NCBI RefSeq assembly: GCF_023195925.1
Contig: NZ_JALPRE010000009.1
Location: 1 to 64,000, forward strand
Length of the DNA: 64,000 nt
Source: Aquimarina acroporae
Lineage (GTDB): Bacteria > Bacteroidota > Bacteroidia > Flavobacteriales > Flavobacteriaceae
Direction: 5' to 3'
How positions within the stretch are numbered: the stretch's first letter is position 1; each line of letters begins with the position of its first letter. The notes beneath the pieces were generated by a model, which was not told the DNA's origin, made no database searches, and was given only the letters and a program-made list of their open reading frames with translations. This document shows, one piece after another, positions 1-64,000 of this stretch. The translations under genes and the position numbers were made by a program.

Positions 1-1
1 T

Positions 2-1252
2 ACAGACACGGCCTTAGTAAGCATTACGATTACCGATGTTGTAGATATTGCTCCAACCGCAGATACTTTTACCACTACAGATACAACACCAACACTTACA
101 GGAACTGGAGTTCCAGGAGAAACTCTAACTATCGAGGTAGACGTTGACGGAGATGGGACACCAGAAGTTACATATACAGTTGTAGTAGATGGTTCAGGAA
201 ACTGGAGTGTAGATACAACAACAGCTACACCTGATAGTGGAAGTTTACCAGTGCTTAATGACGGAGACATGATCGAAGTGACTGCTATTAATTCTTCTGG
301 AGTAGAAGGAGTAGGAATAGTAACGATTGATATTAATGCTCCTACAGTAGATACTTTTACCACTGCAGATACAACACCAACACTTACAGGAACCGGAGTT
401 CCAGGAGAAACTCTAACTATCGAGGTAGACGTTGACGGAGATGGGACACCAGAAGTTATATATACAGTTGTAGTAGATGGTTCAGGAAACTGGAGTATAG
501 ATACAACAACAGCTACACCTGATAGTGGAAATTTACCAGTGCTTAATGACGGAGACATGATCGAAGTGACTGCTATTAATTCTTCTGGAGCTGAAGGAGT
601 GGGAATAGTAACTATTCAATTATCTCTTACAGGGACTGTCGAGGGAACCGTATATGATGATATAAATGGAAATGGGAATCAAGATACTGACGAGCCAGGT
701 ATTTCTAATGTAGAGGTAATTATTACAGATGTGAATGGCGGAGAGCAAGTTGTATCAACCGATGCAAATGGTTTATTTACAGCTACGGTACCAGCTGGTG
801 AAACTCAAGTAGATATAGATAATGCTACCTTAGAAATAGGAAGATTACAAACTCAAGGTACAGACCCAACAACCGTTACCGTGATTGCTGGAACCAATAC
901 TTTTGAAGAGAATAATGGATTTACCTTAATTGGTGATATCGACGAAGAGATTGTCGTATATACTGGGGTAACTCCGAATGGTGATGGCGTTAATGATGAA
1001 TTTAGAATCGTTGGATTAGAGAATTTTCCTAATAATACCCTTCAGATATTTAATAGGTGGGGTGTTAAGGTGTTTGAGCAGGACGGATACGAACAACCTG
1101 GATCAGAATTCTTTAGAGGTATTAGTAACGGTAGAGTTACAATTAATAAAGAAAAAGAGTTACCGGTAGGTACTTATTACTATGTTTTAGAATATGAAAA
1201 TGCTGATGGAATTAGAAAGTCTAAAGCGGGATACTTATACATAAATAAATAA
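2..1252 (+). CDS. T9SS type B sorted surface protein, Ig-like repeats (5' end outside window)
   Basis: The reading frame is open from base 2 without a start, so this is the 3' part (416 codons) of a larger gene. It holds the tail of one Ig-like repeat and then two near-identical 96-residue Ig-like repeats rich in Asp, Thr and Gly. Next comes an SdrD B-like calcium-type domain (about 630-920, with DDINGNGNQDTDEPG), and then a gliding-motility-associated C-terminal domain (from about 959: TPNGDGVNDEF, NRWGVKVFE, GTYYYVLEY). That last domain is the type B T9SS signal (CHU_C family), so the protein is expected to be exported to the cell surface. porP/sprF follows 51 bp downstream, as is usual for type B substrates. 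It is probably an adhesin; the ligand cannot be told. Confidence 0.88.
   Translation, partial: TDTALVSITITDVVDIAPTADTFTTTDTTPTLTGTGVPGETLTIEVDVDGDGTPEVTYTVVVDGSGNWSVDTTTATPDSGSLPVLNDGDMIEVTAINSSGVEGVGIVTIDINAPTVDTFTTADTTPTLTGTGVPGETLTIEVDVDGDGTPEVIYTVVVDGSGNWSIDTTTATPDSGNLPVLNDGDMIEVTAINSSGAEGVGIVTIQLSLTGTVEGTVYDDINGNGNQDTDEPGISNVEVIITDVNGGEQVVSTDANGLFTATVPAGETQVDIDNATLEIGRLQTQGTDPTTVTVIAGTNTFEENNGFTLIGDIDEEIVVYTGVTPNGDGVNDEFRIVGLENFPNNTLQIFNRWGVKVFEQDGYEQPGSEFFRGISNGRVTINKEKELPVGTYYYVLEYENADGIRKSKAGYLYINK
62..628 (+). repeat. Tandem 288-bp repeats coding Ig-like domains
   Basis: Two consecutive copies, 62-349 and 350 to about 628, begin with GATACTTTTACCACT and have a 288-bp period (96 codons). 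By eye they differ at only about eight positions over about 270 bp. Some differences are silent and some change a residue. Bases 2-61 are the end of an earlier unit, so the array continues out of the window. Confidence 0.93.
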
Positions 1253-1268
1253 ATTATTTAGAATAACA

Positions 1269-1276
1269 TATATTTG
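1269..1276 (+). promoter_or_regulatory. Candidate -7 box before porP/sprF
   Basis: TATATTTG fits the Bacteroidota -7 consensus TAnnTTTG and ends 27 bp before the porP/sprF start. There is no TTTG at the expected -33 position, so this is a weak or activator-dependent call. Confidence 0.35.
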
Positions 1277-1303
1277 TTATACCCTAAATCTAATTAAATA
1301 TCG

Positions 1304-2260
1304 ATGAATAGACTATTATTAACAATTGTGCTGACCTTTTTGGTTCTCGTTTTTGATGACGCTCAAGCGCAACAAGATGCTCAATACACTCAGTATATGT
1401 ATAATACGATAAGTGTCAATCCAGCCTATGCAGGAAGTCGTGGTGTTCTAAGTGTAATGGGACTTCATCGAAGTCAATGGGTTGGTCTAGAAGGAGCTCC
1501 ACGAACACAAACTCTTACTTTAAACACACCTCTTGGAGACAACGAAAGAGTGGGTCTGGGATTGTCGATAGTCAATGACGAAATAGGTCCCACAGATGAA
1601 ACGTATATCGATGTTGATTTCTCATATACCATTCCTACATCAGAATATGGGAAACTTAGTTTTGGTATAAAGGCGGGAGCTCATTTGTTGAATGTTGATT
1701 TCCAGCAACTCACTCGGTTTAATCAAAATGATGCCTTGTTTGAGAATAATATCGATAATAAATTTAGTCCACAAGTAGGAGTTGGAGTATACTATCACAC
1801 CGATAAGTTTTACATGGGGTTGAGTGCACCTAATTTATTAGAAACTGATCATTTTGACGAAAGCACCACAAGTAGTGATAGTGATGCAATAAGTTTTTTG
1901 GCAGAGGAAAGAATTAATTATTACCTAATAGCAGGACATGTTTTTGATCTTTCTGATGATTTGAAATTTAAACCAGCATTACTAACCAAATTAGTTTTTG
2001 GAGCACCTTTGCAAGTAGATGTTTCTGCTAACTTTTTGTTGTATGAACGACTTACTCTGGGTGTGGCGTATAGATGGAGTGCGGCTGTTACAGGGCAGGT
2101 AGGTTTCCAGATATCAGATTCTATGATGATTGGTTTTGCATATGATCGTGAAACTACAGAACTAGGACAGTCACAATTTAATGATGGAAGTTATGAGGTA
2201 ATGTTACGATTTGAACTTTTCAAGAAATACAATCGTATGCTTACACCACGCTTTTTTTAA
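1304..2260 (+). CDS. PorP/SprF family T9SS outer-membrane protein
   Basis: The 318-residue protein has a signal peptide (about 1-22, ending AQAQQ). The family N-terminus QYTQYMYNTISVNPAYAGSR follows directly, then alternating beta-strands of an outer-membrane barrel, ending LMLRFELFKK-like. PorP/SprF proteins bind the type IX secretion machinery and help attach individual type B substrates. It lies just after such a substrate and 15 bp before an OmpA-family gene, a three-gene order common in flavobacteria. This copy is likely dedicated to the upstream surface protein rather than being the general gliding SprF. Confidence 0.92.
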   Translation: MNRLLLTIVLTFLVLVFDDAQAQQDAQYTQYMYNTISVNPAYAGSRGVLSVMGLHRSQWVGLEGAPRTQTLTLNTPLGDNERVGLGLSIVNDEIGPTDETYIDVDFSYTIPTSEYGKLSFGIKAGAHLLNVDFQQLTRFNQNDALFENNIDNKFSPQVGVGVYYHTDKFYMGLSAPNLLETDHFDESTTSSDSDAISFLAEERINYYLIAGHVFDLSDDLKFKPALLTKLVFGAPLQVDVSANFLLYERLTLGVAYRWSAAVTGQVGFQISDSMMIGFAYDRETTELGQSQFNDGSYEVMLRFELFKKYNRMLTPRFF

Positions 2261-2275
2261 TTCATATTATTTATT

Positions 2276-4243
2276 ATGTATATGGGGCAATATTTACTTA
2301 AGTTGTTTTTGATAATTACGATTCTTTTTTCAGGAGAATATACCTTTGCACAAGGTAAAAAACTTGAAAAAGCAAAAAATCAATATGATCGTTATCAATA
2401 TATTGATGCTCAGGAGACTTACCTGAAAATTATCAAAAAAGGATATAAAGATGCCGATTTATTTAAAAATTTGGCTAATAGCTATTACTTCAATAGCCAA
2501 TATAACGAAGCTCAAAAATGGTATAAAGAATTACTCGAAACCTATCCTAATGATGTAGAGCCAGAATATTATTTTAGATATTCCCAAACGCTAAAAGCAA
2601 TAGAGAAATATGAAGAAGCCGATGAGTATATGAATAAATTCATCGAACTGGCAGATAACGATCAAAGAGTAAAGTTATATAAGGATAAACCGAATTACCT
2701 AGAACGAATAGATTTTCAATCTGGAAGATTTGAAATAGAAAATTCTTCTATTAACTCTTCGTTTACCGATTTTGGAACGGCATTCTTTGGTAGGTTTGTA
2801 GTTTTTGCTTCATCACGAGATACACTAATCTTTAAAAAGAGTGTACATCAATGGAATAATGAAGCTTTCTTAGACCTTTTTCAGGCAGAGTTCAATCCAA
2901 CCAATGGAGAGTTGTCAGAAATTGAAAAATTTGGAGGGAATCTAAACTCTAAGTTTCATGAATCTACGCCTGTATTTACCAAAGATGGTAGTACGGTATA
3001 TTTTACGCGAAATAATTTTAGCGAACGTAAGACAGGTAGAGATAAAAAAGGTACAAATAAGCTTAAAATATATCGTTCCTACAAAAATGCTCAAGGAGGT
3101 TGGACTACTCCACAGAGTCTTTCGTTTAATAGTGATGAATACTCTGCAGCACACCCGGCACTTAGCACCGATGAAAGTACGCTATATTTTTCTTCTGATA
3201 TGCCAGGAGGGAAAGGACAGTCCGATATCTACAAAGTTGCTATTAACGGAGATGGAAGTTTTGGAGAACCTCAAAACCTTGGAGACAGAATTAATACCGA
3301 AGGAAAAGAAACATTTCCTTTTATAAGTGCTAGTAATGACCTTTACTTCTCTTCAAACGGGCATATAGGTTTAGGAGGACTAGATGTTTATGTCACTGCG
3401 TTAGATCCAAAAACTGAAGAAGAAGAATTAGTAGTCAATATTGGAAAGCCAGTAAATAGTCCCAAGGATGACTTTGCTTTTATAGTAGATTTAGTGTCTA
3501 AAAGAGGATATTTTTCTTCTAATAGAGAAGGAGGAGTTGGAGGAGATGATATTTATAGTTTCCTTCAACTAGAAGATCTTCGAAGTTTTTGCGAAATTTC
3601 AATTGCTGGTGTTGTCACAGATAAGGATACAAATAACCCTGTACCAGGAGCTAAAGTCTCAGTCTACGATAATAACAACAATGTCTTACAAAGTGCTCAA
3701 ACCGATAGTAGTGGTAGTTATAAGTTTGAAGAACTTAAGTGTACTTCAAAATATTTTGTGAGAGCAGAAAAAGAAGAATATCAAACTGCAGAAAAATTGG
3801 TGTCTACTCCAGATAAGACTGAGGATTTAGAGGTGTCGCTGGTTATAGAAAGTAAAATTAAGTCGGCTGATGTTGGTGATGATTTAGCAAAAATTCTATC
3901 GCTTAAACCAATTTATTTTGATTTTGATCAATCTTATATAAGAGATGATGCTACTATCGAATTAGCTAAAATTATTGAGGTGATGAATCAATACCCTCAA
4001 ATGAATATCGAAGTGCGATCTCATACCGATAGTCATGGAGATGATAACTATAACCTGTTATTATCAGATAGAAGAGCTAAGGCTACAGTAAAGTATATGA
4101 TAGACCAGGGAATCTCTAAAGAAAGATTAACAGGAAAAGGCTTTGGAGAAGAACAGCCAGTGAATGACTGCAGTAATGGTTCAAATTGTAAGAAATCTGA
4201 TTATCAGTTAAACAGACGTAGTGAGTTTATAATTATTAAATAA
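2276..4243 (+). CDS. OmpA family protein with TPR and PD40 repeats
   Basis: The 655-residue protein has a signal peptide (about 1-25, ending TFAQ). TPR-like helices follow at about 28-125, then WD40-like PD40 beta-propeller repeats at about 150-420 (motifs such as LYFSSDMPGGKGQSDIYK). A carboxypeptidase-regulatory-like beta-sandwich lies at about 440-520. The C-terminal OmpA domain (about 545-655: YFDFDQSYIRDDA, RSHTDSHGDDNYN, LSDRRA) should bind peptidoglycan. The family accompanies PorP/SprF and probably tethers the export site to the wall. The start at 2276 or the in-frame ATG at 2282 are both possible. A strong terminator follows. Confidence 0.9.
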   Translation: MYMGQYLLKLFLIITILFSGEYTFAQGKKLEKAKNQYDRYQYIDAQETYLKIIKKGYKDADLFKNLANSYYFNSQYNEAQKWYKELLETYPNDVEPEYYFRYSQTLKAIEKYEEADEYMNKFIELADNDQRVKLYKDKPNYLERIDFQSGRFEIENSSINSSFTDFGTAFFGRFVVFASSRDTLIFKKSVHQWNNEAFLDLFQAEFNPTNGELSEIEKFGGNLNSKFHESTPVFTKDGSTVYFTRNNFSERKTGRDKKGTNKLKIYRSYKNAQGGWTTPQSLSFNSDEYSAAHPALSTDESTLYFSSDMPGGKGQSDIYKVAINGDGSFGEPQNLGDRINTEGKETFPFISASNDLYFSSNGHIGLGGLDVYVTALDPKTEEEELVVNIGKPVNSPKDDFAFIVDLVSKRGYFSSNREGGVGGDDIYSFLQLEDLRSFCEISIAGVVTDKDTNNPVPGAKVSVYDNNNNVLQSAQTDSSGSYKFEELKCTSKYFVRAEKEEYQTAEKLVSTPDKTEDLEVSLVIESKIKSADVGDDLAKILSLKPIYFDFDQSYIRDDATIELAKIIEVMNQYPQMNIEVRSHTDSHGDDNYNLLLSDRRAKATVKYMIDQGISKERLTGKGFGEEQPVNDCSNGSNCKKSDYQLNRRSEFIIIK

Positions 4244-4277
4244 ACTTTGAATATTTGAGTTTACTATGTAATTAAAA

Positions 4278-4315
4278 ACAAAAAACACCTCTTTGTAGGG
4301 GTGTTTTTTGTTTTT
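4278..4315 (+). terminator. Intrinsic terminator after the porP-ompA operon
   Basis: The stem ACAAAAAACACC (4278-4289) pairs perfectly with GGTGTTTTTTGT (4300-4311), with a short loop and a T-run, 35 bp after the ompA stop. Confidence 0.85.
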
Positions 4316-4469
4316 GGACGAATTGTAGTATATTGATTTAAAACTCATAGTAGACTAGGTTATTTGATAAAATACTCATTATTAAGTAATAGAGAGTTAT
4401 CATTTTGAAAACAAACGAACTTATAATTAGATTACTAGTAGGATTTCGTAATTTTGATATCACATAAAA

Positions 4470-4994
4470 ATGCTAATGGAAGAAGAAAAAGTCATTTTGG
4501 TAAATGAAAATGATGAGCAAATTGGATTAATGCCTAAGCTTGAGGCACATCAAAAAGCACTATTACATAGGGCTTTCTCCGTATTTGTTCTCAATAGTAA
4601 GAACGAATTAATGCTTCAGCAAAGAGCACATCATAAATATCACTCTCCAGGATTATGGACCAATACGTGTTGTAGTCATCAAAGAGATGGAGAAACCAAT
4701 ATCGAAGCAGGAACAAGAAGATTGCAAGAAGAAATGGGATTCATTACTCCTCTTAAAAATTCAGTCTCGTTTATATATAAAGCGCCTTTTGATAATGGTC
4801 TTACCGAACATGAATATGATCATGTTCTAATAGGGAACTATGAAAGTGAACCTGTAATCAACCCAGATGAAGTCGCAGATTGGAAATGGATGGGTGTTGA
4901 AGACGTTAGAGATGATATTGCAAAACACCCAGAAATGTATACAGAATGGTTTAAAATCATTTTTGATAAATTCTATTCATACATCACATTATGA
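4470..4994 (+). CDS. idi: Isopentenyl-diphosphate delta-isomerase, type 1
   Basis: The 174-residue Nudix-fold enzyme interconverts IPP and DMAPP for isoprenoid (quinone, carotenoid) synthesis in the cytoplasm. Seen: the catalytic cysteine region TNTCCSHQ (about residues 69-76), the Nudix helix EAGTRRLQEEMGF (about 83-95), and EHEYDHVLIG carrying the catalytic Glu and a metal ligand. Length is normal for type 1 IDI. ATG at 4470 and ATG at 4476 are both usable; MEEEKVILVNE from 4476 looks more like relatives. The stop overlaps the next start by 4 bp (ATGA), so it is translationally coupled to the pterin synthase gene. Confidence 0.95.
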   Translation: MLMEEEKVILVNENDEQIGLMPKLEAHQKALLHRAFSVFVLNSKNELMLQQRAHHKYHSPGLWTNTCCSHQRDGETNIEAGTRRLQEEMGFITPLKNSVSFIYKAPFDNGLTEHEYDHVLIGNYESEPVINPDEVADWKWMGVEDVRDDIAKHPEMYTEWFKIIFDKFYSYITL

Positions 4995-5401
4995 GGATAA
5001 AAGCATGTAGAAAAGCCCATTTTAATGCAGCTCATAGATTATATCGTAAAGATTGGAGTGAAGAGAAAAACTTCGAGGTTTTTGGAAAATGCAATAATCC
5101 TAGATATCATGGGCATAATTATGAGCTTGAAGTTGGTGTAATAGGAGAGATAGATCCGGATACTGGTTATTTGATAGATCTAAAAATTTTGAAAGATTAT
5201 ATCAAAACAGAGGTAGAAGATTATATGGATCATAAAAATCTTAATGAAGAAGTAGAAGAGTTTAAAAATTTAAACCCAACTGCCGAGAACATTGCAGTGG
5301 TTATTTGGAATAGGCTTCGTAATAAGTTAGACCCAAAATTTGATCTAGAAATAACTCTTTATGAAACTCCTCGCAATTTTGTAATTTATAAAGGAGAATA
5401 A
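4991..5401 (+). CDS. queD: 6-pyruvoyl-tetrahydropterin / 6-carboxytetrahydropterin synthase
   Basis: The 136-residue T-fold enzyme has FNAAHRL (zinc His), the catalytic-Cys region KCNNPRYHGHNYELEV with the HGH zinc ligands, and the C-terminal Glu region LYETPRNFVIY. The QueD subfamily makes 6-carboxy-tetrahydropterin for queuosine; the wider PTPS family also makes biopterin. No other queuosine gene is nearby, so QueD is chosen by resemblance only. It overlaps idi by 4 bp and is followed 2 bp later by the peroxiredoxin gene. Confidence 0.9.
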   Translation: MRIKACRKAHFNAAHRLYRKDWSEEKNFEVFGKCNNPRYHGHNYELEVGVIGEIDPDTGYLIDLKILKDYIKTEVEDYMDHKNLNEEVEEFKNLNPTAENIAVVIWNRLRNKLDPKFDLEITLYETPRNFVIYKGE

Positions 5402-5403
5402 TT

Positions 5404-5865
5404 ATGGCTCTGGAGGTAGGAGATAAGGTTCCCGAATTTGTAGCAAAAAAGGACACTGGAGAAGAATTTAATAGCTATGAAATCATAAAAAATAAGCCTC
5501 TGGTGATTTTTTTCTATCCAAAAAATTTCACACCAGGATGTACTAAGGAAGCATGTGCTTTTAGAGATAGTTATGAAGATTTTAAAACATTGGGAGCTGA
5601 AGTAATCGGTATTAGCTCAGATAGTGTCGCTTCCCATACTCGGTTTAAAAACAGATACAAACTTCCGTATACGTTTCTTTCTGATCCTGAAGGAGAGCTA
5701 AGGAAGCTTTTTGGGGTTAAATCAGAATTATTGGGGTTGTTACCTGGACGAGAAACTTATGTAATTGATCGCGATGGAATTGTTCGTTTGAAATTTAATA
5801 GCATGAACGCTTCAAGACATTTGAATAAGGCATTGTCTAAAGTTAAAGAACTGGCTAAAGTTTAA
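5404..5865 (+). CDS. bcp: Peroxiredoxin, Bcp/PrxQ type
   Basis: The 153-residue thioredoxin-fold peroxidase has the peroxidatic Cys motif FTPGCTKEACAFRD (about residues 42-55). A second Cys five residues later is the PrxQ-type resolving residue. FFYPKNFTPGC and SDPEGELRKLFGV are also typical. It reduces hydroperoxides in the cytoplasm with thioredoxin. It begins 2 bp after queD, so it is probably the third gene of an idi-queD-bcp operon. Confidence 0.92.
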   Translation: MALEVGDKVPEFVAKKDTGEEFNSYEIIKNKPLVIFFYPKNFTPGCTKEACAFRDSYEDFKTLGAEVIGISSDSVASHTRFKNRYKLPYTFLSDPEGELRKLFGVKSELLGLLPGRETYVIDRDGIVRLKFNSMNASRHLNKALSKVKELAKV

Positions 5866-5875
5866 TTGAAAATAG

Positions 5876-5883
5876 TAATTTTG
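5876..5883 (+). promoter_or_regulatory. Candidate -7 box before small conserved gene
   Basis: TAATTTTG fits TAnnTTTG and ends 16 bp before the ATG at 5900. No clear -33 box was found. Confidence 0.35.
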
Positions 5884-5899
5884 CATAAAACAAAACAAT

Positions 5900-6166
5900 A
5901 TGGCAAATAAAAGAGATCTTAAGAAAGACATAAATTATGTATTAGGTGATATTATCGAAGAAGTATATGTATGGGAGTTAGATAATCCTGGAAAAGATAA
6001 TAAAGCGGGAGAAGCAATTATTGATGAAGCTATTTCTACATTCGATAGTCTCATTGCCAGGGTTAACGATCGCAAGACTGAAAATCCGTCTAAACATTTT
6101 AAAGCTATCAAAGAAGACCTAGAGAAAACCGCAAAGTCTTTGGTAGAAAAAGTAAACGCTTTATAA
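5900..6166 (+). CDS. Small conserved hypothetical protein, helical
   Basis: The 88-residue protein is charged, all-alpha in appearance, with no signal peptide or membrane segment. It begins MANKRDLKKDINYVLGDIIE and has an acidic first half and a Lys-rich C-terminal helix. From memory, similar small proteins are common in flavobacteria and have no known function. It sits between bcp and tRNA-Thr with its own possible -7 box. I do not recognise a named domain. Confidence 0.75.
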   Translation: MANKRDLKKDINYVLGDIIEEVYVWELDNPGKDNKAGEAIIDEAISTFDSLIARVNDRKTENPSKHFKAIKEDLEKTAKSLVEKVNAL

Positions 6167-6182
6167 TTTTTTTAAAAAAGTA

Positions 6183-6213
6183 TTTGCAAATATCGTTATT
6201 GCGATTATATTTG
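6183..6213 (+). promoter_or_regulatory. Bacteroidota consensus promoter of tRNA-Thr
   Basis: TTTG (6183-6186), exactly 19 bp, then TATATTTG (6206-6213). This is a full match to the TTTG-N19-TAnnTTTG primary sigma promoter, 10 bp before the tRNA. Confidence 0.85.
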
Positions 6214-6223
6214 CACCGCTTTT

Positions 6224-6297
6224 GCCGATATAGCTCAGCTGGCTAGAGCAGCTGATTTGTAATCAGCAGGTCGTGGGTTCGAGTCCCTCTATCGGCT
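6224..6297 (+). tRNA. tRNA-Thr (anticodon TGT)
   Basis: The 74-nt cloverleaf has acceptor stem GCCGATA/TATCGGC with discriminator T, a D-arm AGCTCAGCTGGCTAGAGC, and an anticodon stem GCTGA/TCAGC with loop TTTGTAA giving anticodon TGT. The T-arm is GTGGGTTCGAGTCCC-like. CCA is not encoded. Confidence 0.96.
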
Positions 6298-6305
6298 CTT
6301 AAAAC

Positions 6306-6338
6306 AAAAAGCTCCGAATATTATTCGGAGCTTTTTTT
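6306..6338. terminator. Bidirectional terminator
   Basis: Perfect stem AAAAAGCTCCGAAT (6306-6319) / ATTCGGAGCTTTTT with a 3-nt loop. There are T-runs on both strands, so it serves tRNA-Thr and the converging lipoprotein gene. Confidence 0.85.
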
Positions 6339-6356
6339 ATTCTTTATGATTAATTC

Positions 6357-7112
6357 TTATTGCTCTTCTGCCTGTATAGAATCGATCGTCCTAGATGCTT
6401 CTTCCTGTTTTGTTTTACGTTTTTCTATGTAATCGATAAGTTGCTTCCCATATAAAGACTTTCTTACCTTCGGGCTAAGAGATTTAGCAACAGTATCAAG
6501 GTACTTTACATTCGCATCATATACTTCACTTAATGTTACATAAGGAGCAACTTCCAGTTTTTTATTGAAAATAGCAAAATTGATAGTGTACAAATATTTT
6601 TGACGTAATAGCTGTTTGTACGCCTTGTCATTTTCCATTAATTTTTCATCGTCCTTTTGTTTAGTGGCCTCATAATCTTCACGCATCAATCTTAAGTTAC
6701 GTTGGTTAAAACGTTCTAGCATTTTCTTGTATTCCTGATACTTTGCCTGATTTTTTCCTCCAGTTATTTTTACATCTTTCTCAAAATCACTTAAGGTAGT
6801 GTTTATAGTGATCTCGCCAGGTTCAGCAAAAAAATCTATACGATCATTGTATTGCGCACCATCGTCCTTATCCAGATATAAATAGTGAATTTCAGGTTCG
6901 TCGACATTTGATGTCATTACAAATTCTGAAATTCCTTCTACGATTACAGAATCTACATTCACCAGTAGGGTATCTTCAACTTTTTGCAGATATAAAATCC
7001 CTTTCTTTAAGCCTTTAATGTTTCCTGATACAGTAACGTTTCCTTTTTTTTCCGGAGTGCTACAATTGGTTAAAAAAAATGCGATCAGCACTATGAAAGA
7101 AAATTGTTTCAT
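6357..7112 (-). CDS. DUF4369-type lipoprotein
   Basis: The 251-residue protein has a lipoprotein signal (lipobox LTNC, Cys 17). An N-terminal beta-rich domain follows (about 25-120, VSGNIKGLKKGILYLQK) that resembles the DUF4369 domain often found before thioredoxin domains in Bacteroidota. The rest is a charged helical region rich in Lys and Glu, and no CxxC thioredoxin module follows. It probably sits on the inner face of the outer membrane. Role unknown. Confidence 0.8.
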   Translation of the reverse strand: MKQFSFIVLIAFFLTNCSTPEKKGNVTVSGNIKGLKKGILYLQKVEDTLLVNVDSVIVEGISEFVMTSNVDEPEIHYLYLDKDDGAQYNDRIDFFAEPGEITINTTLSDFEKDVKITGGKNQAKYQEYKKMLERFNQRNLRLMREDYEATKQKDDEKLMENDKAYKQLLRQKYLYTINFAIFNKKLEVAPYVTLSEVYDANVKYLDTVAKSLSPKVRKSLYGKQLIDYIEKRKTKQEEASRTIDSIQAEEQ

Positions 7113-7170
7113 TTATTTTTTTGATGTTTTTAAAATAGACTACAAAGATGCTATAAATAAAACTGAAATA

Positions 7171-8478
7171 CTAGCCTCCAGAAGCCATTTGCATTAAAAT
7201 TGTACATAGAAGAGCGCCGTAGGTTCCCACTACATACCCAAAAACAGCTAATAGAACCCCCACTGTTGCTAGCGATGGGTGAAAAGTAGCTGCAACTACT
7301 GGTGCTGAAGCAGCACCACCAACATTTGCTTGACTACCGACTGCAAGAAAGAAATAGGGAGCTTTAATTAATTTGGCAACGACTATTAGCAGAAATGCAT
7401 GTATAGACATCCAAACCAAACCAATAGCTATAAGTCCTGGCTTGTCGGCTACTGTTCTTAAGTCCATTTTCATACCTATAGTAGCTACTAATATGTAAAT
7501 AAAAATACTACCAATTTTACTGGCGCCTGCACCTTCATATGTTTTGGCTTTGGTATAGGATAGCAAAATACCAATAGCTGTTGCAATAGTTATCATCCAA
7601 AAGAATTGGGAAGTAAAAGAAGACAAAGCAGAACTCTTGTCGTTAAAAACTTCAAAATTGGATGATAAAAATTTTGACATTCCTGAAGCTCCCCAATGAG
7701 AGAGTCCAACAGCAACAAAAGCCAATGATAACATGATCATATAATCTGTTAATGTAGGATTTCTACTTACACTTTCAGCATAGTCTGATACTTTTTGTTT
7801 AAGCGCTTCTATAGCCGAATTATCAGCCTTTAACCAGCGATCTATTTTATTGCTTTTTCCAATACCAATTAATAAGACCGCCATCCATACGTTGGCTACA
7901 ACAATATCTACTAGTACCATTGCTCCATATTTATCTGGATTATATTGATAAATTTCAAGCATAGCCGCTTGATTGGCACCACCACCAATCCAACTTCCCG
8001 CAATGGTAGATAACCCTCTCCATACTGCATCAAAATCTGCTCCACCAACTGTTTCGGGTGAAAACATAGAAATTAAAAGAACTGCTAGGGGGCCTCCAAT
8101 GACAATTCCCACCGTTCCTGTTAAAAACATAATAACTGCTTTTGGTCCTAGGTTAAAAATTCCTTTCAAATCAATACTCAAAGTCATAAGTACTAATGAT
8201 GCTGGTAAAAAATATCTACTGGCAACATAGTAAACATTGGATGATCGTTCTATCACTTCACCATCGGCGGTTACTTCTTTCCATTCTGGTGCTATTAGGC
8301 CTAAAGAGTTAAAAATTGCTGGTAGCAAATAACATAATAGAATACCTGGAACATATTTATAAAAAGATTTCCAAGGTCCGGTTTTTATCGAAGATGTATA
8401 AAAAACAAAACCAAGACAGAGCATTAAGATACCAAAAACTACGGTGTCATTGGTAAATATTGGAGTGGTGTTTTCCAT
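7171..8478 (-). CDS. DUF819 family multi-pass membrane protein
   Basis: The 435-residue protein has about eleven hydrophobic segments. Features of the DUF819 (YjcL-like) family are seen: an inward Gly-rich stretch AGSWIGGGANQAAMLEIY (about 160-178) and a repeated GGAASAPVVAATFHPSLA motif near the C-terminus (about 385-403). The two Gly-rich re-entrant-like motifs suggest a secondary transporter, but the substrate is unknown. It is transcribed alone on the minus strand. Confidence 0.82.
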   Translation of the reverse strand: MENTTPIFTNDTVVFGILMLCLGFVFYTSSIKTGPWKSFYKYVPGILLCYLLPAIFNSLGLIAPEWKEVTADGEVIERSSNVYYVASRYFLPASLVLMTLSIDLKGIFNLGPKAVIMFLTGTVGIVIGGPLAVLLISMFSPETVGGADFDAVWRGLSTIAGSWIGGGANQAAMLEIYQYNPDKYGAMVLVDIVVANVWMAVLLIGIGKSNKIDRWLKADNSAIEALKQKVSDYAESVSRNPTLTDYMIMLSLAFVAVGLSHWGASGMSKFLSSNFEVFNDKSSALSSFTSQFFWMITIATAIGILLSYTKAKTYEGAGASKIGSIFIYILVATIGMKMDLRTVADKPGLIAIGLVWMSIHAFLLIVVAKLIKAPYFFLAVGSQANVGGAASAPVVAATFHPSLATVGVLLAVFGYVVGTYGALLCTILMQMASGG

Positions 8479-8550
8479 TTTTAGTGTATTTAGCGAGTTG
8501 CAAAATACACTATTTTAGAAAAGACTGAAAAACTGTAGGATGAAAAAACG

Positions 8551-10452
8551 CTAATCGTTGATCCAGTATTTAAGCAAACTCTTTTGATTATCCGTACTAT
8601 TTGGTTTTGGTTGTAGGATTATTTTTTCAATCATTGGTGATTGAACCGTAGAATTAAACACTTTTTCTTCTCCGTTGCGTTTAATTTTAAAAACGATTGG
8701 AGCACCCATTTCCCATTGGTTTGAATCTGCAAATAGATCGTAGATGTTTTTAACAGAATACTCTTTACTATTAATACTTAGTAGAACATCACCTCCCATA
8801 ATTCCTAGACTTTTTAGAAAACTATTGTGTTGTGTGTCTGATTCAAAAACAACTTCTTGGGTAGTTTCTGAAGCTTTAACCAAAGGTTGTTGTTCATCTA
8901 TAAAATAGGAAGATAGCACATCTTTTGTCCCAAACTCAAGTCCTACTTTATTAAGATAAAAACTATAATCTATAGGGGTATTATTAACAACGTGAGTTTT
9001 TAAGAACTCTCCAATTTCAGGATAAGAAAGTTCTGTAACGACATCGATTAGCTCATCATCATCAAAAGGAGTTTCACTTCCGAATTCCCCAGATAATTCT
9101 TTTATAAGATCGAGCACACCCAAAACCCCATCACTTTCTTCCCGCATTATAATATCTAAGCACATTGAGATTAAGGCCCCTTTTTCATAAACATTTCTAT
9201 AATTTTTTCGATAAGGCTCTTCAAGAATGTTTTTACTCATTGTAGTAAAAGACATAGTGTCATCAAATTGCTTTGAAATTTCTATTTTTTCCAAAATACG
9301 TTCAAAGAACTGTTCTTTGCTAATAAGTCCTTGTGTAATTTGAAAAAGGATGGAAAAATACTCTGTTGTTCCTTCATATAGCCATAAATGTTTAGACATG
9401 TTAGGCATATTGTAATCGAAATCATGAATCTCTTTTGAATGAATAGTAAGAGGGGTTACTATATGAAAAAATTCGTGTGAGACAACATCTGTTAGTGTTT
9501 CATTTAGTTTTTTAACTGAAATTGATTCAGGTAATACTACCACTGTAGAAGTATTATGTTCTAAGGCACCAAATCCTTGAGCATCATCCTTTTTGGAGGT
9601 AGATAGATATAGTAGGATACTGTATTTTTTGGTAGAATTAATATTTCCCAAGAAATTACGTTGTGCCCGAATTACTCGTTCCATCTGTTGCATTAATCTT
9701 GAGGCTCTATGAATTTTGTTTGGTGAGTACACGCTAAGCAGTATCTCAATACCATTTATGGTAAAAGTTATGCGATCGGGATCAGAATACATAATTGGTG
9801 AATCTGCCACATCTGCGTATCTTTTGAAAATAAAAAAATCGGTATCGTAATGGAGTTTTTCTACCAGGGTTTCCGGAGTAATTTCTTCCAAAGAACCTGA
9901 GGCTTCAAGATTTTTAGGATGTTTAATAAACAATCTATATTTATTCTCTTTCATTTCAGAAAAATAACCTACAAAGGCATATAAATTTAAAATGAAATTC
10001 TGATTACGACTTATATTCGTACCTGTAGGTGAGAAGATATCATGTTTGTCTTCAGTGTCAAAGGTATCATTAACCCAATAGGTAATACTTCCTAGTTCTT
10101 TTACATTATTTATTTTCCATCTATTGTCTCCATACTTTTGAACATACAAAGGATTTCCTTCTTTATCAAGAGCTTTAAAATCTTCAATGTATTTGCCGTA
10201 ATTGTTATTTTGATATGTACCAGGTACTATTTTAGGGATAAAATAGCTTATAGTGTCTACATCAAAACTTTCAACCTTTATTTCTACCTTAACTTTATCG
10301 TCTTTTACATCAAAAAGATCTATATATGCGGTAATAGCAGAATAATTTCGTGAAATTACGGATGTAGTCTCTACGGGTTTACAACTAATTAATTCTAGTA
10401 TTAAGAATACAGTTATAGTGGGGTATAGGATAGGTTTAAAAATTTTTAGCAC
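8551..10452 (-). CDS. M61-family metallopeptidase with PDZ domain
   Basis: The 633-residue protein has a lipobox (LISC, Cys 24). The N-terminal beta domain with GTYQNNNYGKYIEDF is typical of M61 glycyl-aminopeptidase-like enzymes. The zinc motif is HEFFH (about 326-330), and a downstream Glu in LYEGTTEYFS supplies the third ligand, as in gluzincins. A PDZ-like domain lies at about 545-615 (GIMGGDVLLSINSKE). It is expected in the periplasm or on the outer membrane, degrading peptides. It starts 2 bp after the stop of the HAD gene, so the two are probably co-transcribed. Confidence 0.87.
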   Translation of the reverse strand: MLKIFKPILYPTITVFLILELISCKPVETTSVISRNYSAITAYIDLFDVKDDKVKVEIKVESFDVDTISYFIPKIVPGTYQNNNYGKYIEDFKALDKEGNPLYVQKYGDNRWKINNVKELGSITYWVNDTFDTEDKHDIFSPTGTNISRNQNFILNLYAFVGYFSEMKENKYRLFIKHPKNLEASGSLEEITPETLVEKLHYDTDFFIFKRYADVADSPIMYSDPDRITFTINGIEILLSVYSPNKIHRASRLMQQMERVIRAQRNFLGNINSTKKYSILLYLSTSKKDDAQGFGALEHNTSTVVVLPESISVKKLNETLTDVVSHEFFHIVTPLTIHSKEIHDFDYNMPNMSKHLWLYEGTTEYFSILFQITQGLISKEQFFERILEKIEISKQFDDTMSFTTMSKNILEEPYRKNYRNVYEKGALISMCLDIIMREESDGVLGVLDLIKELSGEFGSETPFDDDELIDVVTELSYPEIGEFLKTHVVNNTPIDYSFYLNKVGLEFGTKDVLSSYFIDEQQPLVKASETTQEVVFESDTQHNSFLKSLGIMGGDVLLSINSKEYSVKNIYDLFADSNQWEMGAPIVFKIKRNGEEKVFNSTVQSPMIEKIILQPKPNSTDNQKSLLKYWIND

Positions 10453-10454
10453 TA

Positions 10455-11285
10455 TTACAAAATATTATTTTTGATATAATCTGCAACACCATCTTCTTTT
10501 CCGGCTAAGGTAACAGCATTTGCAACTTCAAGAACCTCTTTCTTTGCATTTGCCACGGCAACACCAACACCAACGGCTTTAATCATGTCTACATCATTAT
10601 AATTATCTCCAAATGCAATCGCTTCTGAAATAGGGATATTAAAATGTGTGTCTAATAGAATTTCTATAGCTGTTAATTTAGAAATGTTCTTATGGGCAAT
10701 CTCAATATAAGTAGATTTTGAACGATATAGATGCAATATATCATCAAAATTGCGCTTTAAAAAATTAAAAACAGTATCAATATGGTTTTCTTCACCCATG
10801 CACATGATTTTATGAGCTCCGATATTTGATGTTTTCCAACTTTCAATAACTTCATTAGTGGGTTTCACCTGTGGTGATACTTTGGTGTTATTCGCTTCTC
10901 GATTTGCCCAAAAATCCATCTTCGGGACATACCAATCGTCGTTATGATAAAGACTTATATGTACTTTTTGCTCTTTGTTGAAGACGTGTAATGCCTCAAT
11001 GATATCAACTGGGATAAACGTAGAATGTACTGCTTTTTGATCTACCAAAATTAATCCGCCATTATAACAGATTAAGGGTTGATTACCAATTTCTAACTCT
11101 TCTTGTAAATGTGTCATCGCACTTGGCATTCTCGAAGAGATAAGAACAACAGGGATTTCTTTTTTAATTCTTTTGATTTCAGAAATGGTAAATTCAGAAA
11201 GTTCTCTTTCGGGGTTTAATAAAGTTCCGTCGATGTCAGAAAAAACAATGCGATTTGGCATATTAGCAGTTATAGTTTGAATCAA
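10455..11285 (-). CDS. Cof-type HAD phosphatase
   Basis: The 276-residue protein is a HAD-IIB hydrolase. Motif I is FSDIDGTLLNPE (catalytic Asp pair), motif II is VLISSRM, and motif IV is AFGDNYNDVDMIKAVGVGVAVANA near the C-terminus. A mobile cap domain lies between. Such enzymes dephosphorylate sugar phosphates or flavin/PLP phosphates; the substrate cannot be read. The start may be the second ATG (MPNRIVFSDIDG, at 11261). It lies 20 bp downstream of the hydrolase gene, probably in the same operon. Confidence 0.9.
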   Translation of the reverse strand: MIQTITANMPNRIVFSDIDGTLLNPERELSEFTISEIKRIKKEIPVVLISSRMPSAMTHLQEELEIGNQPLICYNGGLILVDQKAVHSTFIPVDIIEALHVFNKEQKVHISLYHNDDWYVPKMDFWANREANNTKVSPQVKPTNEVIESWKTSNIGAHKIMCMGEENHIDTVFNFLKRNFDDILHLYRSKSTYIEIAHKNISKLTAIEILLDTHFNIPISEAIAFGDNYNDVDMIKAVGVGVAVANAKKEVLEVANAVTLAGKEDGVADYIKNNIL

Positions 11286-11305
11286 AATAAAGGGGGTGCA
11301 AAAAA

Positions 11306-12274
11306 TTATTGCTTAACAAAGTTAGCAATACTGGAAATAACTTCCGGGATTATTTTTCTCCAGGCTTCATTATATGATTTATGGTTTTCTAATCTATTCC
11401 CTTTTATTTCCTTTAAAATGTGGTTCATATTAGGTACAATTACATATTCAGCTTGAGGAGCAGCTTCTTTAAGTTTTTCTGCTTGAGTAAGTTCTACCTG
11501 AATATCTTTATCGCCATGTAATATAAGTATTGGTATTTCTAATTGTGCTATTTCCTCAGAGGGAGTATATTTTAACCAAGATCTTATAAAAGGTTGTAAA
11601 TTATATCTAAAAATAGATTCTAATGCCGGATCGTAACCGGTGGCTCTGCCACTTTCTTTAAGTTGTTTAAAAGCTACAGCCGCACTTTTGTCTAAACCAG
11701 GAGCTTGCTTAGAGATTTGTTCTATAATTACATCGTCTAGAGATTCTGCATTTCCAGCAATTGAAATAAAACCATCAATATTTTCTTTGGCAGCAATCAT
11801 GCCTACTAACGAACCTTGCCCATGACCTGCTACTATTATTTTGGTGTAGTTACTATTGTTTTTAAAATAATTAATAACAGATATAGCATCTTCAATAAAA
11901 TGGTCAAAGAGCATTTCATTTTCTTTTAGCCCTAAACCATCCATTTTGAATAGTCTTTTGTCATAACGGTATGTTGCTATTCCAGATTTAGCCAGCTCGT
12001 ATGCAAGTCTTTTAAATGTATCATTTTTAGACATGTGATCGTTCCCATCTCTGTTAATGGCACCCGCATCCATAATGAAGATGACTAAGGGAACTTTTTC
12101 ATCAGAATATGGAGTAACTAGGGAACCTTCTATATATTTATTGACTTTTACAAAGGCCGAATTAAATTCTTTTTCTTGGGTGTTTTCTGTTTCATTATCT
12201 GGAGTTTTTAGTATTTCCTGACCTCGACAAATAATGGTAAGAGCTACAAAAAGTAAAGAAAGTTTCAACTTCAT
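11306..12274 (-). CDS. Secreted alpha/beta hydrolase (dienelactone-hydrolase-like)
   Basis: About 322 residues from the ATG at 12274. That start is chosen because it opens directly on a signal peptide (MKLKLSLLFVALTIICRGQ); an upstream ATG at 12310 adds an unlikely leader. Seen: oxyanion-region LVIFIMDAGAINRDG, nucleophile elbow GHGQGS, acid LHGDKDIQV, and His in MNHILKEI. These make up an alpha/beta hydrolase triad. It is probably a periplasmic esterase or peptidase of unknown substrate. Confidence 0.85.
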   Translation of the reverse strand: MKLKLSLLFVALTIICRGQEILKTPDNETENTQEKEFNSAFVKVNKYIEGSLVTPYSDEKVPLVIFIMDAGAINRDGNDHMSKNDTFKRLAYELAKSGIATYRYDKRLFKMDGLGLKENEMLFDHFIEDAISVINYFKNNSNYTKIIVAGHGQGSLVGMIAAKENIDGFISIAGNAESLDDVIIEQISKQAPGLDKSAAVAFKQLKESGRATGYDPALESIFRYNLQPFIRSWLKYTPSEEIAQLEIPILILHGDKDIQVELTQAEKLKEAAPQAEYVIVPNMNHILKEIKGNRLENHKSYNEAWRKIIPEVISSIANFVKQ

Positions 12275-12404
12275 AATAGGGCAGATTAAGTTTTGAAAGT
12301 TATATACCAAACGATAAATACCTAATCATATTTTGATCTAAGTAAATTATGGCCTATCCCAAGATTTTCTCTCTGATTTAACTTCGTACTAACATACCCT
12401 TTTT

Positions 12405-12412
12405 TATCTTTG
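12405..12412 (+). promoter_or_regulatory. -7 box before S1/P1 nuclease gene
   Basis: TATCTTTG matches TAnnTTTG and ends 17 bp before the ATG at 12430. The -33 region has only a partial match. Confidence 0.5.
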
Positions 12413-12429
12413 CGGCAAAATTTAAAATA

Positions 12430-13209
12430 ATGAATCTTCAAAATAGGATCACTTTACTCTTGGTTTTTATATCATCTATAATGTTTTCGGCTGATGATTG
12501 GGGAAAAACTGGACATAGAGTTACTGGAGAAATTGCAAATACGTATTTGACTAATAAAGCTAAAAAGCAAATTTCAAAAATTCTTAAAGGTCAAAGTTTA
12601 GCTATAGTCTCAACCTTTGCAGATGACATTAAGAGTGATAAGAAATATAGAGGATATAGCCCTTGGCATTATGTGAATTTTTCATTTGATAAAAAGTATG
12701 GAGAGGAAACTCCAAGCGAATATGGTGATTTGGTGAAAGGCATAGAGAAATGTGTACAGATGCTTAAAGATGAAACTTCAAGCCCAGAAGATAAAGAGTT
12801 TTATTTAAAAATGTTAATTCATTTTGTAGGGGATTTACATCAACCATTGCATGTAGGGCGAGGAGAAGATAAGGGTGGTAATGATATACAAGTACGATGG
12901 TTTAAAGATGGTACAAATTTGCATCGACTTTGGGATAGTAATATGTTGGATCACTATGGGATGAGCTATACAGAATTGGCTTCGAATATCGATCAATTAT
13001 CGAAATTTCAAATTGAAGAAATAAAAAAAGGTACTGTTTTAGACTGGGTTCATGAATCTCAAAACCTTGCTAAACAAGTTTATGCTTCGGCAAATGTAGG
13101 TGAAAAATTAGGATATAAATATATGTACGATTACTTTCCAACCGTACGTAAACAATTGCATAAAGGAGGTATTCGCTTGGCGGCTATATTGAATGAGATT
13201 TTTGGATAG
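12430..13209 (+). CDS. S1/P1 family nuclease
   Basis: The 259-residue protein has a signal peptide (1-20, ending MFSA). The mature N-terminal Trp of the family follows (DDWGKTGHRVTGEIA), because Trp 1 is itself a zinc ligand. Other zinc ligands are in STFADDIKSD, SPWHYVNF, HFVGDLHQPLHVGRGEDKGGND and NLHRLWDSN. It should be a periplasmic or secreted trinuclear-zinc nuclease and 3'-nucleotidase that scavenges phosphate or nucleosides. It has its own promoter and ends 7 bp from the converging AraC gene. Confidence 0.94.
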   Translation: MNLQNRITLLLVFISSIMFSADDWGKTGHRVTGEIANTYLTNKAKKQISKILKGQSLAIVSTFADDIKSDKKYRGYSPWHYVNFSFDKKYGEETPSEYGDLVKGIEKCVQMLKDETSSPEDKEFYLKMLIHFVGDLHQPLHVGRGEDKGGNDIQVRWFKDGTNLHRLWDSNMLDHYGMSYTELASNIDQLSKFQIEEIKKGTVLDWVHESQNLAKQVYASANVGEKLGYKYMYDYFPTVRKQLHKGGIRLAAILNEIFG

Positions 13210-13215
13210 TTTTTG

Positions 13216-14082
13216 CTAGTTGCTTAATGCTAACTCTTTACGGTATTGTTTGGGAGACATCGAGAAGTGTTTTTTAAATGTTTTTGTTAAATGACTCTCA
13301 TCTGTATATCCAAGTTGATACGCAATTTCAGCAATGGTAAATTCGGTATGCTGCAATCTATATTCTACCAGTTTCATCTTGTATTTGGTCACGTATTGAT
13401 GTATAGATTCTCCGGTTTTTCTTTTAAAATAAGTACTTATTGAACTTTGAGACATATTAAACTTATTAGCTAAGAAACTAATTTTAGTTAAATCATTATC
13501 ATAAACATGTTGTCTAATGTGACTAAGAATTTGATCGATTTTGGTATGACTTATCGGAATTTCCCTCTGACTTGAATTATATTTTTCGGAGATATTTCGA
13601 ACAATAATACTCAAAATAGTACTAATGGCATTGGAAATAATTTCCTGGTAGTATATTTTTTCATTCTTAAATTCTTCTAAGACTACATTGTGTATATCCC
13701 AAATAATACCTCTATCTTCTTCATGCGAAATTACATCCCCAGGTATAATATTAGGGTGGTGCAGCAATTGTTCTATACGCTGTAACCAGAATTTACGATC
13801 CGGTAGGTTCACTTTACTAGAAAATAAGAGCTCAGTAAATTTGAAATAAGTGAATTTAGAATGCGTTTCGATCTCAAAATGATGAGTGTCCTCTGGTGCA
13901 AGTAAAAATATATTATTTTCATCATAAGGAAATCGTACTCCATTTATTGTGTGATGGCCACTTCCTCTTTCAACAAAAATAATCTCAAAGTAGTTGTGAT
14001 TATGTGGTTCCGCTTCCCATTCATCTGTGGCATATTGGTGTACAACGAAGGTTTCGTGTAATGTATAGCGGTTCATAAACAA
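13216..14082 (-). CDS. AraC family transcriptional regulator
   Basis: The 288-residue protein has an N-terminal cupin-like sensor domain (HNHNYFEIIFVERGSGHH, about 26-43). The C-terminal double helix-turn-helix (about 185-285) includes ISFLANKFNMSQSSISTYFK and FTIAEIAYQLGYTDESHL. The cupin part suggests a small-molecule ligand. It is divergent from the DoxX-like gene at 14285, with about 200 bp between, so that gene is a candidate target. The start could be the third codon ATG. Confidence 0.92.
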   Translation of the reverse strand: MFMNRYTLHETFVVHQYATDEWEAEPHNHNYFEIIFVERGSGHHTINGVRFPYDENNIFLLAPEDTHHFEIETHSKFTYFKFTELLFSSKVNLPDRKFWLQRIEQLLHHPNIIPGDVISHEEDRGIIWDIHNVVLEEFKNEKIYYQEIISNAISTILSIIVRNISEKYNSSQREIPISHTKIDQILSHIRQHVYDNDLTKISFLANKFNMSQSSISTYFKRKTGESIHQYVTKYKMKLVEYRLQHTEFTIAEIAYQLGYTDESHLTKTFKKHFSMSPKQYRKELALSN

Positions 14083-14248
14083 TTTTTTATATTCTAAAGT
14101 TACAAAATTTAAATCAATAAATGTTAAAATTTGATTTTTACAAGTATATTAAAACGAAAACGTTTGAAGGTTTTGATAGTTAGGTAGTTGTGTAATTTTT
14201 ATACAAGTTATATAAAGATTTATACCAGAATTTAAGGTAATAAACTTT

Positions 14249-14256
14249 TAATTTTG
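14249..14256 (+). promoter_or_regulatory. Candidate -7 box before DoxX-like gene
   Basis: TAATTTTG fits TAnnTTTG and ends 28 bp before the ATG at 14285. No -33 TTTG is at the right spacing, which would suit control by an activator such as the divergent AraC protein. Confidence 0.4.
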
Positions 14257-14284
14257 TGCCACTAAATTTTTTTCTACTCTTCAC

Positions 14285-14695
14285 ATGAAATTTAAAATTT
14301 ATTTATACCATTTTATACGCATTTCCTTTGGAATGCTTCTGGTTTTATATAGTGTTTATAATGTAATTAAATATTCAGGCTTTTTAAGCCGACTTGACCA
14401 GTATTTTAATTCAGCTTCCGTTTTTGATGTATGGATTATTGAGGCATTAGCTCCTTTGGTACCTTTTGAGGAGTTTATTATTGGATTTTTTCTGGTTTTG
14501 GGAATGTTCACGAGAAAAGTATTGGTTGTATCCACATTTCTATTGGCATTTTTTACACTCTTTTTATTTGATGCGGGATATACCAACTGTGCTTTGATTC
14601 ATCTTGTTTTATGTACAGTGTCAATTATTTTATTGAAAAAAGATAATTACAATATAAATTCATTTCACTACGATAATACCTATAAAACGATCTAA
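14285..14695 (+). CDS. DoxX/MauE-like four-helix membrane protein
   Basis: The 136-residue protein has four hydrophobic segments. The family-like pattern is FIRISFGMLLVLYS near the N-terminus and EFIIGFFLVLGMFTRKVLVVSTFLLAFFTLFLF in the middle. It resembles DoxX/MauE proteins of the VKOR-like quinone-linked membrane fold. The function is unclear. A single Cys (TNCALIHL) is present in the last helix region. Monocistronic between the AraC regulator and a terminator. Confidence 0.72.
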   Translation: MKFKIYLYHFIRISFGMLLVLYSVYNVIKYSGFLSRLDQYFNSASVFDVWIIEALAPLVPFEEFIIGFFLVLGMFTRKVLVVSTFLLAFFTLFLFDAGYTNCALIHLVLCTVSIILLKKDNYNINSFHYDNTYKTI

Positions 14696-14759
14696 AAGAT
14701 TAGTAAGATTTCCCCCTTTTTATGAATTTTTTTCATAGAGTTGATTTTCGTTTGATTAG

Positions 14760-14788
14760 AAAAACCCTTAGTTCATAAGGGTTTTTTT
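14760..14788. terminator. Bidirectional terminator
   Basis: Stem AAAAACCCTTA (14760-14770) / TAAGGGTTTTT (14776-14786), loop GTTCA, between two converging genes. The T-run reaches the AlkB stop codon. Confidence 0.82.
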
Positions 14789-15398
14789 ATTGTATAACTC
14801 TGTACGTAAGGTTTATTCGGGGTTGTATTACTTTAGAAGTCTTAGGGATTTGGTGTAGCCAATGTTCTTGCGTAGTCCCTTGCATAATTAGAAGACTGCC
14901 ATGTTGCAGTTGGATCGTTTTTCTATGGTCTTTATGAGCTTTATGTTTCAAATGAAACCTACGCTCTTCACCAAAACTTACAGATGCGATGACTGGGTTT
15001 TTTCCTAGTTCTTTTTCATTATCAGAATGCCAGCCGTTACTGTCTTGCCCATTTCTATATAAGTTCAAAAGGCAAGTTGTAAATTGAGTAAGACATACTT
15101 TTTCGATCTCGTTTTTGATCCATAATAATTCTTCAGTAAACAGGTTAGGGTGCATCGTAACATTCGAATATGTATATGTATTAGAGTTGTTGGCATAGAG
15201 TGCCGTGAGTCTAGGTTGCAAGTATGTTTTTCCAAACACTTTAATGGTGTCTTGTTGCCAATTGATTGTGTTTAGTAATTTCTTATAAAGATCATCTGCT
15301 TTTTTGGATTCAAAAAAAATGGGATAATAAAGAACATCGGCATCAATCATGTCTAAGTGTATTGGCTCTCTATCAGATTCAAAAAAATCCAGCTTCAT
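14787..15398 (-). CDS. AlkB-like Fe(II)/2-oxoglutarate dioxygenase
   Basis: The 203-residue protein carries the iron-binding HxD in NGWHSDNE (about 122-129) and a distal His in EHWLHQIPK. The 2-oxoglutarate-binding Arg pair is in RINLTYRVI at the C-terminus. SVSFGEERRFHLKHK is typical of the ALKBH2/3-like bacterial group. It is likely to repair N-alkylated bases in DNA or RNA by oxidative demethylation in the cytoplasm. It is the last gene of a three-gene minus-strand run, 18 bp after the DoxX-like gene. Confidence 0.92.
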   Translation of the reverse strand: MKLDFFESDREPIHLDMIDADVLYYPIFFESKKADDLYKKLLNTINWQQDTIKVFGKTYLQPRLTALYANNSNTYTYSNVTMHPNLFTEELLWIKNEIEKVCLTQFTTCLLNLYRNGQDSNGWHSDNEKELGKNPVIASVSFGEERRFHLKHKAHKDHRKTIQLQHGSLLIMQGTTQEHWLHQIPKTSKVIQPRINLTYRVIQ

Positions 15399-15416
15399 AT
15401 CAAAAAATAGTTTTGA

Positions 15417-15764
15417 TCAAATATAAGTATAGGCCCAATATATTAAACCAAACTGAAGAAATAACCTAAAATACAAAACGGGTTTAGGAAGATTAAGCCC
15501 GGCTTTCTTATTTAAAATCATATGTATATGAACTGGGAAAAAAACTATAAGCATTGCAATTATTCCCCATAACGCTATACTTCGAGTTTTGCTAAAGAAT
15601 AGTCCCAAACCAGCTAAAATTTCTGTAGCACCACTTAGGTATACCCAAAACTTATGATACGGAATGTAGAGAGGCATTATGCGCATAAATGCCTTGGGGC
15701 GTATAAAATGAAAAATACCTGCTATAATGAAAACGAAAGATAATACGTATAAATGCCAACTCAT
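15417..15764 (-). CDS. DoxX family membrane protein
   Basis: The 115-residue protein has four transmembrane helices. The motifs FIIAGIFHFIRPKAFMRIMP and YLSGATEILAGLGLFF are characteristic of DoxX-like proteins. Its start codon shares one base with the stop of the upstream gene (TAATG), so translation is probably coupled. Function unknown; the pairing with a DUF3052-like gene gives no direct clue. Confidence 0.82.
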   Translation of the reverse strand: MSWHLYVLSFVFIIAGIFHFIRPKAFMRIMPLYIPYHKFWVYLSGATEILAGLGLFFSKTRSIALWGIIAMLIVFFPVHIHMILNKKAGLNLPKPVLYFRLFLQFGLIYWAYTYI

Positions 15765-16225
15765 TAAACTCCTGTTGTTTTTTCTTTACCTGCACTACTT
15801 ATTGCAAAATCTTTTCTTCTGGTCATTTTTTTGATAAAACTTACTTTTCTAAATCGAATTGCAGACCAATCATCATCTATAGAAACTTGTCTTACAGGTT
15901 CTAGGTTGTAATCTCCCAAAACTCCCCAACCATTATCACGGTTAATCTCGCTTTTGTATTTTTTTGAAGTCTTTTTTGGGTAAGCAAACCATAATATAGC
16001 GTCACCTACTAATTTTGGATACACCGTTTCGATTCGATTTTCAATTTGCTTTTTTTCGATGACAAAAACAATTGCAAAATCAACCTCTGAAACCTGAATC
16101 AATGATTCTTTAACAACAACATCTTTTAAGCAGTCTAGCTCTTTGCAAAAACCTTCAGGTTCGTTTAAAATTAGAACTTCATCTAGATCCTTTGGGAGTT
16201 GCAATTTTTTAAATAGAGGAGTCAT
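15764..16225 (-). CDS. Conserved hypothetical protein (DUF3052-like)
   Basis: The 153-residue soluble protein has no signal peptide. The pattern DAILWFAYPKKTSKKYK, NRDNGWGVL and SIDDDWSAIRFR recalls DUF3052-type proteins, which are widespread in flavobacteria and have no assigned role. A basic C-terminal tail is present. It is the first gene of the run DUF3052-like, DoxX-like, AlkB-like. The family call is from memory of the motif only. Confidence 0.7.
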   Translation of the reverse strand: MTPLFKKLQLPKDLDEVLILNEPEGFCKELDCLKDVVVKESLIQVSEVDFAIVFVIEKKQIENRIETVYPKLVGDAILWFAYPKKTSKKYKSEINRDNGWGVLGDYNLEPVRQVSIDDDWSAIRFRKVSFIKKMTRRKDFAISSAGKEKTTGV

Positions 16226-16399
16226 GCTGTGAGATTTAAATCAAGTAAATGTGCTTCTTAAAGATACGAAAAAAACTGTGTATCTAATAATTCTGCTTTG
16301 AATAATGTAAAAACAACGTTTGCCTGTATTTAACAATTTATGATACAATAATAGGTTTAGATTGTAGTTTTAAACATATCAACTTAAATAAATTATATT

Positions 16400-17467
16400 A
16401 TGACACAAACTCTCAAAAGCCATGGGCTAAAAGCCTTGGCTATTTTCGCATGCGCAATCTTCATTTCATGTGAGAATGACAAAACTGAAACTTCGATTGA
16501 CCAAATCAATGACCAAAACTTGAAAGATGGTTTTTATCAGGAAGAAGCGTATCCTGAGACGGAAGGTGAAATTAAAACTATTCAGCTCAATGGGCAATCT
16601 GTAAAAGCCGAAAAAATTAATGGTGAGTATATCGTAGAAGGCGATATGATTTTTACTGAAGAAGACCTTGCCATGATGAATTCTAAAAGTACCGGTCGTA
16701 CTACTAGGAGATGGCCAAATAATACGGTGTATTATGACATAGAAAGTAGTTTGCCAAACCAAAGTAGGGTAACAGATGCTATTGCTCATTGGGAAGCCAA
16801 TACAGATTTAACGTTTATTCGTCGAACCAATCAATCTGCCTATATCTATTTTAGAAGAGGTAGTGGTTGTTCTTCATCTGTAGGTAGAACGGGTAGTAGA
16901 CAAAATATTAATCTAGCCAATGGTTGCTCTACAGGAAATACCATTCATGAAATTGGTCATGCGGTTGGGTTATGGCACGAGCAAAGTAGAAAAGACCGAG
17001 ATCAATTTATTACCATAAATTTTCAAAATATTCAATCGGGTAGAGCATTTAACTTTCAAACATATGTTCAACAAGGAATAGATGGTGATGAGTATACCAA
17101 TTCCTTAGATTTTGGATCTATTATGTTATACAGCTCATTTGCATTTTCTGCGAACGGACAGCCTACAATTGTAAGGAAAGATGGGTCAACATATAATGCA
17201 CAACGAAATGGTCTCTCTTCGGGCGATATTGCAGGAATAGGTGTTATGTACCCAGGAAATGGAGGTGGAAATGATATCTGCGATGGTGTAGCTCCATGGT
17301 CAAGTTCGCAAGTATATCAGGCTGGTGACTTGGTTACCTACCAAGGTTTCTTGTATAGAAAAAGATCGGGTAGAGGATGGGATAGACTTGGCGCTTGTGG
17401 ATCGTCAAGAAGTAGTGGTAAATCTTCGGAGTCTTTATCAGATCTTAATGATATCACCAAAGACTAA
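16400..17467 (+). CDS. Astacin-type M12A metalloprotease, lipoprotein, with CBM5/12-like tail
   Basis: The 355-residue protein has a lipoprotein signal (FISC, Cys about 24). A propeptide-like stretch reaches RTTRRWPNNTVYYDI, the usual start of an astacin domain. The zinc site is HEIGHAVGLWHEQSR (HExxHxxGxxH, about 182-196) and the Met-turn is SIMLYSSFAF. After a Gly-rich linker, residues about 295-335 (CDGVAPWSSSQVYQAGDLV, then YQGFLYRK) look like a small type 3 chitin-binding (CBM5/12) module. It is probably a secreted or surface endopeptidase that attacks matrix or chitin-bound protein. No T9SS C-terminal signal is seen, in line with lipoprotein anchoring. Confidence 0.9.
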   Translation: MTQTLKSHGLKALAIFACAIFISCENDKTETSIDQINDQNLKDGFYQEEAYPETEGEIKTIQLNGQSVKAEKINGEYIVEGDMIFTEEDLAMMNSKSTGRTTRRWPNNTVYYDIESSLPNQSRVTDAIAHWEANTDLTFIRRTNQSAYIYFRRGSGCSSSVGRTGSRQNINLANGCSTGNTIHEIGHAVGLWHEQSRKDRDQFITINFQNIQSGRAFNFQTYVQQGIDGDEYTNSLDFGSIMLYSSFAFSANGQPTIVRKDGSTYNAQRNGLSSGDIAGIGVMYPGNGGGNDICDGVAPWSSSQVYQAGDLVTYQGFLYRKRSGRGWDRLGACGSSRSSGKSSESLSDLNDITKD

Positions 17468-17487
17468 TTCATTTTATTAAGAATAAG

Positions 17488-17519
17488 AAAACCCTCCTTT
17501 TGTTTAGGAGGGTTTTTTT
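17488..17519 (+). terminator. Terminator after astacin gene
   Basis: Stem AAAACCCTCCT (17488-17498) / AGGAGGGTTTT (17506-17516) followed by a T-run. It can act in both directions between converging genes. Confidence 0.83.
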
Positions 17520-17540
17520 GGTATAAAACAACAAGTCTAT

Positions 17541-18395
17541 TTATTGTAGACTTATTTCTTTTGCATTTTCAGGAGTATTAAATATAACCCCTTCTTCATC
17601 CAAAAATGTAATATCAGAAATAGTAGCTTCTCCCAATTTATCTGTCATTCCTTTTTCTTCGGTCCAACCATAAAAATCCCATTTTGTAGCAAAAGGAATA
17701 CCGTCTACCATGATAAAATCTTTATAATGTATAGCGTGTGGGTCGGCTTCTGCCTTTGAAGTATCACCTCCGCTTCCAAAAGTGACAATATAGGCAGCTG
17801 CTTGCATAGTATTATTCTCAGGGTCTGTATAAACTACATACCAATCATCTGGAGCATCACCAATACCTTTTTCAAAGGTGAGTTTTGCGGTTTGATGATC
17901 TTTTTCATCAAGAGGTCTCATATTCCCCAATTCCCATTTGGTTCCAGGGTCACTCAATTTATAAGGAAATCCAAAAAAGTAAGTCCATGTAAACATATCG
18001 AAGCGTGCACCAGCCTCCTTAGCATCTTCAGGACATAAGAATACCTTTTCACCGGTATAGATAAGTTTACTATTGTCTTTTTTGTCAATTCTAATTTTAG
18101 TCGAATTGGTCAGCATAGTGATTTTACCTTCCAAGTGTTGTTTACCTCCAAAATAAATATTTGCATAAAAACTGACCACTTTATGATTTAAAAAAGCATC
18201 TTTTTTATGTGCGGTTTCTATATTTTTAATGTAGGCATCAACAATAGAAGTTGCACCATCACCAATTCCTCCATTTGGTTCTACAGGTATGGCTTCCTCT
18301 TTGGTTTGGGTATTGTCTGTAGATGGAGTCTCTTTTTTCGTTTGACCACAAGAAATAAGTAATGATAGTAGTCCTAAAGTAAATATTTGTTTCAT
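17541..18395 (-). CDS. Lipoprotein of unknown function (DUF6503-like)
   Basis: The 284-residue protein has lipobox LISC (Cys 16) followed by a low-complexity Thr/Glu linker. The body is beta-rich: it mentions an initial helix with NIETAHKKDAFLNHK, then repeated strands (KITMLTNSTKIRIDKKDN, MFTWTYFFGFPYKL). The arrangement recalls LolA/LolB-like half-barrels grouped as DUF6503 in flavobacteria. This is a resemblance only. It stands alone on the minus strand. Confidence 0.6.
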   Translation of the reverse strand: MKQIFTLGLLSLLISCGQTKKETPSTDNTQTKEEAIPVEPNGGIGDGATSIVDAYIKNIETAHKKDAFLNHKVVSFYANIYFGGKQHLEGKITMLTNSTKIRIDKKDNSKLIYTGEKVFLCPEDAKEAGARFDMFTWTYFFGFPYKLSDPGTKWELGNMRPLDEKDHQTAKLTFEKGIGDAPDDWYVVYTDPENNTMQAAAYIVTFGSGGDTSKAEADPHAIHYKDFIMVDGIPFATKWDFYGWTEEKGMTDKLGEATISDITFLDEEGVIFNTPENAKEISLQ

Positions 18396-18657
18396 GAATG
18401 TCGATTTGTGTTATCACAAGTAAAATTACTAAAACCTAAAGTTGGAAAATAATATTTGTGCAAAAATGTAACGATAAGACGAAATAACAGTTGTATTAGT
18501 GAAGCTGTTATGTTTTTTAGTGTCTGCAATTTAAAGATTTGAAGAAGGGTTTTCCTTCGTTCATGATAAAAACACTCAATAAAATGTAACAAAAACCCAA
18601 ACGGGGTTACTTACTATGTACACTCTTATTTCTTTATAAATTAAATATAAACAATCA

Positions 18658-20970
18658 ATGAAAACGAGATTATCAATGTTATGGGGCACTTTTATAGTGC
18701 TGTTATGTATGTCTTTTGCTCCTACTTATGGACAAGACGTGATCGGAACCTGGAAAGGGAAATTGTCGGTTCAAGGAAACGAAATCCCTTTAGTGTTTAA
18801 TGTAGAAAAAAAAGATGGAGCCTTAGCAGCTACTATGGATAGTCCTTCTCAGGGTGCTACGGGACTTCCAATGGATACAGTATTATTTGAAAACAATCAA
18901 TTAACTTTGGCATTTAAACAGGCTGGAATCAAATATGTGGCCGCTTTAGAAGCAACAAAACTTAAAGGAACTTTTTATCAGGGAGGAATGGAACTACCAC
19001 TAGAAATGGAAAAATCAGAAAAAACTATACCGGGTAACCCAGAATTGGTTACATCAGATACAGAATTAATTGAGTTGGCTAGTTTAGATAAAGGTGATTA
19101 TAAGTATGCAGTAGAAGATTATTTTGCAAGGCCCAAGGCAAGAACTTTTCGTTTTTCGCCTAATGGAAAATACCTTTCCTACCGAGAAAAAGATGACAAT
19201 AAAAAGAATCATGTTTACGTAAAAGAAATCGCTACAGGCAAGGTAACGCGTGTTATCGAGGAAAAAGAAGAGTTAATTAGAGGATATGGTTGGGCAAATA
19301 ACAATCGTTTAGTATATGTAATGGATAAAGGAGGTAATGAAGATTACCATTTGTTTGCAGCAAATATTGACGGTTCTGACCAAAAAGAATTAACTCCATT
19401 TGAAGGTGTACAAGTGAATATTCTTGAAGGCTTAAAAGAAGATGAAGATCATATGATTATCTCGATGAACAAGAATAACAAACAAATTTTTGAGCCATAT
19501 AAAATTAATATCATCACCGGAGAACTTAAACAACTGTTCAAAAATGAAGATGCCGCAAATCCGATTGCAGGATATAGTTTCGATAAAGATGGAAACCTTA
19601 AGGGATATTCAAAAATTCGAGATGGAGTAAACTTTGATTTGTACTATGCCAAAGAAGAAGGAAAGTATGAAGTAATTAAAAAATTAAATTGGAAAGATAC
19701 ATTCTCTATTTTGAGATATGATTACGCAACAGATAACCCTCATGATGCTTATGTTGTTTCTAATTTAGATTCAGATAAATCTGAAATCTATTTATATGAT
19801 TTGAAAGCAGATAAAATCATCAAAAAATTATTCTCAAATGATAAATATGATGTTTCCAATTTATCTATTTCAAGAAAAAGAGGATACGAATTAGATTATT
19901 GGTCATATGAGGGAGAAAAAAATGTTGTGGTACCAGTAAGTGATTATTACAAAAAGCTGCATAAAAAGATTACTGCAAAATTTCCTGATCACCAATATTC
20001 TATAGCAGATAAAACAGATGAAGAAGACAAGTATTTGATTTTCCTGCAGAGTGATAAACTATATGGAGTTTATTATTCTTATGATGTGAAAGCTGATGAA
20101 TTTAAATTGCTATATAATTTGATGCCTCAGTTGAAAGAGAATGATATGGCAGAAATGCGTCCTATTACTTTTAAAAGTAGAGATGGACTTACCATTCATG
20201 GATATATCACTTTGCCAAAAGAGGCTTTACAAGGTAAAAAAGTGCCTCTAATTGTAAATCCACACGGAGGACCACAAGGTATCCGTGATTCTTGGGGCTT
20301 TAATCCAGAATCTCAGTTATTTGCAAGTAGAGGGTATGCCACTTTACAAGTTAATTTCAGAATATCTGGTGGCTACGGAAGAAAATTCTTAGAATCTGGA
20401 TTTAAACAAATTGGAAGAAAAGCGATGGATGATGTTGAAGATGGATTAAAATATGTAATCGATCAAGGTTGGGTAGATAAAGATAAAGTAGCAATTTATG
20501 GAGGAAGTCATGGTGGTTATGCTGTTCTTAGAGGATTGACCAAAACTCCAGATCTATATACTTGTGGGGTAGATTATGTAGGTGTTTCAAACTTATTTAC
20601 ATTCATGAAAACAATTCCTCCATATTGGAAACCATACTTAAAGATTATTAAAGAGATTTGGTATGATGAAGATGTAGCTGAAGAGAAAGCAATAATGGAA
20701 GAAGTGTCGCCAGTATACCAAATTGATAAAATTAAAAAACCTTTATTTGTTGTACAGGGAGCAAACGATCCAAGAGTTAACATCGATGAATCTGACCAAA
20801 TTGTAAAAGCATTACGCCAAAAAGGATTCGACGTACCATATATGGTTCGATATGATGAGGGACATGGTTTTGGTAAAGAAGAAAACTCTATCGCGATGTA
20901 TAAAGCGATGATGGGATTTTATGCAAAATATTTGAATTCTAAAGAGAAAAAGACGCCTGTAAAGGGATAA
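18658..20970 (+). CDS. S9 prolyl-oligopeptidase family peptidase with N-terminal lipocalin-like domain
   Basis: The 770-residue protein has a signal peptide (1-25, ending TYGQ). A beta-domain at about 26-125 (GTWKGKLSVQGNEIPLVF) is of a kind usually fused to Bacteroidota alpha/beta hydrolases. A beta-propeller follows (about 150-500), then a C-terminal hydrolase with nucleophile YGGSHGGYAVL (Ser about 622), acid Asp in GANDPRVN, and His in DEGHGFGKEE. It is expected in the periplasm, cleaving oligopeptides, possibly after proline. The extra N-terminal domain makes it longer than plain S9 enzymes. Confidence 0.92.
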   Translation: MKTRLSMLWGTFIVLLCMSFAPTYGQDVIGTWKGKLSVQGNEIPLVFNVEKKDGALAATMDSPSQGATGLPMDTVLFENNQLTLAFKQAGIKYVAALEATKLKGTFYQGGMELPLEMEKSEKTIPGNPELVTSDTELIELASLDKGDYKYAVEDYFARPKARTFRFSPNGKYLSYREKDDNKKNHVYVKEIATGKVTRVIEEKEELIRGYGWANNNRLVYVMDKGGNEDYHLFAANIDGSDQKELTPFEGVQVNILEGLKEDEDHMIISMNKNNKQIFEPYKINIITGELKQLFKNEDAANPIAGYSFDKDGNLKGYSKIRDGVNFDLYYAKEEGKYEVIKKLNWKDTFSILRYDYATDNPHDAYVVSNLDSDKSEIYLYDLKADKIIKKLFSNDKYDVSNLSISRKRGYELDYWSYEGEKNVVVPVSDYYKKLHKKITAKFPDHQYSIADKTDEEDKYLIFLQSDKLYGVYYSYDVKADEFKLLYNLMPQLKENDMAEMRPITFKSRDGLTIHGYITLPKEALQGKKVPLIVNPHGGPQGIRDSWGFNPESQLFASRGYATLQVNFRISGGYGRKFLESGFKQIGRKAMDDVEDGLKYVIDQGWVDKDKVAIYGGSHGGYAVLRGLTKTPDLYTCGVDYVGVSNLFTFMKTIPPYWKPYLKIIKEIWYDEDVAEEKAIMEEVSPVYQIDKIKKPLFVVQGANDPRVNIDESDQIVKALRQKGFDVPYMVRYDEGHGFGKEENSIAMYKAMMGFYAKYLNSKEKKTPVKG

Positions 20971-20990
20971 TTTGATCTTTGTTTCAAATA

Positions 20991-21023
20991 AAAACCTCCT
21001 GAAACTTGGGTCAGGAGGTTTTT
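20991..21023. terminator. Bidirectional terminator
   Basis: Stem AAAACCTCCTGA (20991-21002) / TCAGGAGGTTTT (21011-21022) with T-runs on both strands, between the S9 gene and the converging marR gene. Confidence 0.83.
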
Positions 21024-21629
21024 TTATGCTTTTTCTTCATACTCAGGACAATCAAGTCTTATATCTTGATCTTTTAATGTAGTTTGTATAAGGTTACAAT
21101 AGTGACCTGTATTGGTTTTGTCATAAAACCTACAACCATAACAGGTACGTTGTACAGACAAAACTCCAGCAGTATTTAATTTAAATATTAATGAACTTAT
21201 AGTCTTTACCATAGACTCTTGTTCGTTTTGAGTTAAGTTTAAAACTTGTTTTCGAATTGGATCTGCAAAATTCTCTGTTTCAGATACACTTTTTTTGCCC
21301 TTAGGTGATAAAGAAATAAAGTAACTTCTACTATCAGAAGCTGTTTTGTGTTTTATAATCATTTCTTTTTTGTCAAGTGCTTTTATAGCATCACTTATAG
21401 TAGGCTTAGTAAGATTAAACTCCTTTGCAAGATGACTTACAGTACATAAACTTTCTTTATGATAAGCAATAAAGATTAATATTTGTATTTGAATTGGGCT
21501 TAGCCCTATAGTCTTAGCGTGATCCCAAAGAAGAGTTCTGAACGCTTCAGAAATACGTTCAAGACCAATTACAATTTTTGCAATATTGTCTTTGTGTTGA
21601 TATGGTAAATCAAAAATACTCTTGTTCAT
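21024..21629 (-). CDS. MarR family regulator with C-terminal four-cysteine motif
   Basis: 201 residues from the ATG at 21629 (MNKSIFDLPYQHKDN). A longer frame starts at 21671, but a -7 box (21669-21676) and an 11-bp palindrome lie between the two, so the downstream start is preferred. The winged HTH is at about 55-115 (TVSHLAKEFNLTKPTISDAI, DSRSYFISLSPKGK). The C-terminal tail has CX2C-X11-C-X15-C, which could hold zinc or an iron-sulfur cluster and act as a redox sensor. It probably represses the genes just upstream through the shared TTAGGAATCCTAA palindrome. Confidence 0.88.
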   Translation of the reverse strand: MNKSIFDLPYQHKDNIAKIVIGLERISEAFRTLLWDHAKTIGLSPIQIQILIFIAYHKESLCTVSHLAKEFNLTKPTISDAIKALDKKEMIIKHKTASDSRSYFISLSPKGKKSVSETENFADPIRKQVLNLTQNEQESMVKTISSLIFKLNTAGVLSVQRTCYGCRFYDKTNTGHYCNLIQTTLKDQDIRLDCPEYEEKA

Positions 21630-21640
21630 AATCTTAAAAC

Positions 21641-21667
21641 TAATGAGAAAGGGACTCTTTCTCATTA
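21641..21667 (-). promoter_or_regulatory. Perfect inverted repeat in marR 5' leader
   Basis: TAATGAGAAAG (21641-21651), spacer GGACT, CTTTCTCATTA (21657-21667). It lies 12 bp upstream of the preferred marR start and just downstream of its -7 box. It could be an operator or an mRNA hairpin over the ribosome-binding region. Confidence 0.7.
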
Positions 21668-21668
21668 G

Positions 21669-21686
21669 CAAAGTTAGTAATCCTAA
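21669..21686 (-). promoter_or_regulatory. marR promoter -7 box with overlapping palindrome (site A)
   Basis: On the minus strand TAACTTTG (21676-21669) fits the TAnnTTTG -7 box. The palindrome-like TTAGTAATCCTAA at 21674-21686 overlaps it. This is the weakest of three related sites in this region (one arm mismatch). Confidence 0.6.
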
Positions 21687-21701
21687 TTATTTTAAGGTCA
21701 A

Positions 21702-21965
21702 TTATTCACAGTTTTCCATTTCAATAATATCATAACCTTTGGTTTCGATGTTTTCAATCATTACTTTAGAGGCTACTGCAATATGACAGAATTTACACTC
21801 TTTCGACGTTAAATTTTGGGTGTCAAATGATTTTGTTTTTAGGTAAGATTTTCCGAATTCAAAAACACGTTGTTCATCTTTTAGTGTATCAGGAACTAAA
21901 ATATCAAAATGCATTACGGTTCCGTTATTTCGTTGAACATAAGTATCCCAGACTGCTATTCTCAT
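21702..21965 (-). CDS. DUF2024 family protein
   Basis: The 87-residue small protein begins MRIAVWDTYVQRNNGTVMHF, followed by DILVP. It has KECKFCHIA (CxxC) in the middle. This is the DUF2024 pattern as I recall it; no biochemical role is known. The CxxCH motif could bind metal or take part in redox chemistry. It starts 7 bp after the stop of the preceding gene and so shares its transcript, within a cluster of thiol-related genes under a MarR regulator. Confidence 0.85.
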   Translation of the reverse strand: MRIAVWDTYVQRNNGTVMHFDILVPDTLKDEQRVFEFGKSYLKTKSFDTQNLTSKECKFCHIAVASKVMIENIETKGYDIIEMENCE

Positions 21966-21972
21966 TTGTGTA

Positions 21973-22698
21973 TTATTTAGATTGAACGATAAATGGTAAT
22001 GATAATTCTTTACTTAGTATACTATATACCTTATAAACTCCAAGCATAGGGCGGTCTTTATCATTGGTATTTACCTCCATATAGGCAGAGACTGCATCGA
22101 ATTTGAAATCGACTTTATGATGTATACGATAATCTGGAATTACTACAAGTATTTCATTTCTTTGGGTAGTAACCTGATAACCTGGAGAGTCCATGTACAT
22201 GGGCATGCCAGGATTTGTGGGAGGTAACACTACAGTTTTATCATCTTTCTTAAATTGTTTGACCGAAAGACCACCATCTACTCTTTTATCTTCGTGTAGT
22301 ATAACCCAATGTGGGTGCCAAATAACCCCATCGTTATCAAACTTCTTATCTGAATTTTCATCCCAGAGTGGAGTGTCATCAAAGTCAGGATGAGAAGTTA
22401 ATGCTAATGCAACAATACCAGATGTTGGATTGAAACCAACATCTTCTGGTTGTAATGTTGTAGGAAAAACATATCCCAAAACTGGAGCTCCGTGTAGCTG
22501 TCCAGCTGGTGTTGGGGTTGTAAGACCTGCATTTCCTTCTACGGTTATTTTCCAAATGGTACTAGCAATAGAGGTGTCATGTATTACAGTAGCTTTAGAG
22601 ATTTTGAAATCTTTAGTATTGTAATCAGTATGCTTTTGATAAGCATACGAGGCATATGAATATACCAGTAGAGCGATGGTTAAAATTAAATGTTTCAT
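21973..22698 (-). CDS. Secreted hypothetical protein
   Basis: The 241-residue protein has a signal peptide (1-19, SYASYA). The mature part is beta-rich with conserved-looking runs such as TPAGQLHGAPVLGYVFPT and IWHPHWVILHEDKR, which contain several His residues. I do not recognise a named family. It lies between the thioredoxin-like gene and the DUF2024 gene, with a copy of the TTAGGAATCCTAA palindrome 35 bp before its start, so it is likely a member of the MarR regulon. The His-rich stretch could bind a metal; that is inference. Confidence 0.72.
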   Translation of the reverse strand: MKHLILTIALLVYSYASYAYQKHTDYNTKDFKISKATVIHDTSIASTIWKITVEGNAGLTTPTPAGQLHGAPVLGYVFPTTLQPEDVGFNPTSGIVALALTSHPDFDDTPLWDENSDKKFDNDGVIWHPHWVILHEDKRVDGGLSVKQFKKDDKTVVLPPTNPGMPMYMDSPGYQVTTQRNEILVVIPDYRIHHKVDFKFDAVSAYMEVNTNDKDRPMLGVYKVYSILSKELSLPFIVQSK

Positions 22699-22732
22699 AG
22701 TTTTGAAATTTTAATAGCTAGGATTTTTTTAA

Positions 22733-22745
22733 TTAGGAATCCTAA
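22733..22745 (-). promoter_or_regulatory. Palindromic operator candidate (site B)
   Basis: TTAGGAATCCTAA has 6-bp perfect arms around one central base, 35 bp upstream of the secreted-protein start. It has the same core as sites A and C. Confidence 0.65.
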
Positions 22746-22763
22746 CTATTAGTTTGAAAAAAA

Positions 22764-22997
22764 TTAGCCTTTTACATCGGCAATTGATGCTCCATAGTTA
22801 ATATGAAGAACATTTCCATTAGGAGTTAAAAGAGCAGGAACAGATTGTACACCCGCTTTTTCGGCGTTTTCGATTTCAGATTGATCTTCGCCAAGGTGAA
22901 CGATTTCTACGTTCGAGTTTCCTATAAGATTCACTATGTCTTGCTCTGCACTTATGCAAACAGGACATCCTGCATGATAAAAAATTGATTTACTCAT
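22764..22997 (-). CDS. Small thioredoxin/glutaredoxin-like protein
   Basis: The 77-residue minimal thioredoxin fold has the active-site motif GCPVC (residues 10-14: Cys-Pro-Val-Cys) and the cis-proline segment SVPALLTPNG. No signal peptide, so cytoplasmic. It is likely to reduce or transfer disulfides; the partner is unknown. A TATATTTG -7 box and a strong palindrome lie 29-54 bp upstream, and a MarR regulator with a Cys motif is encoded three genes downstream. Confidence 0.86.
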   Translation of the reverse strand: MSKSIFYHAGCPVCISAEQDIVNLIGNSNVEIVHLGEDQSEIENAEKAGVQSVPALLTPNGNVLHINYGASIADVKG

Positions 22998-23025
22998 TAT
23001 TTTGGTTTTGATTAAAATTCTGATA

Positions 23026-23051
23026 CAAATATAGTAAGGAATCCTAACTAT
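23026..23051 (-). promoter_or_regulatory. Promoter -7 box with overlapping MarR-type operator (site C)
   Basis: The minus-strand -7 box TATATTTG (23033-23026) abuts the 21-bp palindrome at 23031-23051: arms ATAGTAAGGA and TCCTAACTAT match at nine of ten positions around one base. Bound protein would block the space between -33 and -7. Confidence 0.72.
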
Positions 23052-23095
23052 AAAAATAATTTTAATTTTTTTAACACTTTGATCAAAATCTTGAT

Positions 23096-25420
23096 CTAAT
23101 TCATTCGATTGAGATTGTCATCTACATTTTTGTTCTTGAAAGAAGATTTACGCTCCTTGCCAAAGGAGTATTTTAAAGAAAACGAAAGCTCTTGAGCATT
23201 TGCGTAAAAAGTATCGTTGGTGATTATACCATTTACAGTATACCTATCATTGAAGTTCATATTTCTAAAAATATCATTTACATTTATAGAAAATCGCAGA
23301 TTTTTTAATACAGTTTGGTTATAGGATGCTCCTAGAATAAACATAGCATTTCTCTCAAAAATTCCTTGATACCTTTTAGATAATCCCCAAAAGTTAACCC
23401 CTATGGTAATTTTAGGTTTAATTTTTAACTCACTATTAGAATAATAATAAAAATAAGGCCTGGTTTTTATGTTCAAAGCGTTGAGGTCATTAATCTTGCT
23501 ATACGTCAAATTAAAAAGGTTAGAGGTACTGAAGATTTTGTAACTCAAAGTATTTCTGAATTGTAAGGAGTAACCCGTTTCTTCATTAAAATTTTCTGGA
23601 GATGTAGTAATTCGATTTTCTTGAGGATTATATACAGAACTAAAGAATATTGGGTTTCTAATAGTAAAATAGTTTAGTCTAAGATTCGATTTTTTGTGTT
23701 GTATACTAGCGACAATTTCTTCAGTGAGTGTCGATCTAAGATTGACATTTCTTTCAAATTCTACCAATGGGTTTATAAATGTACTTATCGAACTGGCGTT
23801 AAGATACCCAGGTCTATTAATGGTTTTGTTGTAATTAATAGTAATGGTTTTGGTGCTGTCTACAGGAATATTTATTCTCAAATTTGGAAATACACGAGTT
23901 TGTTCTCGATTTACCAGCAAAGAAGAAGAATTTCTGAACGCTCCTTTTACAAGATTAGTTTCTACTCTGGTTCCTATGTTATAAGTGATTTTTTTTATAG
24001 AGCCCGACAATTGCGCATAGGTTGCATAAATATCTTCATCATAATCATATGTTGAGATGATACGATCATCGGTGTTCAGGAATTCAAAATCTGAAAAGGC
24101 AATTGCATTTCCAATTGAAACGGTACCTCCAACTTCCATCTTAAGGTGCTTTTTTAGTTGTTTCTCAAAATCTATTCTTGCGGCAAAAGATCCAATTTCG
24201 TAGGTTTGATCACGGTTTTGAGATAATTGAAATCCGCCCTCATTAATATTGTTAAAAATAGTACTCTTCAAGTCTCTTTTATAGTTTGAATATTGTAGGC
24301 CAAAAAATAGGTTATCCGTATTGTTTAATTTTTTAGAAAGATTAAGATTCGAAGTTAAGAAGCTTCTTGGAGCGTCATTGGCACTTTCTGAAACAATAAA
24401 ATCTTCCACTTCACCTATTTGTTGAGTGGTATTGGTACGTATCGGAAATTTATCCCTTTGTGTTCTGTAGTTTATTCTACCTGAGATATAATCGGTATCA
24501 TTAACCTCATAGAAAAAACCGGAACCTATTATAAATTGTGGTCGTGGTCCAATTGCTTTGGCATCATATTCAGATCTAATATTTTCTTGAGGTATGTTGA
24601 GTTGGGATCCTGAACTTTCCCAAAAACCTATCTGATTATAATTGAAATTACCTTGTAGTTCAAGTCTTTTTCTTTTAAAATCACCTTTTAATTCGGAGTA
24701 GTTACTAAATCTTCTTTTGAATGAGGCAACTTCAGAAATATGTATTTTATAGCCATCATTTTTATTTCTTTTTCGGGTAATTAAAATTAGTGTTCTACCT
24801 TCTGCCTCATATTTGGCAGGAGGGTTATCTATAATTTGAATGTCCTTTATATCACTTACCGAAATTGATTGTAGTTGGTCAAAATCAATACGTTGATTAT
24901 CCAAATAGAGGAGTGGAGTTCCTCTCCCAATAATAGATAGAGATTCTTGATCTGGGCTAATTTGTATCCCTGGTAGTTTAGACAAAACATCGGTAGTAGA
25001 AGGTAAAGACTCAAAAATAGAATTTTCGATCTGTACCGATATGTTTCCATCTTTGAAACTAATGTTATTCTTGGTTCCTTTAATGGTAACTTCATCTAGA
25101 TGGATAGTCTCTTTGGAAAGTTCAATTTCTATTTTTTTATGGGTATCTAAAACAACTTCTTTTGAGGCTTTTTTATATCCGAGACAGGTAACGGTAATTA
25201 TATATTTACCTTCGGTTAGTTCGAGAAAAGTGAATTTACCATCTTTGATAAAGGTGTATTTTATAATTGTTCCATTTTGGCTATCGGTTAGTAGTACATC
25301 TCCATTTTCTACAATATTTTGATCTTGCACCAAAATAATACCGGTCAAATTATATTTATTTTGTGCATATAGTTGTAGCGATAGCAATAAACATATGGCA
25401 ATAGAGATCTGTTTCATCAA
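23096..25420 (-). CDS. Outer-membrane beta-barrel protein (TonB-receptor-like, OMP_b-brl_3 type)
   Basis: The 774-residue protein has a signal peptide (1-19). A carboxypeptidase-regulatory-like domain follows (about 24-110), then a plug-like domain (about 120-215: TTDVLSKLPGIQISPDQESL, IIGRGTPLLYLDNQRI). The long remaining part is alternating strands of a barrel. It ends with a Lys/Asn tail rather than the aromatic residue of classical TonB receptors. The substrate is not readable. The membrane-tethered LuxR gene is 88 bp upstream on the same strand and may control it. Confidence 0.86.
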   Translation of the reverse strand: MMKQISIAICLLLSLQLYAQNKYNLTGIILVQDQNIVENGDVLLTDSQNGTIIKYTFIKDGKFTFLELTEGKYIITVTCLGYKKASKEVVLDTHKKIEIELSKETIHLDEVTIKGTKNNISFKDGNISVQIENSIFESLPSTTDVLSKLPGIQISPDQESLSIIGRGTPLLYLDNQRIDFDQLQSISVSDIKDIQIIDNPPAKYEAEGRTLILITRKRNKNDGYKIHISEVASFKRRFSNYSELKGDFKRKRLELQGNFNYNQIGFWESSGSQLNIPQENIRSEYDAKAIGPRPQFIIGSGFFYEVNDTDYISGRINYRTQRDKFPIRTNTTQQIGEVEDFIVSESANDAPRSFLTSNLNLSKKLNNTDNLFFGLQYSNYKRDLKSTIFNNINEGGFQLSQNRDQTYEIGSFAARIDFEKQLKKHLKMEVGGTVSIGNAIAFSDFEFLNTDDRIISTYDYDEDIYATYAQLSGSIKKITYNIGTRVETNLVKGAFRNSSSLLVNREQTRVFPNLRINIPVDSTKTITINYNKTINRPGYLNASSISTFINPLVEFERNVNLRSTLTEEIVASIQHKKSNLRLNYFTIRNPIFFSSVYNPQENRITTSPENFNEETGYSLQFRNTLSYKIFSTSNLFNLTYSKINDLNALNIKTRPYFYYYSNSELKIKPKITIGVNFWGLSKRYQGIFERNAMFILGASYNQTVLKNLRFSINVNDIFRNMNFNDRYTVNGIITNDTFYANAQELSFSLKYSFGKERKSSFKNKNVDDNLNRMN

Positions 25421-25507
25421 CTTTAATTTTGTGAAACAAAGAACTATAGAAATTACCCGATCTGTTGGTTTTTATGATCTGAATAAGGTACTAGTACCGG
25501 TATGATT

Positions 25508-26494
25508 TTACTTTTTGGAAAGTAATTCCTGGCGGTTCGAGATATTTAGTTTGCCGTAAATATTTGTGATATGCGTTTTTACAGTGCTTATACTTACAAA
25601 CAATTCATTGGCTATTTCTTTATTGCTTTTACCAGAAATGATAAGGTCTTTTACAATTTTTTCCTGTTTGCTTAACGGAACTTGATTGGAGGAGCGTTTT
25701 TTTCGGGAAATTATAATAAAACTTACTAAAGCAAGAATGATCAAAATAGCAATGCCGTTTATCCAAAGACTTGTATGGTACTTTTTATTGGTTTGTTCCT
25801 GTATCAAGTACGTGAGTTTATTCTCTAAGTATAAGTAGGTGGCAGGATCAAGCTCACTTGATTTTAGCTCTTGTATAAGATCAAAATAATAATCAGGATT
25901 TTCTTTGATGTCTTTATCTAATAAATTTTCGTCATCAAGGGTTTTTATTCCAATGAGCTTTACCAAAAGGATTTGAAGAGAATCCTTGACATACCCTTTT
26001 GTTTCTATAAGGTATTGCTCGGGGTCAAAATCGGTGGTCAAATTTTCAAATCTACTTTTAAACTTTTTGAGCCTTTGCCATTCTAGATCAGCTTTATTAT
26101 TAGTAGTGTAGCTTCCAAAAGGGATAATACTTTTATTAAAAAATATAGTATCCTTTTTTGATGCTATAAACAATCTATAAGTCTTTATTTTGTCCGAGAG
26201 TTTCTTTTTTTCTTTTAAAGAAATGGGCTGAAGCTGTACTTTATACATTTGATCTTCTTGATCGAAAAGCTTTTGATCAAATGCAAAAAAACCGTCTTTA
26301 TCTATAGTAGCAGAGGCAATAGTGATACTACTGTAAACACTATTGTTTTCATTTTGTTCGATTTTACTTAAGTAGACTTTATTTTTCCAAACATCTTGGT
26401 CCTCTAAAGTAACATAGCCAGATACCGGAGTTTGACCAAAAATCAGGGAACTACAGAAGAAAAAACATATTGATATGTAATACAAAGACCTCAT
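25508..26494 (-). CDS. Membrane-tethered LuxR-type regulator
   Basis: The 328-residue protein has a signal peptide (1-20) and a periplasmic-looking region (about 21-245). A single transmembrane helix (about 246-264: GIAILIILALVSFIIISRKK) and a C-terminal LuxR HTH (about 275-328: SGKSNKEIANELFVSISTVK) follow. It has no receiver or kinase domain, so it would be a one-component signal protein that senses outside the inner membrane and binds DNA inside. It lies just upstream of the barrel protein gene, with the same orientation. Confidence 0.85.
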   Translation of the reverse strand: MRSLYYISICFFFCSSLIFGQTPVSGYVTLEDQDVWKNKVYLSKIEQNENNSVYSSITIASATIDKDGFFAFDQKLFDQEDQMYKVQLQPISLKEKKKLSDKIKTYRLFIASKKDTIFFNKSIIPFGSYTTNNKADLEWQRLKKFKSRFENLTTDFDPEQYLIETKGYVKDSLQILLVKLIGIKTLDDENLLDKDIKENPDYYFDLIQELKSSELDPATYLYLENKLTYLIQEQTNKKYHTSLWINGIAILIILALVSFIIISRKKRSSNQVPLSKQEKIVKDLIISGKSNKEIANELFVSISTVKTHITNIYGKLNISNRQELLSKK

Positions 26495-26561
26495 GTTTTT
26501 GAGAAAATCAGTTTCATACGAATGTAAAAGATTTACTATTCATATCAAAAGTGAAAAACAA

Positions 26562-26594
26562 AAACCGCTTCATTTAACAAAAATGAAGCGGTTT
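26562..26594 (-). terminator. Terminator after htpG
   Basis: Perfect 14-bp stem AAACCGCTTCATTT (26562-26575) / AAATGAAGCGGTTT (26581-26594). The T-run is on the minus strand, 20 bp past the htpG stop. Confidence 0.85.
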
Positions 26595-26614
26595 AAATAA
26601 TTATATGGTGCTAA

Positions 26615-28501
26615 TTATTTAATCATATCAAAGCTGCGATTAATAAAAGCAGTTAATTCTTCACCTTTCAACAAGTTTTGTGATAATCTTGCCAAATCTA
26701 ATGATTGTTTGATTAGTCGTTCTTTTTTCTTGTCGGTTTTGGTTCCTGCTATTTGTCCTACCAATTCATGATTAGTATTTACAATTAGGTTGTACATTTC
26801 TGGCATATTACCCATACCAAACATACCGCCTCCACCAGTTTGTTGCATCTCTTTCATACGACGCATAAACTCTGGTTGCGTAATCATAAAGGGAGCCGCA
26901 TTGCTATCCATAGCCTCTAATTGTACCGTATATTTATCTGCTGGAATTACCTTTTCAAGATCTACTTTTAAAGCGTCTTTTTCCTCATCAGATAATTTAG
27001 AAATCGTTTCTTCATCTTTTTTGATCAAATTATCGATATGATCTGCATCTACTCTGGCAAATGTTATTTTCTCTTTGCTGGTTTCTAATTTTTGAATAAG
27101 ATGCGATACAATAGGAGAGTCTAATAGTAAAACTTCATACCCTTTGTCTTTTGCTGCTGCAATGTATGCATGTTGCTCATCTTTATTAGAAGCATAAAGA
27201 ATAACAAGCTTATCATCTTTGTCGGTTTGATTTTCTTTAATCTTTTCTTGTAACTCTTCAAAAGTTAGGTAGGCGTTATCTACAGTTGGGTATAATGCAA
27301 ATTTATCGGCTTTATCAAAGAATTTCTCTTCAGAAAGCATCCCGTATTCAATAACGATCTTGATATCATTCCATTTTTGTTCAAAATCTTCTCTGTTGTT
27401 TTTGAACATAGAATTCAATTTATCTGCTACTTTTCTAGAGATATAACTAGATATCTTTTTCACATTACCATCGGCTTGTAAATAAGATCTGGATACATTC
27501 AAAGGAATATCTGGCGAATCTATAACTCCACGTAGCATAGTCAAGAATTCGGGAACAATACCCTCAACATTATCAGTTACAAAAACTTGATTTTGATACA
27601 GTTGAATTCTATCTTTTTGTAAGTTCATATCCTGACCTAACTTAGGGAAGTATAATATTCCTGTTAGGTTAAACGGATAGTCTACATTAAGGTGAATGTT
27701 AAATAGAGGTTCCTCAAACTGCATTGGGTACAATTCCCGGTAGAAACTCTTATAATCTTCATCCTGTAAATCGGCAGGTTGTTTTGTCCAGGCCGGGTTA
27801 GGGTTGTTTATAATATTGTCTATCTCTTGCGTTGGAGCAGGATCTTCTTCTTTGGCATCTTCGGGTTTTGGTAAAGTTTCTGTCTTTGTTCCAAATTTAA
27901 TTGGAACCGGCATGAATTTATTATACTTAACCAATAACTCATTGATTCTAAAATCTTCAAGAAACTCTGTATCATCTTCTCCTATGTGAAGGATGATTTC
28001 GGTACCTCTCTCGGTTTTATCATGTGCTTCTAAACTATAGGTTGGTGATCCATCACAAGTCCAGTGTGCAGCAGGTTCATCTTTGTAAGATTTGGTAATG
28101 ATTTCTACTTTACTAGCTACCATAAAGGCAGAGTAGAACCCAAGACCAAAGTGCCCAATAATTCCAGATTCCTTGGCACTATCTTTATATTTTTCAAGAA
28201 ATTCTTCGGCTCCAGAAAATGCTACTTCATTAATATATTTTTCGACTTCTTCAGCCGTCATACCAATTCCTTGATCAATGATATGCAAAAGCTTATTTTC
28301 TTTATCTACTTTTATTTCGATAATCGGATTTCCATACTCTACTTTGGCTTCACCAATACTGGTTAGGTGCTTTAACTTTAAAGTCGCGTCAGTGGCATTA
28401 GAAATTAACTCTCTTAGAAAAATTTCGTGATCAGAATATAAGAACTTCTTAATCAGAGGAAAAATATTTTCTACTGAAACATTAATATTTCCCGTTGTCA
28501 T
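26615..28501 (-). CDS. htpG: Molecular chaperone HtpG (Hsp90)
   Basis: The 628-residue protein has the GHKL ATPase N-domain with RELISNATDATLK (about 26-38), DQGIGMTAEEV and GHFGLGFYSAFMV. Middle-domain motifs include GILYFPKLGQDMNLQKDRIQ-like sequence, DSPDIPLNVSRSYLQ and a C-terminal dimerisation region. Hsp90 proteins fold and stabilise client proteins in the cytoplasm using ATP. The length is normal. An insert with a Pro/Glu-rich run (about 210-235) is usual in Bacteroidota. Transcribed alone. Confidence 0.97.
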   Translation of the reverse strand: MTTGNINVSVENIFPLIKKFLYSDHEIFLRELISNATDATLKLKHLTSIGEAKVEYGNPIIEIKVDKENKLLHIIDQGIGMTAEEVEKYINEVAFSGAEEFLEKYKDSAKESGIIGHFGLGFYSAFMVASKVEIITKSYKDEPAAHWTCDGSPTYSLEAHDKTERGTEIILHIGEDDTEFLEDFRINELLVKYNKFMPVPIKFGTKTETLPKPEDAKEEDPAPTQEIDNIINNPNPAWTKQPADLQDEDYKSFYRELYPMQFEEPLFNIHLNVDYPFNLTGILYFPKLGQDMNLQKDRIQLYQNQVFVTDNVEGIVPEFLTMLRGVIDSPDIPLNVSRSYLQADGNVKKISSYISRKVADKLNSMFKNNREDFEQKWNDIKIVIEYGMLSEEKFFDKADKFALYPTVDNAYLTFEELQEKIKENQTDKDDKLVILYASNKDEQHAYIAAAKDKGYEVLLLDSPIVSHLIQKLETSKEKITFARVDADHIDNLIKKDEETISKLSDEEKDALKVDLEKVIPADKYTVQLEAMDSNAAPFMITQPEFMRRMKEMQQTGGGGMFGMGNMPEMYNLIVNTNHELVGQIAGTKTDKKKERLIKQSLDLARLSQNLLKGEELTAFINRSFDMIK

Positions 28502-28755
28502 TTTTATTCGGTTTTAATTTGTTGTCTGTTTTTGAAAGCTACAGTTTCAAAAAAAGTACCAATTGTAGTTTGCTGACAAACTGGCATTGAAGTATTCTTT
28601 TCAAGCGAAATTTTGTAATTATTTCAGTGATTTTATGACTAAAAGTATTCAAAATTAAGTTTCAAAATTTATGAAACAACTTTAACATATTTTTTGTTTA
28701 ACTTTTTATCGTTAAAATTAAACAATTCCTATCTTTACATATAAATATAAACAAT

Positions 28756-29415
28756 ATGGCCGCTACAAAAAGTAAACAAAACATTGATAGTCAGTATATC
28801 ATATCGAAGTATATGGAATATGTGTTAGAAAACGATATGTTTCCCAAATCGGTTTATAAATTTTGTAAAGCGATTAAAATAAAGGAAGAAGAATTTTATC
28901 AATTTTTTGGAAGTGTAGAAAGTATTAATAAGGGTATTTGGAATACTTTTTTTACTACAACAATGTCCGTGATGCAGAAAAATAAGGATTATGAAGGCTT
29001 TACTAGTAGAGATAAAATGTTAACCTTCTTTTATACTTTTTTTGAGATGCTTACCCTAAATCGGAGTTATGTGTTATTTGCTCTCGATGGGCATGATGGC
29101 CCCTTTAAAAACATGGTACAACTTAAAAGTTTGAGAGGTCATATAAAAGATTTTGCCAAAGAACTTATCGAAGAAGATAATGATCATAAGTTGTATAAAG
29201 TAACTAAAAATCCAGTGGGAATATTTTCTGAGGGTGCGTGGTTGCAATTTTTGTTCTTATTGAATTTTTGGACAGGAGATGAATCTCCAGGGTTCGAAAA
29301 AACTGACATGGCTATAGAGAAATCTGTAAATACCATTTTCGACCTTTTTGATAATACCCCTTTAAATAATGTATTAGATTTTGGGAAATTTCTGTGGAAG
29401 GAAAAAGTAATGTAG
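28756..29415 (+). CDS. TetR-like transcriptional regulator
   Basis: The 219-residue all-helical protein has a short N-terminal HTH (about 10-55, with MFPKSVYKFCKAIKIKEEEFYQFFGSVE). The recognition pattern YQFFGSVESI matches TetR proteins, and a long ligand-binding C-terminal domain follows. It begins 53 bp before an ABC1-kinase gene in the same direction. From memory, this TetR-ABC1 pair recurs in flavobacteria, so the regulator probably controls that gene. Ligand unknown. Confidence 0.84.
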   Translation: MAATKSKQNIDSQYIISKYMEYVLENDMFPKSVYKFCKAIKIKEEEFYQFFGSVESINKGIWNTFFTTTMSVMQKNKDYEGFTSRDKMLTFFYTFFEMLTLNRSYVLFALDGHDGPFKNMVQLKSLRGHIKDFAKELIEEDNDHKLYKVTKNPVGIFSEGAWLQFLFLLNFWTGDESPGFEKTDMAIEKSVNTIFDLFDNTPLNNVLDFGKFLWKEKVM

Positions 29416-29467
29416 CATTTGTTGTAAGGAATTAAAAAAATCGTAGACATAAAAGCATAGAAAATAT

Positions 29468-30775
29468 ATGAAGACAATAGATAAAATACCAACTTCAAAA
29501 TTAGGACGTACAACCGAGCTTGTAAAAACCGGGGTGCGGGTAGGTGGTAATTATCTGAAGTATTATAGTAAAAAAGCTATAAACCCCAATACTACCAAAG
29601 AGCAACTGAATGAAGAAAATGCTGCCGATATATATGATGGCTTAAAGAATTTAAAGGGAAGTGCATTAAAGGTAGCACAGATGCTTTCTATGGAAAAGAG
29701 TTTACTTCCTAATGCCTATGTAGAAAAATTTTCTCTAGCTCAATTTAGTGTTCCTCCTTTGTCTGCTCCTTTGGTAAGAAAGACATTTAAAAAGTATCAC
29801 GGGCAATATCCCGAAGAATTATATGATACGTTTGCAACTCAATCTGTTAACGCCGCTAGTATTGGACAAGTACATAAGGCTATTAAAGATGGGAAAAATC
29901 TTGCTGTGAAAATTCAATATCCTGGAGTTGCAAACAGTATAAGTTCTGATTTGGCGATGGTAAAACCCATCGCCATCAGAATGTTTAATTTAAAAGGTAA
30001 AGATTCTGAAAAATACTTCAAAGAAGTAGAAGGGAAACTACTCGAAGAAACAGACTATATTTTAGAGGTTAAACAGAGTAAAGAAATTACAGAGGCATGC
30101 TCGGTAATTCCAAATCTAAAATTTCCTAAATATTATGATGAGCTTTCAAGTAAACGTATCATCACAATGGATTGGATGGACGGCATTCATTTAAGCGAAT
30201 TTACCAAAGAGAACAAAGATCAAAAAAAGGCAGATAACATAGGACAAGCCTTGTGGGATTTTTATATGTTTCAGATACACGCTCTAAAAATGGTTCATGC
30301 AGATCCTCATCCAGGGAATTTTCTGGTAGATCAAAATGCCCAACTTATAGCGATCGATTTTGGGTGCATAAAACAAATCCCGTTAGAGTTTTATACTCCA
30401 TATTTCGAATTAGCTCAAAAAGAAAATATAAATAACCCCGATATTTTTACTCAAAAGATGTTTCAATTAGAAATACTCCGAGAAGAGGATTCTCCCAACG
30501 AAAAAAGATTCTTCTCGGAGCTATTTCATGAAATGCTAAGTTTGTTCACATTGCCTTTTCAGCAAACTACATTTGATTTTGCAGATGAAGGTTTTTGGGG
30601 TAAAATAACAGAATTAAGTGAAAAATATTCAAAAGATACAGAGTTAAGAAAAATGAATGGTAATAGAGGAAGTAAACACTTCCTTTATATGAACAGAACT
30701 TTTTTTGGCTTATATAATTTGCTGCACGATCTAAAGGCTAAGGTGCAGGTAACAAATTATGAAAAATACCTTTAG
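29468..30775 (+). CDS. ABC1 (AarF/UbiB) family protein kinase-like protein
   Basis: The 435-residue protein has the ABC1 signature KxGQ-like segment GSALKVAQMLSMEKSLLP (about 60-77). It also has the Ala-rich loop SVNAASIGQVHKA, the Lys in AVKIQYPGV, the catalytic loop HADPHPGNFLVD and the metal Asp in AIDFGCIK. ABC1 proteins are atypical kinases or ATPases tied to quinone or lipid metabolism. No ubiquinone gene is near, and flavobacteria use menaquinone, so the role is open. It is downstream of a TetR gene. Confidence 0.9.
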   Translation: MKTIDKIPTSKLGRTTELVKTGVRVGGNYLKYYSKKAINPNTTKEQLNEENAADIYDGLKNLKGSALKVAQMLSMEKSLLPNAYVEKFSLAQFSVPPLSAPLVRKTFKKYHGQYPEELYDTFATQSVNAASIGQVHKAIKDGKNLAVKIQYPGVANSISSDLAMVKPIAIRMFNLKGKDSEKYFKEVEGKLLEETDYILEVKQSKEITEACSVIPNLKFPKYYDELSSKRIITMDWMDGIHLSEFTKENKDQKKADNIGQALWDFYMFQIHALKMVHADPHPGNFLVDQNAQLIAIDFGCIKQIPLEFYTPYFELAQKENINNPDIFTQKMFQLEILREEDSPNEKRFFSELFHEMLSLFTLPFQQTTFDFADEGFWGKITELSEKYSKDTELRKMNGNRGSKHFLYMNRTFFGLYNLLHDLKAKVQVTNYEKYL

Positions 30776-30793
30776 TTAGTCTTTCGACTAACT
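30774..30793 (+). other. Small hairpin over the ABC1 stop codon
   Basis: AGTTAGTC (30774-30781) pairs with GACTAACT (30786-30793) with a TTTC loop. It includes part of the TAG stop. It may protect the mRNA 3' end or assist the terminator 30 bp further on. Confidence 0.55.
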
Positions 30794-30823
30794 TGGTTTG
30801 TTTATTTATTGGTTAGGTTGTTA

Positions 30824-30859
30824 GGAAGGTGCGCTGTGGTTGGCGCACCTTCCCTTTTA
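30824..30859 (+). terminator. Terminator after ABC1 gene
   Basis: Perfect GC-rich 11-bp stem GGAAGGTGCGC (30824-30834) / GCGCACCTTCC (30843-30853), then CTTTTAT. Confidence 0.82.
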
Positions 30860-30975
30860 TGTCGAAATCATATCTATACTGTAGGAAAAAATGGCTCAAA
30901 TAAAAATTGAAACTATTTTATTCTTTCAAAAAATACAAATATCCTTATCTTCACGGTATTAAATTTCCCCTGATT

Positions 30976-33033
30976 ATGAATAAAGGCAAAATATGCATAA
31001 ATATTATTGCTGCACTTTCTTGTTTTCTTTCATTCGCGCAGCTAAGTAAAGAAGGAATTCAAGATTTGATAAGTGAGATTGAAAATACCTCAGATAATTA
31101 TTCAAAGCTTAAATTATTAGATTCTCTTACTCATCAACTCAATACTTCAAAATGGAATGATTTTGAGTATTACAAACAAAACTATCCAAAGTATACTCTT
31201 TTGTACATAGATATTGCAAAAGGAATAGATAGCATAGATTTGGCTGCTTCTAGAACAGCAAGACTCACCAATCATTATCTACAAATAGTTGGGAAACCAG
31301 ATTCTGCTGCTGTAATTATAGCAAACATCATAAATGACAGTGCTAAATTTAAAAAAAGAATTAACCTTGGTCATTTGTATTTAAAAAGAGCAGGAACATT
31401 CTATTTGACCGAAGAGTTAGGTAGGGCGGTAGTAGACTATCAAAATGCCGAAAGAATTTATCATCAAACTAAGGATACCATTTTTGAGGCAGATGCAATA
31501 TATTTTGAAGGCCAGGCTCGTGAACGATTAGGAGAGTTAACTACAGCACTTTTAAAGTATCAAAAAGCTGGTGAATTGTACGCCAAAATGAAAGATACGG
31601 CGTATGTAGCCTACACAGGGCTTGGTGTGTCGGGAATTTTTAGTCAATTATATGTGTTAGATAAATCTTTTGAAGAGCGACAGCGAATTAGAAATTTATT
31701 AGAAAAACAAAAAAATAAGGATTATCAAGCTTTATCAGAGTTGGCCATCAATGATGCACGCGATTATGTGAAAAGAAAAGAATTTGGGAAAGAAGGGCAA
31801 GCACTTTTAAGGGCATTTAATCTTATAAAAGATAATGAAAACTATGAAGCACAACGTTTTCGGGTTAGGTCTTATATTTCTGAATACTATTCTAAACAAA
31901 ATCAACCTGAATTAGCAAAAAAGTATTTGGATACTTTGGAACAATTTCCAGATTTGGTTAACAACTCTTATGATAGAATTTTTTATCTGAAGGCCTTAGG
32001 TCGTTATAAAATTGCAAGTCAACAATATAAAGAAGCTATTCCTATTTTTAAGGAAGAAATAGAAATTTTTGAGAAATCTAAAGATGTTAGAGGGCAAGTA
32101 CACCTCGAAAAAGAATTGCATAATGCTTATAGCAAATTGGGGCAGTTTTCTGAAGCTTCTAAACATTTAGAAAGACATATTCTTTTAAAAGACTCTATGT
32201 ACGATTTGACTCGATCAAATAGCCTTATCTACTATCAAAATCTATATGAAAAAGAAAAGAGAGAAAATCAAATAGCTGCGCAAAAAGCAAATATTCAATT
32301 GTTAGAACAAAAGGATAAAGCAAAAAGAAATTTGTTAATCTTTGGTGGGATTGGTCTTAGTTTGTTATTCCTATCTGCGTTCTTATATAGAAATAGAGTG
32401 TATTTGTTACGTAATAAAAAACTACAGCAATCGTTCTTACAAGAATTATTGCAAATGCAAGAACGGGTGAGTAAACGTATTTCAAAAGATTTACACGATA
32501 GCGTAGGTCAAAGTTTATTAATTATCAAAAATAAAGTGCTGCAGAATGACGATAAAAAAACGGCCCAGGTGGTTGATGGTGTCATAGATGAGGTACGATC
32601 TATTTCTAGAACATTGCACCCTTTTAAGTTAGAAGAGTCAGGCCTTACGGTTACTCTTGAAAGTAGTGTCGAGACGATCGACGAGACCTATGATATTTTT
32701 ATTTCGGCAGAAATAGATAATATAGATCAGGTGTTTGATCAAGAAAGAGAAATTAATATATATCGATTGGTTCAAGAAAGTTTTAACAATATCATAAAAC
32801 ATTCAAATGCTAGATCTGCAGAGATAAAGGTGGTGAATAAGAAAAATGACGTAGAGATTGTGATTAAAGATAATGGAAAAGGATTCGATGTCTCTAAAGA
32901 GAAGACCTCTGCTTCCAAAATAGGATTAAAAACATTGAGTGAAAGGTCTAAGTTTTTAAAAGCTAGTTTTAAAATACTTTCCGAGATAGATAATGGAACT
33001 ACGTTGATATTTAAAATTCCGAAGTATGTTTAA
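30976..33033 (+). CDS. TPR-containing sensor histidine kinase (NarX-type)
   Basis: 685 residues from the ATG at 30976. That start is preferred because it begins the signal peptide MNKGKICINIIAALSCFL; an ATG at 30907 adds 23 unlikely residues. Periplasmic TPR repeats span about 25-420, then a coiled region, one transmembrane helix (about 455-473: LIFGGIGLSLLFLSAFLY), and a HisKA_3 domain with the phospho-acceptor His in SKDLHDSVGQSLL. A HATPase domain follows (INIYRLVQESFNNIIKH, DNGKGFDVS). It should phosphorylate the response regulator whose gene overlaps its 3' end by 8 bp. Confidence 0.92.
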   Translation: MNKGKICINIIAALSCFLSFAQLSKEGIQDLISEIENTSDNYSKLKLLDSLTHQLNTSKWNDFEYYKQNYPKYTLLYIDIAKGIDSIDLAASRTARLTNHYLQIVGKPDSAAVIIANIINDSAKFKKRINLGHLYLKRAGTFYLTEELGRAVVDYQNAERIYHQTKDTIFEADAIYFEGQARERLGELTTALLKYQKAGELYAKMKDTAYVAYTGLGVSGIFSQLYVLDKSFEERQRIRNLLEKQKNKDYQALSELAINDARDYVKRKEFGKEGQALLRAFNLIKDNENYEAQRFRVRSYISEYYSKQNQPELAKKYLDTLEQFPDLVNNSYDRIFYLKALGRYKIASQQYKEAIPIFKEEIEIFEKSKDVRGQVHLEKELHNAYSKLGQFSEASKHLERHILLKDSMYDLTRSNSLIYYQNLYEKEKRENQIAAQKANIQLLEQKDKAKRNLLIFGGIGLSLLFLSAFLYRNRVYLLRNKKLQQSFLQELLQMQERVSKRISKDLHDSVGQSLLIIKNKVLQNDDKKTAQVVDGVIDEVRSISRTLHPFKLEESGLTVTLESSVETIDETYDIFISAEIDNIDQVFDQEREINIYRLVQESFNNIIKHSNARSAEIKVVNKKNDVEIVIKDNGKGFDVSKEKTSASKIGLKTLSERSKFLKASFKILSEIDNGTTLIFKIPKYV

Positions 33034-33658
33034 ACCAGATATACTTATTGCTGATGATCATCCCCTTTTGTTAAAGGGATTAGAAGAGTTTTTAAAAGAA
33101 AAGAATTATAGTATTATCGCAACATGCAGTGATGGACTTTCAGCATATAATACGATAATTAAAGAAAAACCTGATATTGCCATTCTAGATATCGAAATGC
33201 CAAATATGACAGGAATAGATATCGCAAAAAACTGTAGTAGGCATAATATTGAGACCCGCATTGTATTAAATACACTTCACAAAGAAAAAAAACTATTCGA
33301 TGATGCGGTAAAATATAATATACATGGGTATTTGTTGAAGGAGTTTGCTCTTTCTGAAATTGAAGCTTGTATCGCAAGTGTTTGTCAGGGTAAACCTTAT
33401 TTTAGTGAGAAAATTTATAAGAGATTCTCCCATAAGACTACAGATGGCACAAATACAGATGTGCTTACTCGTTCAGAAGTGAAGATCCTAAAATTAATAG
33501 CCGATGAAATGACTAGTAGCGAAATCGCCGATTTCTTGAGTATTTCTGTAAGAACGGTAGAAAAGCATCGAGCGAATATGATTAAAAAGCTCAATATTGA
33601 TCAAAAACCTAATTCGCTTCTTATTTGGTCACAAAAGAACAAAGATTCTTTGTTTTAG
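33026..33658 (+). CDS. NarL/LuxR-type response regulator
   Basis: The 210-residue protein has a receiver domain with acidic pocket ADDHPLLLKG, phospho-acceptor Asp in IAILDIEMPNMTG (about 55) and Lys in YLLKEFALSE. The C-terminal LuxR HTH (about 145-205) has SEVKILKLIADEMTSSEIAD and ISVRTVEKHRANMIKK. It overlaps the kinase gene by 8 bp, so the two form one signalling pair. A palindrome upstream of the next gene is a likely binding site. Confidence 0.93.
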   Translation: MFKPDILIADDHPLLLKGLEEFLKEKNYSIIATCSDGLSAYNTIIKEKPDIAILDIEMPNMTGIDIAKNCSRHNIETRIVLNTLHKEKKLFDDAVKYNIHGYLLKEFALSEIEACIASVCQGKPYFSEKIYKRFSHKTTDGTNTDVLTRSEVKILKLIADEMTSSEIADFLSISVRTVEKHRANMIKKLNIDQKPNSLLIWSQKNKDSLF

Positions 33659-33681
33659 AATGAATAGTAGTTTTTAGTATT

Positions 33682-33697
33682 TACGTAGCCCTACGTA
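33682..33697 (+). promoter_or_regulatory. Palindrome in activator position
   Basis: TACGTAG-CC-CTACGTA is a perfect 7-bp inverted repeat. It sits 24 bp before the TATATTTG -7 box at 33721, about -43 from the expected transcription start, and the promoter has no TTTG -33 box. This is where a NarL-type activator would bind. Confidence 0.6.
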
Positions 33698-33720
33698 TGT
33701 TCTGGTATCTTCTTCGGGGT

Positions 33721-33728
33721 TATATTTG
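33721..33728 (+). promoter_or_regulatory. -7 box of the sorting-domain-only gene
   Basis: TATATTTG is a full TAnnTTTG match, 44 bp before the ATG at 33773. No -33 TTTG is present at N19, which suits activator dependence. Confidence 0.6.
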
Positions 33729-33772
33729 TACTCATCATTTGAACAATGAACAATTTTAAATAGTAAGACACT

Positions 33773-34003
33773 ATGTTTTCGATATATCAAAACCCATTAG
33801 AAGGTAAAGTCTATATCGATCTTGAAGATAATTCTTCTTCAACATCTTATAAGGTTGTGAATGCAAATGGTCAAATTGTTAAAAAACGCAATAAGCTAAG
33901 ATATAGGAATACAATTTTGTTTTCCATGTTACCAGAAGGAGTGTACACCATTGAGGTTAAAACTAAAAATAAGGTAACAACTAAAAAATTTCTAAAATTC
34001 TAA
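33773..34003 (+). CDS. Stand-alone T9SS type A sorting-domain-like small protein
   Basis: The 76-residue protein matches the layout of a type IX secretion C-terminal sorting domain of type A, with nothing before it. Seen in order: YQNPLEGKVYIDLED, YKVVNANGQIVKK, a central strand, FSMLPEGVYTIEVKT, and a Lys-rich end KKFLKF. It has no signal peptide and no passenger, so it cannot be exported as usual T9SS cargo. It follows a response-regulator gene, with its own promoter, a palindrome and a terminator, which argues that it is a real gene and not a decayed tail. Confidence 0.72.
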   Translation: MFSIYQNPLEGKVYIDLEDNSSSTSYKVVNANGQIVKKRNKLRYRNTILFSMLPEGVYTIEVKTKNKVTTKKFLKF

Positions 34004-34024
34004 GTTTTAGGAAGATTGGGGGAT

Positions 34025-34064
34025 AAAAGCCACGGGTTCTAGGAATTGTGGCTTTTTGTTTTTT
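34025..34064 (+). terminator. Terminator after sorting-domain gene
   Basis: AAAAGCCAC (34025-34033) pairs with GTGGCTTTT (34048-34056), followed by a T-rich run. Confidence 0.78.
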
Positions 34065-34286
34065 TATGCTCTTTTTTGACCGATAATAGAGTTAAATAGT
34101 ATTGATTAGCGCAAATAACTCAAAATTTTCAATTGTAAAATATTGTGTTTCATACAGAAGGATTCATTTTGCTATGCATGCATATAATATAATTAAGGTT
34201 TGTTTTATCAAAATGTTAAGAATACATATATTGTGCGGCAGTTTTAATTAAGTATAAAATAAGCACAATACACAATAATTAACTAT

Positions 34287-35294
34287 ATGTATACTTCAAG
34301 AATATCAGGGTTGGGATCATATGTTCCTGAAAATGTGGTTACAAATGATGATCTTTCAAAAATAATGGATACCAATGATGCCTGGATCCAGGAAAGAACA
34401 GGAATCAAGGAAAGAAGGCATATTAAAAAGGGAGATGGCAACAGTACTTCTACTATGGGAGTTAAAGCCGCTAAAATTGCTTTAGAAAGAGCAAATGTAT
34501 CTACCGATGATATTGATCTGATTATTTTTGCTACGCTAAGTCCAGATATGTATTTTCCTGGAGGGGGTGTAAGAGTTCAGGAAATGATGAACATGAGAAC
34601 CATTCCTGCCCTTGATGTTAGAAATCAATGTAGTGGTTTTGTATATGCCTTATCTGTGGCCGATCAATATATCAAAACAGGGATGTACAAAAATGTTCTT
34701 GTTATTGGTAGTGAAAACCACAGTGGGGGATTAGATATGTCTACTCGGGGAAGAGCTGTTTCTGTGATCTTTGGTGACGGGGCAGGAGCTGCTGTTGTAA
34801 CACGTAGCGAAGAAGACGGAAAAGGAATTTTGTCTACGCATTTGCACAGTGAAGGAGCACACGCTAAAGAATTGTCGCTAGAAGGACCAAGTACAGATCA
34901 CTGGGTGCCAGAAATCATTGCTGAGAACCCTCAAGAGAACATTCCATATTATCCTTATATGAATGGACAATTTGTTTTTAAGAATGCGGTTGTTCGTTTC
35001 TCTGAAGTAATAAATGAAGGATTACAGGCAAATGGATTATCTGCCACCGATATCAATATGCTTATACCACATCAAGCGAATCTAAGAATTTCTCAGTTTG
35101 TACAAAAACAATTTAGATTGAGTGACGATCAGGTATATAACAATATTCAGAAATATGGTAATACTACTGCAGCATCTATTCCAATTGCCTTAACTGAAGC
35201 TTGGGAGCAAGGAAAAGTAAATGACGGAGATCTAGTAGTGTTGGCAGCATTTGGAAGTGGATTCACTTGGGGTAGTGCGATAATAAAATGGTAA
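34287..35294 (+). CDS. 3-oxoacyl-ACP synthase III (FabH-like)
   Basis: The 335-residue thiolase-fold enzyme has the KASIII catalytic Cys in VRNQCSGFVYAL (about 113-124), His in IPHQANLRI (about 261-269), and Asn in KYGNTTAASIP. FabH enzymes start fatty acid synthesis by condensing acyl-CoA with malonyl-ACP. Housekeeping fabH is usually next to plsX and rpmF; this one stands alone with 280 bp on each side, so it may be a second copy for branched or special lipids. I leave the symbol empty for that reason. Confidence 0.87.
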   Translation: MYTSRISGLGSYVPENVVTNDDLSKIMDTNDAWIQERTGIKERRHIKKGDGNSTSTMGVKAAKIALERANVSTDDIDLIIFATLSPDMYFPGGGVRVQEMMNMRTIPALDVRNQCSGFVYALSVADQYIKTGMYKNVLVIGSENHSGGLDMSTRGRAVSVIFGDGAGAAVVTRSEEDGKGILSTHLHSEGAHAKELSLEGPSTDHWVPEIIAENPQENIPYYPYMNGQFVFKNAVVRFSEVINEGLQANGLSATDINMLIPHQANLRISQFVQKQFRLSDDQVYNNIQKYGNTTAASIPIALTEAWEQGKVNDGDLVVLAAFGSGFTWGSAIIKW

Positions 35295-35327
35295 TCAAAA
35301 TGATAACTCTTTAAAATAGTATAAAGA

Positions 35328-35357
35328 AAAACGCGAATCTAACTAGATTCGCGTTTT
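35328..35357. terminator. Terminator after FabH-like gene
   Basis: Perfect 13-bp stem AAAACGCGAATCT (35328-35340) / AGATTCGCGTTTT (35345-35357), loop AACT. The T-tract is short. From here to 35574 I see only A/T-rich sequence. Confidence 0.78.
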
Positions 35358-35574
35358 ATATAAATAAATAAGGTTATTATTTTTTAAAGGCTAATTCAAA
35401 TAAATTATAACCAACTGTACTATATTAAACGGTATAAATTGTAAAGTGTTACAAAAACACTTAAATTTTTACAATTATTTAACTTTATAGGTTTTTTTGA
35501 GTTATCATTATTAAAATTAACTAATTAGCTTGATTTTGTTTATTAAATTAACATTTTTTTTGAAAAAAATGCAT

Positions 35575-37947
35575 TTACAAGATGCCTCCTCCAGATTTTT
35601 CGTTATTATCTCTACGTTTTCTGGAAACTTTTCGATTTTTTCCACTCCCAAAGCGATAGGATAGTCCTAGATAAATTGTTTGTGTTTCTCCTTGAAATCT
35701 ACCACTTTGCGGAAAAGGAGTGTCGCCAGAAAATCTGAATCTCATCGTATTAAAAATATCATTAAAATTAACACTTGCCGTTCCTTTTCCCTTCATGAAG
35801 TTGTATCGTGCCCCAGTATTGATAAAATAAAATGGTTTTGTTTTAAATTGTACTCCTTCCTGCTCGCCGCGATAAAAACCGAATATTTGAAAAGTAAGAT
35901 TTTTGGTAGCTTTGAAATTATTATTGATTCTGAAATTGTAAATAACGGCATCAACTTCTCTAGAAACACCTTCAACGATTCCTTTTTGTGTTTGTCCATA
36001 TAAATCAAAACTGGCATTAAAATTCCACCATGTTGTAGGCTTATAATTACTAGAGAGTTCCACTCCGTATGCTGAGTTGTTATCGAAATTATCGAAGGTC
36101 AAAATTTGTCCTTCTTCTACATCTGGATTTTCTACAAGTGTTTGATTAATTTCATCATCAATTAAACGATAAAATACACCGCCCGTTATAGATCCACCTT
36201 TTACTCTTTTGGTATAGTTTACTTCTATAGAGTTGGTGAATTGAGGATCCAATTCAGGATTTCCTATAGATATAATTCTTGGGGTACTCCATTCTCGAAT
36301 AGGATTCACTTGATTAAGCCCTGGGCGATCAACTCGTCTACTATAACTCAACTGGTAGGAATCTTTTTCACCTGGTTTATAGGTTAAGTATGCAGATGGA
36401 TAAACGGTGAAAATTTCATCTTCAAATACTTTTTCACCATTAAAAACGGCTTCTACTTGATAGCTTTCAAATCTTGCACCAAGTTGGTATGACCATTTTT
36501 CTAAGTTCTTTCCGTAGGTTGCATAAAACGAATGAATATCTCTATCATAACTATAGACCGAATTAGGGAATAAAGTAGATCTGTAATCATTATCTGTTCT
36601 TCGTAACCTGGTTTCATATCCTAATTCGAGCTTCGTGCTTTCAGATAGGGGATTTACATAATCTAAATTAATGGTCGTATTGGTTCTTTCATTATCAATA
36701 AGGTCATTATAATTTGTAAAAGAACCATTTCCTCCTATAAAGTTAAAATCATCGTCACTATCACTTTCAAAGACATTGTAATCTATTTCTAATTCTATGT
36801 TGTGCCCTTCTTTCTTGAAGTCATGTTTATAATCGAAATTATACGTAGAACCTAGATTATCACTATCGCTTAGAAGGTCCTGGGTGAGATCATTTTCATT
36901 TCCATTTAGGAAAACAATATCTGTGGTCCCCGAAGTAAGTCCGTCGAAAAGATTTTGGTTTGTGTATACCGATATCGTATTGCGGTCATTGATAAAATAA
37001 TCTAAACCAGCCTTGAATAGGTGCGACTTATTGTTATCGAGAAATGTAAAATCGGTGAGATAATTTTCATCTTCTCTAAGTACAAACCCAGCATTTCTAT
37101 TTTTGGTAATGTTTGCTCCGTAATTACCATATAGATTGACTTTTCCTGCTCTATAATTTAAGTCGATTGAGCTATTGAAACGTGCATTTTTATCCCAATT
37201 TACTCCAAGGTTGATGTTACCATTAAACCCTATATTACTATTTTTATGCAATACAATATTTATGATACCACTCATTCCTTCTGGATTGTATTTTGCTGAT
37301 GGATTGGTGATTAACTCGATTTTTTTGATCGAGGTAGAAGGGATTTGTCGCAACAACTGACTGGCGGTCATATTGGTGGGCTTGCCATCTATTAAAATAC
37401 GTACGTTTTGATTCCCGCGTAAAGCAATATTTCCGTCTTGATCTACATTAACTGATGGGATATTGTTCATGATTTCTGCTGCAGTACCCCCAGTTGTGGT
37501 AAGGTCTTTTCCTACATTTATCACTTTGCGATCTATTTTTTGCTCTACAGTGGTTCTTTCTGCTACTACTGTAACATCATCTAGTGATTCGGCAGTTTCT
37601 TCAAGAGCAATGGTGCCAACATCAATATCCTTACTTTTTTTCGAAATCTCTATAGGTTGAGAATAGGTGGAGTACCCTATAAATTGAATTTTTAAAGTAT
37701 AATTTCCTTTGGGTACATCGGCAATAAGAAAATCTCCATTTTCTGTACTAATTCCTCCACTTATAATTTTATTTGTTCCATCATTTAGAACTACAGTTGC
37801 ATAGGGAATGGGTTGTTTTAGATTTTTGTCTATAACCTTCCCTTTTATGGTTCCAACGATAGCTTCGTTATTGGGTTGAGCGGTGAGAATTAGACACCAA
37901 AATGATAGAAAAAACAGTACAATTGTCTTTTGATTAATTGTTTTCAT
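35575..37947 (-). CDS. TonB-dependent-receptor-like outer-membrane beta-barrel protein
   Basis: The 790-residue protein has a signal peptide (1-23, ILTAQ). A carboxypeptidase-regulatory-like domain follows (about 30-115), then a plug domain with AEIMNNIPSVNVDQDGNIAL and RGNQNVRILIDGKPTN (about 155-195), and a beta-barrel of the OMP_b-brl_3 type. It is the same architecture as the protein at 23096-25420 but clearly divergent. A basic C-terminal tail (NRKVSRKRRDNNEKSGG) is unusual for an outer-membrane barrel end. Substrate unknown. 411 bp of upstream non-coding DNA separate it from the next gene. Confidence 0.87.
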   Translation of the reverse strand: MKTINQKTIVLFFLSFWCLILTAQPNNEAIVGTIKGKVIDKNLKQPIPYATVVLNDGTNKIISGGISTENGDFLIADVPKGNYTLKIQFIGYSTYSQPIEISKKSKDIDVGTIALEETAESLDDVTVVAERTTVEQKIDRKVINVGKDLTTTGGTAAEIMNNIPSVNVDQDGNIALRGNQNVRILIDGKPTNMTASQLLRQIPSTSIKKIELITNPSAKYNPEGMSGIINIVLHKNSNIGFNGNINLGVNWDKNARFNSSIDLNYRAGKVNLYGNYGANITKNRNAGFVLREDENYLTDFTFLDNNKSHLFKAGLDYFINDRNTISVYTNQNLFDGLTSGTTDIVFLNGNENDLTQDLLSDSDNLGSTYNFDYKHDFKKEGHNIELEIDYNVFESDSDDDFNFIGGNGSFTNYNDLIDNERTNTTINLDYVNPLSESTKLELGYETRLRRTDNDYRSTLFPNSVYSYDRDIHSFYATYGKNLEKWSYQLGARFESYQVEAVFNGEKVFEDEIFTVYPSAYLTYKPGEKDSYQLSYSRRVDRPGLNQVNPIREWSTPRIISIGNPELDPQFTNSIEVNYTKRVKGGSITGGVFYRLIDDEINQTLVENPDVEEGQILTFDNFDNNSAYGVELSSNYKPTTWWNFNASFDLYGQTQKGIVEGVSREVDAVIYNFRINNNFKATKNLTFQIFGFYRGEQEGVQFKTKPFYFINTGARYNFMKGKGTASVNFNDIFNTMRFRFSGDTPFPQSGRFQGETQTIYLGLSYRFGSGKNRKVSRKRRDNNEKSGGGIL

Positions 37948-38359
37948 CTGAACGTTTATTTGATTGATTGTTGAATGATAAAGTACCTTAATAAGGTACT
38001 TTACTTTTAAGCATACGGTGATTAAGCGTATATAATGACTAGACGACTAGAGTGGTTTTCTGTTACAATCTATTTTCGTTTTAACATTATGTTATAAAAA
38101 ACGAAAACCGCCTTGTCGAAGGGCGGTTTTCCATAATAACCAAATAGTAACACTAACCATCAACTATGAATAAAATTTGATTATTATAAAGTAACTAACT
38201 AACTAAATCTATGAAAAATCATATCTTTATATAAGTAAGACGTGTCGGCTAGGTTTGTGTTACACTCTATGATTGTTTTTAACATTCTAACTTGTTTTTT
38301 TAACGTTTTACTATTTTAAGATTAAATACACAATCTTTTATTAGGAACTGGCATAGCAT
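37948..38359. other. 412-bp intergenic region with one hairpin
   Basis: No credible gene was found on either strand; small frames such as the one at 38211 stop after seven codons. The region must hold the promoters of the barrel gene (minus) and the CoA-binding gene (plus). It also contains the hairpin at 38103-38131. Confidence 0.6.
38095..38131 (-). terminator. Minus-strand hairpin terminator in the barrel-gene leader
   Basis: GAAAACCGCC (38103-38112) pairs with GGCGGTTTTC (38122-38131). On the minus strand a T-run follows; on the plus strand there is none. It lies upstream of the barrel gene, so it either ends read-through from the symporter gene or acts as an attenuator. Confidence 0.65.
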
Positions 38360-38722
38360 ATGAGTAAAAAAACATTAGTGATTGGGGCATCATTAAAAGT
38401 CGATAGGTATTCGAATTTTGTGATTCATAAATTGATTAATCATAATCATGAAGTCATTGCGATAGGCTTGAAAGAAGGAGATATTGGTGGTGTTACCATA
38501 GAAACTGAATTACTTCCTTTTGAAGATGTAGATACGGTGACATTATATCTTAATCCCAAGCGCCAAAAACCCTATTATGATTATATAAAAGATCTTAAAC
38601 CTAATAGAGTAATATTTAATCCTGGAACAGAAAACCCTGAGTTTTATGAGCTTTTAAAAGAAGCAGGTATTCATGTAGAAATTGCCTGTACGTTGGTGTT
38701 ACTCTCTACGAATCAATATTAA
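38360..38722 (+). CDS. CoA-binding domain protein (YccU-like)
   Basis: The 120-residue single Rossmann-fold domain has [20 protein letters not shown] (about 5-24), a CoA-binding glycine loop variant, [15 protein letters not shown] and [12 protein letters not shown]. It belongs to the CoA_binding_2 group, whose members bind CoA alone; the cellular role is unknown. Its 3' end overlaps the 3' end of the symporter gene on the other strand by 24 bp. Confidence 0.88.
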
Positions 38723-40138
38723 TCCTAAGAAGGTTAAAAGACCATTAAGTATTAGAATAAAAAAGCCAAATTCAAAACCAAACCAAGTTGAGCTATTATC
38801 ACTAATTATATACGATAAAATAGGAGATGCTATTGCTACAATGGGGACTAATTTATCTTGTACTTTAAGCTTAGTAAATAACCCAAAGCTGTATAATCCT
38901 AACAATGGTCCGTAGGTGTATCCTGCAAAAACAAACAATTTGGCAATGACACTTTCATCTTTGATGATATATTTAAAAGAGATAATAACAAGAACTAGAA
39001 GTATCGAGAATAGTATATGAATTCTCTTTCTGATTTTAACTTGATCTTCTACCTTATACTTTTTTTCAAGATCCAAAATATCAATACTAAAAGAAGTTGT
39101 TAACGAGGTTAGCGCACTATCTGCACTACTATAAGCAGCCGCAATGAGTCCTAGTACAAAAAATATAGCGATGCCAAAACCTAATCCGCTTTGGGTAGCA
39201 ATGGTAGGGAACAATTGATCTTTATGAGCATCTATGCCGTTTTGAGCTGCATATTGCGTTAGTAAAAGCCCTAGTCCCAGAAATATAAAATTTACAAATG
39301 TTAGTACAATGGTAAACCAAAACATGTTTTTTTGTGCATCTTTTAAATTACGACAAGTGAGGTTTTTTTGCATCATATCTTGATCAAGACCTGTCATAAC
39401 AATTGCAATAAATGCACCAGAGAGAAATTGTTTCCAAAAGTAATTGGCGCTTTTAAAATCATCAAAAAAGAACATTTTAGAAAGATTACTATCTATGATG
39501 TGGCTTAGAAAATTACCACCTTCGATATTAAGACCTTCTGAAACATAATATATGGCTACGCCAACAGCGATTAACATAAATAGTGTTTGTAATGTATCTG
39601 TCCAAACGATAGTTTTTATTCCAGATTTGAAAGTGTATAACCAAATAAGTAAAATAGTGATAATCACAGTTACCCAAAATGGAATTAACAATGCATCAAA
39701 AAGTATGGCCTGTAATACATTTGCTACCAGAAATAATCTAAAGCTAGCACCAACTACTCTAGAGAGCAAGAAAAATGAAGCGCCTGTTTTGTATGAATAA
39801 TTTCCAAAACGATCATCTAGATATGTGTAAATAGAAGTGAGATTAAGTTTGTAGTAAAGAGGGAGAAGTACGGTACCAATGACAGCGTATCCTAAAATAT
39901 AACCCAAAACTACTTGCATATAGCTAAATTGTGAAGCTTCAACCCATCCTGGTACAGATATAAAAGTTACTCCACTTAAGGAAGCTCCTATCATTCCAAA
40001 AGCAACTACATACCAAGGAGATTGTCTATTAGCTTTAAAAAAAGCTTCATTTCCAGAATTCTTTCCTGTGAGATAAGAGATAAGCAAAAGAACGGCAAAA
40101 TAGCCCGCTATGAGCAATAGAATTTGTGTGGGTTGCAT
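38699..40138 (-). CDS. Sodium:solute symporter family transporter
   Basis: The 479-residue protein has about 13 transmembrane helices and the SSS-family N-terminus: [27 protein letters not shown] (Ala-Ser-Leu-Ser region, about 40-66). A later sodium-site segment [23 protein letters not shown] (about 335-357) is also typical. It is likely to import a sugar, amino acid or sialic-acid-like solute with Na+. No substrate-specific neighbour. It converges with, and overlaps, the CoA-binding gene. Confidence 0.9.
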
Positions 40139-40302
40139 AAATTTTGGTTCAAAAGAAAAGCAAAATACGAATTTCTCACTAAAGATTTTTAGTTCTTAAA
40201 ACTGAGAAATAAGTTAATCTGTAATTAACAGAAAAATAAGGCAAGCCAGACTTGGGATTCGATATAATTAACTTTTTTTGCAGCGAATTTAAAAACTACG
40301 TT

Positions 40303-40980
40303 ATGAGCGCCTCAAAAAATAACCAGATTTTAGAATTTAAGAACTTGGTTTTAAGTTATATCAGAGAAAAAGATGTTGGAGAATTCTCTGATTTTGTATT
40401 TCGATTATACCGAAGACATTATAGAAAAAAGTATGGTTGGGAACCTTCAGAAGAAGAATACTATGGGATGAAGGAAGAAGATATAAAAAGATTTTTCCAG
40501 TCTACATGCTTTGCTTTCAAAAATAACCTTAACCAAATAGTAGGTACAATTAAGGTTACCTATAAGTTGCCCGCAGATGTGTTTCCTATTGAAGATGAAT
40601 TTGGGATTGATTTGGATACAATTATAAACGAAAGAGGCTTAAAGGTTAATCATATTTGGCACTTAGGGAGATTAGCTATTGATTCTGCTTTATTAAAAAA
40701 AGAAAAAGATATTATACCTTCTACGTTACTTATTAGAGAATTGATTCGACAAACTTTTATGATTGTAAATCGTAATAAAAATGGTTTGATTGTCGCAGAG
40801 TCTGATGCTCTTATCTATACAATATTTAGGGAGTTGGGTATAAATATGCAAAAAATTGGTCCTGTTCAGGATTGTTTAGGAAGTCCTACATACCCAGTTA
40901 TAATAACGGGTGAAGATGTGAAGAGTTGGTTGAGAAATATTGATGACATAAACTCTGATACATTATATATGATTAAATAA
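40303..40980 (+). CDS. GNAT-fold acyltransferase resembling N-acyl amino acid synthase (FeeM/LuxI-like)
   Basis: 225 residues from the ATG at 40303. That start is preferred because the 51 bp upstream holds a promoter-like CTTTTTTTGC run; an ATG at 40252 also exists. Seen: a helical N-terminus with VFRLYRRHYRKKYGWEP, strand FAFKNNLNQIVGTIKVTYK, the segment HIWHLGRLAIDSALLKKE (compare E-x-x-R-L-A/F of FeeM and LuxI enzymes), and AESDALIYTIFRELGI. These suggest an acyl-ACP- or acyl-CoA-dependent GNAT. It is followed 71 bp later by a ThiF-like gene. The product cannot be read; the family call is moderate. Confidence 0.7.
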   Translation: MSASKNNQILEFKNLVLSYIREKDVGEFSDFVFRLYRRHYRKKYGWEPSEEEYYGMKEEDIKRFFQSTCFAFKNNLNQIVGTIKVTYKLPADVFPIEDEFGIDLDTIINERGLKVNHIWHLGRLAIDSALLKKEKDIIPSTLLIRELIRQTFMIVNRNKNGLIVAESDALIYTIFRELGINMQKIGPVQDCLGSPTYPVIITGEDVKSWLRNIDDINSDTLYMIK

Positions 40981-41051
40981 AAAATAATATAAATTTGAAG
41001 TTCATAGTCGTATTGAAACAATAATCATTAACCAATAACAATAATTACACA

Positions 41052-41837
41052 ATGAATCCAGTAAAGCAAATCGCCGAAATGCATGATGAAGAAAGATATC
41101 ATAAAAACGTCTTATATATTACACCCGAACAGCAAGATGCTATAAAAAATGTAAAAATTGTATTTGGTGGTGTTGGTCTGGGTAGTGTAATTGCAGAAGC
41201 AGCGCTTCGTCTAGGTTTTGAGAATTTTGTGTTTATTGATGGAGATGAAGTAGAGATGTCTAACTTAAATCGTCAAAATTATGAGGGTGATGATGTAGGA
41301 GAATCAAAGGTTAAATCTATTACCAAAAGATTAAAAGCAATTAACCCTAATGCTCAAATTGAGTATCATCATTTGTTTCTTGAACCAGATATCATCTCAC
41401 AATATGTTTCTGGATGTGATATAGCTATTAATGCGATAGATTTTGACACTGCTCATACTCCTTTTGTTTTTGATGAGGTATGTAAAGAGTTAGGGATACC
41501 AGTTATTCATCCTTTAAATTTTGGATGGGCAGCTGCAGCCTATTTAGTAACTCCAGATAGCGAACAGATTTATGATATTGCAAGGAGAGAGGGAAGGTTT
41601 GAGTTGGTGTTGGTAGAAAATATTTTGGCGTACATAAAGGATAGAGAAGATCTTCAGCTAAATTGGTTGTACGATTTTTATGAATTATACAAAGAAAAAT
41701 CTACAGAAATAACTCCTCCTCAATTAGTCGTGGGATCACACCTTGCAGCAGGATTGGTTTCCAATATATTATTTTGTCTGTGTAATCGTCTAGAAGTTAA
41801 AAAGTTTCCAGAACCTTATTTTATTTGTACCAGATAA
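41052..41837 (+). CDS. ThiF/E1-like adenylyltransferase
   Basis: The 261-residue protein has the E1-fold nucleotide loop FGGVGLGSVIAEAALRLGF (about 39-57), FIDGDEVEMSNLNRQNY (Asp and Arg of the ThiF/MoeB active site, about 62-78), K in VGESKVKSI, and AINAIDFDTAHTPFVFDEVC. It lacks the CxxC zinc pairs of MoeB/ThiF and an obvious catalytic Cys domain. It therefore probably adenylates a carboxylate without E1-type thioester transfer. Next to an FeeM-like acyltransferase gene it could activate or cyclise a small acyl-amino-acid product. No ubiquitin-like protein gene is nearby. Confidence 0.82.
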   Translation: MNPVKQIAEMHDEERYHKNVLYITPEQQDAIKNVKIVFGGVGLGSVIAEAALRLGFENFVFIDGDEVEMSNLNRQNYEGDDVGESKVKSITKRLKAINPNAQIEYHHLFLEPDIISQYVSGCDIAINAIDFDTAHTPFVFDEVCKELGIPVIHPLNFGWAAAAYLVTPDSEQIYDIARREGRFELVLVENILAYIKDREDLQLNWLYDFYELYKEKSTEITPPQLVVGSHLAAGLVSNILFCLCNRLEVKKFPEPYFICTR

Positions 41838-41848
41838 GAAAAAGGAAT

Positions 41849-42535
41849 TTATCTGTTTCTTACATCACTTTCTATCATGCCGTCTCTTAGACGAATGACG
41901 CGATGCGCATGTTCGGCTACTTCTTCCTCGTGTGTCACGATGATAACGGTATTTCCGGCGGCATGAATCTCATCAAAAAGATTCATGATTTCTATGGAAG
42001 TTTTGGAATCTAAGTTTCCTGTGGGCTCATCTGCTAAAATAATAGATGGTTTATTTACTAAGGCTCTTCCCACTGCGACACGTTGTCTCTGCCCTCCAGA
42101 AAGTTGATTAGGTTTATGATCCATCCTATCTTGTAATCCAACATTGCTAAGTACTTCTTCTGCTCTTATTGTTCTTTCTTTTTTTGAGGCGCCAGCATAA
42201 ATCATGGGTAAAGCGACGTTATCTAATGCTGTAGTTCTTGGTAGCAGATTAAAGGTCTGGAAAACAAAACCAATTTCGCGATTTCTAATTTCGGCAAGTT
42301 CATTATCGGTCATTTGGCTCACATCGTTTCCGTTAAGGTTATATGTGCCCGAGGTAGGAGTGTCTAAACACCCTAAAAGATTCATTAACGTAGATTTACC
42401 AGAACCAGAAGGGCCCATAATTGCTACATATTCTCCTCTGGCGATATCAAGATCGATACCTTTTAATACGTAAACAGTTTCTTGACCCAATTGAAAGTTT
42501 CTAACGATACTTCTAATCTCTATGACATTTTCCAT
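41849..42535 (-). CDS. ABC transporter ATP-binding protein (MacB/LolD type)
   Basis: The 228-residue ATPase has Walker [16 protein letters not shown] (about 41-55), signature [15 protein letters not shown] (about 142-156), Walker [15 protein letters not shown], and the H-loop VTHEEEVA. The insert and [11 protein letters not shown]-like Q-loop ([19 protein letters not shown]) are of the MacB/LolD/FtsE type. It should energise a lipoprotein-release or macrolide/peptide efflux permease, but no permease gene is next to it. Confidence 0.92.
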
Positions 42536-42601
42536 ATAATGACCTAATAATTTTGTCTAAGATACAATATTAGCTTATTTGACGCTTCAACGCTAAACTT
42601 G

Positions 42602-43174
42602 TTACAATCTAATTGTAAAATGTTCTTTTGCTTGTTCTTTTCTTAAAAAAATAAATCCTAAAGAAAAGCAGTCAATGGTTACCATGACTTGAGGGTGGTC
42701 TTTTATCTTGTTCCATATATTTTGACTGCCTATAGATCTATATGGTCCATTCAAAATAATTGCGCTATCATTATGGCAGTGGGAGAAGAGGGTAGTTATC
42801 TCAGATGCATCTACAATGTTTTTAGAGTCCAAAAAAAATAAATCGTAGTTGGTATCGCTTTGTAATGTATTATCAATGCTAGTGGTGTTTTTTAGGGATA
42901 TTATTTTATTAATACTTGTATCTATATTTTCTGGAAGGAATGCTTTTGAATATCCCAAATAATTGGGTAAACGATTCAGTAATTTGGCAACTTTGAAAGA
43001 AAAAGGTTTATTATTGCCACTTTTTAGTAGTTCCGAGATTTCTGGAAACAAATCTTTATTAGTATTAACATAAAAGCAACGAGTAACTAGATTATATACA
43101 AATGGAGAATGGACACCATGTTGATTTGTAGAACTAAAAATGAATTTAAAAAATGACCTTATTTTGAAAAGCAT
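42602..43174 (-). CDS. Degenerate class I SAM-methyltransferase-like protein
   Basis: The 190-residue protein has the N-terminus QHGVHSPFVYNLVTRCFY and a C-terminal half (YDLFFLDSK, HNDSAIILNGPY, IDCFSLGFIFLRKEQ, EHFTIRL) that I recall from a flavobacterial SAM-dependent methyltransferase family. Family members are longer and carry a Gly-rich SAM loop after the first third; here that part is missing and replaced by a short linker. So it probably has lost methyltransferase activity. It lies 34 bp after the ABC-F gene, same strand. Confidence 0.65.
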   Translation of the reverse strand: MLFKIRSFFKFIFSSTNQHGVHSPFVYNLVTRCFYVNTNKDLFPEISELLKSGNNKPFSFKVAKLLNRLPNYLGYSKAFLPENIDTSINKIISLKNTTSIDNTLQSDTNYDLFFLDSKNIVDASEITTLFSHCHNDSAIILNGPYRSIGSQNIWNKIKDHPQVMVTIDCFSLGFIFLRKEQAKEHFTIRL

Positions 43175-43207
43175 AATAATAAAAAAAGAGATTAGGCATT
43201 CTTAATT

Positions 43208-45076
43208 TCATTCTTCCATTTTTTCAGAAAGTTCGAACCATCTCATTTCATGTTCCTCAATTTGATTGATAATACCTTGAAGTTTTTGTGATTCTTCATT
43301 GATTTGATCGCCTTCTAATTTCCCTTCAGCAAACAAGGCTTCGATTTCCTTTTTTTGAATTTCAAGCTTTTTGAGGTCTCGTTCAATTCTATTGAATTCT
43401 TTTTGTTCGTTATATGACAACGCTGCTTTATTGTCTTTTTTCCAGGTTTTTTTGGCCTTAGGTTCGGTGTTTTCGGTATTTGTTTTTTCTGGAGCAGCAC
43501 TATTTTCATAGACTCTGTAATCTGTATAGTTTCCAGGAAAATCCTGAATAATACCATTTCCTTTAAATACAAATAGGTGATCTACTATTTTATCCATGAA
43601 GTAACGATCGTGAGATACTACCAAAAGACAACCCGGAAAATCTAATAAGAAGTTTTCAAGAACATTTAAAGTAACTATATCAAGATCATTTGTGGGCTCA
43701 TCTAGAATTAAGAAATTCGGATTTTGAATAAGTACAGTACACAGGTAAAGCCTTTTGCGTTCACCCCCACTTAATTTTTCTACAAAGTCATATTGTTTTT
43801 TACGATCAAACAAAAATCGTTCGAGTAGTTGTTGGGCAGAAATTTGCCTTCCTTTCTTGAGGGGGATATAGTCACCAAATTCACGAATTACTTCGATTAC
43901 TTTCTGGCCTTCTTTTATGGTAATCCCTCTTTGGGTATAGTATCCAAATTTTACGGTGTCCCCAATAACTATCTTTCCTTGATCTGGGGCCAGAGCACCA
44001 GTAATCATATTTAGGAATGTAGATTTTCCTGTGCCATTTTTACCAATAATACCTATTCGTTCTCCTTTTTTGAAAACATACTCAAATTGATCTAGCAGAG
44101 TAAGGTTATCAAATTTTTTAGAAACTTTATGTAGTTCAAGAATTTTACTCCCTAAACGTTCCATATTAATTTCGAGTTGTATCTGGTGATCATGACGCCT
44201 TTTATGTGCACGTTCTTTAATCTCAAAAAAGTCATCTATCCTAGATTTTGATTTTGTCGTTCGTGCTTTGGGTTGACGGCGCATCCAATCTAACTCCTTT
44301 TTATAAAGTTGTTTGGCTTTATCAGTGGCTATTTGTTCATTGGCAATTCTAGCTTCTTTATTACTTAGGTAGTAGGCATAATTTCCTTTGTAATTATAAA
44401 GTTTTCCGTTTTCGAGTTCTACAATTTCATTGCAAACATTTTCAAGAAAATAACGATCATGAGTAACCATGAATAAGGTGAAATTTTCTTTGGCAAAATA
44501 TTCCTCTAGCCATTCGATCATTTCTAAATCCAAATGGTTGGTGGGCTCATCGAGATACAGTAGGTTAGGTTTACTTAGTAATATATTGGCCAAAGCTAGC
44601 CTCTTTTTTTGCCCTCCAGAAAGATCATCCACCTTTTTACTTAAATCTTCTAACTTTAATTTAAAAAGTACTTGTTTATATTGTGTTTCAAAATCCCAGG
44701 CATTCATAGCTTCCATGTTTTCAAAAGCCTTTTGGTACGCTTCGCTATCATCTGGGTTTTGTAATGCTTTTTCATAAGCATTTATTACCTGTAAGGTTTC
44801 ATTATCTGATGCAAAAATTGTTTGTTCTATAGTTAGATGGGGATCAAGATCTGGTTCCTGCGATAAAAATGCTACTTTCAAATTTTTCCTATACACTACT
44901 TGACCGCTATCGGGTTCTTCATCACCAGCAATAATATTTAGTAAAGAAGTCTTACCGGTTCCGTTTTTGGCGACAAAACCTATTTTTTGTCCTTCATTTA
45001 TTCCAAAGGAAATGTTTTCAAAAAGTATTCGTTCCCCAAATGCCTTAGCAATATTTTCTACAGATACGTAATTCAC
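43208..45076 (-). CDS. ABC-F family ATPase (Uup-like)
   Basis: The 622-residue protein has two ABC domains with no transmembrane segment. Walker A motifs are AKNGTGKTSLLN (about 36-47) and GKNGTGKSTFLN (about 345-356). Signatures are LSGGQKKRLALA and LSGGERKRLYL. The linker with WMRRQPKARTTKSKSRIDDF and the C-terminal coiled coil (about 550-622) match Uup-like ABC-F proteins, which act on ribosomes or branched DNA. The first Walker A begins AKNG rather than GRNG, a small variation. Confidence 0.93.
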   Translation of the reverse strand: MNYVSVENIAKAFGERILFENISFGINEGQKIGFVAKNGTGKTSLLNIIAGDEEPDSGQVVYRKNLKVAFLSQEPDLDPHLTIEQTIFASDNETLQVINAYEKALQNPDDSEAYQKAFENMEAMNAWDFETQYKQVLFKLKLEDLSKKVDDLSGGQKKRLALANILLSKPNLLYLDEPTNHLDLEMIEWLEEYFAKENFTLFMVTHDRYFLENVCNEIVELENGKLYNYKGNYAYYLSNKEARIANEQIATDKAKQLYKKELDWMRRQPKARTTKSKSRIDDFFEIKERAHKRRHDHQIQLEINMERLGSKILELHKVSKKFDNLTLLDQFEYVFKKGERIGIIGKNGTGKSTFLNMITGALAPDQGKIVIGDTVKFGYYTQRGITIKEGQKVIEVIREFGDYIPLKKGRQISAQQLLERFLFDRKKQYDFVEKLSGGERKRLYLCTVLIQNPNFLILDEPTNDLDIVTLNVLENFLLDFPGCLLVVSHDRYFMDKIVDHLFVFKGNGIIQDFPGNYTDYRVYENSAAPEKTNTENTEPKAKKTWKKDNKAALSYNEQKEFNRIERDLKKLEIQKKEIEALFAEGKLEGDQINEESQKLQGIINQIEEHEMRWFELSEKMEE

Positions 45077-45185
45077 AGTTCATTTTTATAAAGCCGTAAA
45101 GGTACAAGGTTTCAAGATTAGAAAGAAGTAGGAGCAGGACTTTGTAGTTTTCTTTTAAGCAAAAATTAAACCTGAACGCTATAGA

Positions 45186-46766
45186 TTATAATTTGCCCCT
45201 ACGTTTTGTAAAAGAATATAAAAAAATAAGGACAGCCATAAAAACTGAAATTCGCGCAATATAATTTCCGAATCTAACATAAAAAGTAAGCTTGTCATTC
45301 GTTTTTAATGTCCCTTTAAGGGCTCCTTGCTTTTCATATCCTAATGAAGTTACTATTTCTCCAGTTTGGTTAATGATTGCCGAAATTCCTGTATTTGCAC
45401 TTCTAGCAATACTTCTTCTAGTTTCAATAGCTCTTAGTCTTGCATAGTGTAAATGTTGTTGATGTCCTTGAGTGTTGTCCCACCATGCATCGTTAGTTAT
45501 AATAGCTAAAAAATCTGCGTGGTTTCTAATATATCCTGTAGAAAACTCGCCGTAGATACTTTCATAACAAATCATAGGGCCCACACCAATACTATCTTTG
45601 GTGAAAAATACTTCTCTGTCTTCTTGGATAGTTTTTTTTGCAACAGTACCTCCAAGATCTATCATAACATCACCAAGAATTGGCTTTAAAACATATTGGT
45701 AAGGGAAATTCTCTACTCCAACTACTAATTTACTTTTATGGTATAATTCATCTGATCCATTAGGACGAACAAAAAAAGCAGAATTATAGTCGTCGTAAAA
45801 CACATTCTCTTTGTAGATATTGGTTTGTTTTCTAATTCTTGAAGGATCATTAAAAACATCAATAAGGGATATCCCCGATAAAAAATGAGCATTTGGATGA
45901 TTGCTAACTATTGTTTCTCCAGTTTTTTTTGCAATAGAACTAGAAAAACGATTAAGCCTGTTGCTATCTGCAAAAACAGTTTCTGGGGCAATTACGAAAT
46001 TGGTGTTTTCCGATATTTCAGTTTCAGTAAGCGAAATTAATAATTCACTTACTTTCTGGTCTGATGTATTGTATTTCTCAGTGTAGGGGTTGATGTTAGG
46101 TTGTAGAAGTACTACTTCGATATTTTGTCCTTCTTCTTCATATGTTTTTAAAATGATAATGGAAATAAGAATAGGAACTAAAATGATAAGTAAATTTTGA
46201 ACGGCAGCGCGATATATTATTTTTTTGTCCTTGTATTCTTGGTATAACAGAATGCTTTTAAAAATAAGAATGTTCACAATCCATATCCAAAGTGTTCCTC
46301 CAAAGGTTCCTGTATATTCATACCATTGAATCCAGGAAGTAAAACTTGCAAAACCGTTGCCTAAATTAAGCCAGGGCCATGATATTTGCCATTGTAGATG
46401 GAAATACTCAAAACTCATCCAAAAACAAACCAAAAAAATAGTGCTTAGGCTAAAATTTGTTTTTTTTGCCACCACATGGAAGAGTAAAAAAACTATGGTC
46501 ATCATTAGCGTATTTACAATTTCGGCTATCCACATTCCTGTAACCGAAGAATTGTAAATCCACCAGGTAGTAATTATGTTCCAAATAAAAAATGCTAAAT
46601 AGGTGAGTCCAAAAACCTTCAAGCCACTTCTTCTATGTTCTCGTACTTTATAGGTTGCCATTAATAAAGGAACAAAGCCAAAAAATAAGAATAAAGGAAA
46701 ACCATAGGTAGGCCAACCAGCAGCAAGTAGTAACCCAGAGAGAATAGCTAATAGAATATTTTTCAT
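45186..46766 (-). CDS. lnt: Apolipoprotein N-acyltransferase
   Basis: The 526-residue inner-membrane protein has about seven transmembrane segments before a periplasmic nitrilase domain. The catalytic triad regions are visible: Glu in FVIAPETVFAD (about 255-265), Lys in ELYHKSKLVVGVENFPY, and Cys in GPMICYESIYGEF. It adds the third acyl chain to lipoproteins. Length is normal. Several lipoprotein genes are in this window, so the pathway is in use. Monocistronic on the minus strand. Confidence 0.94.
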   Translation of the reverse strand: MKNILLAILSGLLLAAGWPTYGFPLFLFFGFVPLLMATYKVREHRRSGLKVFGLTYLAFFIWNIITTWWIYNSSVTGMWIAEIVNTLMMTIVFLLFHVVAKKTNFSLSTIFLVCFWMSFEYFHLQWQISWPWLNLGNGFASFTSWIQWYEYTGTFGGTLWIWIVNILIFKSILLYQEYKDKKIIYRAAVQNLLIILVPILISIIILKTYEEEGQNIEVVLLQPNINPYTEKYNTSDQKVSELLISLTETEISENTNFVIAPETVFADSNRLNRFSSSIAKKTGETIVSNHPNAHFLSGISLIDVFNDPSRIRKQTNIYKENVFYDDYNSAFFVRPNGSDELYHKSKLVVGVENFPYQYVLKPILGDVMIDLGGTVAKKTIQEDREVFFTKDSIGVGPMICYESIYGEFSTGYIRNHADFLAIITNDAWWDNTQGHQQHLHYARLRAIETRRSIARSANTGISAIINQTGEIVTSLGYEKQGALKGTLKTNDKLTFYVRFGNYIARISVFMAVLIFLYSFTKRRGKL

Positions 46767-46934
46767 AGTTATATGACCACTATATATAGGAACGAAAATA
46801 AACTTATTTAGTTACAATTAATAAAATAGAATACTTCTTTTTTGTTAAGCTTATGGTAGGTGAAATTAAATCTTCATTATTAGAAGATGTATTTGACTCA
46901 AATAGTTTGTTATTTTTACACAAAATCTAAATTC

Positions 46935-47699
46935 ATGTGGTTGAAAAAACAAATTCCTAATTTCATAACGCTTCTCAATCTTTTATGCGGTTGTATTGCA
47001 GTAATTTTTGCGGTTCAAGGTAATTTGAAATTAGCAGCGCTTTTTGTTATGATAGGTATAGGGTTTGATTTTTTTGATGGCTTGGCAGCACGAGTTTTAA
47101 ACGCCCAAAGCGATTTAGGATTGCAATTGGATTCATTGGCAGATATGGTGACTAGCGGAGTTGCTCCTGGAATAGTTATGTATCAACTCTTGTCGCAGGT
47201 TTTCGGGAAACCATTTTATGTAACCCCAGGTTCGTGGGACATGAACCAGATCATAGCAAGTTTTGATTGGTCGTATATTTCACTTTTAGGATTACTCATT
47301 ACTTTAGCTTCGGCCTATAGACTAGCGAAGTTTAATATTGATACCAGGCAAACGAGCTCTTTTATAGGTTTACCTACACCAGCAAATACCTTACTCATTA
47401 TCAGCTTGCCCTTAATTTTACAATTTCAACCCGAATCTTGGGTGACCGAAATTATCTTGGGGAAATGGTTTTTGATTCTATTAACGTTGCTAAGTTGTTA
47501 CCTTTTGAATGCCGAAATCCCACTTTTTGCATTAAAGTTCAAGACATGGGGGTTTAAGGAGAACAAGGTAAGGTATCTCTTTTTATTGTTTTCGGTAGTT
47601 TTAATTGCGGTATTAAAATTTATCGCAATACCATTAATTATATTGCTTTATATACTGGTGTCAATGATCTTTAAAACAGGAGAAGCAAAAATTAATTAA
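46935..47699 (+). CDS. pssA: CDP-diacylglycerol--serine O-phosphatidyltransferase
   Basis: 254 residues from the ATG at 46935 ([20 protein letters not shown]). That start is chosen over the ATG at 46887 because relatives begin here. The CDP-alcohol phosphotransferase motif [20 protein letters not shown], followed by LAD, supplies the D-G-AR-G-D-D residues. About seven hydrophobic segments follow. It makes phosphatidylserine, the precursor of phosphatidylethanolamine, in the inner membrane. Its 3' end overlaps the lptB 3' end by 8 bp. Confidence 0.94.
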
Positions 47700-48435
47700 A
47701 GTCTATTTTCTTTTTTCGAAGTTCGAAGTTTTGACCGAGGTAAACTTTTCTAACCATTTCATCTTCTGCTAGTTCTTCAGGGATTCCTGCTTTTAGAATA
47801 CTTCCTTCAAACATCAAATATGTTCTATCAGTAATGGCTAAGGTTTCTTGTACGTTGTGATCTGTAATTAAGATCCCAATATTTTTGTTCTTTAATTGAG
47901 CAACAATTCTTTGAATATCTTCTACCGCCACCGGATCAACTCCTGCAAAAGGTTCGTCCAACAAAATGAAATTTGGGTCAGTAGCTAGGGCTCTAGCGAT
48001 TTCGGTACGTCTTCGTTCGCCACCGCTTAATAGGTCTCCACGGTTTTTGCGAATATGTCCTAGACCAAATTCGTCGATTAAAGCCTCCATTTTATTCAAT
48101 TGTTCTTTTTTAGAAAGCTTGGTAAGCTGTAATACACTGAGAATATTATCTTCTATGCTTAATTTTCTAAAAACAGAAGCTTCTTGAGCTAAATAACCGA
48201 TACCATTTTGAGCTCTTTTATACATCGGATACTTGGTAATATCAGTGCTGTCTAATGAAATTTTTCCTCCGTTGGGTTTTACAAGTCCTACAATCATATA
48301 AAATGAAGTAGTTTTACCCGCTCCATTTGGGCCTAAAAGACCTACAATTTCGCCTTGATTTACCTCTAGAGAAATACCTTTTACTACTTTTCGGCCTTTA
48401 TATGACTTAATTAGATTTTCTGCTTTTAATTTCAT
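47692..48435 (-). CDS. lptB: LPS export ABC transporter ATPase LptB
   Basis: The 247-residue ATPase has Walker [21 protein letters not shown] (about 33-52) and [17 protein letters not shown], the Q-loop region typical of LptB. The signature is [16 protein letters not shown], Walker B is [19 protein letters not shown], and the H-loop is [10 protein letters not shown]. It powers lipopolysaccharide extraction with LptFG. Neighbouring kdsD makes the Kdo precursor, a sensible grouping. Confidence 0.95.
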
Positions 48436-48511
48436 AATTAGAATGACTTCTTTATATCGTAGATGTTGCTAAAAATGGTTAGTAAATGTACATTATTATT
48501 TTCAACCCCAA

Positions 48512-48862
48512 TTAAGAAGCTTTTTCCTCCAAAGCATCCCAAAATTCATAGGCTCTGCGCAAGTGAGGAATAACAATTGTTCCTCCTACCAGAGTAGCAA
48601 TACTCAGCGCTTCTACCACCTGTTCTTTGGTAAGACCTTCTTTATGGCATGTTTCAAGATGATAACGTACGCAATCGTCACATCTTAAAACAGCAGAGGC
48701 TACCAGTCCTAATAATTCCTTGGTTTTTACATCTAGAGCACCTTCCATATAGGCGTTAGTGTCTAAATTGAAAATTCTTTTAATGATTTTATTGTTATCC
48801 TCAAGAATACGAGAATTCATTTTTTCTCGGTATTCGTTAAATTCATCTACTATGGTGCTCAT
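48512..48862 (-). CDS. Carboxymuconolactone decarboxylase / AhpD-like protein
   Basis: The 116-residue helical protein has the AhpD-like motif CDDCVRYHLETCHKEG (CxxCxxxH plus a later Cys, about 67-82) and LSIATLVGGTIVIPHLRRA. The CxxC-His arrangement points to thiol or peroxide chemistry rather than true decarboxylation. It overlaps tatC by 4 bp, so it is translated with it; the link to Tat export is unknown. From memory the tatC pairing is common in flavobacteria. Confidence 0.88.
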   Translation of the reverse strand: MSTIVDEFNEYREKMNSRILEDNNKIIKRIFNLDTNAYMEGALDVKTKELLGLVASAVLRCDDCVRYHLETCHKEGLTKEQVVEALSIATLVGGTIVIPHLRRAYEFWDALEEKAS

Positions 48863-49695
48863 GAAGATTGGTTTTGTAATTTTTTCTTTTCTTTTTTAAT
48901 CACAATTTTCGAAATAAAAATACTTACCTCATATAATATTAAAATTGGTATAGCAACGATAACCTGACTTGCAATATCTGGAGGGGTAATGATAGCAGAA
49001 AGGATAAGTACTATTACTAATGCAAATTTTCTGTATTTTTTTAAAAACTCAGGGGTAACTAATCCCACTTTGGTAAGAAAGAACATAATTACGGGTAATT
49101 CAAAAATTAAACCACAGGCAATAACCGATGCTCTTACTAATGCGATATAGCTATCAATATCGAACTCATTAAGTACTTCCTTACTGACTTGATATCCTCC
49201 TAAGAAATTTATGGATAATGGTGTAATCACATAATATCCGAAAAGAACTCCTAAGAAAAATAAACAAGAGCAAATAATAATAAACCCTTTTGAATATTTT
49301 TTTTCGTTATCATATAGGGCAGGTGCAATAAATTTCCAAAACTCATACAAAACATAGGGAAATGCTATAATAAAACCAGCTGTTATTGAAGTCCAGATAT
49401 GAACAGAAAATTGTCCTGCGACTTTCCGGCTCTGAACACTAAAAGGTAGTTCTTTAAAACATAAACTTTCATCTAATCCTAATAGTTTAGATAGATTGCA
49501 AAGTCCTTTGTATGTTGGGAAATCGGCCTTTTTTGGTCCAAAAATCAATACGTCAAAGATAAATTCTTTGGCGATAAATGCAATTATACCAGCAATGAGT
49601 ACTGCTACTGTCGCTCGTATTAAGTGCCAACGTAACTCTTCAAGGTGATCAAGAAAAGACATTGATTGCGGATCTTTATTTCTGTTGTCTGCCAT
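48859..49695 (-). CDS. tatC: Twin-arginine translocase subunit TatC
   Basis: The 278-residue protein has six transmembrane helices. The N-terminal signature MSFLDHLEELRWHLIRA (about 12-28) contains the conserved Glu that recognises twin-Arg signals, and FAFPYVLYEFWKFIAPALY-like sequence follows the second helix. A periplasmic loop (about 50-95) is longer than in E. coli. It exports folded proteins with TatA, which is not in the window. The gene starts one base after the kdsD stop region (overlap of one base). Confidence 0.95.
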   Translation of the reverse strand: MADNRNKDPQSMSFLDHLEELRWHLIRATVAVLIAGIIAFIAKEFIFDVLIFGPKKADFPTYKGLCNLSKLLGLDESLCFKELPFSVQSRKVAGQFSVHIWTSITAGFIIAFPYVLYEFWKFIAPALYDNEKKYSKGFIIICSCLFFLGVLFGYYVITPLSINFLGGYQVSKEVLNEFDIDSYIALVRASVIACGLIFELPVIMFFLTKVGLVTPEFLKKYRKFALVIVLILSAIITPPDIASQVIVAIPILILYEVSIFISKIVIKKEKKKLQNQSS

Positions 49696-50660
49696 TATAA
49701 AATACCTTCTCGCATTAAATCATGAATATGTACCACGCCGGCATATTTTCCGTTTTCTGCAGCAAGTAACTGCGATATGGAGTTTTCTTCCAAAATTTCC
49801 AGAGCATCTACAGCCATGGCTGTATTTTCTATAGCCTTTGGATTAGGAGACATAATATCTTTTGCGGTAAGACCTTCATAAGAAGTATTTGTGGTTAGCA
49901 TTCTACGTAAATCACCATCGGTAATAATTCCTATAATTTTTCCATTTTCGGTTACAGCAGTTACACCAAGCCTTTTTTCGGTCATTTCTACAATCACTTC
50001 ATTGATGTTAGAACTTGGGGATACGCTTGGTTTTTCATTGCGAGAAGTAATATCTCCCACTCTTAAATATAGCTTTTTACCTAAAGCACCGCCCGGATGG
50101 TATTTTGCAAAATCTCTACTCGAAAAACCTTTCAAATGAAGTAAACAAACTGCCAGAGCGTCGCCCATAACTAATTGCGCAGTAGTGCTTGTGGTAGGAG
50201 CTAAGTTGTTAGGGCAAGCCTCCTTATCTACATATGCATGTAATACATAATCTGCTTCTTTTCCTAAAAAAGATTCTTTGTTTGCTGTAATACCGATAAG
50301 CGGATTTTCAAAATTTTTAATTAAAGGAACTAGTACTTTTATTTCAGGGGTATTTCCACTTTTAGAAATACAAATCACAACGTCATCCTTTAAAATATTT
50401 CCTAAGTCTCCATGAATAGCATCGGCAGCATGCATAAATACAGCAGGTGTTCCTGTAGAATTCATTGTGGCAACTATTTTTGTAGCAATAATTGCACTCT
50501 TACCTATTCCCGTTATGATCACTCTACCTTTAGAGTTTTGTATGGTTTCAACGGCCTTAGAGAATTCTTCATCTACAAGTTCTTCTAAATAAGCAATCGC
50601 CTGAGCTTCCTCGGCGATGGTCTTTTTGGCATAAGAGATTATAGTGTCTTGGGTGTTCAA
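49695..50660 (-). CDS. kdsD: D-arabinose-5-phosphate isomerase (KpsF/GutQ/KdsD)
   Basis: The 321-residue protein has an N-terminal SIS domain (about 30-190: IITGIGKSAIIATKIVATMN, SKSGNTPEIKVLVP, and the Gly/His segment AKYHPGGALGKKL) and two C-terminal CBS domains (about 205-321). It converts ribulose-5-phosphate to arabinose-5-phosphate for Kdo synthesis. It is the first gene of the run kdsD-tatC-cmd-lptB. Divergent from recQ with 238 bp between. Confidence 0.94.
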   Translation of the reverse strand: MNTQDTIISYAKKTIAEEAQAIAYLEELVDEEFSKAVETIQNSKGRVIITGIGKSAIIATKIVATMNSTGTPAVFMHAADAIHGDLGNILKDDVVICISKSGNTPEIKVLVPLIKNFENPLIGITANKESFLGKEADYVLHAYVDKEACPNNLAPTTSTTAQLVMGDALAVCLLHLKGFSSRDFAKYHPGGALGKKLYLRVGDITSRNEKPSVSPSSNINEVIVEMTEKRLGVTAVTENGKIIGIITDGDLRRMLTTNTSYEGLTAKDIMSPNPKAIENTAMAVDALEILEENSISQLLAAENGKYAGVVHIHDLMREGIL

Positions 50661-50898
50661 AATTTAAAAAATTTGCTCGTTATAAATAAAGATTTTATTA
50701 TCTTTAATTTACGCAAAGGTATACAATACCTTATTAATTTTAAATAGTGTCAAAAAAAAGGATTATTTTTTATGGTTTCCTTATATTTGACATTCAAAAA
50801 TCATAACTGATAATGTCCACTAAATCTGTAATTGGGGAGACAGGTTTTAGTGTTGTTGAAATCTTTATTTAATTGGTATATAAAAGTTAGAAGATTTA

Positions 50899-53106
50899 AT
50901 GAGCTTGAATGAAACTGACTTGCAAGATGCTCTGAAGAAGTATTTTGGGTTTAGTCAATTTAGAGGATTACAGGAAAAGGTAATACAAAGTATTTTAGAA
51001 GCACAAAATACTTTTGTGATCATGCCTACTGGTGGTGGAAAATCCCTATGTTACCAACTACCAGCTTTAATGTGTGAAGGGACAGCTATTGTAGTTTCTC
51101 CACTTATCGCACTAATGAAAAATCAAGTAGATGCCATACGAAGCATCTCTTCCGAAGAAGGAATAGCACATGTTCTTAATTCGTCTCTTAATAAATCGGA
51201 GGTGAAAAAAGTGAAAGGTGATATTACCAACGGAGTTACAAAGCTATTATATGTGGCTCCAGAATCACTTACAAAAGAAGAATATGTAGACTTTCTTAAA
51301 TCTCAAAAAATTTCTTTCTTGGCCGTAGATGAAGCACACTGTATAAGTGAATGGGGTCATGATTTTAGACCAGAATATAGAAATCTTCGGAATATCATAA
51401 AACGAATAGGAGAAGATATTCCTATTATTGGCCTAACCGCTACTGCTACTCCTAAGGTGCAAGAAGATATCCTTAAAAATTTAGGGATGAGCAATGCACA
51501 AACGTTTAAAGCGTCATTTAATCGCCCTAATTTGTTTTACGAAATTAGACCAAAGACAAAAAATGTAGACGCAGATATTACCCGTTTTGTAAAACAAAAT
51601 GGAGGTAAAAGTGGTATTGTATATTGTCTTAGTCGTAAACGTGTTGAAGAATTAGCCCAGACCCTAGAAGTGAATGGGATAAAAGCTGTTCCGTACCATG
51701 CAGGTTTAGATGCCAAAACCAGAGCCAAACACCAGGATATGTTCTTGATGGAAGATGTTGATGTTGTGGTAGCGACAATAGCCTTTGGAATGGGAATAGA
51801 CAAACCAGATGTGCGTTTTGTGATACATCATGATATGCCCAAAAGTATAGAGAGCTACTATCAGGAAACTGGTCGTGCTGGCCGCGACGGAGGAGAAGGG
51901 CATTGTTTGGCATATTACTCTTATAAAGATATTGAAAAGCTTGAAAAATTTATGAGTGGTAAACCTGTGGCCGAACAAGAAATTGGTCACGCTTTACTTC
52001 AGGAAGTAGTGGCTTTTGCAGAAACATCAATATCAAGACGTAAATTCATTTTACATTATTTTGGAGAAGAGTTTGATGAGGTAAATGGCGAAGGAGCAGA
52101 CATGGATGATAATGTTCGAAATCCTAAGAAAAAACACGAAGCCAAAGAAGAAGTAAAACTTTTATTAGAGATAGTTAGTAAAACCGGAGAAATTTATAAG
52201 TCTAGAGATCTTGTAAGTACTCTTATTGGTAAAAGCAATGCATTAATTATTTCACATAAAACCCATGAGCAGGATTTCTTCGGAAATGGAAAAGTAAAAG
52301 ACGATAAATATTGGATGGCTCTAGTGCGACAGGTGTTGGTTGCAGGGTATTTACGTAAAGATATTGAAACCTATGGTGTCATTAGAATAACTGAGGAGGG
52401 TAGGAAGTTTATCGATTCTCCGGTAAGTTTTATGATGACAGAAGATCATATCTATGATGAGACAAGTGATGATACTATAGTGACTGCAGCCAAAGCAGGG
52501 AGTAAAGGCGCTAGCGATGAAAAACTAGTGGGGATGTTAAAAGATCTTAGAAAAGCTGTAGCTAAAAAACTAGGGGTGCCTCCGTTTGTTGTTTTTCAAG
52601 ATCCATCTATTGAAGATATGGCTTTAAAATACCCTGTCTCTATTGAGGAATTAGGAGGTAATATTCATGGCGTAGGAGAAGGAAAGGCAAAAAAATATGG
52701 GAAAGAGTTTGTAGAACTTATCTCAAAATATGTTGATGAAAATGATATAATGCGTCCAGATGATTTTGTGGTTAAAAGTACTGGAGCAAATAGTGGGTTG
52801 AAACTATATATTATTCAAAATGTAGATCGTAAACTTCCTCTTGATGATATTGCTTCTGCAAAAGGGATGGAGATGCCTGAGTTTATTAAGGAAATGGAAG
52901 CTATTGTCTATAGCGGTACAAAGCTGAATATTACTTATTGGATTGATGAAATTTTGGACGAAGATCAACAAGAAGAAATTCATGAATATTTTCTGGAGGC
53001 AGAAAACGATAAAATAGACATAGCCATTGAAGAGTTTGATGGAGATTATGATGATGAAGAGCTGAGACTATATCGAATTAAGTTTATCAGTGAAGTAGCT
53101 AATTAG
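50899..53106 (+). CDS. recQ: ATP-dependent DNA helicase RecQ
   Basis: The 735-residue protein has Walker A MPTGGGKSLCYQLPAL (about 39-54), DEAHCISEWGHDFRPEY (DEAH plus aromatic loop), TATATP, and helicase motifs V/VI with ETGRAGRDG. A RQC zinc/winged-helix region follows, though the four zinc cysteines of E. coli RecQ are not evident (KFILHYFGEEFDEVNG). An HRDC domain lies at about 540-615, and a C-terminal extension to residue 735. It unwinds forked DNA in recombination repair. The zinc-site loss is seen in other Bacteroidota RecQ proteins, as far as I recall. Confidence 0.94.
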   Translation: MSLNETDLQDALKKYFGFSQFRGLQEKVIQSILEAQNTFVIMPTGGGKSLCYQLPALMCEGTAIVVSPLIALMKNQVDAIRSISSEEGIAHVLNSSLNKSEVKKVKGDITNGVTKLLYVAPESLTKEEYVDFLKSQKISFLAVDEAHCISEWGHDFRPEYRNLRNIIKRIGEDIPIIGLTATATPKVQEDILKNLGMSNAQTFKASFNRPNLFYEIRPKTKNVDADITRFVKQNGGKSGIVYCLSRKRVEELAQTLEVNGIKAVPYHAGLDAKTRAKHQDMFLMEDVDVVVATIAFGMGIDKPDVRFVIHHDMPKSIESYYQETGRAGRDGGEGHCLAYYSYKDIEKLEKFMSGKPVAEQEIGHALLQEVVAFAETSISRRKFILHYFGEEFDEVNGEGADMDDNVRNPKKKHEAKEEVKLLLEIVSKTGEIYKSRDLVSTLIGKSNALIISHKTHEQDFFGNGKVKDDKYWMALVRQVLVAGYLRKDIETYGVIRITEEGRKFIDSPVSFMMTEDHIYDETSDDTIVTAAKAGSKGASDEKLVGMLKDLRKAVAKKLGVPPFVVFQDPSIEDMALKYPVSIEELGGNIHGVGEGKAKKYGKEFVELISKYVDENDIMRPDDFVVKSTGANSGLKLYIIQNVDRKLPLDDIASAKGMEMPEFIKEMEAIVYSGTKLNITYWIDEILDEDQQEEIHEYFLEAENDKIDIAIEEFDGDYDDEELRLYRIKFISEVAN

Positions 53107-53127
53107 AAGTTAATAGATAATTATTAA

Positions 53128-53164
53128 AAAAGGCTTTGAAAATTTTCAAAGCCTTTTATTTTTT
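53128..53164 (+). terminator. Terminator after recQ
   Basis: Palindrome AAAAGGCTTTGAAAA / TTTTCAAAGCCTTTT (53128-53157) with a following T-run. It also separates recQ from the peptide gene ending at 53173. Confidence 0.82.
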
Positions 53165-53172
53165 ACTTCTAT

Positions 53173-53319
53173 TTATTTTTTTGGTTTTTCTGTGGTTATA
53201 GGAATATCTCCAAAGCTAAGACCCATGGTCTCTACAGGCCCATTGTCGTCACCACGATTAGAACCGCCATAAATGGTTTGTATGTTTTGGATTTTGTAAC
53301 ACTTAAAATTTCTTAACAT
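53173..53319 (-). CDS. GG-leader peptide 1 (48 aa), RiPP/bacteriocin-like
   Basis: A 48-residue frame begins MLRNFKCYKIQNIQTIYGG and ends in TTEKPKK. The leader-like first 19 residues end in Gly-Gly (18-19) with hydrophobic residues at the -4 and -7 type positions, the mark of peptides cleaved by C39-type peptidase exporters. The 29-residue core is polar with DDNGP and no Cys. It follows peptide 2 by 36 bp on the same strand, so the two probably form one transcript. Too short for usual ORF calling. The bounds were translated by hand. Confidence 0.72.
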   Translation of the reverse strand: MLRNFKCYKIQNIQTIYGGSNRGDDNGPVETMGLSFGDIPITTEKPKK

Positions 53320-53355
53320 AATTTCTTTTTAAGAGGTTATTATAAATTATTACAA

Positions 53356-53532
53356 TCAAGGGTTTCCGTTTACGCAAATACCATTTCTAGGGAACCAACC
53401 TAGACATAAGCATAATGTGCCATCTATGGAGATTGCTTGGGCACAACCATTACCGGAACCACCATTAATTGACTGTTGCCGGTTCTTGTCTAATTTTTGA
53501 GTTCCTTTGAGATTTAAAACGTTTTTTAACAT
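53356..53532 (-). CDS. GG-leader peptide 2 (58 aa), RiPP/bacteriocin-like
   Basis: A 58-residue frame begins MLKNVLNLKGTQKLDKNRQQ and continues SINGG. This leader type, with a Gly-Gly at residues 24-25 after QxSI, is what I recall in flavobacterial bacteriocin-like precursors. The 33-residue core has four Cys (30, 41, 43, 53) with a CLCLGW run and could form two disulfides or thioethers. The stop is followed after 36 bp by peptide 1. No modifying enzyme is next to it. Confidence 0.8.
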   Translation of the reverse strand: MLKNVLNLKGTQKLDKNRQQSINGGSGNGCAQAISIDGTLCLCLGWFPRNGICVNGNP

Positions 53533-53722
53533 GATATAGGTTTTATGAGTTAGTAATACCTAAAGTTAAACTTCTTAAATGGTTATGTATTCTTCTAGAA
53601 TGTTAATTTTTGGTAATTAATTACTTTTTTATTAATAAGTTCAAAAAGCACTTTGTACTTATTCTCTTTAGCTTACAAGAAGAAAGAATAGTGAATCACT
53701 ATTCTTTCTTCTAGCATAAATC
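53533..53722. other. Leader region between peptide genes
   Basis: 190 bp of A/T-rich DNA contains the long hairpin at 53678-53712 and must hold the promoter of peptides 2 and 1. A TAACTTTA element (minus strand, near 53565) is only a weak -7 match. No further peptide frame was found here. Confidence 0.5.
53678..53712. terminator. 16-bp perfect hairpin after peptide 3
   Basis: AGAAGAAAGAATAGTG (53678-53693) pairs with CACTATTCTTTCTTCT (53697-53712) with a 3-nt loop. It lies 10 bp after the peptide 3 stop on the minus strand. The T-run is imperfect. Confidence 0.72.
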
Positions 53723-53959
53723 TTATTGGCAAGCGACATCAAGAGATAAGCAATTCACCTCTGTTTGTCCACACTCATTGGTCTGTACTATACAATCTTT
53801 TGAAAAACAAGGTAAAGCTGCAGAAGCGGTATCACACTTTACGTCCTGAGAAACGCACTTTACTAAGGAGTTAAAAACACCTCCTTTAACCGATAAGCCT
53901 CCAAGTCTAGAGATTACATTTTTCTTTAAAGATAAATTGTCTAATTTTTTTTTCTTCAT
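53723..53959 (-). CDS. Class I lanthipeptide-like precursor (peptide 3, 78 aa)
   Basis: 78 residues from the ATG at 53959 (the frame also opens at 53983). The leader MKKKKLDNLSLKKNVISRLGG has the Lys-rich start and the LSLKKxxIS motif of Bacteroidota class I lanthipeptide leaders. There are GG pairs at 20-21 and 26-27. The remaining core has seven Cys and many Ser/Thr, so dehydration and lanthionine rings are possible. No LanB, LanC or protease gene is in the window, so it would be an orphan precursor served in trans. Disulfide-rich secreted peptide is the alternative. Confidence 0.8.
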   Translation of the reverse strand: MKKKKLDNLSLKKNVISRLGGLSVKGGVFNSLVKCVSQDVKCDTASAALPCFSKDCIVQTNECGQTEVNCLSLDVACQ

Positions 53960-54142
53960 AATGATAATTTTAGAATAATACATTTCTGATCATTTATAGA
54001 CACTCAGATACTATGTCTAAAAATACGTTCATCAAAAAGCTTATTGTTACTATGGCTTTTCTTTTTTTTGAAAAAATTAACAAATGTTTTATCAGAAAAG
54101 GTATTAAAGGAACTGCAAAGATTCCGTTTTATAGTTCTTTTT

Positions 54143-56863
54143 TTAGAAGAAGAATCGATATATCATAAGGATAAGTAAAACAACTCCAAATCCTAAGAAG
54201 AATATCCATAAATTATTAGATTTAGGGACTAATACTCCAGTATCTCCAATTAATACCAATGATGCCCAATAATGCGGTGATGCTTCCGCATCAGTATTGT
54301 TGTGCAAGTAATCGAGTTTTGCAGTTCGTAAGGCTTCAGATTTGGTTTGTCCTTGGCTTAGATGTTTATAAAAATTAGTAGTGATTGTAGCGGTTGCTTT
54401 GTCATTTGTACTCCATAAGGATGGAATCACTGTGTTGGCACCAGATTTAAAAAAACCTCTGGCTAAACTCATTACACCTTCACCTCGTTTTAACTTTCCT
54501 AATGATGTATTACAAGCGCTAAGTACTACTAATTCTGCGTTATTTTTAATTATATTGAGTTCATCCATAGTTAGTTTGGATTCATGAAATGCAATCCAAG
54601 GAGCAATCGAATCAGATGCATATGCATGCGTTGCCAAGTGTAAAATTTTGTACTCACTGGCTTGTCGCATAAAATTCTTTTTGGTGGCATTTTTTTTAAT
54701 CAATAAGGATCCATCATAAAATGTATTGGCATTATTAATTTCTACTTCACTTTCATATAAATCGGAAAGTTCATTAGAAAAATTTACTGGAGCCACACCT
54801 AGAAACTCTTTTTCCGCTTGTCGAGGAATGGTTGAATTTTCTTGTTGAAAAGATAAAGAATAAGTATGGTTAACCTCAGAATCTTCTATAAGGTACCTTC
54901 CGGTATCCAAATTGGTAACTAACGCTTCGAAGGGAATAAAACCAAGAAAGTGATCTGTAACAATAGTCACTTTTTTATTTTTTATAGGATCACGTATCTC
55001 CGGGGGGAAAAGTATTTTGTATAACTGATTTGCTACTTTTTGATATGAATAAATATCTTCGGCTGTTGTAAATGGAGCTTTTAATTTTTCTCTTAGAGAT
55101 TCAATTTTGTCCAATAATTGTTCATTATTTTTGAGGTTAAAAAGCATTTTTTTGTCATTGGATATATACATTCCATATGCTTCGGGAAGAACTTGAGCAA
55201 CTTTTTCAACCATAATATATTCGATAATTACTTCATCACTTTTAAGCTTTATTTCCGATAAAGGAATTATTTTGGGATTGGAGATCGAAGAAAAATAAGT
55301 TGGGTATTGTGATGAAAGTGAATCTTTAAAAAGCTGTAGGTTATTTTTTTGTCCCAATAAAATTTCAGAAATAGAATCTTTTAGAGTCTCATTTGTTTCA
55401 TAAAGTAATTTTCGAAGCCTAACAATTTCGGTTTCTATTTTAGTTTCTTGTTCAAGAATATTAATGGGAATATCAATTTTGTTCTTAGTAACTTCTTGAG
55501 TTAATAGTAATGCTTTGCTTTTTTCCATAAAATAGAAAGCATCTTTATGGTTTTTCAAATGAATACATGTTTCGATGCCCATAATATAAATTTGCGATGC
55601 CAAACTTCTCCATAATAACTTTGTCTGATTTGAAATGTCATTTTGTAATAATAGATCTATAAGTTCATCCCCTTTATATGTTGTTCGAATGGCTTCATTA
55701 AAATAGATAGATTCTTTTTTCGATTTTCCAAGTTCAATCCATGTTCTTAGTTTTCGTTTAATGAGTTCTAAAAAACTCACTTTATCTGATATTATTTTTA
55801 ATTCATCCTTTTCAGGCAGCCAATAAATATTGCTTATTTTTTTATTGAATAATAAGGAAAATGAATTCGAGAATTTTTCATGTGCCTTAATGTAATTTTT
55901 TGAATATAAGTCTTTTATGCCTAGTCCGAAAAATATATTATGTTTAAATGAAGGATTATGATTAGAGTATTTTAGTGCTTGTTGAAAGTAATATCCTGAC
56001 AAAGTGGTGTCGGTTTCAATATGTGTAAGCCCTAAATTATAATATATTCTTGGAAGTTTTTCTTTAATGTTTAAATCATGGAGTATTTTTAGTGCTTTGG
56101 AATAACATTCAATACATTTGTTTAAATCTTTGGTTTTAACCCCTTCACAATAGAGGTTTCCAAGATTATTATAAATTAAATATGAATTGTAGAGGTTAGA
56201 TTTAGGTTGTTTTTTTAGTAAGCTTTCAGCCTTTTTTAAATGAAGGATAGCTTTTTTTGAACTTTCTTCAGATCTAATGTAACCATAGGTTGAAGCAATA
56301 TATATATTACCGTCTATAAGTCTTCCCTTTTGAATATCACTTTTACTATAATTTTGTAATGATTTTTGTTGATAGTCAATTGAAGTATGATAATCTCCCA
56401 AAATACTGTAGCATTCACCTATAATTGCGTACGCACGACCTCTTAAGAAATCAGTGCCACCCAGACCTAGCATTTTTTTGAAATAAAATATAGCTACACT
56501 ATAGTTTTTAAGTCTTTTGTTATAAATAGCATAGTTAAAATAACTTCTTTTTAAGAGTTCAATATTGTAGGGTTCGGCTTTTTCTCTAGCTTCATAAGCT
56601 ATTTTAATAATATCTATAGCTTTATTCCATTTTTGCTCTTTATGAATCCATTTTCCTAATTGATGTGCATCATGTCCTAACTGGGTAAAATCCTCATTTT
56701 TTTCATATAAACTAAAAAGTTCAAGATATAAATAAAGTTTCTCATAATCAGAACCATTAAGCTGATGAATGGAATCAAGTTTAAACGAAATTTCCTGACC
56801 TCTAATGCAAGAGATCAGGAATAAGAAAGACAAAATTAATATGATATTATGGTTTTTGTTCAA
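54143..56863 (-). CDS. TPR-CHAT domain protein, envelope-anchored
   Basis: The 906-residue protein has a signal peptide with a possible lipobox (LISC, Cys 19). TPR repeats span about 40-480, a coiled segment about 480-520, and a CHAT peptidase domain about 560-875. The caspase-like catalytic pair is in HLATHAYASD and VVLSACNTSLGK. A C-terminal helix (WIFFLGFGVVLLILMIYRF) ends the protein, so it is anchored at both ends or tail-anchored, and the peptidase would face the periplasm. It is 3 bp after the lipoprotein gene and divergent from a sigma/anti-sigma pair. Substrate unknown. Confidence 0.9.
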   Translation of the reverse strand: MNKNHNIILILSFLFLISCIRGQEISFKLDSIHQLNGSDYEKLYLYLELFSLYEKNEDFTQLGHDAHQLGKWIHKEQKWNKAIDIIKIAYEAREKAEPYNIELLKRSYFNYAIYNKRLKNYSVAIFYFKKMLGLGGTDFLRGRAYAIIGECYSILGDYHTSIDYQQKSLQNYSKSDIQKGRLIDGNIYIASTYGYIRSEESSKKAILHLKKAESLLKKQPKSNLYNSYLIYNNLGNLYCEGVKTKDLNKCIECYSKALKILHDLNIKEKLPRIYYNLGLTHIETDTTLSGYYFQQALKYSNHNPSFKHNIFFGLGIKDLYSKNYIKAHEKFSNSFSLLFNKKISNIYWLPEKDELKIISDKVSFLELIKRKLRTWIELGKSKKESIYFNEAIRTTYKGDELIDLLLQNDISNQTKLLWRSLASQIYIMGIETCIHLKNHKDAFYFMEKSKALLLTQEVTKNKIDIPINILEQETKIETEIVRLRKLLYETNETLKDSISEILLGQKNNLQLFKDSLSSQYPTYFSSISNPKIIPLSEIKLKSDEVIIEYIMVEKVAQVLPEAYGMYISNDKKMLFNLKNNEQLLDKIESLREKLKAPFTTAEDIYSYQKVANQLYKILFPPEIRDPIKNKKVTIVTDHFLGFIPFEALVTNLDTGRYLIEDSEVNHTYSLSFQQENSTIPRQAEKEFLGVAPVNFSNELSDLYESEVEINNANTFYDGSLLIKKNATKKNFMRQASEYKILHLATHAYASDSIAPWIAFHESKLTMDELNIIKNNAELVVLSACNTSLGKLKRGEGVMSLARGFFKSGANTVIPSLWSTNDKATATITTNFYKHLSQGQTKSEALRTAKLDYLHNNTDAEASPHYWASLVLIGDTGVLVPKSNNLWIFFLGFGVVLLILMIYRFFF

Positions 56864-56866
56864 ACT

Positions 56867-57436
56867 TTAGTTTTCGTTAAGTAGAAGCCCAACAGATTTT
56901 TTAATTTCGCTACAAGAAAGGTCAGAGGCTAAACCCCATCCTTTGGCCCCATTGCATATTCTTCCGCAAGCAGGATCTTCATCTTCATTATCAGATAAAT
57001 TAGAAGTTTCTGCAGCATGAGTTTTTGAACCTTCAGATTTAAGATTGTCGATAGGAGAACAGGCAAAAATACAATTATCAGTGGGGATTTCATTGCAAGG
57101 GACGTACCATTCATAAACATCGTTACAATATGGGAATGTACTATACATAATAGAGCTGAATTTAAATTTTCTAGCGAATATAGTATAGTCTATATGATCT
57201 TCTATTGTTGAATATTTTGGAAATACTACATAGATTTTGGTAAAGCATGAGGATGTATTCGATGATTCAGGAGATGCTTTAAGTAAACTTTGATTGTCGA
57301 TCAAATCGTCTGCATTAAGAAAGTCATCGGGTATAATATTTTCTGATTTTTCGTTATACACTTCTTCTTTTGTTGAGCAGCTTTGTATTCCAATTGTAAA
57401 GACTGCCACTACCAATAGTAACGTGATTTTTTTCAT
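56867..57436 (-). CDS. Cysteine-rich lipoprotein of CHAT operon
   Basis: The 189-residue protein has lipobox IQSC (Cys 20). An acidic linker is followed by a domain with eight further cysteines (SSCF, FPYCND, VPCNE, DNCIFACS, PACGRICNG, LSCSE), which suggests a disulfide-bonded periplasmic or surface protein. I do not recognise the family. It ends 3 bp before the CHAT gene and is transcribed first, so it is likely a partner, inhibitor or substrate of the CHAT protease. Confidence 0.75.
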   Translation of the reverse strand: MKKITLLLVVAVFTIGIQSCSTKEEVYNEKSENIIPDDFLNADDLIDNQSLLKASPESSNTSSCFTKIYVVFPKYSTIEDHIDYTIFARKFKFSSIMYSTFPYCNDVYEWYVPCNEIPTDNCIFACSPIDNLKSEGSKTHAAETSNLSDNEDEDPACGRICNGAKGWGLASDLSCSEIKKSVGLLLNEN

Positions 57437-57535
57437 TTTTAATTTTTTTTGTTTTCATTATTCATTAGTATATTCCCCAAACCTGACAAATGTTACCATG
57501 TAAAAATAAAAAAATAAAAAGTTAAAGATATTTTA

Positions 57536-58102
57536 ATGTCGATAAACGAAAATGATCAGCTAAAACTGCTTGTTTCTGGAGATAGAAATGTCATACAAGA
57601 TTTGTATCTTAAGGAGTTTCCTAAAATAAAAAGTTTTGTTCTAAATAATAATGGTACTTTGAGTGATGCAGAAGATATCTTTCAGAAAGCGTTATTACAA
57701 TTAATCGCCAGATATCGGGTAAAAACCTTTGTTGTTGAAGGTTCGTTTAGGGCATATTTCTATTCCGCTTGTAGAAATTTATGGCGTAGAGAACTAAATA
57801 AACAAAAATTAATAGTAACAAACGATAAGGTCATAGAACGTAATAAAGCGACCGAGGACATGATCATGGCAACTTTGGAACAAGAAAAATGGGAATTGTT
57901 TCAGGAAAAACTAGCCGAATTATCGGATAATTGTAAACAATTATTACAATTGTTTTTTAAGAAAGTACCTTATAAAAAGATCACAGAAGAACTAGGATAT
58001 AATAGTGATAATGTAGTACGGCAGCGTATTTTTAATTGTAAATCACAGTTAACAAAATTGATTAAAAAAGATAACAGATATAAAAACATGAAAGGATTAT
58101 GA
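57536..58102 (+). CDS. ECF-type sigma-70 family sigma factor
   Basis: The 188-residue protein has a sigma region 2 (about 15-85: DAEDIFQKALLQLI, FRAYFYSACRNLWRRELNK) and a region 4 HTH (about 118-180: LSDNCKQLLQLFFKKVPYKK, YNSDNVVRQRIFNCK). The family normally senses through a membrane partner, and the next gene, overlapping by 4 bp, encodes one. It is divergent from the CHAT operon with 99 bp between, so that operon is its first candidate target. Confidence 0.9.
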   Translation: MSINENDQLKLLVSGDRNVIQDLYLKEFPKIKSFVLNNNGTLSDAEDIFQKALLQLIARYRVKTFVVEGSFRAYFYSACRNLWRRELNKQKLIVTNDKVIERNKATEDMIMATLEQEKWELFQEKLAELSDNCKQLLQLFFKKVPYKKITEELGYNSDNVVRQRIFNCKSQLTKLIKKDNRYKNMKGL

Positions 58103-58896
58103 AGGATTATCCTATAGAAATTGATGATTACCTGAATGGTAAGATGTCAATATTAGAACAGCAAATGTTCGAGGAGAAACTTCGTACAGATGCTATACTC
58201 GCAAAGGAATTTAAATTACAAAAAGAGATGCTGGCTGTTTATGGAGGTAAAGATTGGGTAGAAGGAGATAAAAATATATTAAAGACAGATCGGGCAAAAC
58301 AACTACGGTCGTTTTTTCAAAGTGAAGAAGCTTCAGATTTAAAAGTTACTATACAAGCCGTAGTTACTGGCAATCGAAAGAATGTAAATCATAAAAAGCT
58401 TTGGAGTATTGGCATTGCAGCAACTGTTGTCATACTGTTTATGGTTAGTTTATTTGTTTTTAAAGATAATAGCTATGATGATTTATATGGGACTTATATC
58501 CATTTAGATGAAATCCCTTCTTTAGTAACTAGAGGAAATCGTACTCATAGCTTATTGGAAAAGGCGCAGTTATTGTTTGAAGAAAAAGAATATGATAGGG
58601 CGGTACAGTTTTTTTCAGAATATCACCAAAAAGAAACTACAATTAACCCTCTTAGTTACATTTATAATGGAATTGCATATATCGAACTTGGAAAATTTGA
58701 TAATGCACTAGAGCAGTTTGAGCTTCTTGAACAATCAAAGACATTACAAGCTAAAAAAGCAAATTGGTATAAAGCTTTAGTGTTTTTAAAACAAAAGAAT
58801 AAAGTAGCTCTTAAAAGTATTTTGCAGACTATTATATCCGACAATAGTAATTATAAATATACAGAAGCTAAAGAAATATTAGAAGTTATAGATTAA
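58099..58896 (+). CDS. Membrane TPR protein, anti-sigma-like
   Basis: The 265-residue protein has a cytoplasmic N-terminal domain with the pattern YPIEIDDYLNGKMSILEQQM, followed by FEEKL (typical of small anti-sigma heads). One transmembrane helix (about 95-115: SIGIAATVVILFMVSLFVF) leads into a periplasmic TPR region (about 150-260: AQLLFEEKEYDRAVQFFSEY). No zinc motif is present. It overlaps the sigma gene by 4 bp (ATGA), so it is most likely its regulator. Confidence 0.8.
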   Translation: MKDYPIEIDDYLNGKMSILEQQMFEEKLRTDAILAKEFKLQKEMLAVYGGKDWVEGDKNILKTDRAKQLRSFFQSEEASDLKVTIQAVVTGNRKNVNHKKLWSIGIAATVVILFMVSLFVFKDNSYDDLYGTYIHLDEIPSLVTRGNRTHSLLEKAQLLFEEKEYDRAVQFFSEYHQKETTINPLSYIYNGIAYIELGKFDNALEQFELLEQSKTLQAKKANWYKALVFLKQKNKVALKSILQTIISDNSNYKYTEAKEILEVID

Positions 58897-59000
58897 CTTT
58901 AGGAATTCTTTATTTCTCAAAGCTTTTTTATCTTGCTTACATGTCAATATTAATACTGAACAATCAACTGTTTTTGTAGCTTAAACATTAAGTAATTACC

Positions 59001-59008
59001 TATCTTTG
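59001..59008 (+). promoter_or_regulatory. -7 box before PPIase gene
   Basis: TATCTTTG is a full TAnnTTTG match, 36 bp before the ATG at 59045. The nearest TTTG upstream (58973) is 24 bp away rather than 19. Confidence 0.5.
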
Positions 59009-59044
59009 CACCTCAATAAATATAATGCTTAAAGACAAAACATT

Positions 59045-59977
59045 ATGCAAGACGGATTATACGCAAAATTTAAAACTAATAAAGGGGATATTGTTGTAAA
59101 TCTCGAATATAAAAAAACACCAGGGACAGTAGGTAATTTTGTTGGACTTGCCGAAGGGAATCTGGACAACCAAGCAATTCCTCAAGGAAAACCTTATTAT
59201 AATGGGTTGAAATTTCATAGAGTAATTGCAGATTTTATGATTCAAGGAGGAGATCCACAAGGAACTGGTGCTGGAGGCCCAGGATACCAATTTGACGATG
59301 AAATTCATCCAGACCTTAAACATGATGGACCCGGTGTTTTGTCTATGGCAAATGCAGGTCCAGGTACCAACGGTAGCCAGTTTTTTATTACACATGTTGA
59401 AACTCCTTGGCTAGATGGTAAGCATACTGTTTTTGGTAAAGTAGTAGAAGGACAAGATATCGTAGATGCCGTGGCTCAAGGAGACGAAATCAAAGAGTTG
59501 GAAATTGTTAGAGTAGGAGAAGAAGCAGAAAAGTTTAATGCTGTAGAAACTTTTAGACAATTTAATGGTGCTAAAGCAGAACGTGAAGCTGCTGCAAAAA
59601 AGAAAGCAGAAGAGCTATTGGAAGAGCTGGCTGCAGGTTTTGATAAAACAGATAGTGGTCTCCGTTATAAAATAATTCAAAAAGGAGACGGGGTTAAAGC
59701 AGAGAAAGGAGCAACAGTATCAGTGCATTACAAAGGAAGTTTGCCTGATGGCACGGTATTTGACTCTTCATATAAAAGAAATCAGCCTATTGACTTCCCT
59801 TTAGGGATGGGACAAGTAATTCCAGGATGGGATGAAGGAATTGCATTGTTACAAGTAGGAGATAAAGCTCGTCTAGTTATTCCATCTTATTTGGGATATG
59901 GAGAAAGAGGAGCTGGAGGAGTAATTCCACCAAATGCGACACTTATTTTCGATGTTGAATTGGTGAATGTGAAATAA
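59045..59977 (+). CDS. Cyclophilin-FKBP fusion peptidylprolyl isomerase
   Basis: The 310-residue protein joins a cyclophilin domain (about 8-160: [42 protein letters not shown]) to a C-terminal FKBP domain (about 205-310: [57 protein letters not shown]). Both catalyse cis/trans proline isomerisation, with different active sites. There is no signal peptide, so it is cytoplasmic. Linker 165-200 is a charged helix. The fusion is known in some Bacteroidota; independent activity of both halves is an inference from conserved residues. Confidence 0.95.
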
Positions 59978-60005
59978 TAATAGTAATTCGATTACTTATC
60001 AATAG

Positions 60006-60036
60006 AAAATCCCTAAATTGTTTAGGGATTTTTTTT
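60006..60036 (+). terminator. Terminator after PPIase gene
   Basis: AAAATCCCTAAA (60006-60017) pairs with TTTAGGGATTTT (60021-60032), then a T-run. The rest of the gap up to 60251 is A/T-rich with no gene seen. Confidence 0.82.
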
Positions 60037-60251
60037 GAAATAATTGTAATAAAATTAAGGTTGTTTTAAATGATTGATAGTGAATGAATCATTTGTTGTA
60101 TTGACTTGTAATTTTTACGTGATTAATGTTATTTTTTATGCATTAAATTTCTTTTAACATAAGATTTTTATATTTTGGTAGAAATCATTTTGTTAAAAAA
60201 TTTTTAGCAAAGCTATTAGTTGTAAACAAAACTGCTATAATACCCCTAGAT

Positions 60252-61049
60252 ATGAAGAGAATATTAATATATTCACTGGCTATCTGTAGTTTTTATTTTT
60301 CGTTTGGACAGAGCAAAGAAGACGTTCTGACCAATATCAAAGATCAAATGGAAATTATTGATGGCTACATTGAATTTGAAACTTTTTACCTAGACCCCGA
60401 AGAGTTTCTGGATAAGATGGCTGATCATGGTGCCGAATTAGAAGGTTATTATGAACACGAACGCCTGAAAAAAATTAAAAGAAAGGTAAGTACACGCAGT
60501 GCGAGTATTATGACAGACTTTTATTTCTGGAATGATCAACTTATCTATGTAAATTATAAACAACGTCCGTATTTAAATACTACCAATGAAAGTGGGCAAA
60601 AAGTATTAGATTACTCGCGATCATTTACCAAATACGAATCAAAGCACTATTTTAATAATGGAGATGAAATCGATAAAGAAACCATAGGTTCTCCTTTGTC
60701 AGATGTAAGCCCTGAAACAGATTTTGTAGAATATGCTAACAAAATGAAAGCGTTGTTAGATAATAAATTCTATAACAAAGATACCTACGAAGCGCTGCAA
60801 GGTAAATGGTTATTTGTGCAAAATACTGATGACTACATCATTTTTGAAGGTACTATTAGGTTTAATTTTTACAATGGAAAATTTGCTAATAGATTAAAAA
60901 CAAAGATAGATGAAGGTGTTTTGGTATGCTTTTTTCCAATGGACGATAGAATGTACAGATACAAAATAGAGAATCTTGATGCCAATGTATTAACATTGGT
61001 AGATCTTTTTTCAAACGAAGAGTTTATGTACGCCAAAGTAGAGCAATAA
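60252..61049 (+). CDS. Secreted hypothetical protein
   Basis: The 265-residue protein has a signal peptide (1-19, SFYFSFGQ). The mature protein is charged and mixed alpha/beta, with YEHERLKKIKRKVSTRSASI in the first third and a C-terminal beta region (DYIIFEGTIRFNFYNGKF, YRYKIENLDANVLTLVDL) that resembles lipocalin-like small domains. No named family recognised. It shares one base with the next gene (TAATG), so they are translated together. Confidence 0.7.
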   Translation: MKRILIYSLAICSFYFSFGQSKEDVLTNIKDQMEIIDGYIEFETFYLDPEEFLDKMADHGAELEGYYEHERLKKIKRKVSTRSASIMTDFYFWNDQLIYVNYKQRPYLNTTNESGQKVLDYSRSFTKYESKHYFNNGDEIDKETIGSPLSDVSPETDFVEYANKMKALLDNKFYNKDTYEALQGKWLFVQNTDDYIIFEGTIRFNFYNGKFANRLKTKIDEGVLVCFFPMDDRMYRYKIENLDANVLTLVDLFSNEEFMYAKVEQ

Positions 61050-61570
61050 TGAAGAATCTACAATATCCGATAGGGAAGTTTGATTGTCCAGAAGAAATTA
61101 CTGCTAATCACATAAAAATATGGATATCGGATATTGAAAATTTACCACAAAAAATTTCCGAGTTGGTAAGGAACTTTTCTAATGAACAGTTAGAAACTTC
61201 TTATCGAGATGGAGGTTGGACTGCCAGACAAGTTATACATCATATACACGATAGTCATCATCACGGTTATATTCGCTTTAAATGGGCGATGACCGAAGAT
61301 ACTCCAAAAATTAAAGCTTATAATGAACAGTTGTGGGCAGAGCTATTCGATACAAAATTGGCACCAATTGGGCTCTCTTTAGATATGATAAAGGCATTAC
61401 ATGCCAAATGGGTATATTTTCTAAAAGGTCTTTCGCAACAGGATCTCGATAGAGCTTTTATTCATCCAGAAGGAAATATTACCATTTCACTTGCAGAAGA
61501 TATCGGTATCTACGCATGGCATGGTAATCATCATTTGGAACATTTAAAAATTATCGCACAAAATTCTTAA
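61049..61570 (+). CDS. DinB/YfiT-like (bacillithiol-transferase fold) protein
   Basis: The 173-residue protein has the YfiT/BstA pattern: YPIGKFDCPEEIT at the N-terminus, the metal His triad in WTARQVIHHIHDSHHHG (about 56-72) and AWHGNHHLEHLK at the C-terminus. Relatives bind Zn or Ni and include thiol-S-transferases. Bacillithiol is reported in some Bacteroidota, so the role is plausible but not shown. It overlaps the upstream secreted-protein gene by one base. Confidence 0.88.
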   Translation: MKNLQYPIGKFDCPEEITANHIKIWISDIENLPQKISELVRNFSNEQLETSYRDGGWTARQVIHHIHDSHHHGYIRFKWAMTEDTPKIKAYNEQLWAELFDTKLAPIGLSLDMIKALHAKWVYFLKGLSQQDLDRAFIHPEGNITISLAEDIGIYAWHGNHHLEHLKIIAQNS

Positions 61571-61604
61571 ACAATACAAATATTTCAACGCATTTGTAAT
61601 GGTA

Positions 61605-62159
61605 TTACTTCCATTTAATATTGCAACCAATACTAGGTTTTTGATCTGCAGATACGCTTGCATTACGAAGAACAGCGTCTAATGCCTGTCTTAAATCTCT
61701 TCCGTTAACAGGAATCCCATTTCCAGGTCTTGAATCATCTAGTTGACCGCGATAGATAAGCCTTAATTCTGTATCAAATAAATAAAAGTCAGGTGTACAG
61801 GCGGCATCATATGCTTTGGCTACATCTTGTGTTTCATCATACAGATAAGGAAAGGTGTAATTGTTTTTTTGTGCATTTTTCCACATTTCTTCCGGTCCAT
61901 CCTGAGGATATTTTTCAACATCATTGCTACTAATGGCTATAAAATTAAAGCCCTGAGCACGGTAATCATTGGCTGCTCTTACAATTTCTTCATTAACATG
62001 TATTACAAAAGGGCAATGGTTACAAATGAACATTATAACTGTTCCCTTTTCTCCTTTGAGTTGTTGAAGTGAAAAGTTTTCTTTGGTAACCGTATCGGTT
62101 AGGGTGAAATCTGGAGCGATTGTTCCTAAAGGTAACATGTTAGAAGGTGTGCGTGCCAT
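61605..62159 (-). CDS. Thioredoxin-fold AhpC/TSA-like redoxin
   Basis: 184 residues from the ATG at 62159 (MARTPSNMLPLGTIAPDF). That start is chosen because the longer frame from 62237 adds a non-homologous leader. The redoxin core has MFICNHCPFVIHV (Cys-x-x-Cys, about 46-58), FIAISSNDVEKYPQDGPE, and the cis-Pro site ACTPDFYLFD. CNHCPFV is typical of a thioredoxin-like family that is not a classical peroxidase. No signal peptide. Monocistronic. Confidence 0.86.
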   Translation of the reverse strand: MARTPSNMLPLGTIAPDFTLTDTVTKENFSLQQLKGEKGTVIMFICNHCPFVIHVNEEIVRAANDYRAQGFNFIAISSNDVEKYPQDGPEEMWKNAQKNNYTFPYLYDETQDVAKAYDAACTPDFYLFDTELRLIYRGQLDDSRPGNGIPVNGRDLRQALDAVLRNASVSADQKPSIGCNIKWK

Positions 62160-62327
62160 AATTTTAGTCTTTGAAGTGGTCCAAATTACAATTTTATATA
62201 GTATAAGTCTAAAAATTCTTACCTTAGTTACAATCAAACTAAACTTTATGAAATAGTTTTTTTATAGATGGGAGGTATTTAATAAATTGGCTGTCTTGAA
62301 TCTATTCATTGTATTAAAAATAATTAT

Positions 62328-62792
62328 ATGAAATCACTAGAAACTTGGTTTGAAGAATATGCAGTAAGCCATCAAAACAAAACCAATATTGCAATACATT
62401 TTATTTGTGTTCCGGCGATATTTTTTTCTATAGTAGGGCTTTTAATGAGTATCCCAAGTGGGATTTTAGCCTCAATAATTCCTGGTAATAACCCATTTAT
62501 CGAGAATTGGGCATTTTTGGCATTATTATTAGTGCTGTTTTTTTATATAAGGTTATCGATAAAGATGGCTTTTCAGATTTTACTTTTTTCGACGTTTTGT
62601 ATTATCGCTAATTATTACATCGGTCAATATGCTCCTTTATGGATAGTGTCTGTCGGTATTTTTGTTGCGGCATGGGTAGGTCAGTTTTATGGACATAAAG
62701 TAGAAGGACAAAAGCCTTCTTTCTTAGAAGATCTCCAATATTTGTTGATTGGTCCTGCCTGGGTAATTCAAAAAATGTTTGGAAAAAAATAG
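62328..62792 (+). CDS. Mpo1-like (DUF962) membrane protein
   Basis: The 154-residue protein begins with FEEYAVSHQNKTNIAIHFIC, then PAIFFSIVGLL, and has WVGQFYGHKVEGQKPSFLED late in the sequence. These carry the His residues of the yeast Mpo1 family (iron-dependent 2-hydroxy fatty acid dioxygenase). Four hydrophobic segments are seen. It may oxidise hydroxy fatty acids or sphingolipids, which some flavobacteria make. It is followed after 1 bp by an alpha/beta hydrolase. Confidence 0.9.
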   Translation: MKSLETWFEEYAVSHQNKTNIAIHFICVPAIFFSIVGLLMSIPSGILASIIPGNNPFIENWAFLALLLVLFFYIRLSIKMAFQILLFSTFCIIANYYIGQYAPLWIVSVGIFVAAWVGQFYGHKVEGQKPSFLEDLQYLLIGPAWVIQKMFGKK

Positions 62793-62793
62793 G

Positions 62794-63663
62794 ATGGATT
62801 TATCAGATTGGAAAAACTCTGGTGCTTATTTCGAGTATCAAAAGAAATATCAAATTTTTTATATCAAGTCTGGGCAAGGAGACCCTCTAGTACTAATACA
62901 TGGATTTCCTACTTCTTCTTGGGATTGGTGTAAAATATGGGATACACTTTCTCTGCATTATAAAGTATATGCTTTAGATATGTTAGGGTATGGGTTTTCG
63001 GCTAAGCCTAAGAACTTTACCTATACGATTGCAGCACAGGCAGATTTATGGGAGTATTTCCTTGAACAACAGCAAATCTTCAAGTTTCATATTTTGGCAC
63101 ATGACTATGGAGACACTGTGGTTCAGGAAATGCTGGCAAGATATAAGGAGGATGATACCTACAAATTTAGAATACAATCTGTGACTTTTCTCAATGGGGG
63201 AATGTTTCCGGAAACAAATTTTCCTACCATTACACAAAAATTATTACTTACTCCTTTTGGAAGGCTTCTCAAAAATTTTATGGGAAGAAATACCTTAGCA
63301 AAGAACTTCAAAAAGATTTTTGGTAAAGATACTCAGCCAACAGAGAAAGAGATAGACGAGTTCTGGGAGGTGGTAGATTATAATTCTGGTAAAAACGTGA
63401 TCCCAAAACTTATAAAATATCTTACAGAGCGAGATACTCATAAGATTCGATGGCGCGAGGCTATTCAGTATACCGATATACCAAAACGATTAATAGACGG
63501 GGGTTGTGATCCTATCTCTGGGAAACATATGGCAGATTTTTACCAAAAAATAGTGCCTGATGCAGATGTTATTGTGCTCCCAGAAATTGGCCACTATCCG
63601 CAGGTAGAAGCACCTCACGAAGTGCTAGAACATTATTTTAATTTCAGAAATAAGATAAAATAA
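62794..63663 (+). CDS. Alpha/beta hydrolase (haloalkane-dehalogenase-like)
   Basis: 289 residues from the ATG at 62794, 1 bp after the preceding stop; an ATG at 62779 would overlap it. The oxyanion motif is LVLIHGFPTSSWDW (about 29-42). The nucleophile is in AHDYGDTVVQEM (Asp in place of Ser, as in dehalogenases and epoxide hydrolases), and the His is in EIGHYPQVEAP near the end. A cap domain lies between. The nucleophilic Asp suggests a hydrolase of epoxide or C-halide type rather than an esterase. Confidence 0.87.
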   Translation: MDLSDWKNSGAYFEYQKKYQIFYIKSGQGDPLVLIHGFPTSSWDWCKIWDTLSLHYKVYALDMLGYGFSAKPKNFTYTIAAQADLWEYFLEQQQIFKFHILAHDYGDTVVQEMLARYKEDDTYKFRIQSVTFLNGGMFPETNFPTITQKLLLTPFGRLLKNFMGRNTLAKNFKKIFGKDTQPTEKEIDEFWEVVDYNSGKNVIPKLIKYLTERDTHKIRWREAIQYTDIPKRLIDGGCDPISGKHMADFYQKIVPDADVIVLPEIGHYPQVEAPHEVLEHYFNFRNKIK

Positions 63664-63669
63664 CAGATA

Positions 63670-64000
63670 TTACATGGCTTTACCAAAGTAAATTGCGTTC
63701 ATTAAAAGTTTATTTGTACCATACCAGAATGCCCTAAAATTTGTATTATCTGTAAATAAGATCAAATCTCCTTTTCCAAGATTGTTGTGTTTAAATGGTA
63801 CTGTGCTTGATAGAGAATCAAGATTCTTTTTACTTATATAACCGCTTAATAGAGGATTTTCAGAATATTGAATAGGGTTATTGTAGCTCTGTTTATCTGG
63901 TTTTATGAAAAACCTTGTGTTTCTAAATAAAGGTATTTTGGTGTTTTGGTATCCAAAATTAATAGGATGCGAGCGATCTATTTTAGCTTCAAAAATAGCT
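63670..64000 (-). CDS. M14 family carboxypeptidase, C-terminal part (5' end outside window)
   Basis: Translating the last 331 bases on the minus strand gives 109 codons in frame to TAA at 63672-63670, without a start, so the gene continues past the right edge. Residues such as HPINFGYQNTKIPLF, NPLLSGYISKKNLDSL, LGKGDLILFTDNTNFRAFWY and NKLLMNAIYFG are what I recall from the C-terminus of secreted flavobacterial zinc carboxypeptidases (M14). The zinc-site part is not in the window, so activity cannot be judged. Confidence 0.75.
   Translation of the reverse strand, partial: AIFEAKIDRSHPINFGYQNTKIPLFRNTRFFIKPDKQSYNNPIQYSENPLLSGYISKKNLDSLSSTVPFKHNNLGKGDLILFTDNTNFRAFWYGTNKLLMNAIYFGKAM

Follow-up and report, generated by a model that had tools for sequence, protein, structure and literature searches.

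A predicted H-type pseudoknot upstream of Gly-Gly peptide precursors in a variable recQ-linked island of Aquimarina

The DNA analyzed here (the window) comprises 64,000 nucleotides of an Aquimarina acroporae contig (NZ_JALPRE010000009.1, positions 1 to 64,000). Three small ORFs on its minus strand, which a sequence-only reading had described as precursor-like peptides with double-glycine leaders, were confirmed at 53173-53319 (peptide 1, 48 aa), 53356-53532 (peptide 2, 58 aa) and 53723-53959 (peptide 3, 78 aa). Translation also bore out the Gly-Gly pairs reported at residues 18-19 of peptide 1 and 24-25 of peptide 2, as well as the core cysteine numbers (0, 4 and 7, respectively). Peptide 1 belongs to a small family with the pattern MLxxFK..IKN..IYGG and peptide 2 to the MLKNIL...QKSINGG family, while peptide 3 looks like a precursor of class I lanthipeptide type, with a leader (residues 1-27) ending in KGG and a core of 51 aa; an alternative in-frame ATG upstream would extend it to 86 aa. 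A terminator-like inverted repeat read from the sequence directly follows peptide 3 (53679..53710, minus strand), and similar repeats were seen by eye downstream of 12 of 14 copies of this gene. Peptides 2 and 1 are separated by 36 nt and are probably carried on one transcript, ending at a second terminator-like repeat with a T run (53128..53156, minus strand; also read from the sequence).

The three ORFs are placed in a variable island, whose conserved left border is recQ (50899..53106, plus strand) and whose conserved right border is a peptidyl-prolyl isomerase-like gene, named by reading its sequence (59045..59977, plus strand). Between peptide 3 and the right border there is a gene for a TPR-CHAT caspase-like protein with a signal-peptide-like N-terminus, a C-terminal hydrophobic segment and the motifs LHLATH and SACNT (54143..56863, minus strand). 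It is preceded by a lipoprotein-like gene, the first of a probable CHAT operon (56867..57436, minus strand), and by a conserved promoter-like sequence, GTAACATTT...GGGGAATATACTAAT, of that operon (57464..57496, minus strand). An ECF sigma factor (57536..58102, plus strand; TIGR02937, 5.6e-17) is followed by a TPR-repeat protein with a hydrophobic segment, by its position and the look of its sequence a probable anti-sigma partner (58099..58896, plus strand). Upstream of peptide 3 lie a 39-nt element, predicted to fold as an H-type pseudoknot (53982..54020, minus strand, 25 nt before the ATG), and, upstream of that, a promoter-like GTAACA-N14-GAACGT sequence of putative ECF type (54025..54050, minus strand).

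The frames of all three peptides are conserved in relatives beyond chance. In close pairs dN was lower than dS, both for peptide 3 (dN and dS of 0.02 and 0.12 for L044/L045, 0.01 and 0.04 for L050/L051, and 0.09 and 0.21 for L046/L052) and for peptide 2 (0.01 and 0.19 for L045/L047; 0.18 and 1.8 for the window copy against L045). The dS values of the window peptide 3 against its relatives, 1.0-2.0, are close to saturation, and the sole dS value obtained for peptide 1 is saturated. Judged on this evidence from sequence comparison, all three ORFs are real, peptide 1 being the weakest case of the three. At E ≤ 0.1, its relatives were detected in 3 of the other 65 genus genomes (best 5.8e-7), namely in G003 (47% identical) and, more weakly, in G004 and G049. 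A further one, L097, was found by blastp (E 0.078). The five sequences aligned, two of which come from the recQ site (L096 and L097), all keep Gly-Gly 18-19.

A search of 66 genus genomes with peptide 3 gave matches at E ≤ 0.001 in 18, and 14 of these, including the window's own genome, carry a full-length copy (the match in G065 bore a flag for an internal stop, but L053 shows an intact 75-aa frame). All 14 full-length loci lie at most 7 kb from recQ, and in 13 of them a TPR-CHAT gene was present in the stretches read, the exception being L042. The alignment of the 14 copies contains 16 invariant columns, including G26, G27, C35, C56 and C70. The Gly-Gly at residues 20-21, previously proposed to end the leader, is present in the window copy; it was rejected as the cleavage site because it is unconserved in the alignment, where the invariant pair is G26-G27 (14/14), and therefore the core would begin at residue 28. 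The leader thus defined is MKKKKLDNLSLKKNVISRLGGLSVKGG.

The suggested class I lanthipeptide leader type of peptide 3 gained support from model NF038153 (lant_leader_L1a), which matched all 14 family members at E ≤ 1 (best 3.6e-5), with the window copy, at 16.5 bits, below the curated cut-off of 22 bits. The elgicin/penisin lantibiotic family (NF033457) was tried and rejected (16.8 bits against a cut-off of 40; 1/14 members at E ≤ 1). In a wider sample, the peptide 3 profile gave matches at E ≤ 1e-6 in 12 of 397 genomes besides the window's own, and the 13 named records that it matched are from Aquimarina (12) and Lacinutrix (1). Peptide 3 is classed as a probable precursor of the class I lanthipeptide leader type, related to the L1a leader family, and does not call for the suggested new peptide family. 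Two of the outcomes named beforehand as refuting, unconserved frames and the lack of any leader match, did not arise for peptide 3. Peptide 3 resembles the Bacteroidota class I lanthipeptide precursors in its leader pattern, Gly-Gly and Ser/Thr- and Cys-containing core, and some of its relatives adjoin LanC or LanB/LanC genes. It differs from them in having no enzymes in the window, a pseudoknot leader and an ECF/CHAT island as its setting. Nearly one quarter of class I LanCs are reported from Bacteroidetes, and the pinensins are given as the sole isolated example from the phylum (PMC7268733).

The absence of maturation enzymes from the window, as originally noted, was upheld: no LanB, LanC or C39 match was found on its contig, and no radical SAM enzyme was recognized among 40 further window proteins (a subset of the window ORFs) scanned with Pfam at E ≤ 1e-8. 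The remainder of the window's own genome (G000; 5.18 Mb) does contain candidates, namely a single LanB (a LanB-N match on contig C3), three LanC matches (on C3, C11 and C20) and six C39 matches, five of them in frames of 710-740 aa. Orphan precursors matured in trans, as had been proposed, are therefore plausible, and for peptide 3 in particular such maturation by enzymes encoded elsewhere would be plausible from the gene content. Proteases encoded outside lanthipeptide clusters have been described (PMC8960859). Of the 66 genus genomes, 50 have LanB. It is present in all 14 genomes with peptide 3 and in 34 of the other 44 good ones, a difference without significance (p 0.098). The own genome also contains 11 L1a leader matches, six of them above the cut-off. 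Tandem L1a-type precursors occur in it at L056:2215-2676 and L039:1501-2013, on contigs without LanB/LanC matches, and these lack the pseudoknot element.

We also considered that peptide 3 might be a decaying relic at a locus that has lost LanB and LanC, so that the precursor is no longer matured. This is improbable, even though neither enzyme is encoded in the window while LanC is found at the site in 5 of 14 peptide 3 loci (L042, L044, L045, L050 and L051), one of which, L042, has LanB as well (both LanB-N and LanB-C), and even though another species has a short broken precursor with the element (L088:13145). The frame, the pseudoknot and the terminator-like repeat are all intact in the window, together with the invariant leader positions and the seven cysteines. 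Moreover, 8 of the 13 relatives have kept the frame without LanB or LanC in the stretch read, and both enzymes are present elsewhere in the genome.

Peptide 2 represents a different and much larger family, with the pattern MLKNILxxxGVQxLxKxxQKxIxGG. Of the 66 genus genomes, 52 contain matches to it (10 in the window's own genome, and a maximum of 52 in one genome), so that for this peptide, too, a new family need not be invoked: it is a member of a large family scattered throughout the genus. The window peptide 2 had no family match with the bacteriocin-like leader model NF047798, which matched 4 of 22 sequences of the peptide 2 alignment at E ≤ 1 (best 0.017). The peptide 2 family is present in three genomes without a LanB match (29 members in G054, 5 in G012 and 4 in G022, which is 55% complete), and LanB is therefore not the general partner of that family.

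Another candidate partner is a C39-like/VKOR/thioredoxin fusion protein, the own-genome copy of which scored just below the cut-offs for C39 and thioredoxin. At fusion loci (L063:1447-3036 and L176-L205), peptide 2 family ORFs were present in the fetched flanks of 14 out of 30, mostly downstream and on the same strand (by eye), compared to about 2 of 30 expected by arithmetic from the density on contig G064:C1, where a looser threshold finds 14 family ORFs in 0.8 Mb. A VKOR match was found in 52 of 52 genomes positive for the peptide 2 family and in 2 of 14 negatives, although these co-occurrence counts are confounded by descent, the association being largely that of one divergent clade. Of 30 fusion proteins, 24 have no cysteine within the first 140 residues, which suggests that the C39-like part may bind the leader without cutting it. 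By description, peptide 2, with its Gly-Gly leader and four core cysteines, resembles the bacteroidetocins, Gly-Gly peptides for which a double-glycine peptidase transporter has been implicated together with a thiol oxidoreductase (PMC6671954). The candidate oxidoreductase here differs in being the fusion protein, which is unlinked to the window peptide 2.

As far as contigs permitted, the interval between recQ and the peptidyl-prolyl isomerase-like gene was inspected across the genus genomes. Many species have almost nothing in it; others carry peptide genes there, or LanB/LanC, the ECF/TPR/lipoprotein/CHAT module, LytTR regulators or a secreted-looking protein of 401 aa. The secreted-looking protein of approximately 401 aa recurs at the recQ site (L042:1585-2790, L043-L045, L047, L048, L050, L051, L082, L083, L095 and others), and its L042 copy had no Pfam match above the cut-off. 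By eye, an ORF of the peptide 2 or peptide 3 family was found in 17 of 17 CHAT loci and in 8 of the 28 CHAT-free intervals for which both borders were seen (Fisher test, which ignores descent, 1.1e-6).

The CHAT proteins over 450 aa all carry the His and Cys motifs (21/21). A search of solved structures by sequence with the island protein returned only TPR proteins, and its AlphaFold model, built from the single sequence, was poor (mean pLDDT 42.1). In type III-E systems, a TPR-CHAT protease cuts Csx30, an inhibitor of an ECF-like sigma factor (PMC10028731). The island resembles this arrangement in that an ECF sigma factor has a TPR-CHAT protein carrying His/Cys motifs in its vicinity. It differs in that no CRISPR effector (gRAMP/Cas7-11) was recognized among the window proteins scanned, and in that its CHAT protein looks, by eye, exported and membrane-anchored. 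The precedent of Csx30 cleavage, the conserved motifs and the constant company of peptides at CHAT loci raise the possibility that the peptides are substrates or signals of the TPR-CHAT protein and the ECF sigma circuit, instead of RiPP products. We regard this as unlikely, since a peptide 3 relative is accompanied by LanB/LanC and not by CHAT in the stretches read (L042, L128), CHAT-free intervals hold such peptides as well, and the peptide 2 family occurs at many other sites.

Transcription of the island genes may depend on its own sigma factor. The upstream regions of the lipoprotein genes contain a loose GTAACA-N20..30-TAAT pattern in 19 of 21 cases and a stricter one in 18 of 21. GTAACA was also enriched upstream of peptide ORFs at recQ sites (11/40, compared to 1.1 in shuffled sequences), and was not enriched upstream of peptides in later-fetched loci (2/80 and 2.4, respectively), so the promoter appears to be local. 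Relative to the pseudoknot element, TAACA starts 34-30 nt before it in 14 of 48 cases (0.86 in shuffled sequences, maximum 4; the range was set after seeing the data), and anywhere within the preceding 50 nt in 26 of 48 (7.6 shuffled), while an earlier range, one base short of the main cluster, gave 3 of 48 (1.8). From these patterns we infer a putative ECF-type promoter that would be read by the sigma factor of the island.

The element itself was recognized as a block of the form AGACA-L1-S2-G-TGTCT-L3-S2' upstream of all 14 peptide 3 copies and of 12 of 21 inspected peptide 2-type genes. Stem 1 (S1) is formed by AGACA and TGTCT, and stem 2 (S2) pairs the bases before TGTCT with those after it, which makes the predicted fold an H-type pseudoknot. 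In the window, S1 pairs 54018-54014 with 54002-53998 (AGACA:TGTCT), and S2 pairs 54008-54004 with 53989-53985 (TCTGA:TCAGA), all on the minus strand; the copy scores 44.1 bits with the element model, in which it was included. The window peptide 2 has no intact pseudoknot upstream, and peptide 1 likewise lacks the element. Nested folding of the leader RNA of the window peptide 3 gave no support (z -1.13), the program used being unable to score pseudoknots.

Covariation was examined in several sets of upstream sequences. The first alignment (A5) contained 26 of 35 inspected upstreams (14 of peptide 3 and 12 of 21 of peptide 2), the nine dropped peptide 2 ones being without an intact motif. In its 25 distinct sequences, 96.0% of cells were paired, compared to 26-51% in slid versions, and 24 cells were doubly changed, compared to 9.0 in shuffled alignments, with none of 500 shuffles reaching 24. 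Stem 1 accounted for a single doubly changed cell, and one of the five measures, further pair types, showed no excess (10 vs. 10.1 shuffled). The second set was picked by S1 and TAA only. This anchor identified 61 unique places, after de-duplication by sequence context of L068-L077 and L079 (apparent copies of G loci), and 48 of them precede Gly-Gly-like ORFs. Among the 13 that do not by rule, several are, judged by eye, elements read on the opposite strand or precursors that the rule had missed, and others are chance. Although S2 had not been used in picking the 48 elements, it was complete in 45, compared to a mean of 22.3 and a maximum of 30 with shuffled partners.

When 179 distinct precursor upstreams were searched for H-type pseudoknots of any sequence, 67 scored at least 13, compared to 1, 0, 4 and 2 in four dinucleotide shuffles. 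Alternative paired sequences of stem 1 were encountered in this way (AGGCA:TGCCT, AGACG:CGTCT, AGATA:TATCT, GTGGA:TCCAC and AGCTC:GAGCT). From the 179 upstreams, 54 elements were selected on the basis of their pairing and a distance of 20-36 nt (alignment A6). In these, 9 of 10 pairs change on both sides and 64 cells are doubly changed compared to 14.4, figures that the selection favors. Stem 2 lies 25-33 nt before the ATG, with a mean of 28.1 and an sd of 2.0, where 20-36 nt was allowed. As both stems covary beyond shuffles, the existence of the predicted pseudoknot is well supported by sequence comparison.

The repeat upstream of the peptides could in principle be a DNA operator, with two overlapping dyads bound by a regulator, and not an RNA fold. 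S1 is mostly invariant (AGACA/TGTCT in 44 of 54 elements), as would be expected of an operator, and LytTR response regulators are present at some sites. S2, however, occurs in 23 pair combinations among the 54 elements and almost all pairs vary on both sides (in rows partly chosen for pairing), the spacing to the ATG is tight while TAACA lies near -32 or -46 before the element or is absent, and the element is directional, with TAAA conserved in L3. For these reasons an operator is quite unlikely. Two other sequences were observed near precursors: a palindrome-like TTCTTGCAAG immediately before the pseudoknot of some off-island precursors (upstreams of L171, L172 and L192), and a distinct conserved block, CACACACTCACTC, upstream of three others (L196, L198 and L204).

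The specificity of the element was assessed in 1.6 Mb of contiguous DNA, consisting of 0.8 Mb of G064:C1, chosen because its genome is rich in peptide 2 matches, and 0.8 Mb of G000:C23, using a model (R1) with stem 1 as its only structure. Ten matches were obtained at E ≤ 1. The six with at least 21.4 bits are all from G064 and all precede Gly-Gly precursor ORFs, compared to 0 of 4 matches below 20 bits; the 21-bit line was set after the hits had been seen, and five of the six above it reach E < 0.01. The model had been built with one of these six; as four stand in one row within approximately 6 kb of recQ, the independent places number three. The row, located on the 5' side of recQ in G064, consists of four precursors, each with its own element (L209:4726-6470). 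The S1 anchors by themselves were only weakly enriched in contiguous DNA (5 compared to 0-3 in controls for G064:C1; 0 compared to 0-5 for G000:C23). The S1 sequence alone is thus unspecific, and the case for the element rests on S2, the spacing and the model. A wider anchor allowing AGATA was rejected as being at chance level in contiguous DNA (18 vs. 17.7 and 13 vs. 13.7 shuffled).

Among 46 recQ-flank loci there were 13 matches at E ≤ 0.00014 (11 of them in the model). Of these, 12 precede an intact precursor ORF, the remaining one being that before the broken precursor in L088; a fourteenth match, of 16.1 bits, is not followed by a precursor. In 36 sources from the own genome and other genera, the good matches were the window, a precursor on C4 of the own genome (L033) and a Lacinutrix record (L067). 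The first two of these had been included in the model; one further match, of 15.8 bits, was chance-like. No match was found in 11 loci of other family genomes (L135-L145). Two precursors alone have the element among the own-genome sources examined. So far, then, the element is mainly a feature at the level of the genus, and most of the own-genome precursors examined are without it.

At the gathering cut-off, no Rfam 15 family matched the element in the whole window or in ten element-bearing loci, the sole match in the window being a tRNA gene (6224-6297), and permissive thresholds gave only poor, chance-like matches at the AGACA element. No description of such a pseudoknot before RiPP precursors was found in the literature, which is a weak absence, subscription papers being mostly outside the search. 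The most similar known element is DUF805b RNA (RF02914), which is similarly short at about 35 nt, stands before small precursor ORFs and, by eye, has an H-type pseudoknot, but differs from the AGACA element in sequence and stem lengths; the window element had no score above the RF02914 gathering cut-off. No paper on a DUF805 RNA motif was found, an absence that is weak for the same reason.

The lanthipeptide-type precursor beside LanB/LanC on contig C3 of the own genome is preceded by a DUF805b RNA (L054:9730-9764; 47.9 bits vs. 35.6). Besides this one, DUF805b was found before precursors as an Rfam match in L230 and as a pattern match in L145, L022 and L026. Overall, the DUF805b pattern stands before small ORFs at 7 of 7 distinct places (5 Gly-Gly and 2 Ala-Gly), in loci that were mostly fetched for leader peptides and are biased accordingly; the Rfam matches fall at two of these places, in four records. 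Two different small RNAs thus precede RiPP-type precursors. Tentatively, and with less than even confidence, we propose that the AGACA pseudoknot may be a new riboswitch-like class, through which one shared signal (a ligand, a protein or the state of the ribosome) would jointly switch dozens of scattered Gly-Gly precursors that differ in their leaders, as a post-transcriptional regulon of orphan RiPPs, with DUF805b RNA as a second class of similar role and seemingly unrelated origin.

Taken together, we consider it fairly probable that the locus is a variable RiPP island, between recQ and the peptidyl-prolyl isomerase-like gene, that combines peptides matured in trans, sigma-driven genes and a pseudoknot regulon. 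Peptide 3 would be dehydrated and cyclized in trans by the single LanB of the genome and one of the three LanC proteins. Cleavage after Gly-27 and export through an unlinked C39 ABC exporter would follow. Peptide 2 would be cleaved likewise, its disulfides probably being formed via the C39-like/VKOR/thioredoxin fusion protein. The sigma factor of the island would transcribe the lipoprotein-CHAT genes and some of the peptides. The pseudoknot may tune the translation start or mRNA stability, by which the scattered precursors would constitute one post-transcriptional regulon.

The earlier observation is thus largely borne out and its interpretation in part; the pseudoknot, the promoter-like sequence and the ECF sigma/TPR-CHAT island had not been noticed in it. 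The peptides belong to known kinds and by themselves are of ordinary interest; the pseudoknot is the part with real novelty. Aquimarina has been named as rich in biosynthetic clusters (PMC10734526). Orphan RiPP precursors are hard to tie to enzymes and to the conditions of their expression. A shared 5' RNA element, if confirmed, would provide a cluster-independent handle, finding precursors that leader models miss and showing which of them are co-controlled, and would raise the question of what signal is read.
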